Both the position numbers and the translations under genes were made by a program. Below, piece after piece: positions 1-64,000 of a DNA stretch of 64,000 nt (position 1 is the stretch's first letter; each line of letters begins with the position of its first letter). Origin of the DNA: Gaeumannomyces sp. JS-464 (lineage: Eukaryota > Ascomycota > Sordariomycetes > Magnaporthales > Magnaporthaceae); the NCBI GenBank assembly GCA_002197995.1, contig NGZR01000003.1:5642001-5706000 (forward strand), read 5' to 3'. The notes under the pieces are model-generated. The model was not told where the DNA came from. It saw nothing but the letters and a program-made list of their open reading frames with translations, and ran no database searches.

Positions 1-677
1 CTTTTAAAGCTATTCCCGACTCCCAAATAGCCTTCCAGTCGCAAATTTTTAGTATTAAAAAGCCTTCCAATACCCAGCCCAACGAGGGTCCCTCCTGCAA
101 ACGAAAACGAGGCGGCGAGCCGCGCCGAGTATTATAAACTAGCGAAAAAACCGCCCGGCTAATCAGCTTTTTTATCAACTGCCACCGCAAGGGCATACTT
201 AAAAGCTCGAAAAAAGCCAACTTTAAAAATGCCTAAAAGCGGGTGCTAGCAAAGACAATCGAGGAATGGCCTGCCTTAAAGCCTTTTTTTACTATTACGA
301 CGACCGTTAACAAATACGATAACGAACGGAAAAGGTTTATCCTTTGGAAAGCTTGGGTTAGTTTATCGGGTAACTTTTATAATCTGGAAACGGGCGTTTG
401 CGAGGTTAATAAAAAGGATCCCCGGTGGCAGAACTTTGCGAACGTGCACGGGATACGGAAAGTCGGTTGGATCGCCGCCAGCGTGGCGTTAAAAGAGGTG
501 GCCTTATATTGGGAGTTGTAAACGAGAAAGGCGGTAAAAAGAACTATAATTAACCGGCTTTTTAGTAAAAAAAAAAAATTTTGCTAAAAAACCTACGCTT
601 ATTAATAGCTTAAATTTTTTTAATAAGCATATTAATTTGGATAAAAAAAGCAAGGGAAAAAGGGAAACGAGCGTCGG
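1..677. other. AT-rich flank left of nested retrotransposons
   Basis: This is the sequence into which retrotransposon A inserted. Its right-hand continuation is at 21998, beyond the element. It is less mutated than the retroelements and still has stretches of normal CpA content. Apart from the open frame at 243-521, no gene or RNA was recognised. It may belong to the same older repeat (possibly the Harbinger-like element) whose remains lie at 22.0-24.2 kb; that link is inference. Confidence 0.5.
243..521 (+). CDS. Unrecognised 92-aa open frame in repeat flank
   Basis: An uninterrupted 92-residue frame in a region where nearly all other frames are closed by RIP stops. The product is rich in Trp (five or more, e.g. 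EEWPAL, LWKAW, PRWQNF, VGWIAA, YWEL) and has no signal peptide or membrane segment. Trp spacing is loosely like the Myb/SANT-type partner proteins that accompany PIF/Harbinger transposases, and a Harbinger relic lies in the same pre-insertion sequence, but the likeness is too weak to assign. It could equally be a fragment of a longer decayed gene: no upstream start context or intron was visible. Confidence 0.25.
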   Translation: MLAKTIEEWPALKPFFTITTTVNKYDNERKRFILWKAWVSLSGNFYNLETGVCEVNKKDPRWQNFANVHGIRKVGWIAASVALKEVALYWEL

Positions 678-807
678 TATTACAGTGCTGCAGCTAGGTA
701 TTAGGTTAAACTTTTATTATTGCATAAGGAAAGGAAATCCGCTAGCTTTATAAAAGGGCCGGCGAATTTATGGCTAAATACTGGGAGCTAAGCTCGGTCT
801 CGTAATA
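678..807 (-). repeat. 3' LTR of element A
   Basis: 130 bp, the same length as the partner LTR at 21863-21992 and differing from it mainly by C-to-T and G-to-A transitions. The ends form the short inverted repeat TATTAC/GTAATA. It is preceded by target duplication gtcgg. Confidence 0.93.
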
Positions 808-1228
808 ATACCCCCTTTTTAAACCGCAATTGGTTTTTTAACTGCCGATTAATACCACGCTATCCCCCTACTTTGTTTAGTTTTGCCGCGTAACGTCGCT
901 TTTTTGGCGTGGCGCTGCCGTTTTAGTTATAACACGTCGCGTTATTGCCAGTAATAAAACGCTCCTTCCCGATTTGAAAGTCGCCGCTTTACCTTTTGCT
1001 TTTAGGCGCTTCCACCCGTTGCCTTCCTTTTTTCCCTTTCCTTTCCGTTCCTCCTGGGAAAACTTTTCCCCTTTTTTACGTTTATTGTTAATAGCGCATC
1101 GTTATTTTTTCCTCTTTTTGCTCGCGCGCTTTCGTTTTTTCGCCTGCGTATCGCTATCCTTTCCCATTTCGCCCTGCGGTTTTCGTTTTCGCCGCCGTTA
1201 CGATGGTTTCGATTTAAAGCAAGCCCGG

Positions 1229-1689
1229 TGTTACAATTAGGGGTTTGCTTTTAAGGTAAAGCACTTCGGGGGAGGAAAGGACAATATTGCTGGTTTGGTT
1301 AATAGGGGAACACGTGATTTAAAAGGACAATCTAATTGCTTGCCCCAGGGAATGCCTAGGAGCTAACTTAGGTTAACTAATGCAAAAGCCTTAGTTAAAA
1401 CTATTTAGGACAATAGGAAATCCTTTTTTTTATAACGATTTTGCCTGCTTTACAGCTTTTTTAAATATGTTAGTTATATTTATAACTAACATATTCCCGT
1501 TGGATATGTTAGTTATATTTATAGCTAATATATCCTCGCTGGATATGTTAGCTATATTTATAGCTAACGTATCCTGCGTTTATTACGTGGTGGGTTGCTA
1601 CGTAACCGGGCGCCGGGACGGGTTCCTTTAGCCCTTCCTTTTGTTTTTAGGCCGCCCCGCATCCCCCCTTTGGGAACGCGGTCGTAATA
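1229..1689 (-). repeat. 3' LTR of element B, with three tandem palindromes
   Basis: A 461-bp LTR containing three tandem 39-bp units beginning at 1465, 1504 and 1543. Each unit holds a near-perfect 26-bp palindrome (atgttagtta...taactaacat) able to form a hairpin. A C-run and an 'accgggcgccgggacggg' GC-rich block follow, close to the 3' end. The right copy has the same layout, interrupted by element C exactly between the second and third palindromes. Confidence 0.92.
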
Positions 1690-1889
1690 TTAGGTTTCCC
1701 CTTTTAAGCTAAATTTTTTTGGCCATCGTTTATCGCCCCGTTTTTTATTAATAGTAAGTACTTTCCTTTTTTACTAATTTCCATCCTTTATATTTAATAA
1801 AATGTTTAGTCGGGTGCAAAAATGAAAACTTACGCGTTTAACCGTTAAATGCGATAACTTTTTTTTCGATTACTCGTATTGCTATTTCC

Positions 1890-2237
1890 ATGCCTTTTTG
1901 TTCCAATTGTAAAACCGACGGCCTTAATTAATGCTTAACGTTTTTTAACAATCACTTTCGCTGTAAAAACTGTGTCCGTTAAAAGCGTTTTTAATGCGAC
2001 ATTTTAAACCCTGCTTTTAAGCATTTCCGTTATTATAATTTCCAATACCTTTGCGCGGAAAAAAAGTTAAAAGGTGCGAAAGCGGAACGTCGTTTTGTTA
2101 ACGTCAAAATTAAGCGTTTGCGAAAATAAAAAAAACAATAGCGCGAAAAGCTTACTCGGGCGATTCGCCGTGGTATTAATTTTGTGGAGGAGTTAAAACG
2201 TGTCGAGCGGGAGGAAGCCGACCGGGAGGCCTATTAA
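1890..2237 (+). pseudogene. Antisense zinc-knuckle/coiled-coil ORF of element B
   Basis: Plus-strand frame opposite to pol, between the chromodomain and the 3' LTR. From ATG at 1890 it reads MPFCSNCK with a later RCKNCVR, i.e. two CxxC pairs and two further Cys, then a Lys/Arg/Glu-rich helical stretch ending in ELKRVEREEADREAY and a stop at 2235-2237. The five internal stops (TAA) are all explicable as RIP of CAA/CAG. Similar CxxC plus coiled-coil hypothetical proteins occur repeatedly in fungal repeat regions (general knowledge). Function is unknown; nucleic-acid binding is only a guess. Confidence 0.55.
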
Positions 2238-2829
2238 GCTGCTTCGCAACCTGGGCTATCCTTAGCTCTTGCCGTTTCCTTCGATTAGCAAATGCCCGGG
2301 GTTAACCCTAACTTAAACCTGTTTGCCTTTTTTAATTCCCGTAAGTTGTTTTCTTTTTTAACGCTTTTATAAAACCCGTGGCATATTAGGTATAGCTTTG
2401 GTTTTTTCCTGCCGAGGTTATAAGTTTAATTTTTAACGGGTTCGTTTATTATAATAATATTATCGTTAAACTAATAGTGCTATTATGGTAGTGCTTTTTT
2501 TTTATTTTTTTTTTTAACCGTTCGTAATAAACCTTTTTGCTTTATTTGGTTCCAGTAAGCCGTGCTTTTTTTAACAACTTTTTTAGGTTATATAGCGTAA
2601 TAGTAACGCGTTTTACTTAATTAGCTAAAGGTTTTAGGTTTAATTCCTAATGCGATTATTGCTAGGAATTTTATTGTTAACGCGTCGGCGATGGGGTTTT
2701 TAGCTACTTTTGCTTTTGCTAACCTTTTTGTAAAGGCTTTTGCCAGTACCCCGCTAAAGCTTTTTAGCAATTTATAAAGTTAGTTGCTTTTTCCCACGTA
2801 TTTTCCTCGTAGCCGTACTTTTCCATTTA

Positions 2830-5800
2830 ATTAAGTACTTTTTAGGCTTGTTTTTTAGTTTATAGTTTAAAATTTTTTCGATTTCGTACTTTTATTTTAG
2901 GTCGACTTTTATTAATTCGTCGCTTTTAAAGCCCGGTAATGCTAATTTAAATAGGGAAATATAAAAAACCGGGTGGAATTTTATAATTAGCGGTAATTGG
3001 AATTTGTAATTAACGTTTAAAACTTTTTTTAATATTTTAAACGGTTTTAGTTTTTTATAGTTTAGCTTATCGCTTAGTCGTTTGGTTTTAACATTTCGTC
3101 GAAAAAGATAAACGCTATCCCCTTTTTTAAAAGTTAGTTTTTCGATTTTTTTTATTTTTTTTAAATAGTTATATAATGCTGTAGCTTTTTTAGTTTTACT
3201 TGGAAATGTTTATGCAGTTTAATAAACTTCGTTATTTGTATTTCCGCTATTAAGGCATATTTTTCTGCTTTAGGTTTTTTATACGCTATAAGCGTAAACC
3301 TGTAATTCGCATAAAACGGTGTAATTCTTATGCTTTTATAAATTAAGCTGTTATAAGCGAACTAAGCTATAAAAAATAATTTTACCTAGTTATTTTGTTT
3401 ATAATTAACGTAATAGCGTAAATATTGCTTTATGGTTTGGTTTATTCGCTTTATTTATCCATTTGTTTAAAAGTAATAAGCTATGGATAAAAAGTACTTA
3501 GCTTTTAATAAAACCGTAAGCCTTTTCCAAAACTTGCTTATAAATAGCTTATTTTTATCCGTAATTAAACGGTTTGGTATGCCGTATTCCGTTATTACGT
3601 GCTTAATAAAAACGTACGTTAACCTAATAACGTTACTACTTTTTTTATACGGTAAAAATAAGGCATATTTGGTAAACTTATTTATTATTACTAATATATT
3701 ATCGTACTTTGTTCCAATTATTCATTTTTTCGATTAGGAAATTTTAATAACGAAATTTATAGTAACTTTTTGCTATGCTTTGTTCGGTATTAATAAGGGT
3801 TGTAATAACCCGTATGGTTTATGCTTATTGGCTTTGTTTTTAGCATAACTTTCGCAATTTTTTATTACGTTTTATATTTCGGCTCGAGTTTTTGCGAACT
3901 TGTAATGTTATTATAACCGTTTTTACGTTTTTTTTTTTACGTTTTGATAGCTATATGCTAATTAGCTGTAAATTTGTTAAAATTTTTTAAGGGTTTAAAC
4001 TTTTCCCTATTGGACCGTTTTAACGAATATTTTTTATGCTAAAATTAAAAATCTGTTTGGTTTTTCCGTTAAAATTACCCGTATTTTTTTAAATATTGCA
4101 ATTTAATAGTCCGGCCGTCGGTTTAAAGCGTTTGCCCGGCCGTTTTCCGACCTTTTCCGGTATTCGATTCGAATATCGTAGTTTTGCAAAAACTCGCTTT
4201 AACGAATTTATCGCTTATTTAGGTTTTTGCTAATAGTAAAATATGTTAGGTTTTTATGGTTTGTATATATTATAACCTAATATTTTGCTTTATAAAAATG
4301 CGGTCGCCATTTTTCAAATGTTTAAATTATTGCTAAAAGTTTTTTATCGTAAATTTAATAGTTTAATTTAGGTTTATTTAATTTTTGCGAAAAAAACGCG
4401 TAAAAGTGCAACTGTTTTTAGTCGTTTCGTTATCCAAGTTAACCGCTAATCGCGTAATTTAACGCGTCGGTTTTAACTTCGAAAGGTTTTTTTAAGTTTG
4501 GGAATATTAACATTGGTTTTTTAATACGGCGTTTCGTAATTGTTTAAAAGCTTTTTATTTTTATTTTCCTTAATGGAATTAATAATTATTTTTAGTAAAG
4601 TTCGTAAATAATATAACGATTTTGCTATAATTACGGATAAACCGTTTATAAAAGTTTAAAAACCTTAAAAACTTTCGTATTTTCGTAACGTTTTTAAATA
4701 TAAGCCATTTTTTAACTTTTTCGATTTTTTTGGGATTTATGCAAATTTATGCAAATGTAATTACGAAATTTAAAAAAGCGACTTTTTGCGAATGCTATTC
4801 GCATTTTTCTAGTTTAATAAAAAGCTTTATATTAAGCAGTTTTTAAAACACTTTATATACGTGCTGCTCGTGCTTTTCCATCGTTTTTAAAAAAATTAAA
4901 ATATCGTTTAAATACGCGAAAACGAAAATGTTAAAATACTCGCGTAATATATGGTTAATTATTTTTTAAAACGCAATTGGTACGTTAATAAGCCCGAAGG
5001 TTATTATTAAAAATTTATAGCATTTAAACTTTATTTTAAAAGTTGTTAGCCATTTTTAGCCCTTTTTAATTTGTATTAAGTTATAAGCTTTTCGTAAGTT
5101 TAAAGCCGTAAAATATTGGGCTTTGCCGAGTTTATTTCGTAATTCGTCGATAAAAAGTAAAAAATACTGATTTTTAATCGCAGTTTTATTTAATAAGCGG
5201 TAATCGATGCATATTCGTTCCGTTCCATTTTTTTTCCATAAAATCTTATATTTAATTAAAAAATCGAAAGGTTTAATATATCCTTTTATAGGTTTTCTTT
5301 TAATTGCTTTTTTAACACCTTTTATTATCGAGGGCTAAATTGGTATAACTTTTAATATTTAAACTGCGTTTTTAATTCAAGTTTAATTTTAAAATCGAAC
5401 GGTTTATATTTAAAAAGCACCGTTTTTAGGTTTTTTTAAACAATTTTTCGTATTTATAATATTTTTTAAAATATTCGCAAGCCGTTTTTTAATGTTAATT
5501 AGGTTATTTTAATCGCTTTTTACTTTAAATAATCGTATATTTGTTAATGCTAAATGCAAAAGTGGATTATTAAATCCTATTACCGTTATAACTTTTTTCG
5601 TTGCTTTTTATGCTTATAATTTAAGGTTTATAATTGGTAAACCGTTTTAGTTACTTATAGCTTTTCCTATTGGACTTAACCAGTAGCCCAATTTATCCGT
5701 AAGTTATTTTTCCTAAATTAAAGAATTCCGAAAATAACGTTTTTTTTTTTATATTTAGCTTATCTAATAATAATAACGTTTTCCCTATTTCGGGTATGTA

Positions 5801-8200
5801 ATGTTATTAGTTATGTTTTTTAATTAATTTATTTTTTATTATAAGCAACGGGTATTTTAACCGTTTTTAATTAGTACGGTTAATATTTTCGTTTTATAGG
5901 AATTTTATACCGTTTAACCGCTTATAACGATACGTAATCGCTTTATATTTAATAATCGATTATTATTTTAACCTTTTTTTTGAATATTTTATCCGGAATG
6001 TTAATAAGTTGTATAGTTAAATCGATTTTGCTATTGCGAGGGTTTTTATTAGTTTTTCTTTTTTTCCATTCCGTGCTTTTCGTTTAAATGGTTTCTTTAC
6101 TTTTTTAATAAAAAAAAACAAATACTGTATATTCGTTTTTTTTATCCGGGTTAAACGGCCCGTACGTTTGCGTAATCCCTTAATGCTAAGCTTCCGCTTT
6201 TTATGCCATATGTTTTTCGCATTTCGTAATTTCGCATTTTTTTAATTAAACGTTTTCGTAATACATAGTATTAGGTACCGCTCGTTAAGTTTAAAAATTG
6301 CGGTAAACTTGCCGGTTTAAACTAGCTTTTACCGTGGCAATTGGAACGCTAAACAAGGCTTAACTTTAAGCTTATTTTTTAACTTTTGTAAAAAAAATCG
6401 TATTTAAATTTAAGTTATAAATGAAATTTGCATTTTTCGTAAATGCATTTTGCTTAAAAAGGTGCAAATGTTTGGGGTGTTTTATATTAATGCTAAAGTG
6501 GTTTTCGGGTTTTCTCGTAGCCTTTTTTGGCTTATTTACATTGTTAAACCGATAATTAGCGTATTTAACTTCCTATTAATTATTAAATTACGATAAAAGT
6601 TAGCCGTTATTTTCGTTTGCCGGGGTGGCGTGGTATAACGGCTATTTGGGTGTTTTAAAACCTTAACGTTTTAAAAGCATTCCGAAATATTAAAAGGCGT
6701 AAAAGCGCGCTAGCATTTCCAATTTGCTTAGCTTTTACGAATTATAAGTGTAAAAGTTTCGCCGTTTAAACTTTCCGCTCGTTTTTAAAACTTAGCTGTT
6801 TTAAAGCTTTAACCGTTTTAATTTAATTTAACGTCGGTATTTAAATTTTCCGACTTTTAAAAAAGGTGTGTTTAGCTTAAAAGCTTTTTTCGGGTTTTTT
6901 TTTTCTTTTAAACCACTTGCTAAAGTTATTTCTTTTTAAGCTTTATAAAAAATAACGTCGTTTTTTTTTCGAATTCGTAAACCTGAAAGCGACGCGCTAC
7001 TTTTCCTCGCTATTATATTTAAGCTTTATAATTTTAAACATATAAACGCTTTAAAGTTTTCGAAAATATTATCCGGTAACCTTTTTATTAAATTGGTATA
7101 TAGCATATAACTCGTTGTAACAGCTCGTTTAGCTAAACGCCGGCTGGAAATATAGCTTTTTTTATTAAGCTTTTTTACGTTTATTAAAAGTTAGCTATTT
7201 AGCAGTTATTATTTCGCTAAAAGCAATTTTGCTTTAACGTAACTAGCTTAATTACATTTAAAGCATTTTTTTTTTTCGAGTTTTACCTTTGCTTTTTTTG
7301 CTACTTTTATTACTAATAAGTGGCTTTCGCATTAAAATTTATAAAGTTTACATGCGTTTTATAAGCCGTAATAAGCTGCTATTTAGCCTTTTTTTTTAAT
7401 TAGCTTTATTATTTTATACCGTACTTTTAAAACTATATCCTTTTTTTTTATTATCGTTTATACAATTTATCGCTAATACAAACCGCGTTTTTAACATAAT
7501 CCGTAAAAAAGTTTAAGCGATCCTGTTTTACGAGTTTATTTTTTACGTTTTCACGTAATCCGTTATAAAAATGCAGCATTAACGTAGCGTTGTTTTAGTT
7601 AAGCTTAATGCTAATTCGTTAAAAGTCCGCTGCAAATTTAATTGCAGGCCTTCGCTGTTTAAAAGCAGCAAATCTCTTTTCGCGATTTGGGTTTCGTCGA
7701 TTATATTAAACACTTTTTCGACCTTTTTTCCGAAGGTTTCGAAATTGGCGAAAATAAATTTAATAGCTTTTTAGCTATTTTTATACCTTTTAAAATAATC
7801 ATTTTAAGTTAGCTAAAACCACTTTTTTACTTTGCCGTTTAGCTTGGTAATAGCGTAAGCAACCTTTTGTTTTTCGCTTACAAATTGCTGTTCGTAAAAC
7901 TTAAAATAGCTTTTGCATTTGGTGAAAAACGTTTTAAACTTGCCGTTTTCCCCTTTCGTAAAGGTCCGGGAACGAAAACTTATACGTTCGGATTGCGATA
8001 AGTGCTTTAAAAAAACACCAACTTCGTAATAAGTTGTTTTACTTCGGCCTAACCTTTGGCAATTTCGCTCGTTATAAGTTTGAAAAGGCTAACCGTATTA
8101 GCGGTTTCGTTAAAGTCGTACTTAATACCGTTAAAAGTAAAAACTGTAATTTTTTCCTTTTTAAGCTTTTTATTACTGCTCGTTATAACTGCGCTATTTT
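2830..8200 (-). pseudogene. RIP-inactivated gag-pol of element B
   Basis: The minus strand gives a Retrotrans_gag-like segment at about 7.8-7.5 kb (IDETQIAKRDLLLLNSEGL). RT at 5.25-4.88 kb has ICIDYRLLNKT, IDELRNKLGKAQYFTALNL and FGLINVPIAF, with the catalytic YxDD reduced to YLND. RNase H at 4.51-4.13 kb has FFSQKLNKPKLNYQIYDK and ENGRANALNRRPDY. The integrase C-terminus at about 3.15-3.0 kb has HPVFYISLFKLALPG, followed by a chromodomain (KKYLIKWKSTA). Stops in all parts and Asp-to-Asn changes show it is dead. Transitions of the RIP type account for the damage. Confidence 0.9.
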
Positions 8201-8236
8201 TTCCTTTAACGAGGTATTAAACAAAATTAGTTAAAA

Positions 8237-8552
8237 TGTTACAATTAAAGGTTTGCTTTTAAAATAAAGCATTTTAAAGGAAAAAAGATAATATCGTTAG
8301 TTTAATTAATAGAAAAACATGTAATTTAAAAGGATAATTTAATTGCTTGCTTTAAAAAATGCTTAAAAGTTAACTTAAATTAACTAATGCAAAAGTTTTA
8401 ATAAAACTATTTAAAATAATAGGAAATCTTTCCTTTTTTTATAACAACCTTGTTTATTTTACAGCTTTTTTAAATATATTAATTATATTTATACTTAATA
8501 TATCCCCGCTAAATATGTTAGTTATATTTATAACTAATATATTTTAACTAAA
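8237..8552 (-). repeat. 5' LTR of element B, left segment
   Basis: First 316 bp (in plus-strand order) of the right LTR of B, from TGTTACAATT to the target duplication ctaaa (8548-8552) created by element C. It aligns with 1229 to about 1542 of the left LTR and is more AT-converted. Confidence 0.92.
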
Positions 8553-8731
8553 TGTAATAAACTTAGCTATTAAGTGGTTGCTAATAGGGGTTAAAGTAAT
8601 GTTATTTTAAAAAATAAAAGGAAGAAAAAAAAGGCTATAGGAAAGGTTATGTGGTTTTTATATATACACGAGTTGGCTTAAAGGTAACCCTTAAACTGTT
8701 ACTTTCGTGCCCAAAGCACGGAACTATAACA
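8553..8731 (-). repeat. 3' LTR of element C
   Basis: 179 bp, starting TGTAATAAAC and ending CTATAACA. On the minus strand a purine-rich stretch (aaaggaggcgg) lies immediately upstream of it and suits a polypurine tract, agreeing with minus-strand orientation. Confidence 0.92.
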
Positions 8732-8739
8732 TAACCGCC

Positions 8740-10700
8740 TCCTTTGGGCTCGCCTTTTTTAATTGTTTCGTTCCTTTCCCGTTTTTCGCGCGTTTCGTTA
8801 ACATAGGTGGCCTTTTTATTGGAAAGCCTCGTGCCGTACTAAAAGGTGTTATTAGTATGTTCGGCCTCGGGTCGGCTTTTAAATGGGTGCTTAAGTCCTT
8901 CGTGTTTTAACCCGGGCGTTTTTTCCCTTTTTATCGGTAGCGACGGCTTGCGTTCTAATTGCCTCGTAGTTTTTAATTGCTTCGCTTTTTTTTTCCTTTT
9001 TTTATATTTGCTTTTAATTGCTTCGCGTAACTTATTTATCCCTTTTGCGATTTCGTTTTTATTAAAAATTTTTTTTCGCTTATTATTGTTTTAATTTTAG
9101 CTTTTCGTCCTAACCATTTTTGTTTTTCCTCCGCTTTTCCTCCTAGGTGCTGGTTAATAATTTTCGTTTTTTGCTTATTGCGGTTACGTTTTTGCTTTAT
9201 TTCGCCGCTGTCGTTGTTTTGCCCTTTTATGCAATCCCGTTTTTAGCCTTAATTTTTTCCGCATTTATCGCGTTTTTATTCCATTACGAACGTTAACCTT
9301 TACCCGCACGTTATCCACGATATTTGCTGCCGTTGCCGCTTTTCCTCCGCCTTTTGGCGGTAGTAACGGCGATCCGTTTAAACGCGTAAGTTTTTCCGCG
9401 CTCGTTTGTTATCCGTGTTTAACCCATTATGTTTTTTAATATAAGCGCGATAAAAGCCGTCGCGCTATTAACGCGATTAACTTAACGGGTAACTCGTTAA
9501 ACGAAAAGCACGCGGCTTTCGTCCACCAAAAGTACGAATATAACGCGTGTTTTTAAAAGTTAAAAGTTATTAAAATCGTGGTTTGCAAAAAGTACCGACC
9601 TGGATAAGCTTACGACCGTTACCGCAAAAGAAAAATAACGGGTTATAACACTTCCAATGCTACTTACGCTTTAAGCTTTGCTTTCCGCCGTGCTTAGCGT
9701 AACCTTTTTGCCATAACGACTAATAATCGATATATTTTTACGCTTAACGTCCTTTTCGGTAAAAGCTCGCGATTAATCCTTAATTGCGAGTATTTTATTA
9801 CGTATTAATATTAATCGCGATTTTTTAATAAAACTAACGCGAATTTTAACCGTTAGCATATTTAAAATGCTAACCCCGCGAAAAACGCTTTGGTTTTCGG
9901 TAATGCGGCTAGTACTTTTTCCCGTTATAGTAATTAAAGCTAACAATTTATAAATACGGTTATCCGTAGTTTCGGCATTATGCAAATAATTAGCCCTTTT
10001 TTATATGCTTTTAATAATAACGTTGCTAATCGTCCGCAAAAGTTTTAAATAAAAGCGAAGCGTTGCGCTAAAACGCGTAATAACCGGCTTATTAACATTA
10101 TTATTTAAATGGCTAGTAATAACCGTATTTAGTTTAGTAAAAGCTCGGCACGTCGTCGTTTTGCTTATTATTTTAGCTCGAAGCGTTATAAGCCGTTGCC
10201 CTTTTTTCGTGCCGCCCGGTACCGTAAAAAGCGTCGTTATCGCCGGGATGTTAATTGCAACGGCGGCAGCTTTTTTTCCCGTCGGTACCGTTCTTTTTTT
10301 AAGTTTAAAAAGGAAAAGTCTTTTAACGATAAAAACGCGTTTTAATTCCGCCTTTTTTTCGTATTATGCGCGCAAATTTCTTTTTTTAAAGTTAGGTTTT
10401 AAGCATGGTAATAATTTATCGTATTAAGGCTTTTTTTTATTTTCGTGTTTAAACCGGCGCGTTTTAACCTTAACGTTCGTTTTTGTTTTTTTCGTTAAAT
10501 TTCCGAAGCCGGCGCGCTTTTTGCTTTTTATTACATTATTCGTAGTTATAGTTAAATTAAAAGTCGCTTTAATTTCGTGCTTTTATATAGTACGCGCTCG
10601 CCCGCCTTTCGGCTTTTCTTTATTTTTAAGTAATTAAACACTCGTAACGCGCCTTTTTTATTTACGTAACGCCGCCGTTTGCTTTTTTTTACTTCGCAAT
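8740..10700 (-). pseudogene. Extra 3' coding-like region of element C
   Basis: Between the chromodomain and the 3' LTR the minus strand reads as a Lys/Arg-, Ala- and Thr-rich protein with only scattered RIP stops (for example AAAVAINIPAITTLFTVPGG near 10.25 kb and ITENQSVFRGVSILNML near 9.87 kb). An uninterrupted 70-codon stretch is at 9773-9985. No family was recognised. It is in the sense orientation relative to pol, unlike the antisense frame of element B. It could be a third ORF of the element or a captured host fragment. Confidence 0.4.
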
Positions 10701-13500
10701 TCGAAACCGTTTTAAATCCGCGCGTTCCCCTATTGCGCTTTAAAATTTGCCATTACCGTTATATTTTCGAAATTTTCCAATAGGTTTTAATTCGCTTTAT
10801 CCCATTTTACCTATTTTACTAATACCTGCTTTTTTCCCCTTTTTAGCGTTTTTTATTGCTAAAATCTTTTCCACGAACCACTTTTTCCAAGGTTTGCTAT
10901 CATTTAATAATAGGATTAGGACGGGGTTTAATCGTATATTCGTATTTATTTATAACGAAAGCGGGTTATTCGTTACTCGTTTAATTGGTTCCACGTAAAA
11001 AGTGGGGTAAATGCTTTTAAACATATCCAATATAATAGTAAAAGGAGTTAAAACCGCGACCATTTCGTATTTATTTGCCATTTAATTTAGCTTTTTATTA
11101 AAACGGTTTGTTTTAATATTACGAAAAAATAGCTAAACTTTATCCCCCATTTTGTATTTTTCGGCCGGGCGGCGGAACTTATTCGCTTAAAACTTTTATT
11201 ATTATTACGCAAATGCCGCGGTTGTTATAGCGAGTTTTAATTCTTCGCGTAAATGGGTTAAAAAAGCGAAAACGCGCTTTTTTTTACTAGCTTTAAACGC
11301 GTTATTTAATAAAAGGTATGTTAAATCGGGTTAATATTAAATTTAAAAAGTAAACGGTTAAAACTATATCCCGTAATAATCGAATTTTTATTATTAAACG
11401 CGAATTAACAAACGTTAAAATGTTATAACTAATTAGTTTACGCGAAAATAATAAAGCAGTGTAAATAGTGCTGGATTTTTTAGTTTACTTGTTTTATACC
11501 CCCGTTTATTTCGGGGTGGAAAAATGTAAAAAGCAATTGTTTAATTCCCATTTAAAAGTATAGTTTTATTTAAAATTTTCCAACCTAATTCGAACTTTTA
11601 TCGAATATAATACTATTCGAAAAACTACGGAATCGCTATTAAATAAAACGGAATTTTGCTATATATTTTTTTACTTTTATACTATGCATAGCTTTTAATT
11701 AAATATATTTTAATAACTTATTAATAATTACTATTAAATATTCCGGTTTTTTTTCGGTAACGGAAAGCTTTATTATAAAATTTATCGAAATGTTTTTTTA
11801 AAATTGGTTTAAAACCGGGAAAAAGCGTAATAACTTTTGTTTATATTATTATAACGAGCGGAATTTGCAATATATATCGCAATTGTAAACGAATTATACC
11901 ACATTTTATAATATCTTATTTTAATTATAATCCCGGTATAAAACGGCGAATGTGTTATTTCGACCCGCGTGGTTTACAATTGAAAAAACGTGTACTTTTT
12001 AAATTAAAATGGTAATTAATAATTCCCAAATTAAAAGCTATAACCGCTTTTTATATTAAAATGCTTTTTATGCATTAATTTCGCAATTTGCTATTTGCGT
12101 TTTTATATTAGCTTTTAAAGGAAAATTACGCGCATTTTGCTGGACTATTATAAGTTTATATTTATATATTTTATCGCGGGGTAACGCTTCGTTTTATAAA
12201 TTTGCTAAAACTTATTCGCGGAAAATAATAGCTTTTATTAAAAAGGGTATAGCGTAAATATAACTTCGTATTAGTAATTAAACCGGGTTAAATGCTAAAG
12301 TTTTTTTTCGTATTAGCATAATTTCGTTATAAATTTAGCTTAAAAATAAAAGTTATAAATATAAAGTTAATACGGAATTTTACTAGCGTTATGCTTTAAT
12401 TAAGTTGCATTAGTTATAATAGGGTTATTTTACGTATCCCTTTCTTTTCGTCCTATTTTTTTTATAATAACGCGTCCGGTAATATTGCGTATTTCCTTAA
12501 TCGATATTGCAAATTGTAATTAAATTTCGCTAATATTTCCGTTTAGCGCATTTATTTTTCGAACATTTTTCGAGGTTTAAAACAGTATTTTAAGCTTTTA
12601 TAATTTATAAGGATTAAAAACGGTTTAAATACGCTTTATAATTTTACGTTCCAAATTTTTAAGCATTTTATTACCGTTAAAAGTTTTTTATTATAAATGG
12701 TATAATTGCGTTATACGTCGTTTAATTTAGCGAAATGGTAAACAATTGGTCGTTATAAGCCGTTTTTCCCTTTTTAAAATAAGCAACCTTTTAAAACCGT
12801 CCTAAAATAATTTAACTCCAGCTTCGTATTTTGTTTTAAATCCTATTATGCTAGCATAAATGTTTAAATAAACGCTAGCTTTAACCGTTTAAATGCTATA
12901 TCGATTTTAAAATCCTATCGATACGAAGTTCCTTTTTTAATTAAAGCTAGTATAGCGCAATTAGCTTTAAATATTTGTCGATAAAATCTCGGTAAAAATT
13001 GGCGAAGCTAAAAAAGCTGCGAAATCCTTTAAATTTTTTAACGCTTTTTAATCGCGAATCGCGCGGATTTTTTTTAGGTCGGTTTAGATTCCTTTTTTTA
13101 CTTTAACTATAAACCTTAAATATTTAACTTTTTGCATTGCGAAATCGCTTTTTTCCAAATTTAGGTTTAGTTTAGCGTTTTTTAACTAACGGAAAACTTT
13201 TTTCACTTTTTTATATAATTTTTGCGAAATTTTAAGGAAAAAATAAATATGTTATTTAAATATGCTAATACGAAATCGTCGAAAATATCGTTTAAAATAC
13301 CGTTAATATAACGTTAAAACGTTATTAGGGCTTTTATAAAGCTAAATAGGCATATTAACTATTCGAATAATTCGAATCGTATTCGAAACGCTATTAAATG
13401 TTTTTCGCTTTTTGCTACCCGGATTTTGTAAAAAGCGGTTTTAACGTTTACTTTTGTAAACCATTTCGCTTTTAACAAAAAGCGAAGTGTTTTTTTTTAC
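10700..13500 (-). pseudogene. RIP-inactivated pol of element C
   Basis: RT on the minus strand shows FDDFVLAYLNNIF (the catalytic YLDD now YLNN), then LNLEKSDFAMQKVKYLRF and TDLKKIRAIRD, the gypsy connection that follows RT. At 11.1-10.7 kb the integrase tail reads YKMGDKV and YEMVAVLTPF, followed by a decayed chromodomain with KKWFVEKILAIKNAKKGK. RNase H and the integrase core lie between but are heavily mutated. Gag is expected at about 15.5-14 kb; I could not define it. Confidence 0.88.
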
Positions 13501-15646
13501 TAACGGCAAAAAATAGCGATTTTAAAGCGTAATTGCGTTAAATGCACGGTAATTTACGTATAAACGCTAACCTTTTAACTATTTGCGTATTATTAAAACG
13601 GGCGCGGCTATTAAGGATAAATTAACGCGAATTTAACTTTTATTTATTAAATTGGTAATTTATTTGCGCAGTTTTAAAAGTTATTCCTTCGGTATGCTAT
13701 ATAAACGTTTTTAAAAAAGGTTTAAAATAAACCGTCGTCGTTTTTTTTTAGTTTAATATAGTGGTTTAAATTCCCCCGGTATAAAAGCAACTTTAATATT
13801 TTCGTTTTATCGAAAAGGTTGGCGAATTTCGCTAATTTTTAAAGTAGTTTGGGTTTTAACCGGTTAAACGGTGGTATTTTAGCGGTAAGTTATAACATTT
13901 GTATTATTTTTTAAAAAAGTAAATATAAATTTATAACTTTATTAAAAGTTTCGTTGTTATTTTCGGCAAATTGCGGCGAAAATATTACCGATAATTACTA
14001 AAAGTTTTTCCAAAATTAGTTAAGCTTTCGCTTTTTTAATTACGAATTAGCTTATTGCTTTTATCCGTAAATAGCTTAAAATCGCGTTAAAAATAACTTA
14101 TTTGCGCTTTATTTACGAAAATCCTAAAATAACGTTTTTAATATACCCGAAATAATATAAAATAAAATAAACCTTATTTAGCCATTTATATCCATTTTAC
14201 ATTTAGCAAAATACTTAATAGCTAACGGGGTTTTGCTTAAAACCATTCCCAGCTATCGTAATTTATAAAGTCGTATTTTTTCAATTTGGAGTTTTATCGC
14301 AAATTTTTCGCTTATTACCGCGTAATACTCGCATTTTAAATCCATTTATGCATTAATAAATTGGGAAAAGTTAAACAATATTAAAACTAAAAACGGAGGG
14401 CCGTTTATGCTTCGTTCGATTTTTTTTAATTCGTTTTTCCATTTTTTTTAAATAGCCTATTAGTTGCAATTTGTATTCGCTGCCGTAATTTCCCTTTTTA
14501 ACTAAGTTTTTTATTAAGGGCTACTTTTTTCCCCTTTTAGTACTGGTGTTTTAAGTTAAAACTAACCTAACCTTTTTCGGCCGTGCCGCGCTTCGGTATT
14601 AACAAGCTCGTCGCTTGTATTTTTTGCTTTTACAATTTAAATACGCTTTAAATTCCCGTCGCCGTTAAAATTTTTCTTAAAATACCTAAAAAACGCGTGG
14701 TTTACGTGGCGGTTATACGTTAATATAAGCCGCGTTAACGCTTATTATCGAAATATCCTTCGTATTTTCTCCGGTATAAGCAAAAGCGGGGGGTTATAAT
14801 GCTTTTTTACTAAATTTATTATTTAAATCGATTGTTTTTAATATTTATGCAATGCGTTTATATACCGCTACCACTTTTTAATAAAAAATGGTATTATATA
14901 AGCCTGTTACCGCCGCTAAACGAATGCGGTTAGAAATGCGAAAACGAAAGTAATTAATTTTAATTTTATTCGCCTATTTTAATCCGCTAGCGGATATTAG
15001 CAGCATTTCGAATTTAGTATAAAAGTAAATAAACGTTTAGCCCGGCTTTATTCGGCAAGCTTCCAATTTCGCTAAAATTTGGGCTTTTTTATAAAAGTCG
15101 TTAAAAATGGTATTAAAGTAGAAAATAAAATCGGTTAAGTTATACGTGTTATTTAATCCTTCGATTTCGTAATAAAAGCGTACCACATTTTAAATGCTTA
15201 AAGCTAAATACGCTTAAATATATTCGAATTTATCGCGGTTATTCCCGATAAATTTCGCGTTTCGGTTAAACTTATACTTAACCGCGTTTTTCCAAACGTT
15301 AAAACCGTTTCCACCGCCGGCGTATAAAGTCGGGTTTTTAAAAAGCAGCCGTTTTAATGCGAGGAATGTTGCGTATACGGCTAAAAATTAATCCTTTTAT
15401 TTCGTTATTACCCGCGTAATATCGTTGCGGTGGTTAACGAAAAGCTTATTAGCGTCGTTTTGGAACTTTTATTAGTTAAATTCGGCCGCGGCTAATCGTG
15501 TTTAAAGGTTCGCAATAGCAGCGAATAGCAAAATTTGTAAAAAAGGGGTCGAAGCATTAAAAGTAAAAGTTAAGCCCTCGTCGTTATTCGTAATGTTTAG
15601 TGTTATTATTATATATCCCTTTTAATAGGAAAAGATCTTTTAAAAA
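13500..15646 (-). other. Presumed gag/protease part of element C, eroded
   Basis: This lies between RT and the 5' LTR of C. It should hold gag, protease and the primer-binding site, but RIP has closed every frame and no domain could be read with confidence. There is no host gene here. Confidence 0.5.
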
Positions 15647-15825
15647 TGTAATAAACCTAGCCATTAAGTGGTCGCCAGTAAGGGTTAAAGTGATGTTATT
15701 TTAAAAAATAAGGAGGAAGAAAAAAAAGGCTATAGGAAAGGTTGTATGGTTTTATATATACACGAGTTGCTTAAAAGGTAACCCTTAAGCTATTACTTTC
15801 GTGCTTAAAGCACGGAACTATAATA
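15647..15825 (-). repeat. 5' LTR of element C
   Basis: 179 bp, the same length as the 8553-8731 copy, with the terminal CA mutated to TA. It is followed by the target duplication ctgga. Confidence 0.92.
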
Positions 15826-15983
15826 CTGGATATGTTAGCTATGTTTATAGCTAATATATTTTTGTGTGTTACGTGGTAGGTTGCCACGTAACCGGGCGCC
15901 GGGACGGGTTTTTTTAGCCTTTTTTTTTGTTTTTGGGCCGCCCGCATCCCCCCCCCCCCCCCCTTGGGGACGCGGCCGTAACA
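15826..15983 (-). repeat. 5' LTR of element B, right segment
   Basis: The last part of the right LTR of B, displaced by element C. It starts with the third palindrome unit and ends GTAACA. It contains a 16-base C run at 15948-15963, where the left LTR has only six C. It is followed by target duplication cccgg (15984-15988). Confidence 0.92.
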
Positions 15984-15988
15984 CCCGG

Positions 15989-17062
15989 CTCGGTTTGGCC
16001 GTTTCCTTTTTTCGGTTTAATTGCATATGTTATTTTCGCATTTATATTTTAAAATATTCCCGTTTTTTCGGTAATTCGCCCGGCTTTCGCCTTTTTAATA
16101 CCGAATTGGATTTGGAATTTTCTTACCCTTATACCAGCGGTAAAAATAAAACTAAAACGTTTATAAACTGCAATTAATACTTTAACCGCTATAAGCTTTG
16201 TAAAAAAGTAAATCGCGCTAATATTCCACGCGGTTTTCGCGCTTATTGGCTGTTTAGTTCGGTTTCGCTAACGTTTTGTTATTTAAACCGTTATTTTAAT
16301 AAAGGGCGACGTTTACGATTTAATTTAATTAATTGGCGCCGTTAAGCTTTTTTAAATAATTGGTTATAAGGAATACGTTCGCAAAAGTTACTAGTTTTTA
16401 TTTAACGATACGCCTGCGGATATCGATTTAAAAAACTATTATATTTTTACGTTTCGCTTTCGTTTTGCCGCCGCGAAAACCGCTGTTAAATTTATTAACA
16501 TTTTCGTTAATACCGAAACGCGTATCCGCAGCGTTTATAGCTAAACGAGCGCGTTAAAAAGTCGTAACGTAAGCGTTACGCCGTCGTTTTCCCGCTTTAT
16601 CCCATCGCTAACTCGATTTTTTTAAGTTAAAACTTTTAACGCTACCGTTTTCGCGCGTCGTACAGCGCTAGCTATTAATCGCTAAATATCGACTCCCCGG
16701 CGTTACCGTATAAATGCCGAATAATAAAACGCTTTTAATTTAATGCGTTACTTCCCCGTCGTTTCGTTAATAATCCTATTTTAATACGATTTTTATCCAA
16801 TTGCAATTTCGCGTTAATAACTTTAGCTATAACGTTTAAATTATTAGCAAAGTTATTTTTAAAACCGAATTAATCGCTATTTATAACCGGTAAATCGGCG
16901 ATTTTATCGCTACTAATGCGCATTTAATGCGCGAAATTACGAATGCCGCTAAAAATAAAAATAAAAAGGCCGAAATTAAAAAGCGTTTAACCCGGGCTTA
17001 GCGGCGTCACGTTAAATTAAGCGAACGTTTCCGTGCTTATATTAGCGGCGTTATTACTTAAT
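15989..17062 (+). pseudogene. Possible plus-strand ORF in 3' part of element A
   Basis: In element A, beyond the pol end (about 17.4 kb), the plus strand reads protein-like up to SERFRAYISGVIT and a stop near 17062. A Lys/Arg-rich stretch (KKRLTRA, RRHVKLSER) precedes the stop and resembles the tail of the antisense ORF in element B in character only. RIP stops are frequent. It is interrupted on the left by the insertion of element B. No function can be assigned. Confidence 0.3.
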
Positions 17063-17399
17063 TTCAATTTGTTTTTAATCCCCGCTTATTCGCCAGCGTT
17101 TCGTTAGCATTATGCTTTCGTTATATAATGGTTTTTTTAATAGGTTACCAGCGTGCACCCAAAAATTAAGCAATTAATTAATTAATAAAGCGGTTTTGTT
17201 TAAAACTAGCTTGTTTCGAATAGCTTAAATATCTTTTACTTTCGTTTTGTATTTTTTCCGTTTCGGCTTCGCTATAACGTCGTTATTATTATAAGTTAAA
17301 GCTTTGTTTAAACTTGTTTTTAAACCGGCCTTTCGGTTTGCCCCGTATTATCGCGTTTTTTTAACCCGTTATACGTAGCCCGTGGTTCCTTATTCCTTC

Positions 17400-20300
17400 G
17401 CTAGTAATCCGCTTAAGTTTTACCACCAGTTTAGTGGGCCTGGTTTATTGGAAAACTTAGTATGGAAATTTTTTATCCGTTCGTTTGCCCTTTTTAAATT
17501 AAATGCCGGTTTTTAAGTCGGCTTGTAAAATGCGGGCCATTTTATTTTATATTTTAGCGTATCCCTATCGCTTTTAAAGTTAAAAATGCAATAAAAATGC
17601 CATTCCTTTACTGGTTTTTCGTCGGGGTTATTTGTATTTTCCGCTAAAACAACGCTAGCGGCTCGCCCGTCGTACTGCCCATTTTCTGCTTTTATCCCGG
17701 TAAGCCCGGGTTTTCTTTTTGGATTAAGGATATGTAAAAAACGGGGAATAGTTTATATTACAGCGGTAATTTAACGGTTAAAACTTGGAAATATACTTTC
17801 GTAACGGGGAAAAGGCTTACTTATTTTTCGCTAAACTTTTTTAACGGTTTAAACGTGTTATATTTTTTATGCTAATTTAAACCAGGTTTTTTTTTTACAA
17901 AAGTTCCCGCGTTAATACGGTAGCAATTTACCGCCTTTTTATACCTTTTTTCTTTAGCATTCGCGATAACTTTTACATAATCCCACACTTTTTGGATTTT
18001 ATTAACCACGGTAATCGCGTTATAAACCTTTTTTTATTGCGCCGGTATATCGCCGTATTATCATTCCCGTTTTAACTTTGTTCCTATTTAAAAATTCCAT
18101 TCGTAATTAGCGAAAAATGGGGAAACGTTTATCGTTTTAAATACGTGGTTATTATTAGCGAATTTCGTTAGCGGAAACTAATCGGCCTAATCGTTTTAAT
18201 AAAAGGAGTAAAATGTTCGAAAGTATTGTTTTATATATGCATTTAAATTTTTGTTTGCTTGTCGAATTCGGGGTGGAACGATAACGAATGCCTTAGCGTA
18301 ACGCCGAGTTTACGGCTTAATTTTTTCCAAAACGTGGAAATAAATTGCCGTTTTTTATCGGAAATAATAGTGTTTAATATGCCGTATAAACGATATATTT
18401 ACGAAAGGAAAGCGTTTATAAAGCGGCCCGCGTCCGTTTTTACTATTAATATATAATGGCGCATTTTAGTTAATTTGTTTACCACTATTATAATATAGTA
18501 GTAAATAACGCTTTAGCGTTTATATAGCGGGAAAAAGCCGACGTAATCGATTAATATATCCGCTTAAAAGCGGAATGGTATAAATTTTTAATAGGCTTAT
18601 TAGGGATTTTTTTCTTTGTTTTTACCATTTTCCACAAATGGCACCCCTGTATAAATACGCTAACGTTTCGCGATAACCTAGGTTAAAAATATGTTTTTCG
18701 TATAAAATCCCATATTTTGCTACGCCTAAAATTTTCGTTAAAAGGTAAACTATGCGTTTTATGTAGGATTTGCAAGCGGAAACTGTTATCGAACGGTATA
18801 AATAGCTTATTTTTATAATAAATGCGCCTTCGGATCGCTTAGCAATCGATTTTAGCCATTTTAAACTTTTTTCGTATTTAAACGGGGAATTAGCGCGTTA
18901 TTAAATCCTATAAAGTGGTAATTATAATTTACGCTAAGTTCGAGGTTACATACGCTTTATTAATAAGCACGTTAATATATTTTAAAATGTTAAAAGCGCA
19001 AAATGTTATTAGTGTTTCGCCACGTTTTTACCGCTTTACTAGCAGTAACGTCCGCTAGCGAAACGCCACCTTTTCGTCGGTTACGTTTTAAATGTTCGCC
19101 GGGCGAACGCCGGGAAAGCGGGAAAAAGCGTCGGGAATAATAGCAGTTTTCCTAGCTTTATACACGATATAAAACCTAAAATCGCTTAAAAATTCGAACC
19201 ACTTAATTTATTATTAGTTTAGCAGTTTAATGGTAGCGAAAAATTGCAAATTATTATGGTTTATCCACATTTCCACCGGCGATTCGGCGTTTTAAAATTC
19301 GGGTTTCCATTTTTTAAAAGCTTTAATAATCGTTAAAAACTCCTTATTGTAAATTTCGTAATAGCATTCCGTTAGCGAATGTTTAGCGGAAAAAAAGGCG
19401 ATTAACCGGCGTATTTTTTCGAATTTATTTATAAAAAAACTCCTTTTATAACCCAATTAAAAGCGTTTGCTTTTACGATCGTTTTTAGCGCCGGATCGTA
19501 AAAAGCCAGTGTAATTTCCAAAGAAAAAACGTCGCGAAATTAGCGAAAAGCTGCTAAAACCTTTTTTAATAAATGGTTTAACCAGTTTTTCGTGCTTATT
19601 AACGTGGTTAATAGGCGGGCTATTACGGAAAAGCTTTAAATAAACCGTTTATAAAAGTTCGCGAACCTAAAAAAACGTTATAATTCCCGCAATGTAATAG
19701 GTAATGCTTATAATTTAATCGCCGCTATTTTATCCGGGTTTATCCAAATTCCCGTTATCGAAACGATAAAGCTTAAATATTTCGTTTTTTTTTACATTAA
19801 ACTCGCATTTCCAAACATTAATAAATAAGCCGGCGTCGGCGAATTTCCGTACCACTTTTTTAACGTATCGCCGGTGTTCCGTTTTAATTTCGCTATAAAT
19901 TAAAACGTCGTTAAAATAAGCTATAACGTATTTATTTAAAGCGTTTTTTAGCGTGTGGTTAATATAATGCTAAAATAAGCTGGGAGTGCCCGTTATGTTA
20001 AAGTTGGCTATTAGGTATTCGAATAACCCAAACTTAATAATAAACGCGGTTTTCCACTCGTTTTTAAAAGCGATTCGCAAGCGATTAAACGCCGCTATTA
20101 TATCGATTTTGTTATACTATTTTGCTTTTGCTAAAGCTTTTAAAGTTTCTTTAATTAAAGGAATCGGGTATTAATTTTTAATTATAACGTTATTTAACCT
20201 TTTATAATTTACGCATACTTTAACCCCTCCGCTTAGCTTTCGGGCAAAACGGATAGGGGCTGCCGCCGGTAATGCGCTAAGTTAAATAAAACCTTTCGCT

Positions 20301-20900
20301 AAGTGGTTATTAAAGTACTTCCTAATAACGCGTAGTTTTTACTGTAATATAACGCGGTTATAATGGTAAAGTGGCGTTTTACCGGAAGGAGTTCGATTTT
20401 ATGGTCGAGCGATTTATGCGGCGGCAAAATGTCCGCGTTTTAAAAAAGGAAACATTTAGCAAGGTCGTAAAGTTTTTAAGGAAATTTTTTAAAAATCTTT
20501 CCAATATCGTAAAGGGTTTCCCTTTTAAAAACTTTTTAATATCCTCGTCAAATACCCGGCGTAAATGCGGCGCTTTTTGTTAGTAATACGCCGGCGTAAT
20601 ACGCTTTATACGCGTGGTTTGCGAGGTTATTAAACAAGTTCCGGTATAATTTAACCTATCTTTCGAAATTTTCGAATCCCGGCTTATTAATTTAATAAAT
20701 CGCGGTTTTAAAAAGTTCGTTATTAACTTTATTTTTAAAGGCTTCCATACGCATATTCGCTAAATATCCGCCTATATTTGCTAAATGAATAAACGCGCTT
20801 ATAAAATCGCCGAACCTGGTGTTTTTTTCCTAAGGGTACCGAAATCCCAGCGGGCCGCCGCTTTAATGTTTTAGGTTTTATAAACTAAATTAAGCAAATC
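17400..20900 (-). pseudogene. RIP-inactivated pol of element A
   Basis: The minus strand shows RT at 20.26-19.80 kb with PIRFARKLSGGVKVCVNYK, IDIIAAFNRLRIAFKNEWKT and INHTLKNALNKYVIAYFND (catalytic YLDD now YFND), then RRYVKKVVRKFADAGLFIN. Integrase at about 18.7-18.2 kb has a zinc-region trace (QGCHLWKMVK) and core text VVNKLTKMRHYI. Pol ends near 17.4 kb after a Pro/Arg-rich tail. Gag should lie at about 21.7-20.9 kb but is not readable. Confidence 0.88.
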
Positions 20901-21862
20901 GAAAAGAAAAGTGTAATTAATTAAATCGCGGGTTTATTTTAAAAAGTTATGCGGGTATATCGCTACCGAATCGACGGTGTTTCGGATATGCCTGTACGCA
21001 TTTCCCGAAAATCGCTAAACCGCGCACAGGATTCGTGCCGCTAGGTTAGGGTATAAAGTGCCGTTAAAAATAAACTTAATGTTAAAAAGCGATTTTTATA
21101 TAACGTATTCCTTTTATCGCTAAGCATCGTTTATATGTGCCTTTAAAAAAAGGGGCGGTTTGGCGCCTACTAGTTGAAACGCTAAAATGTTACTAGCGTA
21201 ACCCTATTACAGCGTTAAGCAGTCCTGGTAATTAATAAAAAGGAGGTAATTGCAAGGCGGAAATGTTTAGGGTAAAAATTACGGGTTAAAAGGATTAAAG
21301 CTAAGTAACGGTGGTAGTTAAATGGGCTGCTATTATTATGCTAATTGTTAAAATAACCGGTTATTTTCCGTGTTTAAGCGCGAAATCGTCCTTCGAAATT
21401 CGCTAATATCCGTCGTATATTAGCGATTTAACGGCTATCCGAATTCGCGTCGGTTTAAAAGGTTATTATTTCGTTTTAAAAAGCGGCAACCTTGCTATTT
21501 AACAAGGTTATTAGGGTATTAAATTGTTAAAACGCTAGCGTGGGCTGGGCATTTTGCAAATTACGTTATAATTTCGCGTAATTTATTTATTCGTTTGCTA
21601 TTAAATGTGCAAAGCGTCGTACCCCGCGAGCAATTTGAAAAAAAAATGTAAGGCAAATGGGGGTTTTAAGCGGGTTTGTTATAGTGTTACGTCGGTTGTA
21701 ACGCTAAAAAGTTATTACGTTTGGGAGGTGGAAGCGTCGGTAGCCTTTTGCTAGGTATTCGTATTTCGGGCGTGTTTATTGCAATGCTGTTATTCGGGGT
21801 CGGGGAAAAGGCGGAACGCTATAGGGTTATTCCGTATCCCTTTTGTTTAAAGTGCAACAAAT

Positions 21863-21992
21863 TATTACGGTGCTGCAGTTGGGTATTAGGTTAAACTTTT
21901 ATTGTTACATAAGGAAAGGAAATTCGCTAGCCTTATAAAAAGGCCGGCGAATTTATAGCTAAATATTGGGAGCTGGGCTCGGTTTTGTAATA
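21863..21992 (-). repeat. 5' LTR of element A
   Basis: 130 bp, matching the 678-807 copy. It is followed by target duplication gtcgg at 21993-21997. Confidence 0.93.
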
Positions 21993-21997
21993 GTCGG

Positions 21998-22850
21998 GTT
22001 TTTGGAAAATATTTTTTAGCGGTTAGTTACTTTTACGCCCGTATAACGAATACCGCTTAATATTTTAATGCCGCCGCTTTCCGTTAGCGAGCGACTTTTT
22101 ACCGATTAATTGCATTGGAGGGCAACAAATCCGGATTTAGTAACGGCCGCGAAGGAAAGCGAAAGCGCTAACGTATTGCGTAAAAAGAAGCGCCGGGTTT
22201 TTAAATCGCCGGCAAATAAATTATTTTCGCCGGCGAGTAAAGCAACGGGATTATTATTACCAGCGTTATTAATAACTACGGCGGACTGGATATTTAATGC
22301 TATATTAGTATTAACGAGGTTGGTTTAAAAGCCAAACCTAGTGGCGAAAACAATTAAATATTTTTCCCAAACTTATTAAGATTAATTTAAAACCTCGAAG
22401 TTTATCCGCATCGTTTGTTTATTAAAAATACTGGAAAAGGTAAAGCTTTAAATAGCGTTAAATAAGCGAGGTTAGGAGGCGTATGTAATTAACGCTTAAA
22501 AAGTTTAATATCGTTGTTTTTATACGTGGGAAAAAGGCGTTATTTCGTGGGTTTTTAATATTAAAACTATTACGATATTTTTTTTTTATTACCTGTTTGC
22601 AAAAAATAAGTTAAACATATAAAAACCCACTTTTTAACACGATTTTATTAATTTAATTAGTTAAAAACGAAACTCGCCCCACTTTTTACACGTACTTTTA
22701 TTTTTAATTAAAGCTATTTAAAAAGCGGTTTTAAAGTTTTAAAATAATTTAATATTAAGTTTTATTTTACTATTAATAATAACTGTTAATAACCTTTTAA
22801 ATTTGTTTTAACTTATTTTAATTCGCGTTATATTATATCGCTATTTATTT
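21998..22850. other. RIPed sequence between element A and Harbinger relic
   Basis: AT-rich, RIP-altered DNA continuous with 1-677 before element A inserted. It contains a 72-codon plus-strand open frame at 22110-22328 with a basic stretch (VLRKKKRRVFKSP) and no recognisable family. It may be part of the Harbinger-like element whose transposase follows. No RNA gene was seen. Confidence 0.4.
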
Positions 22851-24176
22851 CGCGCATTTTAACCGTATGTATTTTTATTGCAAATTTTTTAACTTTCGCT
22901 TGTAAACTTTACGCGTTTACAAAACCGTTTTTCGATTTAACTTTTTTAATAACGGCCGATTTTTTGCCTAGCCCGTTAACGTTAAGTTATGTAAAGCAAT
23001 TACCGCATATACGATTTTAACTTAAATGCTAACGTTATATTTTACTGGTGCGTTTTTAACAATTTTCCAGCGCCTTTTTAAATGCTTAAACGTTTGTTTA
23101 ACTATTATTTTTATCCATAAATAGCGCAAATTAAATAGTTTTTTACGGTTAACCAATAGCGCTTCCGCTTTTTTCCAATCCTACAAATAATATCAGATTT
23201 TTAAAAAAAAGCATAACGATTTTAAACCTAAAACTAAAACCGGTATTAGCGAGGTAATACCTATCCGCGGTATTTGGAATTTTTTATTTAATATTTTTCC
23301 TAATAAAGTCGAATTGTTTATAAATTTTTTAACGCCGGCTAATACGTAAATAAACGCTATATTAAATTTAACTGCTGCAAAAACGTTTTGCGAAACCCTT
23401 TTTTTCCAGTCGAACCACCGTTTTTATGCTTTGCTTTTAATAAAAGCCGAAACGTGCGTACCGTCGATTGTTTTAATACGGCCGTTTAACCCCGTGGAAA
23501 CCACCGGGTTAAATTCGACCTTTGGGTTTAACCACTCATTTAAAAGTAAACGCACAACTGTTAAATGGAACTTTTACATACCGTTTAATATTTCGTGGAA
23601 AATTTCGTTAACCGTGCTTTAAGCGATTTTAAAAAGGTAATAAGCGACTTTTTAAATAACCTTTTGCTTAACAATTAGCGAAAAAATTATTAATTTATAA
23701 GCAAGCTTTTAATATTAAGTGTTTTAAAGTCCGGGGCTAATAACTAGCTAATCCAAAAAAAAAAAGCTAAATTCCGCTTTTATTAGGCGGAATAAACAGC
23801 GAAAGCCAGTTTCGCTGCTATTTTAAAAATCGCGGGCGATATATGCGGCATACGAGTAACCACCGGCATAAATAACTGCTTTTAAAAGGCGAGGTTTGTA
23901 TTGCTTAAATAGCTTCGACTAGCGCCAGTCCTTTTTTTCCAAACGGATTTCATTAAATAAAGGATTGTGATAACAGTTACTATCACCGCCACGGTACGCA
24001 TATGCTTGTCGGGATCGGCTTTTATCGCGGGCGTTATTTGCTATTGCGAATAGCTTTTTATTTGCTAATAAATTTGCAAAAAGCACACGAACTTTTGCAG
24101 CATAGAGATCCCGCACCGCCGTTGCCGTAATCCTTTTTTTCCATCCGTAACGGTAACGATCTAAAAACAAGGGCAT
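22850..24176 (-). pseudogene. PIF/Harbinger (DDE_Tnp_4) transposase relic
   Basis: Read on the minus strand, the C-terminal half has the DDE_4 landmarks in order: IKTIDGTHVSAFIKS (first Asp), SQNVFAAVKFNIAFIYVLAG, a degraded HDS as NNS, KKLFNLRYLWIKIIVKQTF (family VIERTF, so the catalytic Glu is now Lys) and IVYAVIALHNL near the end. The N-terminal part at 23919-24176 is less damaged and stays open for 85 codons with DSNCYHNPLFNEIRLEKKDW. Stops and loss of acidic residues show it is inactive. Terminal inverted repeats were not located. Confidence 0.8.
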
Positions 24177-25560
24177 AAGCCAAGTTGGCTGGCAACTAGT
24201 ACAAATTGGGCTTAGTTTTAGCCTTAAACAACTCCTTGCAAGTTGGGTACCTTCGTTTGCCCCTTGTTAATTTCCTCTCATCGTTGCGGACAGTTATGCC
24301 CTTGTTTTGGTGCGGATCCCCTACTAAAAACGGCAAGGCGCGTCCAGATAAAATAAAAATCCCCTGTCTCTTGGCAGCCGTAACGACCGTGACGGTAACG
24401 AGCGTTACGGCCGATCAGGCCCTAAGCTGCGCTTGCCACCCGCTTATTTGAAGGGGCACCATGCCCTGACGTGCCTGACTCATGTGGATAGCTCGGACAC
24501 TTAAATTCTGCCTCTGTTGACGCCAGCACATCCTTGTTCTTGGCTGCAGATGAACCCCTCTCCCGAAGCTGCGCCGATTGCCTCGCAGCAAATGAACCTG
24601 ACTCGGTCATACTTCACCCGTATCAAGGCAAGCAGTGTTTGCCTCTCTTTCAACTCGACGGCCGTGACGCACTAGTCCCATGCCCACCATCCTGCGAGCC
24701 GCCCTGTACAATAACATGGAGCCGAGGCGAGGCAGCTGTGCTAGCAGTGATGACGGGCGTAATTTAAAAGACAGCCGACGGTATTTGCCCGAGCACTAAT
24801 CACGTAGTCATTTATTTCCAGAGCCGGGCTGGCACTAAGCATATGTTGCGGGCGAGACCTCAATGCGACTCTCGTCCAGCCGTTCGCGTCGTCCAACGAA
24901 GACCACGACTCGGCAGTTCTTCCAAGGTTTATTTCGCCTCACAGACACGAAGTGGCTTCGAGATAACGTTCGCCCAGGATATCGGGGAACGATGCGGGGA
25001 AGGAGGGGGCGGAGCAATGACAAGCGGCTTGCGGCATCTCCCTATTGCCATTAGGGTGGCTAGCATGTACCCCTGGCACCTGCAGGAACCGGTGTCGCAC
25101 GATTGGCTTTTGGTATTCAGTATACTGAGGTTAGATACGTAAATAACGGCCCACGTCGGGGTACCGACCCTACCCCCGCCCTATGCACCGACTGGGCCCC
25201 CCATGTCAAAACCCGCCCAATCAGGGTCAATTCAATAGAAAAAATCATCCCTGCACCAGAAGATACATCTGCACCGGCCAAAGCGTTCAATAACCTTTGA
25301 AGGAGGGCAGACAATCCCCAGGGACCCTGTTGTTGTCAAAGTGACCTATCCCTGGGCCGGAACTTACCCATGCCACCTACATATGCACACCGTTGTCACC
25401 GAGGCTCGAAATAGTCTCAGCCACGCTCAGGCTCGAGTTTAAAGCCGCTGAGTCAATTGGCTTATGGCGTATTATATGGCCCGTGCAATGAATTATGGAG
25501 CGGTTCGCTTTAGTTGTCATTGAAACGACAAGGATGTGGGCAAACTGTTTTTAAAAGAGG
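24177..25560. other. Mixed-GC spacer, no gene recognised
   Basis: Base composition rises here to near 50-60% GC over about 24.2-25.5 kb, between two RIPed blocks. Short open frames overlap on both strands and none has a recognisable domain, signal peptide or convincing intron structure. It may be old intergenic DNA separating the Harbinger and MULE insertions. Confidence 0.4.
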
Positions 25561-25699
25561 CTCTTCCCGGCAAACCCTCTTTTTGCTCCCCACCACCCCA
25601 CCCCGAAATCGGCGCCATGCAATTTTCTATAGGGCCCTCATATAAATAAACATGGGCTTTAATGCAGGCAGGGGCTTAATCAACAGAAGGGAAGCAAAT

Positions 25700-28352
25700 A
25701 AAAGTTATCGCCACGAGCAATTTATTAAAAAAACGATTAAAAACACGGTGTTAAGCCGCCAAATTACATAAGAAAAGTGTAATGGCACGGCGTTAAACCC
25801 GTTTATTTAGGGCTACAAAAGGGCTTAAAAACTCGCAAAAGGATTAAAAAAAACTCGCTAAAAGCCGGCGCAAGCGCTAAAAAGGGCGTGGAGGCCCTTC
25901 CGGCCGGCTTTAAAGGCAAAGCGGCCGGCGTTAAAAGCAAAATGACTAGCGTTAAAAGTAGGGGAGTGCTAAGGGTAAGCATTGGACTTTCCGCCTCGTT
26001 AGCCTCGTTACGTGCCTTTAAAAAGGCACTTAGTTCGTGTTAAAAGTAATTACGCTTTGCGCTGGCCTGTATACCTGTGCGAGCGTGGGTGCGAGGCCCT
26101 ACTGCTAGCGCCTCGTTAAACGAGCCGGCGTTTGGAAGCCGGTTTTTTTTTAACCCCGACCGGCTTTATAACCCGCAATAAAAGGTCCGTTGTAAAGCGA
26201 CTGCCCGGGTGCAGCTAAAAGTTATTTACGGCGGTGATTTGCAGGCCAAAGGCTTGCGAATTACGCTGTTAAGCTTTATGCAAGGTAATAAGCTTGTAAA
26301 GGCAAGGCAAGCCGTATTACGCACGCGTAAAGTTAATGCAAAGGTCGATATTTAAGCCGGTTGGGTGCTTGCGGGAAGGAAACGTTAATAAAGCACGGAG
26401 GTTAATCTATTCGAGGAAATTAAAGCATTATAACGAGGTTCGCAAAATTAAAACTCCCGTTTACGAACGGCCGGCGTAATCCCACTTAACGCGCGCGTAG
26501 GAAGCTTGTTAACGCTTTTTAAAAGCTGCAATTTCGTGCCCCGTTTGCCTGCAAGTTGCTTGTTTAATTTAAGCTAACGTTAATCGAAAGGAAAGGTTGT
26601 ACGTTTTAAGGGACCCGTAATTCCCTCCGACGCTGGCAATGCTAATTACGCTTTAATTAAGGTTATATTTGGTATAATAACAAGCCTATTGCTGGCGAAA
26701 AGGCTAAACGGTTTGTTACAGGTAGTTAATTAAGCTCGTTTATTTAAAAAAATTTCCTATAAGTTTATCCATAGCGTTTTTATACGTTTAGCGGTTTTTA
26801 GCATAAACGACGTGCTTTTAAAAGGTGAAAAAGCCGGCTTTAGTATGGGAAACGTCGGTAAAGTCGTGTTGGTAAGCATCCAAGCCTTAAGTAAACTAAA
26901 TCCGTCGGTAATTGTTATTAAAGGTACGTAAATCCTTTTTATTAGCCTCGTTAACCTTGTTAGCCTCGCGCTTATTAAGGCCCGGCCTGGCTTTTAACCC
27001 TCGCCAGGCCTCGTTTTGGGGGTTTTAATTAAAAGATCCCTCGAGGGCTTTCGCGGCCGCAAATTTACTCCATTTCTTTTTTATTTAAAGCATAACGTCG
27101 GCGTTTATATAATAAACGCAAAGCTGCATTTTTGCAAAGGGAAAACGAGCTTAAAAGCCAGTGCGCATGCGAGGATTTAAGGCCGTAAAAGCAACTTTAA
27201 AAGCCGGGATTTCGAAAGCTTTTAAAAAATCACGAAAGGTATTAAAAGCCAAAGGAAGGTCTTTTTCGTTTCGTTATTTATTAGCCTTTAAAAAACCGGT
27301 ATCGTTATGCGTTCGTTAGTTAGGATTACGGCCGTTAAAAGGTGCATGTTGTTACGGTTCGTTTTATAAGTAACGTCGATTTAAAAGCAATGTGGGGTTG
27401 GCTTAAAAAAAAGGGAAGCTTTTCTTATAAGCCCAAATAACGCCAGCAAAGGTGGTAGTTGTTCCTGGATCTCGCTAAAGGAAATCGGGTAGGTTAAAAG
27501 CTTTAAATACGATCTTCGGGTAATCCAACGCTTGCATTAAAACCGCGGCAAGCTTATATCCGTTAACCTCCACCTTTTTATAAGCCGCCCTATATTTGTA
27601 TAACGTTAGTAGGCTTTAAAGCACGGTAGGAAAACGGGCCCGGCAAAAGTCGAGTATCGATCGCGTGCGCACGGTAAAGTTTTTAAATAAAATGCGTAAA
27701 AACCTCCAATGCCTATTTGTAAAAACCGAAGCCTGTTAGCGAACAAAAGGCCCTATTGCGTTAGGAGGGAGGCGGCGGTGGCTTTGGTGGGTAAAAGTCG
27801 TTATTTTGGCACTTCAAAAACCTTTGTTTGTTTTAAAGCGTTGTAAAATAAAACCGTAAGTGCAGTTGGATATCTGGGAGGTGCTTGTGCGCAAACGGAA
27901 AGCCCGCGAAGCCCGCGGTCGTGGCCGGAAAAAGCACCCGGCTTTAAGCTTTTTAAAGCCCTGGGGGTCGGATTGCGATCACACGGTTGTTACGTGGATC
28001 CTTTCATTATCGAAATAGGCGCTTATAGCTTGTATAAAGGCCTTGTAAGTAGGGTAAAGGGTTAAAAAACCCCCACGGGGTTAATGGTCCAGGGGGAGCC
28101 GTCCTAGTCCGTTTGGGTGGGGGGGGGGGGGGGGGGGGGGGCTGCAGCCTCGTCGAAGGCCGGCCCAGCCTCGTTCAGCCCGGCCTCGTCGTCGCTCGAG
28201 ATCGTAATTATTTCGTTTATAGGGGTAATTGTTAAAAAATGGATTAAAAATGGCACCAAGTTTAATTTGCAGGCAAAATTACGTAGGCTGCGAAACCGGA
28301 ACGCCCAGGCGTTGCACAGGCTAAAAGTGGGGCAAAGTGCGTGTGGGAGCAA
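25700..28352 (-). pseudogene. Mutator-like (MULE/Hop-type) transposase relic
   Basis: On the minus strand an acidic, proline-rich start (28352-28104; ITISSDDE then PPPPPPP) leads into a FAR1-like DNA-binding region at about 28.0-27.8 kb (DRNPTPRALKSLK). The MULE DDE domain follows at about 27.43-27.15 kb: IDVTYKTNRNNMHLLTAVIL, RLINNETKKTFLWLL and ILACALAFKLVFPLQKCSF, matching the family pattern DxTYKTN...M.LL...G, then a TDRE/VFP block whose catalytic Asp is lost. Many RIP-type stops follow to about 25.7 kb. RIP is lighter than in the retroelements. Element termini were not identified. Confidence 0.72.
28119..28141. repeat. 23-base G homopolymer in MULE proline tract
   Basis: An uninterrupted run of 23 G. 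On the minus strand it is a C run encoding the polyproline stretch in the N-terminal part of the MULE relic. It could be an expanded Pro-codon tract or an assembly artefact. Confidence 0.9.
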
Positions 28353-29145
28353 AAAAAGTGCGTGCCTAGGAAAAGCCTTTTTAAATAAGCTTATTTCTCA
28401 ACGTGGAAACAACGCCAGTAGGCCCCCTGTGGCTGTTCATGCATATTTAGGCCTGCTTTTCAATGGATTTACATTTAGGGGCTTACGGTAACGTCATTTT
28501 ATAAAAAAAAACAACGAGCATAAACGATTAAAATAAAAGCTATTCCTAAAAATAACAATAACTTTCGATCCAGATTAAGGGTTACATGTAGTTTACAAAG
28601 GCTGCATTTACGCGACTCGTTGGCCTGATCAAATAGGTACTTTTAACGGGTCTATAGCTGTATTTATTAGGCTTTTTACAAAGGCCAGGAAGCCTTTGAA
28701 CCGGATCCGCAAACCGGTTTTCAAGCAGTTGTGTGAGGAGTTGGCCCGTGCGCCGGTGCCCTACTTCACCCACGAGAGCGTCACCCACCGGATTGTCACC
28801 TCTCTCTAAGAACACAGACAATACAGAGCTGTTTCCCTCTTTTGCAGGCGGCCTTGCGGCCGCCCTACACCTCCAACAAGTTGTCAAATTAGCATGGGAA
28901 ACTTAAAAACCCCGTTTACTATCAAACAGCCTCTAGGCTGCCTGTTTGGAGCCTAATTAAGTGGTACTAGCCGATGAATTAATTATGAAATTTATTGTGA
29001 AGTATCGTGTTAAGAGTCCGATACATAGTAGGTGGACAAAAGGGAGAGCTTAGAAAGCATATCTTTATGGGGTTAAATAAATCAGCAAACTTGTTGTTTG
29101 GAAGTGAGTGAAGCCTATCTGGATCTTCTGTTACTCAAAGAACGC
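28353..29145. other. Spacer, no gene seen
   Basis: Composition changes here from RIPed to genic. One 101-codon minus-strand open frame (28582-28887) has no recognisable domain or splice signals. Nothing else is supportable. Confidence 0.4.
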
Positions 29146-29823
29146 CTAAACTCCGGTACGCCACCTCGCGCCCGTAGCAGTGTCAAAGCCTAGAGAGTGG
29201 GAGTATCTCTTGAGTGACTGTGCTTTCAAAGCTTGGCCAGCGCATGAGAAAACCTTGTTGAAGTCAGCCCGCAGCTGTCGGGCGAGCTCTCCTCCAGACG
29301 GCTCGAACTCCCTGTGGAAATTCCTAACCGTTTCCCGTTGGTCCCAGCCGAACGTCTTTACCAGGGCCATGCCAACGATATTCTACACCGTATCAGCGAT
29401 CTCGGCTAGGAGGTCCTCCTTCCAGGCCTGCGGGTCATCGCGGCGCCGGGCGACATGCTCCGGGTCGATGAAGGCCTGCCCAACACACCTGGTGAATAAG
29501 CAGGCGAGATCGAAACTGCCCAGCCAGATGAGCATAAGATTCATCTCGAAGGGGGTAAAGCTGCCCATCGCTTCCATGCGGGCCTGGGCCGCGTCGCGGA
29601 CGACGGTCATCAGGGCCATGCACCCGACCCACATAAGCCTCTCCTTGCCAGGGTTCAGGTCCAGTTTGGGCAGCCCCGCGGCAAGCTGCTTGATGCCGTC
29701 CATGCCTCGCCAGACCAGTGGCGTGTGAGTTCTGGCGCCCAGGGACTCATCGAGGAGCTTCGTGAGCTCGCTGTTAAGGATGCCGATCTTCTCCTCCAGG
29801 ACCATAACCTCGGGTGACGGCAT
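29146..29823 (-). pseudogene. Unknown 225-aa gene broken by one TAG
   Basis: A minus-strand frame of 226 codons starting MPSPEVMVLEEKIG at 29823. It is open throughout except for one in-frame TAG at 29383-29385, after EIADTV; beyond it the same frame continues NIVGMALVKTFGWDQRETV to a stop at 29146. The product is helical and soluble-looking, with no signal peptide, and resembles the helical N-terminal parts of fungal NLR-like or HET-adjacent hypothetical proteins only in general character; no family is assigned. A CAG (Gln) to TAG change is exactly the CpA-to-TpA mutation made by RIP, and the gene is the first one beside the RIPed block. Sequencing error is the alternative. Confidence 0.5.
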
Positions 29824-30377
29824 TTGATGGGTTATCGCTGACCGTTGGTCACTGATGGCTGTTTGGTGGTTGATGGCTGGGAAGTATCGGGACTCAGGCT
29901 GTGAGGGGTAAGGTCGCTAATGGTTGGTATGTCGGGCTTCCTTATCTGTCCCGAGGATACTGGCAGCTTTTATACTTTGCCGTCCGCCATCTCTAGCGCG
30001 GTGAAAAAAGGCCCCTTCTCGACTGTGATAACCGTGTTTGTAATTATGCGGACTACAAAGCGGCGAACCGAGACGGGTGGCGGCGTCTTTGTAGCTTGGT
30101 CAAGAATGAACGAAGATCCGACTGTGGAGGGTCAAGGATGGAAAAGTCTTCATTGTGGCGGATTGATTCGGAAAATAACGACAAAGGCGCATCAATCCTG
30201 ACAATAGTATCCCTTCGGTAAGTTAGCGCTCCCTCAAGTGCGAAGTTCAGGTGGAACTCTGAGAAGGTATTTGCTGCACCAGGTAGAGGGCGGCAGTGAA
30301 GCATTCTACGAAGGGCTCAGGATCAAGGAAAAGGTGGTGGAATGGCAGAGTGTTAGAAGTAGCTGACAAGAATATAC
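29824..30377. other. Intergenic, no gene seen
   Basis: Between two minus-strand genes. It contains the presumed promoter of the 29146-29823 gene and the 3' end of the P450 gene. No RNA gene or domain was recognised. Confidence 0.4.
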
Positions 30378-31605
30378 CTAAACCATGCTTGCAATAATGG
30401 TGGAATCGCCCCCAGGCTGCACCGGGTGCTCGCCCGCCGCCCGCCTGATAAGATCTTCATGCTCTGGGCTCCTCGGCGAGATGTGAAACTTGAAATTGTT
30501 TGTGTACCTAGACGTTTTTGGATTAGCTTTTGTTTAATCGAGGTCGAGCAACCGAAATCTTCCAGCGACACAAAGGAAAAAAGGGGTGGGCAAATCTCCC
30601 AAACAGTACTCACATGATAGGACCAGGCGTCGGATGCAGACCATCCACGCCGTCCGACTCCCGCCCTTCGCCCGGCGCCAGTCGCGTAATGCTGAAACTA
30701 GCCAGGATTTGAGCAATATTGAGGAAGAGGAGGTTGTCAGCAAAGTGGCGGCCAGGACAAATCCTGCGTCCAAACCCGTACACGCCGCCCTTGGCCGGGT
30801 CCGGCTCGTCGCGAGCGGGGTCGGTAAACCTTTCCGGGTCGAAGCGGTCCGGGTCCGGGTAGACCTCTGGGTTGTGCATGAACCACCAGACGGCGGGCAT
30901 GATGCTGGCGCCCTCGGGGATGCGGTAGCCGCGGTACTCGACCTCCTCGTCGACGCGGTGCGGGATGCCCATGGGGATCACGTTCCACCAGCGCAGCGTC
31001 TCCTTGATGATGGCCTCGACGTAGGGCAGGCCGTCGCGATCCGCCGACGTCGGGAGCCGCCCGGGCCCGACGACGCGGTCGATTTCGGCCTGCGCCTTGC
31101 GCTGCACGTCCGGGTACTTGAGCATGGCCAGCGTGAAGGCCGACAGCGAGATCGAGGTCGTGTCGACGGCGGCGCCGAACAGGCTGCCCGCGGCCCAGAC
31201 GATGAGCTTCTCGTCCTCGGGCGCCACCTTGCCGTCCTCGCGCTCCGCCCTGGACTTTTGGATGAGGGCGACATGGTGCAGCCGCTGTCGATCCCGGACG
31301 CGAGCTGGTGCTGGACGAACCGATACGGCAAGTGGGCCATGTGGTTCAGCGTCTGCCTGTACGCCTTGGCCTTCCTCTTGAACGAGGCGCCGGGGAACCA
31401 GTCGGGGATGTGCTTCAGGAAGGGCATAAAATCCACGGCCCAGGAGAAGGGCTTCCCGACGTCGGAAAACTCCTCCATGGCCTGCAGGGCATTGTTAAGC
31501 ACTGGGTCCGGCCCCGAGGGGTTGACGGTGTAGCCATATGTTGTTTTAAGTATGGTAACCGACGAAGCTCTGAAGGGCAGATGTCAGTCATTTCCGCGTA
31601 ACCGC

Positions 31606-31642
<37 letters not shown>

Positions 31643-32219
31643 CACCTGGGCGAATCCTAACATACCTTTTGTAATGATTCAGTAGGTTTTTGGGATTATT
31701 CAGGATCCGCTCGAGCTGGCGGACAGACTCAATCTCCTGGGTCTTACGGTAGTTCGCCGCGGACGCCGCAGTGCCAATGGCTCCATGGAGCAGCGCGCGT
31801 TTCTGACGGAAGGCGGCGTTGTAATTGCCGAAGATGAGAGAGTTTTCGTAGCCGACCAGATCCTGGGCAAAGGGCATGAGCGGGCGGCCCGCCGTCTTGG
31901 AGGCGTTGCCCTTGCGCTCGAGCAGGTCCAATGCCACCTCCGGGTCGTGGACGAGGACGAGGGTGTTGCCCATGACGGTGACGGAACTGATCGGCCCGTA
32001 CTTGTCCTTGTGAGACATCCAGTGGGTGTACTCGACCACGCCCGGCTTGGGGAGGTCATTGAGGTTCCCCAGGAGTGGGACTGGCTTTGGGCCGGGCGGG
32101 AGAGGAAGCTTGGAGCGACCGCCCGGGCGCCGGGAGGAGATCCAGCGATGTGCGATATGGGCGCTGACCAGGAGGGTCACGAAGGCCCAAACCGGGAACG
32201 GAATGATTGCCAGCAACAT
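30378..32219 (-). CDS. Cytochrome P450, ordA/CYP-type fungal monooxygenase
   Basis: A membrane-bound heme monooxygenase of the class annotated in fungi as O-methylsterigmatocystin oxidoreductase-like. Exons (minus) are 32219-31666, 31569-30614 and 30507-30378; introns are 96 and 106 bp with GT-AG ends. Features in order are an N-terminal anchor (LLAIIPFPVWAFVTLLVSA), the hinge LPPGPKPVPLLGN, the I-helix GAAVDTTS, ExxR as KETLRW, FDPERFTDP, and the heme loop YGFGRRICPG with Cys ligand (Tyr replaces the usual first Phe). The tail is NNFKFHISPRSPEHEDLIRR. One frame loss near 31265-31285 (before ALIQKSRAERE) breaks the reading. With one base restored the CDS is 547 codons, a normal P450 length. 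The substrate is unknown, and no polyketide or terpene backbone gene is nearby. Confidence 0.85.
31570..31665 (-). other. P450 intron 1 carrying a 33-base A tract
   Basis: Sense strand GTATGT...TTCAG, 96 bp. About one third of the intron is an uninterrupted A run (T run at 31608-31640 on the plus strand). The splice joins HYKR to ASSVTILKTTYGYTV in phase, as expected for the family. Confidence 0.85.
31608..31640. repeat. 33-base T run (A run in P450 intron)
   Basis: An uninterrupted homopolymer inside P450 intron 1. Confidence 0.9.
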
Positions 32220-35200
32220 TTTGCTGTTAGATGATGGACAAGAGCGGGCCCGGCGAGGCGCTCAATGGGTGGTATGGGACGAGACAAACAGGACGAACTC
32301 TCTCCCCATCCCTCCCTGGGAGAGAGCAGCAGTTATACCATGGAAATTCCCGCTTCTTACGGGTGGGTAGGCCCGTCGGTATCGAGGCACGTCAGTCGGA
32401 GATCAGATGGTACGCTCCACCTGTCCGCTCAAGTAGGAAAGCCCTTTTCCTCTATCTTTGTTGGTTATAACCGACGGGGGAGAAAGCTTACATGCCGGGC
32501 TTTTCTTGCGGTTTTGCGGTTTTGGCATCCACCGAGATCCCTGTCTGGACGCTCTGGACAAGGATCCGGGGGGGCTACAATTTCTGTTTCTCATCCAATC
32601 TCCGCATCGCCAGGGATATGCCTCTCGAGAATGTCCTCCGTGAGACTCAGGCCGGCTAGCGCTTCAAGCGCGCAGGCGCACGTCCAATTGCAAGGGAGGA
32701 TGTGATGGGTATATTTGCACCCCTCACATGCGCGCTTCCGAGACCAGTCACCATCCTCCACCATTCAGAATTGCGACTCGGGTCCCTTGGCGAGAACACC
32801 ACCAACCACAACCACAAAATGGGGAGAAAGAGCTGGAAAATTGGGCTGAGAGGTGGCTGAAAAGGCGATGTGACCTGCTACTAGCCGCTTGGCCTAGTCC
32901 CGTCCAGTCGAGGCTCCAGATCGCCACCCGCGGTCTAGGCTCGTCTATCGCTTGGGACTGCCGGCGCAAGTGACTGAGTAGCCGAAGAGCTGGACACGTC
33001 ACCTCCCGCCTCCGTTGCTGCAGATGCTGGCTGGTGGGTTTCCAATCATAGAGTTCTTGGGCACCGTTGCCGATGGAGACAGGATACCGCCTGATCATGT
33101 TGGTTTGAACTCTAGAGGGCCCTGGCAGGAGCCCATCTGGCCGCCGTTGTGGCTATAAGAACCGTGCGGGCAGATCATGATCTGAATGGAGAATTAGCCC
33201 GCGCCGAGATCGCGTTCGGCTCAGGCTCCCCCACGCGGCGGAGAAACGCTGGTGACCGTTGGCCTCCATGTCGCCTTGAGGCTCTCGGGGCCCCACGCGA
33301 CGCGCCGCCATGTGGATGGGGTTTTCCAATCCACTCGATATCCGTCTGGGATGTGAGAAAGGGCAGGAGGAAGATTTGTTTATTACCTAAAAACAAAAAT
33401 ACAGACAGACCACTAGTGCAAACTAACGAGCTTACACTTATCAGGCGGGAACGACGGTTTCTTCGCGCATATATTGATGCAGGATAGCAAATAACAGGTG
33501 GAGATGCCAAATGTGGAGGGAGGATACCGAATGTGGGCGCAGGATGGGATTTTCGTCTCGCCGTCGAAGAAAAAACGGCCGAAAGTGCCCCGGAACGTGC
33601 TTGTTGATCGTGCCAAGAGATTCGAGTGGATGGGACACATGGCAAGCACCATTCCGACAGGCAAACCGGGCGGGAAACTGGGCATCCTGCATTCAAGGTT
33701 CGATAGATAGGTGAATAAATCCTCGGTTAGCAGATGCTGGTGCGACTCTTGAAGGTTTGTAGGATTTGACTTGACGTGTGCAGACGGGAGGGAGGCCTCG
33801 CACCCTATGGCCATTTTTCATGTTCATGCACGCGATGCTGCGTGAAGGAGTGGTGTCCATCCATCGCGGCATCACCCGGCCAAGCCCCACGGGCTGAAAA
33901 CGCTTTGACTGTGGCTCCCAGATCCTTTCAGCTCCCGCCACCAACGCAGGGTGGGAGGGCTATTGGAGCAACATGGGCCTACTACGGGGCACTATGGGGG
34001 CGCTAGTGAGGCGCGATATGGTGCTATCTGGTTCTGAACACAATGTGGCGCGTTGCAACGCTGTGCTAAACCCTCCGCAGACTGCTTTGATATCGCGGTC
34101 TCCCAAGCGGGCAGCTGAGGAGTCTTTTCAAGAAAAACCGCTAAAGCAGCCAGAGGCGGCTAACTCGTGAGGCTGAGGCTAGGCCGGCGGAAGAAAGTCA
34201 AGTAATTTATCCTTTGGCTGGCGGCGGGCTGGCTGTCGTATTACGTGACTGCGGCCTCGAGATCAGGTTGATGTCGCAGGATTGGGGAGAAGGGTGCCAA
34301 GACTCGGCAAACCGTCGCCGCGGTAATCTGATGCCAATTGTAGAGGGCACTCACTGATGCTTCACAGCTTGACGGCATGATTCCTCTCACGAAGCGGGGT
34401 TAACCGAATGGAGCGTGTGGAGGCGGTGGCTGTTGAAGCAATTCAACCGCCTCATTTTCCCCCGAGCCGGCTGGGCGGGTTAGGGTTCCACAAGAAGGAA
34501 CTTTGACTGCTCGGAATGATCAAGGATCGCAGACTCGGCTGGAAAAAACCGTGTCACGCAAAGCGCGGTTCGGTGCTGGCAGCCATCAATCTCGACATCC
34601 ATTTCTGGCAAGGTCCTCTCGATTCTGATGCCGGAAACCACGAAATCAACAACAGCTTCGTCGAATTGCCGGATGGCCATTGGAGATTCCGCAAGATCCC
34701 ACAAGACCCGCGACCCGCAAGCAGAGGTCAGCACACGATTTGCCTTGTGTTTCTTTCCCCTGTGTTACCTTTCCCTTCTTTCCCCAGGATCCATGCGGGG
34801 AACCGCACATGCATCCTGGCAAATGCGACGATTATGAGGGGGCGACTTGGCTTGGACCTGGCAAGTCTGGCTGTCCCCGCATCACGATCTGGAGAAGCCG
34901 GAGGAGTCGCTCAGGATCCGTCAATCACGATTGGCCTCCTCTCTCGTTGCGCCACTCGCAAACAGCCGCTCCAATGGGACAAGCCACGAGGGCTTGGTCG
35001 TCCGCGCTGGGTCGCTGGGTGGCCCAACTTGAATGCAGCATCGCAAGCGAGGCCATCCGGCCATCAGCACCCGCACACCGTGCTACCAGGCACGATGCAA
35101 CTCCAACTCTCCCGCCCAGCTCGGCGACGAGCCGTCACGCGATTCGCCAATCCGGCACTCGTAATATCGGATCGCGCCCGGGACCAGTCACCACTCGCCG

Positions 35201-35403
35201 TGCCTTGCATCGCCATATCCAACTGGGCGTGCTTCTCCCAGCCTCGGTCCCGCAATCCCCATATCCTCCCCAGCCCGCCATGGCAAAAATGGGGAATGCA
35301 CTTTAGCCGGCATGCATCCTCCCTTGGAGGCTTGTCCGAAATTATGGGTTCCTTGGGGTAATGACCCGAGGAGAATCGCCGCCGCCTGAGCAACTTGCGG
35401 CTG
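32220..35403. other. 3.2-kb intergenic region, no gene supported
   Basis: Between the divergently transcribed P450 (minus) and GH51 (plus) genes. Open frames of 60-280 codons exist on both strands (longest 34516-35361, plus), but they overlap one another, lack recognisable domains and show no consistent splicing. This stretch probably holds the P450 and arabinofuranosidase promoters and decayed sequence. Confidence 0.4.
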
Positions 35404-35411
35404 TATAAAAG
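35404..35411 (+). promoter_or_regulatory. TATA box of GH51 gene
   Basis: TATAAAAG, about 125 bp upstream of the ATG at 35530, in typical spacing for a fungal secreted-enzyme promoter. Confidence 0.6.
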
Positions 35412-35529
35412 AGACTGAACCCAGGCGGTAGCTCCCTTGCGTCGAGGAGGGAGATCAGACCCGCGGATACGGTTCAACCGTCTCCAACGTCCAAAGTCCA
35501 CCGCAGCCACCTTGCACGCAGCAGCAACC

Positions 35530-37854
35530 ATGGTGGCCTTCTCCGTGGCCGGCCTGCTAGCCGCCGCCCTCGCCGCCTCCTCGGCTACCGCGCTAGAGGT
35601 GGCGGTCAAGGCCTCGGGCGGCAACAAGACCAGCATGCACCAGTACGGCTTCCTGCACGAGGACATCAACTACTCGGGCGACGGAGGCATCTACGCCGAG
35701 CTGATCCGCAACCGTGCCTTCCAGGGCAGCTGGCTCCATCCTCGCACGCTCAACTCGTGGAAGCCCATCAACGCCGCACTCTCCTTGCAAAACCTTAGCG
35801 TTCCGCTGTCCGATGCCCTCCCCACGTCCATGCGCGTCGTCCCACCCATCCAGGGCGGCCCTGCACGCAGCGGTTTCCTCAACGAGGCTTCTGGGCATGG
35901 ACGTTAAGAGACAGAAGTACACGGGCTCTTTCTGGTCAAGGGTGGCTACGAGGGCAAGTTCGTCGCATCGTTCCAGTCCGCTCTTACTGATGACGTCTTC
36001 GGCTCCGTCGAGATCGAGTCCAAGGCCAAGGATGACGAATGGGTCGAGCACGAGGTCGTCCTGATCCCCGAGAAGGACGCCCCCAACAGCAACAACACCT
36101 TCGCTATTACCTTTGATCGTGCTGGGCTCAAGGGTAATGCACTCGACTTCAATCTGATCAGCATGTTCCCGCCTACCTACAAGGGCCGTAAGAATGGGCT
36201 GCGCATCGACCTTGCTACGGCGCTTGAGCAGCTGCACCCGGTGCGTTTCATATCCCATCAAGTGTACATCCTTTTAAAGCCTCAATCACCCGACGACTGA
36301 CCATATTGCTATTTGCGTTGTGTGCTTACAGAGCTTCTTCCGCTTCCCTGGCGGCAACATGCTCGAGGGGCCGAGGAATGATTCATGGTGGGATTGGAAG
36401 GACACAATCGGCCCGCTCCGATACCGTAAGGGTCATCCCGGCCCTTGGGCTACGAGACCACAATGGGCCTCGGTCTTGTCGAGTATCTCGAATGGGCGAG
36501 GACATGAAAATGAAGATGGGTAGGAATTATTCATTCCATCTGATCAGCAAACCGTGTCAACGGAGCCTAGGGCTAACATGGAAATCTCGAAACAGTGCTC
36601 GGTGTCTTCGCTGGCCTTGCACTGGACGGCGGCATCACCCCACGCGACAAGCTCCAACCCTTCATCGACGACGCTCTGGATCAGATCGAGTTCATCCGAG
36701 GCCCCGCCGACTCTAAATGGGGCAAACGTCGGCGCGAGCTGGGTCACCCGGAGCCATTTGAGCTTGTGTATGTCGAAATCGGAAACGAGGACTGGCTGCG
36801 GGCGGCCGCCGGGATGGGAGTCGTACGTCCAGTATCGCTTCCCCTGTTCCTTGAGGCCATCAATGCCCGGTACCCCGACATCACCGTCATCGCGTCCAGC
36901 GCCACCTCGGACGGCAGCGATGGCCACTTCAACATTCCCCCTGGCACTGGTCACCACCGCACCCTGGGCGATTACCACCCGTACCGGAAGCCTGACGTGC
37001 TGGTCGTCGACGAGTTCAACAAGTTCGACAACGACCCTGTCCCACATATCATCGGTATGTACCCATTCGTTCACGTTTAAACCCCTTCCTTGGCCCTAAA
37101 TTCTAATCAAGCTGACTTTCTTTTGCAGGCGAGGTCGCGGCCACTCATGTGAATGGCGGCATCGGCTGGATGGCAACTCAACTACTTCCCTTGGTGGATC
37201 GGCACTATCGGCGAAGCCATTGCCTGATCAGTTACGAGCGCAACGCCGATCGCATTCCCGGCACTTCTACGTGAGCCTAACCCCCGCCCGTCCCCCAGAG
37301 ACCAGCAACTCCGCTGCTTTCGAAGCGACGAGAGTACTTACGCGTGTCTTTACCTAGGCCCCCGTGATGCGCAACATGAACAGCTGGGCCTGGGCCGTCA
37401 CGCTCCTCCAGCACGCCGCCGACCCAGCCATGACCACACGCTCCACCAGCTGGTACGCGTGGGAGCTAATGGCGGCGCACCCCATCGCCGAGACTCTCCC
37501 CGCGACCCAGGACATCGGCCCGGTTTACTACGTCGCCGGTGCCGGGCCCGCTGGCTCGCGCATCTGGAAGGGCGCTGTCTACAACACCACCAACTCGGCG
37601 AGGTTCCCATCTCGATCGACTTTGAGGGCGTCTCCAAGGGCACGCAGGCCACCCTGCGCGTGCTCACCGGGCCCGACGACCCGATGCGCTGGAACGACCC
37701 CCACACGGGCGTCAACGTCGTCAACAGCACCACAATTCCGCTGACGGCCGGGGACGGCGGCGTCTTCAAGTTCAGTCTTCCCGAGCTCAGCATTGCCGTG
37801 CTCGAGACCAGCGGCCCTGTCAAGTGCCGCCGCAAGAGGACACTGAGCGCTTAA
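35530..37854 (+). CDS. Secreted GH51 alpha-L-arabinofuranosidase
   Basis: Removes arabinose side chains from arabinoxylan and arabinan outside the cell. Signal peptide MVAFSVAGLLAAALAASSATA is followed by LEVAVKASGG and HQYGFLHEDINYSGDGG. Five exons: 35530-36240, 36332-36519, 36596-37054, 37129-37270, 37358-37854, with GT-AG introns of 74-91 bp. Family landmarks are FRFPGGNMLEG, the acid/base Glu in YVEIGNEDW, DEFNKFDNDPVP, RNADRIPGTS, WYAWELMAAHPI and GPVYYVAG, in order. Ten apparent single-base losses (near 35886, 35893, 35935, 36448, 36497, 37169, 37178, 37222, 37266, 37600), mostly in G runs, break the frame. Restoring them gives exactly 669 codons, normal for fungal GH51. The base losses look like assembly errors; a true pseudogene is the alternative. 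Confidence 0.85.
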
Positions 37855-40800
37855 ATGGCCAGAAAGTAATTCAGATCTAGCCTGTTTAAGAAAAGTACAA
37901 ATTGACAACTTCTTGCTGTCTCGGTGAATAAGGGATGGAGTTCGAAAAATGTCATTTGAAGCTCAAAATGGCCAGCGAGAAGGTCACCGTAGCCCAGGGT
38001 ACCTGTGAGGTAGGTCATTTTTGGACGTTGGCAGCGCGGGCGCCCGACTGGCCACGGGTGCCAACTAGCTGTCGCCTGAAACCAAACCCTACGAAAAGTT
38101 ACTGCATGGCCCAACTCTACCGTTTGGGCGCGTATTCCATGCGGGAGGCAGGCCAAATCCACGACTAACAGTGTCATGACCGCTAGGAGGGCCTGGGTCA
38201 GTTCGCGACTGGGCGGTCTCTGTAGCTCTCAGCTCCCCCATCCTTCGCATTTTCGCTGGGTTTCTCGCGCTGTCTCACACACAACAACCAGAGAGAAATC
38301 ACCAACAGCTTACTCTTGACCTTGGGCAATTCAATTATGCCATGACCACCGGTTCTAGCCTGGATTTTCGAGCTGGAGCATAACCCCGACATATTTGGTT
38401 ACGGCACTTACGACCTTACCGCTGTCAGGTAGCGAGAGAAAAAAAAAAACCCACACAGCTTCCCTTCGCCTGGCCTGTTTTCCGCTGATCGAGACGATGT
38501 CATTTTGCGACCTACCCCATTTTTCTTCCGAGCTTGCCGTCCAGATCTTCCGGCCCCATCCAACGGCTGGATTCTGTCACGAGATGCCTCCAAGCTCGAA
38601 ACGAGGATCGGCAGCCGGAAGGACGCAATTTTGCGCCCAGCAGCAGAGGTGGCCGACGCCCTCAATCGGCACCTCCGGTGGCTCGACCAGGAACCGGGCA
38701 CAGCAACTTTGTGTCATGGACTACCTCGCCCTTGTTTGCCTTCAGGCTCGTCTTCTACCTGCACAGCTACCACGGAACACTGCTCGGCAATATGCATATC
38801 TGCATCGTAAATACCAAAAAGTTTACCAAGGACAATATTGTCTTCGTCCGCGATCTTTATCTGATGCAAAGACGCCAACATTCCCTCAAAAAGGACACGG
38901 CGTTCCTTCCCTCGCAAGGGCATCCCCAGACACCCCTCACTTGGCTATTGAACTACGTCAAGAGTGGTACTACTACCACGGCGAGTTTCTCTCGTAGGGG
39001 CACTCCACATCGAGGGCAAGTCCGCCATCATCCCCGTCGCGGACCTAGTAAGAAACAGCCTCCTCGAGCGGTGCCCAGCAGTGTCGATGGACCTCTGCGA
39101 GATGCGATTGGCAAAATGGGTCGTCGTGGAAAGGAGGAAATGGGATAGTGATGGCCAGACAGGCCCTTCTCCACGTAGTTCGAAGGGCTGTCCAAGCCCA
39201 CGACCTTGTGCAGAGGCGACTTTTGGCCGCCCTGGGCTACTGCCCTACTGTCTTTGCAGTGCAGGGGCACCAAAACCTTGAGCTGTTCATGTCCCCGGCC
39301 CTCATTATCGAAAAACACCCCGACGACGCCACAATACAGCATTATTACAATCCAATTCACAAGCACAACCTTTTTTTTTTTTTTTTTTACCGCTTGTCGG
39401 CACAACCGGGACGAAGCAATGCCCGAGCTCCAACAATTCAACAATCTCGTCGGAAACGCGGCTATTCTGCTCGAGGCGAAAAAGAACTTACCAGTGCCGA
39501 CGGCGCCAGCGACAACCTTGACCCAGGGCAGCGAGCAGGGCAGAGCGGAGACCGCTCAGAACAGTATAGTCGCCTAGTAACAAGCGTGCGGCGGGCGTTC
39601 CCTGGTTTGCCGCCAGGCTCCTGAACGAGAAAGGTGGTAATTCGCCGGCCGCCTTCTTCCTCGATACCGATATTGAAGGTCCCAGGCGGTTAGAGGCGCT
39701 AAGGCAATGTTATGTACCGCTGCAGGAACTGTGATAGATTGCATTCGGCTTCACGCTCGCTAAGATAGGCGCTATGGACTCCTTAGATGCGCTACCTCCC
39801 ATAGCGGGGGATGACCCCTTTTCATCTTGGCTTAGGTCAACCTAGTTGGTGCAGAACAAAGGCCGCAGACGTTAATGGATTCGGTTACTCCTCAGCTCGG
39901 CGTTGAAAGCTTCGGTCCTTCCGAGCGGTAGGCTCGGCCCAGGGAAGCCGACCCCACTTTCGCCTTGGTGTCGACGATGGCCTGAATCAGCTGCAAGCGC
40001 GTACCCAAAGCCAGGCTGCGCGCCCTGACAGCCATGGAACCCACCCCCAGGCGTTGATGGTCGGGCCTCCGTAAAGTCGACGTGGGCATCGATGATCATC
40101 TCCGCCCCCGACAGCTCCAGTACCCGCATGCCGCCCCAGACTTAACTCCCTGAGACGGTGCGCATACCGATCCGGGTCCACGATGCCAGAGTCCCCCGAG
40201 CGAGGGTTCGAAGTTTGCTGAGCAGGGATCAGCGTTGTGCGTCCTGTTGATTAGCATATGTTCACGACGCTCCCGTCGGCAAGTACCCGTCTGCCTGCAC
40301 GTCCGAGGTGGTGCGCAGCTGCACGAGTTGCAGGCGGGCTCCATTATTCGCCCCGGATAAGGGCCTGGTCCGCGAACCTCGCGGGCAACATGTTTAGCGC
40401 AATTTCCTGGTTCCCGACCCCTGTGAACGGCGGCCTCCGCCAACCAAGTACCGAGGCAGCCCCGCTGAAAACCCCGCACCTACTGTATGTACCATCCCAG
40501 TCGTCCCCGATATCAATGTCTGGTAGGATTTGATCTCGGTAAATTCCACGCTCTCAACTACCTTCTACGGTTACGAGCTTCGTATCCCACTCGAGCATTT
40601 CTAGCCTGTCGGGCATGATCCGCATTTGTACGCATCTTGGAGCCGGGGAGAGATCGATGCGGCCTAAGTGTTTACGGAGCAACATCGCTGGAAGCGAGGC
40701 GACGGGACGTGCCAGGCGGAAGAGCACGCGCTATTTGCCGTTGGGGCCGATAACCGAACCACATATAGCATTTTTAGCCACATGCATGCACTCTCATCAG

Positions 40801-41599
40801 CGCGATGTGCAAGCTCCATTTCTCAACACCACATAGTGCTTTTCGACATTTCTTGGCCGGGAAATATCGTCTCTCCTAAGGGTAACGTTTAGGCTTCATC
40901 GTTGACACTAGATTGAAACCCCAGCTTTTGCTAATAGCTAGCTAGGTAGAGACTTGTACAAAATTATTCAGTCTATCATCAATAATCTTCGTATGTTTGT
41001 ACAACGAAACAAGAAAAGATAAAGAAAATCGAGGCTTAACACTATATAATTTCAAGCGTTTAGCAGAACATCCAGGCTAGTGCCTAAGATACCGTTCTTT
41101 ATAGTCAATCGTTCAGCATTTTGGACTTATAAGGTTTCAAAGCAGCTCGAGTACTTGTACCCCCGTGCAAGGGTTAAGCTGTGACTTGGCTCGAGACTGA
41201 AAGCAGATGGGCTGAGAAAAGGTTGGCATAATCTTCCATTAACTTCGGAGGGCCCGGCTGGCGTGCAACTGTAGCTCTAATCAGCCAATGTTTTAAAGCA
41301 TTTTGAAATAGGAGGACATATCAAAGAGCGGCATCACGTGGCAGATATTTTATAGCAAGTTTCCCATTGCTCTCTCAAAGTAGCCGAGGGATATAGTGTA
41401 ATAAATGATATGATAGAAATATTGCATGTTTCTTGTCAAAGATCAGATTTGTGAACTCAAAAGCCAAGATACCACCCACCAACACCCGCATACCGATGGC
41501 CAATCCAAAACAATCAGGAACAAAACAAAGACAGAAGAGCCCCATCTAGCCAATTGCGCCGCGCCACACAAACAAAAGTACAGCTACAAAAGAATGCAT
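37855..41599. other. 3.7-kb region without a supportable gene
   Basis: Open frames are short, overlapping and without clear domains. Around 38497-38560 the plus strand reads MSFCDLPHFSSELAVQIF, faintly F-box-like, followed by a discontinuous frame up to about 39150, perhaps an eroded F-box gene. At 40181-39890 the minus strand reads GIVDPDRYAHRLREL and INAWGVGSM, recalling the middle of an FAD-dependent oxidoreductase, but without a nucleotide-binding motif. An 18-base T run is at 39371-39388. From about 40.9 to 41.5 kb the DNA is more AT-rich. Confidence 0.35.
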
Positions 41600-42070
41600 C
41601 TAAGGTCCGCAGACCTTCTGCCAGTCGTTTCCAGACGGCTTGATGCGGTTGGCGTGGACGCAGCGGCGGCAGTTGGGGGAAACGGTGCAGTCGCGGCCGT
41701 TGGAGCAGTACTGGCCGCAGCGGGAAGCACGCGCAAAGATGACGGGGAGGGACTCGGTGTTGACGCTCCGGCCCACGTTCCTGGGCAGCTTGGGCTCGTT
41801 CCTGCGGACGTTCTCGGCCTCCTCCTGGGCCTCGGCGTCGTTGGGGAGGGCGGCGGTGTAGAGGGGAGCGCCGGTGGCGGCGTCGTAGTCGCGCACGAAG
41901 ACGAGGTCGCTGCGGGGCTGGAAGTAGCCGCTGTAGGTGTCCTCGGCGCGGACCTGGGCGCGGGCCTTGTCGAGGGCGTCGCGGCCGTAGAGGATGTTGT
42001 GCTCGTCGGCCTGCGACGCCTGAGTGGTCAGGGCCATGGCGAGGGCGGCGAGGACGGTGGAGGTCTTCAT
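41600..42070 (-). CDS. Small secreted Cys-rich protein (effector-like), 156 aa
   Basis: An intronless, fully open 157-codon gene. The start at 42070 is chosen because the signal peptide MKTSTVLAALAMALTTQASQA begins there; upstream codons are in a CT/CA-rich leader. The mature part is first acidic and Cys-free (about residues 22-115, including ALPNDAEAQEEAENVRRNEP). It ends in a compact six-cysteine module, RCGQYCSNGRDC, PNCRRC and KVCGP, with spacing C-x3-C-x5-C-x5-C-x2-C-x15-C. It is probably exported, with three disulphides. No known family was recognised. The layout (propeptide-like region, then a small disulphide domain) fits fungal effector or antimicrobial-type proteins, which is inference. 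Confidence 0.75.
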   Translation of the reverse strand: MKTSTVLAALAMALTTQASQADEHNILYGRDALDKARAQVRAEDTYSGYFQPRSDLVFVRDYDAATGAPLYTAALPNDAEAQEEAENVRRNEPKLPRNVGRSVNTESLPVIFARASRCGQYCSNGRDCTVSPNCRRCVHANRIKPSGNDWQKVCGP

Positions 42071-42215
42071 TGTCAAGTTAGAGGTGGGAGACAAATAGAG
42101 TGTTTGTTTAGTGGTGCTTGAAAGGGTGCAAGAAGATTGGTAACTGGTGGTTGGTGGTTGGTGATGGTGGATGATGAGTTGAATAGGTAGGCATGTTTGC
42201 CGACAGGACACAAGT

Positions 42216-42223
42216 CTTTATAT
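42216..42223 (-). promoter_or_regulatory. TATA box of the Cys-rich secreted gene
   Basis: ATATAAAG on the minus strand, about 145 bp upstream of the ATG at 42070. A pyrimidine/CA-rich leader follows. Confidence 0.55.
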
Positions 42224-42678
42224 CTCGAGGACCTGCAGCAGAATCGTTGATCGGATGGCAGGATTCCATGGCCATTGTTAGTCTATGAGCGTGGTAATTA
42301 TTTTTGGCATCTGTTTGTGCTTGTGAGGCATTGCCAGATATCGACGCCTTCAGAGTAAGCCGCCGCATGAAGGACCGTCGTTCACTGTTTGATCCTTTGG
42401 CTATGCTGACCTTTGCAATTCACCAATCGTTAGGCATCTCGTATCTCGTTAACCAAGAGGCTTGGGGTGTCACTGATCTTACCCCCTCGCGTGGTGGCTT
42501 CTAGGCACCCATTCCTTCGAGCTAAGCAGGACGGGCGTCTTGCTCAGGCGCAGTTGCGCGGCTGAATTTAGCTGCCTAGGACACCCCATGCTGAGCTGGG
42601 GCTGGGTTAGACGCCGCCCGCCTTTGCCAAGGCCGCAAATGTAGCCCGCCTACTTACGAGCTCAAATGCGAACTGTGT

Positions 42679-42910
42679 TAGTCTCAGAGGCTCAGCCAGA
42701 TGGGAGCGGAATCGCCCGCATGTACCTTTTTCCCCACCCAAATACCCCACCCAAATCCGACCAATTACACCACCTTGTTAATTCCGCTCCATTTAGTTTG
42801 AAAATCGAAAAATCGTTTTATTTACGCATGTAATTTGGGTGGGGTATTTGGGTGGGGAAAAAGGTACATGCGGGCGATTCCGCTCCCATCTGGCTGAGCC
42901 TCTGAGACTA
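42679..42910. mobile_element. 232-bp MITE with perfect 78-bp inverted repeats
   Basis: The arms 42679-42756 and 42833-42910 are exact reverse complements over 78 bases, separated by a 76-bp AT-rich loop. The outermost bases are TA on both sides. If these are the target duplication, the element proper is 228 bp with 76-bp TIRs beginning gtctcagagg, as for Tc1/mariner/pogo-type (Fot-like) elements. There is no coding capacity, and the perfect arms, with no RIP, point to a recent insertion. A lone snap-back duplication is the alternative. Confidence 0.8.
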
Positions 42911-43319
42911 GCTGGGGCGATCGATCGTCAACTTAGCTGGTGCCTGTTGCTCGGGTTCGTAAAGGTCCACCACTCTTGTTGATGGAATCCGTCAGCGTCC
43001 AATGCTGAGCAGAACTGCCCTTTTGGGACGCTCTCAATTTCCCCTCCTGAATCCTTTGAGCCTTATAGTTTCACAGCCCTCCTTTATGCATAAACACGGC
43101 TGTTTATCAAGGTAGTACTGCAACTTGTGGCTGGACAGCCGCTGCGCGACACAATGTCAGCACACGAAAACGCGGGTGCAACTTGCGGCTGCTGCTGCCC
43201 AGTCGCGAATAAAAGGGCGAATGCTGCCGGGTTTCATCAACCCCGCCCCTCCCCCTCACTTAACACCTACCTCCCTACACATACCTGGGTAGGCATCGCC
43301 CTGTCGACCCGCCTCCTCA
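42911..43319. other. Intergenic, promoter of 43378 gene
   Basis: No gene is visible. It contains the upstream region of the small plus-strand gene. Confidence 0.4.
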
Positions 43320-43320
43320 C

Positions 43321-43350
43321 TTGCTCCATCTTGCTCCATCTTGCTCCATC
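43321..43350 (+). repeat. Three tandem 10-bp copies of TTGCTCCATC
   Basis: An exact 10-bp unit repeated three times in the pyrimidine-rich leader just upstream of the 43378 ATG. Confidence 0.85.
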
Positions 43351-43377
43351 TCCAACTCGACTCTCACATCCCACACG

Positions 43378-43785
43378 ATGTCCGACCCCGCCCCCACCCG
43401 CGAGGAGTTTCTCGCCCAGCCAGAGATCCAAGCCGTGCTAGACAAGCGCCCAGAGATCAAGGCCTTCCTCGAGAAGCACCCCTTCATCATCCTCGGCCGT
43501 GCCGCGTACGAGGCCGAGTCCAAGACCGTCACCGAACGCGAGGACGGCGAGGTCTTTGAGTACGAGAGCAAGCCCTTCCCCGAAATGGTCCTCCTCCAGA
43601 TGTACCGCTACAGCACCCGGCCGGACGCCAACCCCGACCTCCAAAACAAGCGCCTCTTTGCCGCCGCCGTCATCAACGACGACTACATTGAGAAGCGCTT
43701 CCAAGCCACCGCCCGGGGTCCTGCCGACGGAAACCAGTACGACGACCCTGACGGATGCCTCATCGAGGTGTGGAAGGGAAAATAA
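43378..43785 (+). CDS. Small intracellular protein of unknown function, 135 aa
   Basis: A single-exon gene, fully open, starting MSDPAPTREEFLAQPEIQ and ending CLIEVWKGK. There is no signal peptide or membrane segment. It is acidic and charged throughout, with a first half of helices (AVLDKRPEIKAFLEKH) and a second half with DDYIEKRFQATARGP. ATG at 43378 is chosen for its position right after a CT-rich leader and its ACACGATG context; an upstream in-frame Met (43321 frame) would add only a low-complexity leader. Codon use is strongly C-ending at third positions, as in the neighbouring real genes. No family was recognised. Confidence 0.65.
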   Translation: MSDPAPTREEFLAQPEIQAVLDKRPEIKAFLEKHPFIILGRAAYEAESKTVTEREDGEVFEYESKPFPEMVLLQMYRYSTRPDANPDLQNKRLFAAAVINDDYIEKRFQATARGPADGNQYDDPDGCLIEVWKGK

Positions 43786-44769
43786 ATACGTGCAAGCTGT
43801 ACTTTTCTACGCCGCCTGAGTTGAGGGCAGCCTGCGCTCACCATTGGTCTCTTGGTGGCTATGCAGCCCCATAAACCAGTGGATCTCCGTTCAGGCAGGC
43901 GAACAATTGGGCCCAACAACAAGCACGGTTCAACATTTGTAATAAAACCGCAAAGAAGAAGAAAATCGAGACTTAGCCCCTGGAAATTTGAGGATCTCTC
44001 ACTGCTACGTTCAGTCTAGTGCCCAAGGTGCGCTCGTTGTCATCATAGGATTGACTTGCAACTGCCTGCATTCGCGCTGCCGTGGTCCGCCTTTGTCGCA
44101 TACGCGACGAAAACGAGCCACATGGGGCAAAAGCCACTTAATACATACACGTACCAATAATGCCCTCCCGATTCGAATCCTCGGCCTAGTGGCTTACATG
44201 GCGCATGCAGCATGGAGGGAACCCCGCGTCCGGACAGCATCGTGGTGATACTCCGAGCCCAATATCTGGCAGCCTTCCCTACCCACCACCATATCTTTGG
44301 GGTCCGTTTGCTTAACAACTGCAGCTCAGCTTGTGGAGGTGGCCACTCGGCGCATAAACCGTCCAGAGTGACCGAATATATACATAAGCCCCGAACGCCA
44401 CAGCGGTTCTAGAACCTCCCCAAAGCTGTACGAGATGAATCCCATTGGATATTTCATTTTCAGCTATCCCGGTTCTAATAACACGTCGGAAGCAGCCATA
44501 GGGACGAGTGCGGCTCAAACTCGACTGCCCGGGTCTTGCAACCCTTATTTACGCCAGCTCTTCTCGCACCTCCGGGGCGGGCAAGGCCTTTTCATCCTTG
44601 CTTTGTGAGCTACAAGCAGCAATCTTTTGGTACTCGGCCCATCGCTAGCTGATCTTGTGAATACATTTCCGTGCCGAACTTTAAATATCCTAAAGCATCA
44701 CTTCTGCCTACGCAACTTCCTGCCTTTGTTGATATAAGAAACATCGACCCCTAAGCCAAAAAGAACATC
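43786..44769. other. Intergenic, upstream of HET gene
   Basis: A stretch of about 980 bp without a convincing gene. The last 300 bp, CT- and CA-rich, is the likely promoter and 5' leader of the HET gene. Confidence 0.4.
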
Positions 44770-47700
44770 ATGTCACCTCACGTCCCGGCCCCGGTTGCCA
44801 AACACCCCTTTCAAACCGAAATCGACATGGAAGCGAGACACAGCCAACTCCCCAAGTTCGGCAACCCCAAGGTCAAGAAGTTCAGCTACGACAGGCTGAG
44901 CAACATGCACAAGCGCATTCGCCTGCTCACTCTCAACTCCGGGGCTAAAGAGACCAACGAGGTCGAGTGTCGGCTGTTCGAGGGCGAGATCAGCCAGGGC
45001 CAGGTGTGGCGCGTCGAGAACGGCGTCGCTCTGAACGAGGTTGTCTCGTACGAAGCGCTCTCCTGGTCCTGGGGGACCCTGGAGCCCAGGTACCAGGTGC
45101 TGATCCGCAAAGGCGACGAGCGGCACGAAAAGGAGGCGTCCCCGGACTTGGTGTGGGCCCTCCGATACCTCCGGTATCCGAACAGGGACCGGGTGCTCTG
45201 GATCGACGCGCTGTGCATCGATCAGGGGAACGTCGAGGAGAAAAACCACCAGGTCCAGATGATGAGCCAAATCTACAGCTACGCCGACAGCGTCTGCATC
45301 TGGCTGGGCCTGGACGATCGCAACACCCGCATGGCCATCAAGTTCATCCAGAAGGAGATTCTCAAGCTCGAGCAGTTTGACGACCTTTGCCAGGACCCGG
45401 CGAACTCTCAGAAGTGGCAAAGCCTGCTGCTGCTGATGCAGAAGCCGTGGTTCTTCCGCCGCTGGGTGGTCCAGGAGATCGCGCTAGCCAAGCAAGCGAC
45501 CATTTATTGCGGCCCGGACCAGATCGATTGGAAAGACTTTTCGGTGGCGGTCGAGCTGTTTGTCGAGGTCGAAACAGCTACGCACCGGCTGAGTGAAGTG
45601 ATACAGAAAGATCCTCAATTTTTCCATGTTCCGGGCTGGTTCGAATACGTTTCCGCTCTCGGCGCAAGCCTGCTTGTCGAGGCCACGGGGATGATCTTCC
45701 GCTATTACAAGTCGAAAGCGCCTTCGAAGGTGTTGTCGCCAATCGAGGAGGCCACGAATGGCGGCGCTAAGAAACAGCGCAGCGGATCTTCCGGGGGGTC
45801 GGACTCGGGCGCCGAGAGTGCCGGGCACTCGTATGACTTCCATGATATTCCCTCCGAGTCGGAAGACGACGAGCTAGAACACCCTCTAGATGGCCACGAA
45901 GGCGAAGAAGGCGGTAGTGGTGTTGCCATCAATGGCAAGCAGGCCGCGCCGCCAGGTACCCCTGGCATCGGCAACTCCCAGAAGCCCACGAGCGAGAAGA
46001 AGCCTGAGCCGCCCGAGGACCCAATCTCTCAGCGGCGGCCTTTGCTAAGTCTCGAGTACCTCGTCTCCCGTCTGTCCATCTTCGAGGCCACCGAGCCCCG
46101 CGATGCGATTTACGCGCTCTTGGCAATCGCAAACGACGGCTACCCGGCTGCCGAAGGATCAGGGGACGACGCGCTGAATTCGCTGCACGCGTTTCTGGGC
46201 AGCCCGGCCGGCCAGCAGAGGCAGAAGGCGTTCCCCGTCGACTACGGCCGCTCATACGCGGATGTGTGTCAGAACTTTATCGAGTTCTGCATCAAGAAGA
46301 CGAACAACGACTTCAGCGTCAGGGGTGGGAGCTGGACACGCGAGAGAACGGACAGGACACGGGCAATGGACATCATATGCCGACCCTGGGCCCCCGAGCC
46401 GAAGCCCGGCCTTTCGATACGATTCAACCATCCTGCCCAGCCTGACCAGAACAAGAGGGAGGTGGACGAGTACTGGAAAGGCCACTTCAAGCAAAACAGG
46501 ACCATCCGGCAGGCCGCTTGGAAAAAGCACAAGAAAAAGGCTAAAGAGGAAGGGAAGGCACCCCGCAAAAGGGAGGAGTTCTTCGACCCGCCGTGGAAAA
46601 AGTACTTTCCCGTGAAGAAGCATAATAACCGCGCGACTGAAGACGAAAGGAGGCGGCAAAGCTGCCTACATGGATACCCAGACTGGCGGGCGCGCCCTTC
46701 GCGATGCACAACCAGGCGGGCGTGCACATCATGAAGATGGGACGCAAGAATGCAGACCCTCTGGTCGGCTTTCCCAACTCGCTGCGCAACTACGACGCGG
46801 CGCAGGGAATCGACGTCGACATGGAGACGCTGAGCTTCCGCAAGAGCCGCCGTTTCGGGACCCATTCCATGTTCATCAAGGGCTTCATCCTCGAGATGAT
46901 CAAGTCGACTGCGCATCCTTCACAGTCTGGCAACATCCCCAAGAATGGCTGAGCATGGCGGGATGGAAGATCAAAGACTTTAGCGACCCCTCCAAAGACA
47001 AGGGACCCCCAGACGAGTTCTGGCGCACGCTCGTGGCCGACAGAGGCCGGGACAGCCGGAACCCGCCGTACTACTACAAGAAGGCGTGCAAGGAGTCCAT
47101 ATATAAGGGCGGCCTGCAGAGCGGGTCCGTGAATACGTCGGACCTGATCAACAACGAGCGCAACTCCATCGTCGCCCAGTTCTGCCGGCGCGTCCAAGCC
47201 GTTATTTGGAACCGATCAATGGTAAAAACCGACCAAGGCAACCTCGGCATCGCGGCCAAAGGCGTCAGGCAGGGCGACCTTGTGTGCATCCTTTACGGCT
47301 GCAGCGTTCCCGTCATACTTCGCGAGAGGGAAAAGTCGCAAGAGGAGCTGGACGAGGATAGCGAGGAGGAAGAGATGCTGCAAGAGGTCGAGGAGATAAT
47401 GCGGCGCGGCATGGCGACAATAAAGAGCAACAGAAGGCGCAAGACCGCATACAAGGGCATCCCCGAGGTTCCTCATGCTGATTGGAAGCGAACACCCAAA
47501 GGAAACTATGTAGGAACCGACGGGAGGCCAAAGTGGACGAAGCAGCAAGTGAGACAGTGGCTGCGGGACTACAACGGGAAAAAATACGAACGAGCCGGGA
47601 CCCCATGATCAGAATCGCCAGAAATCCCAGGGGATTAGTCATGGACATACCAGCGGACAAAGAAACGCAAGCAGGCAGAGGGACAGCAGAAGGAAGGACA

Positions 47701-48551
47701 AGACCGACGAGTTTCCAAGGCCACCGAGGAGGTCACGCAACGTCTACTACGAGTTCTTGGGCGAGTGCTATATCCACGGCATGATGGACGGAGAGGCCAT
47801 GGCTCGCAAGGCGAACTCTGAGGAGGCGGAACTCAAAAAATGGAAGCAGTTCATCCACTTTCGCAAGGAACAAAAGGAGCAGGCATCAACGGGCGAGCCT
47901 GAAGACAAGAGGAAGAGGGCCAGCAAGGTACCCGAGGAGCTCAAGAAGAAGGCAAAGGAGGTACAGGACGAGATCGCCAAGCGCACAACGTACCACCAGA
48001 GGCGGAAAGAGAAGTACGAGGCCAAGGTGCGGGAGTGGGAAGAGCACGAAAAGAGCATGGCCCGGGAACACCCCATCAAGCGCACAAACTCGCGCCCGAC
48101 AGCCAGCCGCCGGACCACGATAGCCTCGGCCTCGGGCCTTTCAAGCAGGACGTTTTCGCGGCAGGCCACTCTCGGGGGCACCGGCGACGCCCTCGGGGTC
48201 CAGCGGGCGCGGGACGAGAACGACGGAGACGGCGACGGGGCCAACGGGGACACGGGCGGCGGGGGCACCCTCACCACCACCATCAGCAACGGCACCAGCC
48301 GCTCGAGCTACCACACGGCCAAGAGCAGCATCAAGAGCCCCGAGCCGCTCCACCCGGTGCAGTTCGACAGCATCGACCAGAGGCAAGAGGAGCGGGTGGA
48401 GTGGGCGGCCAGCCGGCTGGATGTGAAAAGGGCGCCCGAGAGGCTGCGGAAGCGAGCCGGGGCTCGGCCGGAGGAGCAGGCCGAGGCCGACGGGTGGGAA
48501 TTTTTCAGGGATAATAAGATGCTGTGCGACACCATTTTCGAGCTGAGGTAG
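44770..48551 (+). CDS. Large HET-domain protein, about 1260 aa
   Basis: A heterokaryon-incompatibility (HET, PF06985) type protein; the family acts in nonself recognition and cell death. The HET domain lies at about residues 95-250: SYEALSWSWGT, VLWIDALCIDQGNVEEKNHQ, MMSQIYSYADSVCIWLGL and WFFRRWVVQEIALAKQ. A low-complexity acidic insert (about 320-410) is followed by FEATEPRDAIYALLAIAND. The C-terminal conserved part reads GRKNADPLVGF, PPDEFWRTLVADRGRD, ERNSIVAQFCRRVQAVIWNR, GDLVCILYGCSVPVIL, GECYIHGMMDGEAM and a terminal TIFELR. Frame breaks occur near 46659 (A run), 46943 (missing G) and between 47600 and 47740. Restoring four bases gives 1262 codons. A basic coiled-coil and Ser/Gly-rich segment (47.8-48.4 kb) precedes the end. 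No introns are needed. Confidence 0.85.
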
Positions 48552-49222
48552 ACGGCGGTTGTTGGGAGTGACGGGCGTCGCTGGACGACGACGGTTTAGA
48601 CAGCCCTGAAGGGTCCGTCTGGTGGAGTCTCCGCACGCACTCGGATGCATGTTCTGGTAGCATGTTCCTTCGAATCATTTGTCTCGAACACTGTTAGTGT
48701 GGTGAGTACCTACCTACCTAGGTAGGCGCCCATTGGCTTGCTATTCCCTATTTCAATGCTCTTCTCGGTTTGCACTGCAACGGCACGCACGCCCCATTGA
48801 CGAGCGCGAACGGGCCGCAACGTTTGAGGGTGGGCAGCATTCGACCGTTGAGCTTTGCCCCATCAGGGCATTGAGCGATCCTCTTCGCGCGGGATGGCGA
48901 TGTGAATTGCACGGGCTAGCTTGGGCTATTTTTGCGCTTGGAGCATGGGCCCGCCCTGTTCCCCAGACCCCAGCGTAGCAGCAAACGCTTTGGACGCATA
49001 AACAACCCCGACGTCAATCGCCTCCATTCTGTCCCTGCTTTTGCCAAAAGCGTCCTGCTGGAGCACGGGGCGAGGCTCGCGCAGGGTCGACGTTGCAGTT
49101 GGCATCACCGGAATAGCAATGCCAAAAGAGGCAATCTGGGACAACCCCCGCAGCGCTCACGATGCCACTGACAGAGCTCAAGCCGCCCGATGCTTGTGAA
49201 GCGAAAGAGATGGGGAAAGAAG
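48552..49222. other. Intergenic, no gene seen
   Basis: Includes a short tacctacctaggtagg palindrome-like stretch near 48710-48726. Otherwise it is promoter-like sequence upstream of the repeat-peptide gene. Confidence 0.4.
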
Positions 49223-49230
49223 TATATAAA
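49223..49230 (+). promoter_or_regulatory. TATA box of Kex2-repeat precursor gene
   Basis: TATATAAA, about 160 bp upstream of the ATG at 49388. The leader in between has four pyrimidine blocks of the type ttttccttttgtctttt, typical of well-expressed fungal genes. Confidence 0.6.
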
Positions 49231-49387
49231 CAGAGTCTCCCGCTGGTTTCGATGAATCAACTTCTTCTTACTTCGCCAGCCCACCAGCCAACTCTACCCT
49301 GTCTACTCTTTCCTGTTGTCTTTTCCTTTTGTCTTTTTTTTCTTTTCCTTTTGTCTTTTTCCTTTTGTCTTTTCCCCAGCCATCCCA

Positions 49388-50464
49388 ATGCAGCTGTGGC
49401 CCTCCCTCTGCCTCGCCGGCCTGGCGATGGCCGTCCCTGTCCAGCCGAACGGCGGCGGCGCCAACGCGGTCCAAAGGCGCGAGCCCATCCTCCCGCCGAA
49501 CCACCCGTCCGTCACGGGCGTCCAGGGCAGCGACAACGCGATCGAGAAGCGCGAGCCCAGCCCCAAAATGTCTATGCCTAACACGTGCGCGTCGCTTGAG
49601 TGCACCCACCCCGAAAGGTTCGGTCGCAAGCCCCGTGTTAAGCCGCCGATCACCCAACGCAGCGACGACGCCCTCGAAAAGCGCGAGCCTAAATCCAGGC
49701 GGCCGCGCCCCTTTTACGGGGAAATCCCTGAGCGAACAACCAGCCCGATGGTTCCGCCCCTACAAAGGACCCCCAAGCGGGCGGTTAAGCGCAGCGACGA
49801 CGCCCTCGAAAAGCGCGAGCCTAAGTCCGGGCGGCCGCCCGCATTTACGCGTGGATCCCTGAGCGACAAATCACCCCGATGGTTTCGCCCCAAAAGCGCA
49901 GCGACGACGCGATTGAGAAGCGCGAGCCCAGCCCCAAGACGCCTAGGGTTGGCAACTGCATGTCGACTGAGTGCACCCACCCTGAAACCATGCCCCGTTA
50001 TAAGCGGCCGATCATCCAACGCAGCGACGACGCGATTGAGAAGCGCGAGCCTAAGTCCGGGCGGCCGCGCCGCGTTTACGCGTGGATCCCTGAGCGACAA
50101 ATCACCCCGATGGTTTCGCCCCAAAAGCGCAGCGACGACGCGATCGAAAAGCGCGAGCCCAGCCTTAAGGGGCCTATGGTTCCCAACTGCATGTCGCTTG
50201 AGTGCACCCGCCGGGAAAGGCCCGATCCCGAGCCCGTAATAAGCGGCCGATCACCCAACGCAGCGACGACGCCCTCGAAAAGCGCGAGCCTAAATTCCAG
50301 CGGCCGCGCCCCATTCACAGGTACACCCTCTGCGAAAGTCTAGCCCGGTGGTTTCGCCCCAACAAAAGCGCAGCGACGACGCCCTCGAGAGGCGCTTCGT
50401 CATAGTAGACGGGCCCTTCCGGGGCATCAGGCCCGTCTTCACCAAGCCCGGGATCAGGACCTAA
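49388..50464 (+). CDS. Kex2-processed repeat peptide precursor, about 359 aa
   Basis: A secretory precursor likely cut by the Golgi protease Kex2 into many peptides. Signal peptide MQLWPSLCLAGLAMAV is followed by eight copies of the cassette SD[DN]A[IL]E[KR]R, seven of which continue EP; an initial VQRR-EP precedes them. Between cassettes two peptide families alternate. One has a C-x4-C loop (PNTCASLECTHPE, GNCMSTECTHPE, PNCMSLECTRRE). The other is aromatic/proline-rich (RPFYGEIPERTTSPMV, then RVYAWIPERQITPMVSPQKR twice, then a diverged last copy). The last cassette releases a distinct tail FVIVDGPFRGIRPV...GIRT. EP after KR suits X-Pro dipeptidyl trimming. Three single-base losses (near 49845, 50237, 50312) shift the frame; restored, the CDS is 360 codons. 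The architecture is that of KEP/RiPP or pheromone precursors, but no UstYa (DUF3328) gene is in the window. Confidence 0.8.
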
Positions 50465-51353
50465 AGACCGAGATATGCCTTTTCGTTTCTTTTCCGGCTT
50501 CGGTGTCTTTGTGAGGCCGAGGCAGTCGGGCTTGACAAACGCCGACACTTTCGGTTCGGCTTTCCCGAAGTGGTCTGATCTTATCTGACGCATCACGCGC
50601 CGTGCCTGCACTTTCGTTGTTCTTCTTTTCTTCTGCTTGCCTTTCTGCGTTTGCTGTTTTCCTGCGTTGTTTTTCGCTACCGGACCCTTCTACCTTCCTT
50701 TCACCTGTTATTGCATTTGCACTTGCTTTTCTTGTCTGTTTTTCTCTGTTTGTTAGTCCTGCTTTATCATTCTCACCGCGCCTACCCCAGTCACCACCCA
50801 CCATGGGTTCCCCAGTTCGGCATGGCCAGCTTGTTTTTTTTTTTTTTCCCGTCTGTTCGTTCTTTCACCCGCCTTGTAGTTTCGATTTTCTTGCATAGGT
50901 TTACAGGCAGCGCTTACGTTCCGCACCTTTTGAAGTTGCGTGGAACGTCCCGGATCCTCTGGTTATCGGCGCGCTGTCTGCTTTCTCCCAATACAGAAGT
51001 TTTTGGCTGTTATTCACGAATCACGCGAGACGGTGTGCCTGGTGCCTGAGGGCATCTCTTGGCGATGCGACCCAAACTAACCATGTGAATCCTTCGTCAG
51101 GCAGCATCGCCCAATTTGGTCACTGCACACAAAATCGATCTGTTGGTCGCTTCGCCCCAATCTCGGCAAAAATGGGGGGTGGCCTTGCTCGAGCGGAGCG
51201 GCGCCTGAAATTGCACATGAATATACCTGTGTCCAGCCAGCGTGAGATCGTGAGCGGCGCCTTTCGTTTGTCTGCTTTTGCGCCAAGTTAGCCTTGGTTT
51301 GTCGAGCTTCAGGGTCCCCGGCAACTTGTCTGTGCTATCGCTCAATAACCCTG
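50465..51353. other. Intergenic, no gene seen
   Basis: 3' region of the peptide precursor and promoter of the membrane-protein gene. It contains a 12-base T run near 50828. No domain was recognised in its short open frames. Confidence 0.4.
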
Positions 51354-52968
51354 ATGGCAGACGCAGAAACGATGTCGCCAGCAACACTGTCGACAACCCC
51401 TGTCGCGCCATCGCCCAACCACGCTAGCCCAGCGCGAACAGAAGAAGACGAGAAGAGGCCGGTGACGCCACCATCACCGCTAAGCTCAGCTGTCAGGACA
51501 CCATCGCGGACGCCATCGCCAGAGCCGCCGCAAACAACAGGCGCACCAGCTGGGGCGCGAGAGCCCAGCCCCGGCCAAGCCCCGGGCTCCCCCGCGGCCG
51601 CCGATCATGGACCTGCCGCGGCCAGCGCCGAGCCGGCCCCTACCGGCTCCCGCACTCTCACCTACGTGCTCTCGGCGAGCCTCCGCGACGAGAGCGTCGA
51701 CGACCCGGATCCGACACTGGCGGAGCGGCTGGCTGCGGCTGACCAGCACTGGGCCTGGAAAGTCGGCATCCGCGCCTCGATCTGCATCGTTGCAGCGGTC
51801 GGGATCGGGTGCGCCGCGTGGATTGTTGTCAAGGCAATCCCTATGGAAGCTGAAGGTTGGACTGGAGCATATACTTACGATGGACCAACCGCTTTTGTCG
51901 GCTTGGTGGTGGTAAGATACCTCCATTTATGATCCCCCCCGATGGACGCACGAGATTGACAAACAAACCTCGCAAAAGTTCGCCGCGTCCGGCGTCGGGG
52001 GAACGACCGAGATGCTGGTGCGCTTTAGCCGCCGCTCACTCCGCCCGATACACCCTGGCGCCATAATCAGCATGGATCTTATCCTTTTCATATGCTTCGC
52101 CTGCTTGCTTGGATACTCGATTCCGGCGGCCAGGACCGTCGCCGGCTTTGGCAGAAACCCGGAGTACATGCGCGATCCCATTACCAACTGGCTATACGAC
52201 GGAAACTACTTCCTAAACCAGACCACCGATAGCTGGGAATACCGCATGAACAAAATATTCCCGGCAACAGCTTCATGGAATGGAACGCCACCTCCGGACA
52301 GTGGTACGCGCCCAACACCATCCCGGGCTACAAGATCCAGCGCAGCTGCCGCGGCCGGTGGAACTACGGCTACACCGACTGCGCGGCCCAGGACGCCTTC
52401 GTCAACGGCATCTGGCGCCAGAAGCCCACCCGCCTCGCCGTCGGCGTGGCCCTCTGCGTCGCCGAGGCGCTGCTCCTGGCCGGCCACTTCGCCCTCTTCG
52501 TCTGGGCCTGCGTCGACTGCGCGCGCCGCAACCGCGTCAAGCCCGCCCGCGCCCTCGCCCGCCAGATGATCGCCGACATGGTCGACCGCGGCGAGCTCCT
52601 GATCCCCGACCGCCGCCGCCGCCGCCCCCGCGCCCCAGCCCGCCGAGTTCACCCCCGTGCCCGCCCACATTCGGCGGGCCGTCGCCGCTGCTGCTGCTAC
52701 TGGTGCCGGTGGCCAGCACCGGCGACGCCGGCGCGGCGGGCGGGATGACCCGAGCCACTGGGAGTCGCTGTATGGGGCGTACGATCCCGCCGACAGGCCG
52801 CGCGAGGGCGAGGCGCCGCAGCAGCCGCATGTACCATTCCAGCAGGCGCCCTACGTCCTGCCCTACGGACGCGGCACGCCTGGCTGGCGGCGCTCCAAGG
52901 CTGAGCCGGTTTATGGTGGGCCGCCGGCTCCGGTGGCGCAGGAGAGGGAGACTGAGCGGTATGCTTAG
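51354..52968 (+). CDS. Four-pass membrane protein of unknown function
   Basis: Two exons, 51354-51911 and 51979-52968, with a 67-bp GT-AG intron (GTAAGA...AAAAG). The N-terminal 110 residues are disordered, rich in Pro/Ser/Ala/Thr (SRTPSPEPPQTTGAPAG). Hydrophobic segments follow: ASICIVAAVGIGCAAWIVV, PTAFVGLVVFAASGVG (spanning the splice), IISMDLILFICFACLLGYSI and AVGVALCVAEALLLAGHFAL. A loop between the third and fourth carries NQTTDSW, MEWNATSGQWY and two Cys (RSC, TDC), i.e. probable N-glycosylation and a disulphide outside the membrane. The tail is cytosolic, Arg- and Pro-rich. Frame losses near 52262 (CCC run) and about 52620 (GCC/CCC run) must be bridged. The layout is tetraspan (MARVEL-like) but no family is certain. 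It neighbours the peptide precursor; a shared role is untested. Confidence 0.65.
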
Positions 52969-53300
52969 CGAGGACCAGGGTTCGGTCGGGCACACCCCCT
53001 GCCGTTGTCCAGATATGTCCTTGATCACGTCATAATCTCTAATGCTGATTCTTCTCGGACCTCTTTGTCGCTCTGCATCGTGGCAATCTCGGCGTGTTCA
53101 AGCGGATTCCCACAAAATGACCCAAACCTTGCGCTGATGGAAATAATGTGTGACCTCACCCCCAGCTGATCAAGCCAGGTTAAGTTGTATTGCGCTGAAT
53201 ATATACCCGCCAACCCGCATAACTCCTCGCCTTGATCCCAAGTATTCTCTTCTCCTTTATCCTACATCTTTCTTCATCGTATGTTTGATTGGGGGTGCCT
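52969..53300. other. Convergent intergenic region
   Basis: Lies between the 3' ends of the plus-strand membrane protein gene and the minus-strand secreted protein gene. No gene was seen. Confidence 0.4.
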
Positions 53301-53800
53301 TTACTGGCCCGGGATGAGCGTGCAGAGGTCACGACCGCGGTCTTGCTTTGTGGGGTCACAGGTGAGCTTGGTGTTGACGACGCAGGTCAGACCGACGCCT
53401 GTGGAGGTTGGCAGCGCCTCTCATGTTAGCACATCTATCGTCTATCGTCAAGGAAGAAACGGTAACGACGGCAAAAAAAAAAAAAAAAAAAAAAACCACT
53501 TACAGCCCTCGCGCGTCCTCGCGGCGGGAATGCAGCGGCCCGGGCCGCCGTTGTTGCAAATGTCCTGCCTCAGGTTGACACCGTGGTTGCAGCAGCCGCC
53601 GTTGGCGATGGTGCGGCCGTTGTTGTTGGCAAAGGCCCGGGGGGGGCACGCCTTATCAGCGTCGCCGAGTCGGCCACCAGCTCCTCGCTGGCGACCTCGA
53701 TCAGGTCCCGGACGACGTTGCGGACGCCCTCGTTGTCGATGATGGCGGCCGAGCCGACGGCCGCGAGGGCGAGGAGGACGGTGGAGATGGAGAACTGCAT
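53301..53800 (-). CDS. Secreted Cys-rich protein with Kex2 site, 131 aa
   Basis: Exons (minus) 53800-53504 and 53398-53301; the 105-bp intron is GTAAGT...CCACAG. Signal peptide MQFSISTVLLALAAVGSA is followed by an acidic propeptide (DNEGVRNVVRDLIEVASEEL). A dibasic LIRR site then releases a mature domain with nine Cys: CPPRAFA, GGCCNHG, QDICNNGGPGRCIP, EGCVGLTCVV, LTCDPTK and DLCTLIPGQ. The splice joins EG(T) to GCVGLTC in phase, which fixes the intron. One base is missing near 53648 (just after the dibasic site); restored, the CDS is 132 codons. It is probably an extracellular disulphide-rich effector or defence-type protein. No family was recognised. Confidence 0.75.
53473..53495. repeat. 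23-base A run inside intron of secreted gene
   Basis: In the sense (minus) strand this is a T run beginning 8 nt after the 5' splice site of the 53301-53800 gene. Confidence 0.9.
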
Positions 53801-56122
53801 GTTTGATGGTGGGATGAAAGACGCGAAGGACTAAAGGAGACTTTCCGTGTGGTAAAAACAAGACTGGTAGTTCCGGACGTCGGTCTTGGGTAGGTAGAGA
53901 AGTGAATGATCCGGCCGGCGGAAAGAAGGGAGGCGATGATGGGAGCTTGGGGTTGGCTGTGGGATGGCTGGCGGTGGGTGGTGAAAGAAGGCAGGACGAC
54001 ACCATCGTGAGAGTGACGGATCCTCAGGATGCTTTTATACTGGTCTTTCAGAGACCCGGGGCCTCACGGGCGGTCCGCATCTCGCCGCCGCTCCCGTTGC
54101 CCTGGGATCCCCGCGGGCCCGCAAGAGCCTCAGCTCCAGCCCTGGGTCAGAAAGGGGAACGTGAAGCTTGACAGCACCCAAGCTCCATCAGATGGATCGC
54201 TTGACTGGGTACAGAGAGATCGACTCCTGGTCCAGGCAAGGGTATCGCGGCCTATCGAGCGCCGCCCCGCCGCTGACAGCGTTCCTGACAGTTGCCCTTC
54301 TTGGGAACCGACGGGAGATCTGCCCTGAGGCGTGCAAGGTCTTGGCAAAGAATACATAGTTCGATTTGTTGGGGGTGCTGAAACGGCCCTGCGAGCCCCG
54401 TCCCCAGTTTTCCACAATGGACTGTGGAATGACTCGCTCAGGCACTCGAACCCCTGGCTCCATCAGCAACCGCAAGCCCTTCCTCCTGGACTCCATAGCG
54501 CTAGGGGAAGCCTCGTCTATGGGCCGTTTCTTCAAATCTTTGAGACGAGATTGAGCCAGGGGGGGAAAGGCTCCCTTGGAAACGGCGACCTCGGAACACC
54601 TTGGTTGGTCGGTCACGATGTCGAGAGGCCATACAAGTGGAAGAAATCCCAGGGTGCAAAAAGCTCGTTCGATAAATGGGCAACGGTATCCAGAGCCCAA
54701 ATAATGGACGGGTAGATGCGAGCGAGATAAGGACAACGCTACCGAGACCACGTGCTCAAACTTAACTTGGACGTAGAGATGGCCATCACATATCGCCCCC
54801 AAAGCTGCCCGAAGAAATTGTGGTAAACAAAAAGGGTAGAGGCATTCCGGCACGACTTCCCCAGCCCATGAGGCTCAAGCGATCTGCAAAATAGCCGATC
54901 ATGGATGCTAGTCATTGCGTGCACATCAGTGACCGGATTTGCATGTTTTTTTTTAGGCTTTCTCTCTTGAGGCTGAAAGCCCGCCGATCCCCAGGTCAAA
55001 GTGCACAGATGCGGCAGCCCCTAGCCGACCCTGTCAAAAGCTCGAGACGCCAGGGGGTCCAGGGCATTATCCCCGTCGGCAGCCTCGCCGACACCCGGGG
55101 GCCTTGCTTCGTGTTTATTTTCACCACGGACCCCGCGGACAGCAAGCAGCCCTCCCGATACATCCATATGGGAGCACACAAAGCAACCAACCAAACCGCC
55201 ACCGCCTCTTGTTCCTGATGAGCCTGCCGACCCGTCGTGACTGGCCGACCCCCCACGCCGAGCACTTCGTGATATTTGCACCAATGGACTGTCGCCCGGA
55301 CAAAAGGATGCACCTTGAGGCACACCTCTGCAGCTGACCCAAATCAAACAAACCCCTTCATGCTTTAGCCTCACCTCCCGTCCCCGTAGACGTGCAAGCG
55401 GGAGCTCGGATTCCGCATATTGTGGGGTGCATGCTTCCATCCGGCTGACGTACGTCACACACACACGCGGAAGAAGGAAAGGGGCATTTAGCCAGCCCGG
55501 GAGTGACACCCACACTCAACCTGACGCCCTCTTCAATACCTAATTACCAATACTATTAATTGCCGTGCCGCGGCACTTTTTCCCCCTGGATTGCCACGGC
55601 TGCAGTCTGTACCTCTTCCCCAGGTTTTCTCTCCGACGATCACTGGTAATGGAGGCACCACAGTACCGCCACCACCACCACCACCAAAGTCCAGGAGCTT
55701 AAACGCACGCGTGTCCGTGCGCTTCATGACGGTCTCCTCTTTTAACAACCTTCCGCCAAGCCCAATGTAGACAGACACTCGTACTCTTTGGTCTTCGCTC
55801 CGTCGACGTCTCCGCAGCAAATAACGTGTCTTTGTATACCTCCCCTCCACTATAATAGACCTGGGGAGAGGTTGGGAGACTTGCGTTCTTTTGTGTAGGT
55901 GATCGAAAGCCTGATTCTCGGGGGAAGGGAACCTCGCCCTGCCGAATAGGAGAAAGTGCTAGCCCGGAGAGCCCAAGGGTAATGTCAAGACCGTGGGTAT
56001 CAATATGGGCGGTACTTGGCTACGGATGCCATTGCCTTGAGTGCTTGCCGGCTGGATAAACAGGCGGGGCGGTCATGTCCGGGTTAGCTGTTATTCCCGG
56101 ATTCTCTAGATCTACGTACCTG
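53801..56122. other. 2.3-kb intergenic region, no gene supported
   Basis: Between divergent secreted-protein genes. A TATA box (TATAAAAG on the minus strand) at 54032-54039 serves the 53800 gene. Open frames such as 54188-54853 and 55021-55515 (minus) lack domains, signal peptides and consistent splicing. A (cac)n-like stretch occurs near 55668-55685. Confidence 0.4.
54032..54039 (-). promoter_or_regulatory. TATA box of 53800 secreted gene
   Basis: TATAAAAG on the minus strand, about 235 bp upstream of the ATG at 53800. Confidence 0.5.
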
Positions 56123-56130
56123 TATATATA
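56123..56130 (+). promoter_or_regulatory. TATA box of acetylxylan esterase gene
   Basis: TATATATA, about 115 bp upstream of the ATG at 56246. Confidence 0.55.
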
Positions 56131-56245
56131 TCACGCCCGACGTCCGTCAACCCGGCGTCGAGGAACGTACAAAAAGAGAGCTCACAAGCTAGCCTGCGCC
56201 CCCCTCGGAAACAAGCCTTAACAAATCCCTCTCCACGTCACCACC

Positions 56246-56655
56246 ATGAGACCCTCAGCCGCACTCCCCCTCCTGGCCGGCGCCGCCGGCGCCAGCCCCC
56301 TGGCGGCCGGCAGCGGCGGCGACGGGCCGCTCGTGGCCGGGCGCCAGCAGGCGTGCCCCAAGGTGCACGTGTTCGGGCGCGCGAGACGACGGTGCCGCAG
56401 GGCTACGGCACGTCGCAGGGCCTCGTCAACATGGTGCTGCAGGCGTACCCGGGCAGCAGCTCGGCCGCCATCGTCTACCCGGCCTGCGGCGGCCAGGGCT
56501 CCTGCGGCGGCGTCAGCTACGACAACTCGGCCGCCCAGGGCACCCAGGCCGTCGTCCGCGCCGTCACCGACTTCAACTCGCGCTGCCCCAGCACCAAGAT
56601 TGTGCTCATCGGGTACTCGCAGGCATGTGTAACCCGCCAAACGCCTTTTTTTCTT

Positions 56656-56698
<43 letters not shown>

Positions 56699-57263
56699 AC
56701 TTGGGCCCTTTCGGCGGCCATAGATAGAAACGCCCTTGGGTTGCCCGCACCGGCTGACACGTCTTCCTCCTTTTAGGGCGGCCAAATCATGGACAACGCG
56801 CTCTGCGGCGGCTCGGGCGCCACCCTCACCGGCAAGGCCCTCGAGTCCGTCAAGGCCGCCATCTTCATGGGCGACCCCCACAACGTGGCCGGCCTCCCTT
56901 ACAACGTCGGAACCTGCAGGGCACAAGGGGTAAGAGCAAACCAGCCTCCATATCTATATACAGAGCGTCTCGACGAGTGTGCGCGCCACTAACCGCAGTT
57001 GTTTTTATGCAGTTCGCTGCTCGGCCGAGGGGCTTCCAGTGCAGGCCTGCCAACCCGTCCATCATCCAGTCGTACTGCGACGCCACAGACCCGTAAGGAC
57101 TCGCAGCCTCGCCTGTTTGCTATAAAGACAAATCTAACATCCAAAACCTCCCCTATACAGGTATTGCTGTAATGGCAACGATGCTAATTCACACCAGCAA
57201 TATGTTAACAAATACGGTCGCCAGGCCCTGGAGTTTATTAAAAAGCTCCTCGGCGCTGCGTAA
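56246..57263 (+). CDS. Secreted CE5 acetylxylan esterase / cutinase-like
   Basis: A serine esterase that removes acetyl groups from xylan (CE5, cutinase fold). Exons are 56246-56622, 56777-56929, 57013-57092 and 57161-57263. Signal peptide MRPSAALPLLAGAAGASPLA is followed by a short propeptide to GRQQACPKVHVFGARETT. Landmarks are GYGTSQGLVNMVLQAYPGS, YPACGGQGSCGGVSYDNSAA, the nucleophile in GYSQGGQIMDNALCGG, the catalytic Asp region DATDPYCCNGND and the His in SHQQYVNKYG. Paired Cys match the family. The first intron uses a GC donor (CAG|GCATGT) and splits the GYSQ/GG motif; introns 2 and 3 are GT-AG. One base is missing near 56378 (GGGCGCGCG); restored, the CDS is 238 codons, a normal AXE length. 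It would act together with the GH51 enzyme on arabinoxylan. Confidence 0.88.
56623..56776 (+). other. GC-AG intron with 40-base T run
   Basis: 154 bp, donor GCATGT, acceptor TTTTAG. T run at 56658-56697, immediately preceded by ttctttcttt. The reading requires joining GYSQ to GGQIMDN, so the non-canonical donor is well supported unless the C is a miscalled T. Confidence 0.75.
56658..56697. repeat. 40-base T run in esterase intron 1
   Basis: The longest homopolymer seen in the window, inside the GC-AG intron of the acetylxylan esterase gene. Confidence 0.9.
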
Positions 57264-58164
57264 ATGGAGGAAACCCCAGACGAGGTTCCAAGGCCGGAGA
57301 GCGTTTTGGACGCTGTGGTATAGCGGGCGGGCGAGTAGGACCATTAGGACCACGGCGTAGTATGTATATAAGAAAACGACGGGCTGCTATATATCACTCT
57401 TTCATTGCCACGTAAATCACGCGACGAAGCTCGACCAACGTGGATCTTGGGTCCTGCATATAAACTTGGTAGGCGGATTTTAGCCACAATCCCACGAAAC
57501 TCTGTTGTAGGCGGATCCTGTTAACTCTCCGGCCATTTGTCGACAGGCAGGTGCCATTAATGTTCCGGTGATTTATATACCAGCTTGGAGAATAATACAT
57601 GGCTCATTTCCGTTCACCACCGCACCAAAAGCGAGGAATCGCACGTTGGTGTTTAGGTTCCAAAACCGTAGTCACATGGGAGATTCCAGTCGATAGTGTA
57701 ACATTGCCACGAGATCTATTGGTTTGTATAGGTGAAATTGTAACCTTTACAAGTATTTGGCATGTAAATATTTTTTACAGGACACGACGTGCCAAACAAC
57801 GAAACATGCGATTGCAATATATAAAATACTTCGGTCGACCGTTTGCCAGGAATCCCCAATAACCACCGACGTAGTCGGCGCAATGCGTAGGAGTACTTCC
57901 TTTAGAACAGGCGGTCGTGCTTCGACCAGACATTTGGTGCACTCTAACCAACGAATAAACGCTTCAAGCTTCCTCAGGTAAAAGCACAGGAGCGTGGAGG
58001 GACATGGCTCATTATACTGGACAGAGGACCAGCGCCGATGACGGTTCACCCGACCGACTATGCGACGGAACATACACCTTTTATGCGGTGCGTCTGTCAT
58101 CCCTCGAGTTTCTCGTCATAAGGTTGTTCCTCGGAACAACTGTCGACAGTTGCTAGGATGGGTC
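57264..58164. other. Convergent intergenic region, no gene seen
   Basis: A more AT-rich stretch (about 57.36-58.05 kb) with only short overlapping open frames and no domains. It lies between the 3' ends of the esterase and the mannosyltransferase. Confidence 0.4.
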
Positions 58165-60037
58165 TCATGGGCTGGCCCAACCACCGGCAACGTCAACCCA
58201 CTCGGCAAGACAGCTGCCTTCCTTGCCCTCGACGTCGACAATATCGGTGTCGCAACGGCAGCGGCAGCCGACACCGTTCTCCTTAGGAGCATCGAACTGA
58301 TCCCAGTACTGGTCCTCTTCGATCCGCTTGCGTTCGTCCAGAGTGGTCTTCTCCAGGAAAGGCTCGCGCTCTGTCTGGCGCGCAGGAGCGTTCGCCGGGC
58401 AGTGCTGGATCGTGGTGTGACGGTAGCCGAAATCACGGAAGTAGTGGATGTCGCGTGGCGCCAGAAGGGCACCAGCAGCAAGCGAATGGATGGGCGCGTC
58501 ACCCCACTGTGGCAAGAAAGATACAGGTTAGCAGCCGACTCGGAGCAATATATTGTAACAAGGCAACAGCCAAAGTGAAAAACAGAGGTAAAACAGCACG
58601 TACCCGTTCCATCCAGAAGCCTCCGCTGCGGTCCATCATCTCAAAGAAGTCTTCGTACTCCTGGCTACGGAACCAACTGAGCCGGGCAATCTCGAAGTTG
58701 GACCAGTAGTGGCACATGTTGTACTTCTCGCCCTCCATAGCCTCGGGGTCAATTTCCTTGGGCTTGTTGCGGTTGGGGTCGCTCCGCAGGACCTCCTCGG
58801 GCAGGCCAGACTTGTCTTCTTCGGGCTCCTTGTCGGGCATAGGCTCGATGAACATTTCCCACAGGCCCTTGGACTTGAGGCCCTTGAGCCTCTTGTAGGC
58901 CGAAGCATAACGGAAGATGTTGGGCACCGTCTCACGGAGCTCCTTGACGGCGATGGTGAAACCGTACGTTTTGTTGGCCTCAATCATCTTCAAAAAGGGG
59001 TCACTGCGAGGGGAAAAGAGTCGTTGTCAGCGCCTAGCCTCATCGTAAAGATGGTGTCTTGGGATGGGGTATTCGTACTAGGTAATGTCGCAGAAGTACT
59101 TGATTTCGGGCTCCAGGCGCCAGTACCATTCGTATTTGGCCAGAAGAGGGTGCTTGTAGAAGAATCTGTGGTATGGGGTGTTAGCACATGCGAGAGAGCA
59201 TGCGGTCGACAATGTTTTGGAATTCGCGTCAGACATACCCTGAGTAGAAGCGGCACATAGAGTGGTAGCTCTCCAGACCTCCGTACATGACGGCAGCGTC
59301 GCCCTGCTTGGCGATGCCCTCCTTGGCGACCTTCTCATCGATCCAGTCGGGGTAACCCCACATGTCCGGCCCAACGAAGCCAAACTCGACAGGAGCCGAG
59401 GTGTGGTTCCGGACGACCTCCTTGAAGGTCTCGTTGAACTCGCCGTTGTTGAGGAAGACGTAAGGGTAGTGGAACCAGCGGTTGAAGTGACGCTCAATGG
59501 ACTTGATGGACTGGATGACACCATCCAGCTCCTTGTTCCGGGCCAGGACGACGAAGGCGGCATTAGCGCGCGGGGCCTTGGCAGCTTCAGTCTTGGGGTC
59601 GAGACAGCCGGTAACGAAGACCTTGTCGTGGGCCTCGCTGATTTTTCTGAATGGTTGCCATGGATTAGCGATCAGCCTCTCACGGAGAAAGGTCGAAAGG
59701 GCCTTGAAGACGGGTGCCGCTGGGGAGATGGCAACGGAGCAAACGTACCGGATCGCCGGGGGCGCCCCGGCCGGGATCAAGATGCTGCCATTCGAGTTCG
59801 GATGCCTCACAAACATGACGAGGATCAGAATGACGACGATGCATGGGAACAAGATCACCACCCCCAGCGGCACCGACACGCTCGAGTTGCCTCGCAGTCG
59901 GAGAGGTCTCCGAAGAAGGCGAGGCGCGACCAGATTTTGCTCGGCCTCTGCGGCTTGTCCTTCTCACCAGCCGACGGAGCGCGGCGCGAGGGTCGGGGGA
60001 CGAGCCGTCTGGCTCGTCTAAAGAGATCCATGGTCAT
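58165..60037 (-). CDS. GT15 alpha-1,2-mannosyltransferase (KRE2/MNT1/KTR family)
   Basis: A Golgi type II membrane enzyme that adds alpha-1,2-mannose from GDP-mannose to N- and O-glycans of cell-wall proteins. Exons (minus) are 60037-59749, 59646-59239, 59165-59079, 59003-58604 and 58506-58165, with four GT-AG introns of 73-102 bp that join in phase. The start MTMDLFRRARR gives a basic cytosolic tail, then the anchor PLGVVILFPCIVVILILVMF. The catalytic domain begins ANAAFVVLARN, with GVIQSIKSIERHFN, YPYVFLNNGEF, YYHSMCRFYSG-type text (ESYHSMCRFYSGFFYKHP), WRLEPEIKYFCDITYDPF, KTYGFTIAVKE, NMCHYWSNFEI and GDAPIHSLAAGALL. One C is missing near 59900 (between GDLS and RLRGNSS); restored, the CDS is 509 codons. 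It is the best-conserved housekeeping gene in the window. Confidence 0.92.
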
Positions 60038-62386
60038 GGGTGACCGTGTATCCTGTACAGCTCTCCTATCCGCAAGATGTGTTGTGGATGGGCGGTGGGT
60101 GTGTTTCTTGTCGGCGGTGGTGCCGAGATGTTGATTAGGGCGAGAGATGGCGAGAAAAGTCTACTGCTTCTAGAAACGTAATAATGCCGAAAGGACTGCC
60201 TGTCGTTTCGTCTCGAAAGGTGGAGGTGGGAAGGATCCAGGGCTATTAAGAGCGTAGCGAATCTTCGAATGCTGCCAGGCGCATCGGGGAAGACGACGAC
60301 GACCAGCGGGATGGGTACGGTTGCGTGAAGCGATCAACGACCACCGCAGGCCGAGCCGGGTGTGCGCCTTTCCTTGGCCAAATGCGAGAAACGAGCGGCA
60401 GGGACGAGTCCCGTTGAACTGAAGTCGCGGGTGGAGGAGGTTGGGCGGTGGTGATGGACGGAGACGGGTCGAGGAAGCAGCCGGCGATAGGGTCGGGACG
60501 CGTCCAACAATTGGCAAGAAAAAAAAAATCGACCAGACGGTCAAGGGGCCGCCTCAACCCCGAAAAGGGCTGGGCTTGCTTATGGAGAGCGACTCGCCTG
60601 CTCGAGACAGTGCGAGCAGAACGGGATTATTGTTGTTGCGAAGGGGGGACAGCTGAGGCAGACAACGAAGCAGACATTGGGGCCAGCAAGTGCGGCCGCT
60701 GCGGTCGTCGAGATGTTGCGATGTGGCTTTCTCTGGTGAAGGAGAGGTCAAGCCAAAAGTGCGATGTCGAAACAGCAGGACGGCAGAAGATGGATCCTCT
60801 GGCCAGGTCTTTCTTCGGGTCAACTCTGATAAGAGAAGGCGTGCGCGCATGGATGGAGATTGGGACTTGCGGGTCCAGGCTGTCCGCCCCGGGCCAATTT
60901 TTCATTAGGAGAGAGATTACGGAGCCAACCGTGGCTGGAACGCCTCCTCCAGGAGAAAGTGGAGTCGCGTCAGGGCCGCCTGCCAATCAGCACGACAGCC
61001 GGAGCACTTCTTGATACGAACGATCAACCACAACACATAAAAGGTGCTAGCGTCTGCACTCTGCACCTGTCTGACCGCGGCTGTGGCTTGCCTGCCAGCT
61101 GGCAGTTGACGGCCGCAGGACTGTGCGTGCTGGGGACTCCGCCGCCTCTCCCACACTTTTCCACAGAACAAGCCCTTGAACAAACGGCCCGCACTGGCCC
61201 CCTTTTTTTTCTCCTCTCCCGCCAGGGCTGGCTTTTCTTGGTCTCCAAGATCGAGACTGGCGACTTGGCTCGGTTGCAACCACACCTAAAAATATGCCCC
61301 TGCGACGTCATTTGCCTTGCTGCGAGCCCCTTTTCGCGTTCCCACCTCGAAGGCAACCGACAGCTGCTCAAATCTGGGCGACGGGCTCCAGAGGGAGAAA
61401 AGGAAAGAGCAGCTGGCTGGACTGGCTGCGCATCCATCCCGAGTTTCGAAAACCACACCAGGCACAGCCCCGTCGATCCTGGACGCGTCTGGCTCAACGA
61501 AAAACAGGCTCCCTGGCGGGATTCCTGGAAACCGCCGCCATTGGCTGGGCCTGCGTGCCGCCCGTTCCACCGCCGCCTCGGACTCGGGAATCCAAGGATA
61601 CTTCGTAATCGCGCGGCGTACGGCTCACAGCCCGGCCGTGGAATTGTGGGATGGTGAGAGGATGCTCTCTCAAGGCCTCCGGGGACCGTGCTACCGGCGT
61701 GAACAATCATGCGTCTTTCAATTCCCGTCCTGGCGGTGCTGGGAACCAGGCTGTTATGGTCCTTCGATCTTGGCTACAGGCCTCCACTAAAACGCTCCAA
61801 AATTCGGACATTCCTCATTGTCAATCTTCGCCTATCGCCCGAAACTCTCATATCCGAGTGCGTTAAGCATGATGTTGTGGCAACTTGCGCAGAATTATTT
61901 CTACACATCCTTCTCTTTGCTCGAGCACTTCCAAAGTCCCAAGGCACCTTGGTGCATTACCCAACGAGTGTTGAGGCAAGGACCTTTTGCGGGGGGTCTT
62001 TTGCGAGGGCCTTTGCGAGGGTCTTATGCTCGCATTCCCTCCCCCGCAAAATCGGCCCCCAACTGTGCTGGCACACCACCTCAGCTGCTAGGTCAGGCTG
62101 TCGCAAAAGTCCCATCCCACCACGCCAGAGGCAAGCTGGATGGAAACTCGGGTCGCAGCTGAGTGATCTTTTGTCAACTGGCTCCTGCATTGCCGTCGCT
62201 GCCGCCAGTCTGCTACCACCACCTCCTGACCGAGTGCTCAAGTTGTCTCCGAGGCGTATAAGAAGGAGGAGTTCCATACTTGGGTGTCTTCGAATCACAC
62301 TTGGTTGCCCTCGAGATTTTCAACCTTCATATGCCCAGTCTCAGCATTTTCTGCAGCCCATCGCCGTTCAATACCAACAGCCAGCG
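60038..62386. other. 2.3-kb intergenic region between divergent genes
   Basis: Upstream of both the mannosyltransferase (minus) and the Clr5-ankyrin gene (plus). The longest open frame (60860-61657, plus, 265 codons) has no recognisable domain, an overlapping open frame on the opposite strand and atypical composition, and is not called. No RNA gene was seen. Confidence 0.4.
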
Positions 62387-64000
62387 ATGGAATCTCTTCA
62401 AGCAGGAGCTCTTGTCCGGCCACGGTGCTCCGAGGACCGGGAAAACCGGAGGACCATCATCGAGCAACTTTATTGGACCGAAGACCGGGGGCTTGGTGAG
62501 GTCATGGTCATGATGGAATATCTTCATGGGTTTTCTGCTTCGTACCTCTCTCCAAATTTGATACCTGCCTACCCGAGCACAGAATCATTGCCACTGACAT
62601 ATTTTGACCTAACCCCCATTCTTGTTCTGCACTCCCTATAGGACAAAACAGTACAAATCACAGTTCAAGAAGTGGCGCCTAGAGAAGAATATCAAATCCC
62701 AGGAAATGGTTCCAATCATCAACATACGAGAGGGGCGAAGGATTCTCGAGGGCAAGGACACCGTCTTTCGGCTCAGGAAACTGGAGGTCGCGCCGGAGAA
62801 GATTGACCGCTACATCAAACGACACAAGTGTGATCTTGGTGCGGACACATGGCTGTCCGCGGATCGCGGTGGGTTCGCCAGAGCTGGGACCCGGATGTCA
62901 CGTCTCCATGACCCTGAACCCGGCTGCTGATTACTCTGGCAGAGCAAACACCAACGGACATCGAATATGCCACACCCGGGAGACACAGCACTCCTGGGGA
63001 ATACAGCACTCCCGAAGAGTACTCGACCCCCGACGAATACAGCACGCCTGCGGGGTGCAGCAATCAAGTTGCTTGTAGCACTCCTTTAGCAACCCGCGCG
63101 TCCACTCCACCACCTCGCCGTCACCATAGCCCGGGTCATTTACATGGCAAACCTCCTCGGCATCTCCGCACGTTCCCCTGCAAAGTAAAGCCACCTCCTC
63201 CGACTAAGGTCGCTGCTCTCCAGCAGATGGGCAACCGTGGTCTCCCATCGCTCCGGTGCATGCGCCTCCTGACCTCCCATCATCGCAATGGAGAAACAGT
63301 GCAGGAGACACTCGGGCGATTTTGTCACCGCCACGCTCGGCGTCGGCTAGAGCCTTCTCTGGTGCATTAAGCATCGTCCAGTCACCTCCACCTCCAGCGC
63401 CTTATTCAACAGCGACTGAACCCGAAATTACGCTTTCATCAGCGCCCACAACGCGAACCACCGTACCCTTCCCCCCAGGCCGCACTTCGCCAGTCTCTTC
63501 GATCCGGGTGGCAGCTTTGCAGGGTACATCCAAAGCTCACATAATCTGCACATATCCACCAGCACAGGTGATGCTCAAGAAAAAGCCCGGCGACAAGGGG
63601 GGCAGCTCGGAGCTATAACAGCTTCCGTGGACTACGCAGGCTCAAATACGCTCCACGAAGCCGTGCTCTCTGGGGACGTGCCGAGAGTCCGGATGCTCCT
63701 TCACCACGGGTCTGAGACAGACTCGGCTCGGCCTGATGGCTATACTGCCCTGCATCTTGCGGTTCAGCATGATGACATTGGTATTGCCGGGGTCCTCGCG
63801 TATGAGGCGAACGTCAACGCCCGCTCTGATAATCCAGACATGGAGCCCACGCCGTTGCGCCTCGCTTGCATCCAGGGAAATCTGACCATGGTGCGGCTTC
63901 GCCATCACGGCGCCGACCCGAACATCTCCGGCACGCGTAAGCAGCGCTATTGGACCCCGCTGTACCGCGCGATTTTTCAGGGAAACGTAGACGTCGCAAC
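62387..64000 (+). CDS. Clr5-domain ankyrin-repeat protein (partial, right edge)
   Basis: Exon 1 (62387-62541) encodes the first part of a Clr5 domain (PF14420): RRTIIEQLYWTEDRGLGEVM and MEYLHGFSAS. After a 100-bp intron (62542-62641, GTACCT...CTATAG) it continues TKQYKSQFKKWRLEKNIKSQ. A linker follows (KDTVFRLRKLEVAPEKIDRYI), then five tandem hexapeptides of the form EYSTPx (62963-63052) and a Pro/Ser/Thr-rich region. Ankyrin repeats begin at about 63640: NTLHEAVLSGDVPRVRMLLHH, DGYTALHLAVQHDDIGIAGVL and TPLRLACIQGNLTMVRLRHH, running off the window. Frame moves back by one base three times (about 62840-62928, about 63340-63370, about 63600-63640), consistent with three base losses. Clr5 in fission yeast is linked to heterochromatin silencing; the role of fungal Clr5-ankyrin proteins is not established. 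Confidence 0.8.
62963..63052 (+). repeat. Five tandem 18-nt repeats encoding EYSTPx hexapeptides
   Basis: The units read EYATPG, RHSTPG, EYSTPE, EYSTPD and EYSTPA. They lie in the disordered linker of the Clr5-ankyrin protein; each unit offers Ser/Thr-Pro sites for proline-directed kinases. Confidence 0.8.

Follow-up and report, generated by a model that had tools for sequence, protein, structure and literature searches.

A candidate Kex2-processed repeat protein with several peptide types, and its diverged paralogue, in a Gaeumannomyces genome

Is there, in a filamentous fungus, a single secreted chain laid out so that Kex2 would free peptides of more than one kind from it? The question is raised by a locus of Gaeumannomyces sp. 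JS-464 (assembly GCA_002197995.1, 53 Mb in 34 contigs) that lies within a 64,000-nt stretch of contig NGZR01000003.1, positions 5,642,001 to 5,706,000. We call this whole stretch the window and its contig C23, and coordinates are those of the window, forward strand, unless a contig is named. Yeast cuts its mating-pheromone precursor into peptides, and we consider it probable that the gene at 49388..50464 encodes a secreted Kex2-processed repeat protein (KEP) with processing of the alpha-pheromone type. Judged from its translation, the secreted chain would probably release several short peptides, which belong to two or three kinds. A sequence-only reading of this DNA had proposed a Kex2-repeat precursor in which peptide families are combined, and the present analysis supports that proposal, chiefly through an uninterrupted paralogue with similar cassettes.

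Segment map of the window copy

An ATG at 49388 opens the KEP frame, the translation of which begins MQLWPSLCLAGLAMAVPVQ. The N-terminus is hydrophobic and ends in AMA-VP, the same start is kept in the paralogue, and a putative signal peptide, MQLWPSLCLAGLAMA, can be placed at 49388..49432. The signal peptide of the sequence-only reading thus stands as a signal-like start, seen in translation and 90% identical in the paralogue, with a cleavage site that is a prediction. From this start the first frame continues through QRR-EP and ILPPNHPSVTGVQ to cassettes 1-3, and cassettes 4-8 are spread in pieces over other reading frames. The segment after QRR-EP, which reads EP-ILPPNHPSVTGVQ-G (49481..49528; translation and paralogue match), would be released from the N-terminal part of the chain as a third peptide type; the sequence-only reading had counted two families and a tail, all of which are present, and had overlooked this third segment. 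Upstream, a putative promoter with a TATATAAA-type box and a pyrimidine-rich 5' leader (48924..49387) are common to the paralogue.

Eight near-identical cassettes, mostly followed by EP, had been described, and all eight were found. Their consensus is SD[DN]A[IL]E[KR]R, with EP next in seven of them: SDNAIEKREP in cassette 1 (49529..49558), SDDALEKREP in cassettes 2 (49661..49690), 3 (49793..49822) and 7 (50262..50291), and SDDAIEKREP in cassettes 4 (49900..49929), 5 (50023..50052) and 6 (50131..50160). These seven fit SD[DN]A[IL]EKREP, and cassette 8 (SDDALERR, 50372..50395) lacks EP and continues as SDDALERRFV. When a degenerate cassette pattern, which misses cassettes 1 and 8, was run against the 53-Mb genome, it gave eight matches, six in the window gene and two in one paralogue, and the reversed-pattern control gave none. 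Thus, the cassette repeats exceed what chance would produce.

Between the cassettes lie segments of two families. The three C-x4-C copies that had been reported are all present, each as C-x4-C-T: CASLECTHPE (49559..49660), CMSTECTHPE (49930..50022) and CMSLECTRRE (50161..50261), the third with TRR where the others have THP. The aromatic family has four members, as the earlier reading had it, but its tally of three clear copies and one diverged becomes two identical 16-residue copies of YAWIPERQITPMVSPQ (49823..49899, and 50053..50130, the latter preceded by a dibasic RR), one diverged copy, FYGEIPERTTSPMVPP (49691..49792), and one remnant that ends SSPVVSPQQKR (50292..50371). A C-terminal tail, FVIVDGPFRGIRPVFTKPGIRT, followed by the stop (50396..50464) was recovered by translation, in agreement with the unique tail that had been claimed. 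With C for the C-x4-C type and Y for the aromatic type, the order is C-Y-Y-C-Y-C-Y-tail, so that both families hold and their strict alternation does not.

The paralogue and the change in its peptides

Using the first KEP piece as a tblastn query, we located a paralogue on contig C12. It belongs to the diverged counterpart, placed by blastn on the opposite strand at C12:8289464-8294079, of a block (48234..53334) that runs from the 3' end of the preceding gene through the KEP gene into a downstream gene. The paralogue begins MQLWPALCLASLAMAVPVQPDG, which is signal-like, and no stop interrupts the 275 codons that follow from its ATG; it therefore has the continuous reading frame expected of a KEP, which the window copy as assembled lacks. 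It contains three [SR]ED[AT]LEKREP cassettes and one VEKREP, hence four EKREP, and none of 20000 codon shuffles of the paralogue attains even two. Two C-x4-C-THP segments stand between segments without cysteine, and there is one C-x5-C segment in addition. Towards the C-terminus it carries ILLPNHPSVTGAQ, and its tail ends in IRT, as does that of the window copy. The aromatic YAWIPERQ peptide is absent from the 275-codon frame. A single PDB sequence match to the paralogue (E 0.64) was taken as chance.

The two copies in this genome are the relatives that we compared. Their blastn pieces longer than 300 nt are 68-84% identical, and short pieces reach 93.5%. Counted over aligned columns, identity is 86% for the upstream gene (its 3' end), 85% for the downstream gene, 84% for the promoter (48924-49240, 41 gap columns), 69% for the stretch from there to the ATG (49241-49387, 61 gap columns), 90% for the signal-peptide region (49388-49456) and 58% for the repeat region, where 701 columns are aligned and 246 hold gaps. 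Since the repeat region stands at 58% against 84-90% in the two neighbouring genes, the promoter and the signal-peptide region, the peptides predicted to be released have changed fastest. Of the long coding-region pieces in the blastn comparison, the ILPPNHPSVTG segment (ILPPNHPSVTGVQ) is the best kept, at 93.5% over 62 nt. It lies N-terminally in the window copy and towards the C-terminus in the paralogue, and because it has moved it scores 62% in the collinear alignment. The downstream gene (51354-53334), duplicated along with the KEP gene at the 85% given above, looks membrane-protein-like by eye; its scanned pieces gave no Pfam match.

The repeats within each copy could also be set against one another. 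Cassettes 1-7 of the window gene have a pS of 0.38 and a pN of 0.035, and adding three paralogue cassettes gives 0.35 and 0.066. With pN well under pS, the processing sites are constrained as protein, an argument weakened by the fact that repeats within a gene can homogenise. The corresponding pS and pN values are 0.16 and 0.17 for the three window C-loops and 0.35 and 0.22 when two paralogue C-loops are added, figures that are indicative only at 30 nt per loop. All five loops were picked by a pattern demanding both cysteines, and the conservation of the cysteines is therefore not counted as evidence. On these sequence comparisons, the predicted mature peptides evolve faster than the processing sites. 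The result is a paralogous pair with near-constant processing sites and changing peptides, which is useful for asking whether mixtures of peptides act jointly.

Origin of the frame changes

We analysed the window copy as assembled, with no base restored, and in that form it has no single continuous frame. Its cassette starts are spaced by 132, 132, 107, 123, 108, 131 and 110 nt, with remainders modulo 3 of 0, 0, 2, 0, 0, 2 and 2, which amounts to three frame changes of the same sign in 1077 nt. They fall inside the second aromatic segment, the third C-x4-C segment and the aromatic-type remnant. Introns were rejected as their cause, for like segments have spacings that differ by about 1 base (107/108; 131/132) and not by intron lengths. 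Gaps between exon matches of chaperone genes in the same assembly measure 55-184 nt, a range that, together with the presence of a HET-domain gene, suggests a filamentous ascomycete.

Sequencing error is the likelier cause. The same chaperone genes, located by HSP70 and Cpn60_TCP1 profile matches, contain 10 frame changes in 25.5 kb without room for an intron, counted from match boundaries where neighbouring matches lie less than 40 nt apart. These fall in six of 18 gene clusters (HSP70, 1/8; Cpn60_TCP1, 5/10), eight of the 10 have the sign seen in the KEP gene, and all three TCP1 genes found on C23 are affected. Three-frame translation of one HSP70 gene shows two such changes within about 125 nt.

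The competing explanation is that the window copy has recently become a pseudogene and the C12 paralogue alone is active, which we regard as unlikely. It draws on the excess of frame changes over the average of the 18 chaperone genes, at which 0.42 would be expected (P 0.009), and on the divergence seen in cassette 8, in the final aromatic segment and in the third C-loop, where TRR stands in place of THP. At the rate of the three C23 TCP1 genes, the expectation is 1.48 (P 0.19). Against a pseudogene stand the similar, mostly same-signed frame changes of the chaperones, the fact that each repeat-bearing frame is open across its own stretch, and the retention of the promoter region between the copies. 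Sequencing error remains our preferred explanation. The locus also hints that annotation pipelines may miss KEP genes whose frames are broken in indel-rich assemblies.

Gene models of this assembly need care more generally, as chaperones change frame at, for example, C1:7197157-7199045 and in the TCP1 genes on C23. By eye, the HET-domain gene upstream of the KEP gene (44755-47608) also seems to change frame twice with no intron.

Predicted processing and comparison with known precursors

From the layout we infer secretion, cleavage, disulfide closure, expression and function as follows. The precursor would enter the secretory pathway, Kex2 would cleave after KR at every [IL]EKR site, Kex1 would trim the exposed KR, and a Ste13-type dipeptidyl peptidase would take off the EP that follows, freeing several short linear peptides. 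The first family would comprise peptides with a C-x4-C loop, which may be closed by a disulfide, the second the aromatic YAWIPERQITPMVSPQ, and the third ILPPNHPSVTGVQ. Profile searches of the genome found one Kex2 P-domain, two DPPIV_N and one STE2 match. An [IL]EKR followed by EP corresponds to a Kex2 site plus an XP dipeptide for Ste13, as in the alpha-pheromone precursors described in PMC6339444 and PMC9769878, and this Ste13 signature, EP directly after KR, occurs in seven of the eight window cassettes and in the four EKREP of the paralogue. Removal of XA/XP dipeptides from a Coprinopsis KEP expressed in Pichia is reported in PMC9769878.

The aromatic segments finish in KR before the next cassette. 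The C-type segments of the window copy join the next cassette through QR and not KR in all three cases, whereas those of the paralogue finish in KR. Given that QR precedes the next cassette, the window C-type peptides have uncertain C-terminal ends and may retain the spacer SDDA[IL]E. When the window pieces are cut singly at KR only, three fragments begin EP-S (C-type) and four begin EP-K (aromatic-type), and the spacer SDDA[IL]EKR is freed as its own fragment three times; two C-type and two EP-K fragments are bounded by KR on both sides within one piece. With the pieces cleaved singly in this way, the window gene yields the three or more similar fragments between dibasic sites by which KEPs are recognised.

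Set beside KEPs by their published descriptions, the window gene looks like an additional member of this established class. A signal-like start and short repeats between KR sites are common to it and to KEPs as described in PMC6339444 and Umemura 2020 (PMC7329392), and several repeat types within one protein are likewise on record in PMC6339444. There, Le Marquer et al. (2019) count 79 such proteins among 1193 KEPs, 77 of them with two repeat types and the other two with three. Neither the four window KEP pieces nor the paralogue has a Pfam match, and the comparison is one with published descriptions. If expressed, the window gene adds a KEP to the minority that carry several peptide types. 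A literature search worded for two different peptides from one fungal Kex2 precursor found none, and among the matches listed for 'EKREP' all were unrelated by title. In PMC7329392, pheromone-like segments are described as mixed with others in ccg-4 of N. crassa and in the Rutstroemia homologue.

The peptides probably serve the fungus as an extracellular signal or in interactions. The Ste13 signature has been proposed as a marker of hormone- or pheromone-like KEPs (PMC6339444). Deletions of Coprinopsis kep genes gave no detectable phenotype according to PMC9769878, and for this reason signalling should not be assumed. A more specific version, which we hold to be quite unlikely, is a two-component signal in which a conserved C-x4-C-THP disulfide-loop peptide would be made in fixed proportion with a partner that is swapped between the paralogues. 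If true, YAWIPERQ in one copy and unrelated segments in the other would serve as partners, giving a different pair per copy.

The sequence-only reading had also suggested RiPP products, with UstYa genes to be looked for beyond the window. In such a case the locus would encode a precursor of cyclic dikaritin-type RiPPs, of the ustiloxin or phomopsin kind, derived from the tyrosine-containing peptide. The Kex2-repeat layout is common to the precursors of ustiloxin, phomopsin and asperipin-2a, YAWIPERQ does contain a tyrosine, and P450 pieces flank the gene at distances of about 17 kb upstream and 19 kb downstream. However, a genome-wide search gave at least 10 UstYa (DUF3328) matches, none within 0.5 Mb of either copy. 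The nearest on the same contig lies 566 kb away for the window copy and 4.57 Mb away for the C12 copy. For comparison, a DUF3328 gene accompanies 22% of KEP genes in PMC7329392, at a mean distance of 3.09 genes. The KR-EP that we read as a Ste13 signature is foreign to such precursors, being absent from those of toxic cyclic tetrapeptides and epichloecyclins according to PMC6339444, and the YxIx core of ustiloxin and phomopsin (PMC7329392) is missing from the window gene. The Pfam scan took in 33 stop-to-stop translations or ORFs, namely the four KEP pieces, the paralogue and 28 frames from the C23 side, 26 of which were drawn from 51 codon-scored frames of a 144-kb stretch. This sample of the C23 neighbourhood revealed no coherent tailoring cluster. 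The suggestion is thus not borne out, and we consider a dikaritin precursor highly improbable.

It is likewise highly improbable that the window gene is the fungus's mating alpha-pheromone precursor. The [LI]EKR-then-XP layout for Kex2 and Ste13 is shared with alpha-pheromone precursors (MFalpha, ccg-4/ppg1), STE2 is present in the genome, and no rival precursor was identified by the strict pheromone pattern W-C-x3-G-Q-x-C-W, which has 0 sites genome-wide. The ascomycete alpha-pheromone core is W-C-x6-C-W or WxW, and this core is missing from the window gene, the loops of which span four residues between the cysteines rather than six and contain no tryptophan. The aromatic peptide was rejected as an alpha-factor-like candidate, since VYAWIPERQITPMVSPQ aligns with yeast alpha-factor no better than shuffles do (5018/20000 match its score), and it is missing from the paralogue. 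A loose pheromone pattern gave 15 scattered sites against 8 in the reversed control, no two of them within 1 kb of each other. STE2 itself lies at C30:2562054-2562788, in a genome that nevertheless has no site for the strict pattern.

The KEP gene's neighbours on C23 are the P450 pieces, the HET gene, an arabinofuranosidase, a mannosyltransferase, an ankyrin protein, a dehydratase and a short-chain dehydrogenase. A repeat at 1228-8443 of the window, possibly transposon-derived, recurs in several copies in the 90 kb around the C12 paralogue.
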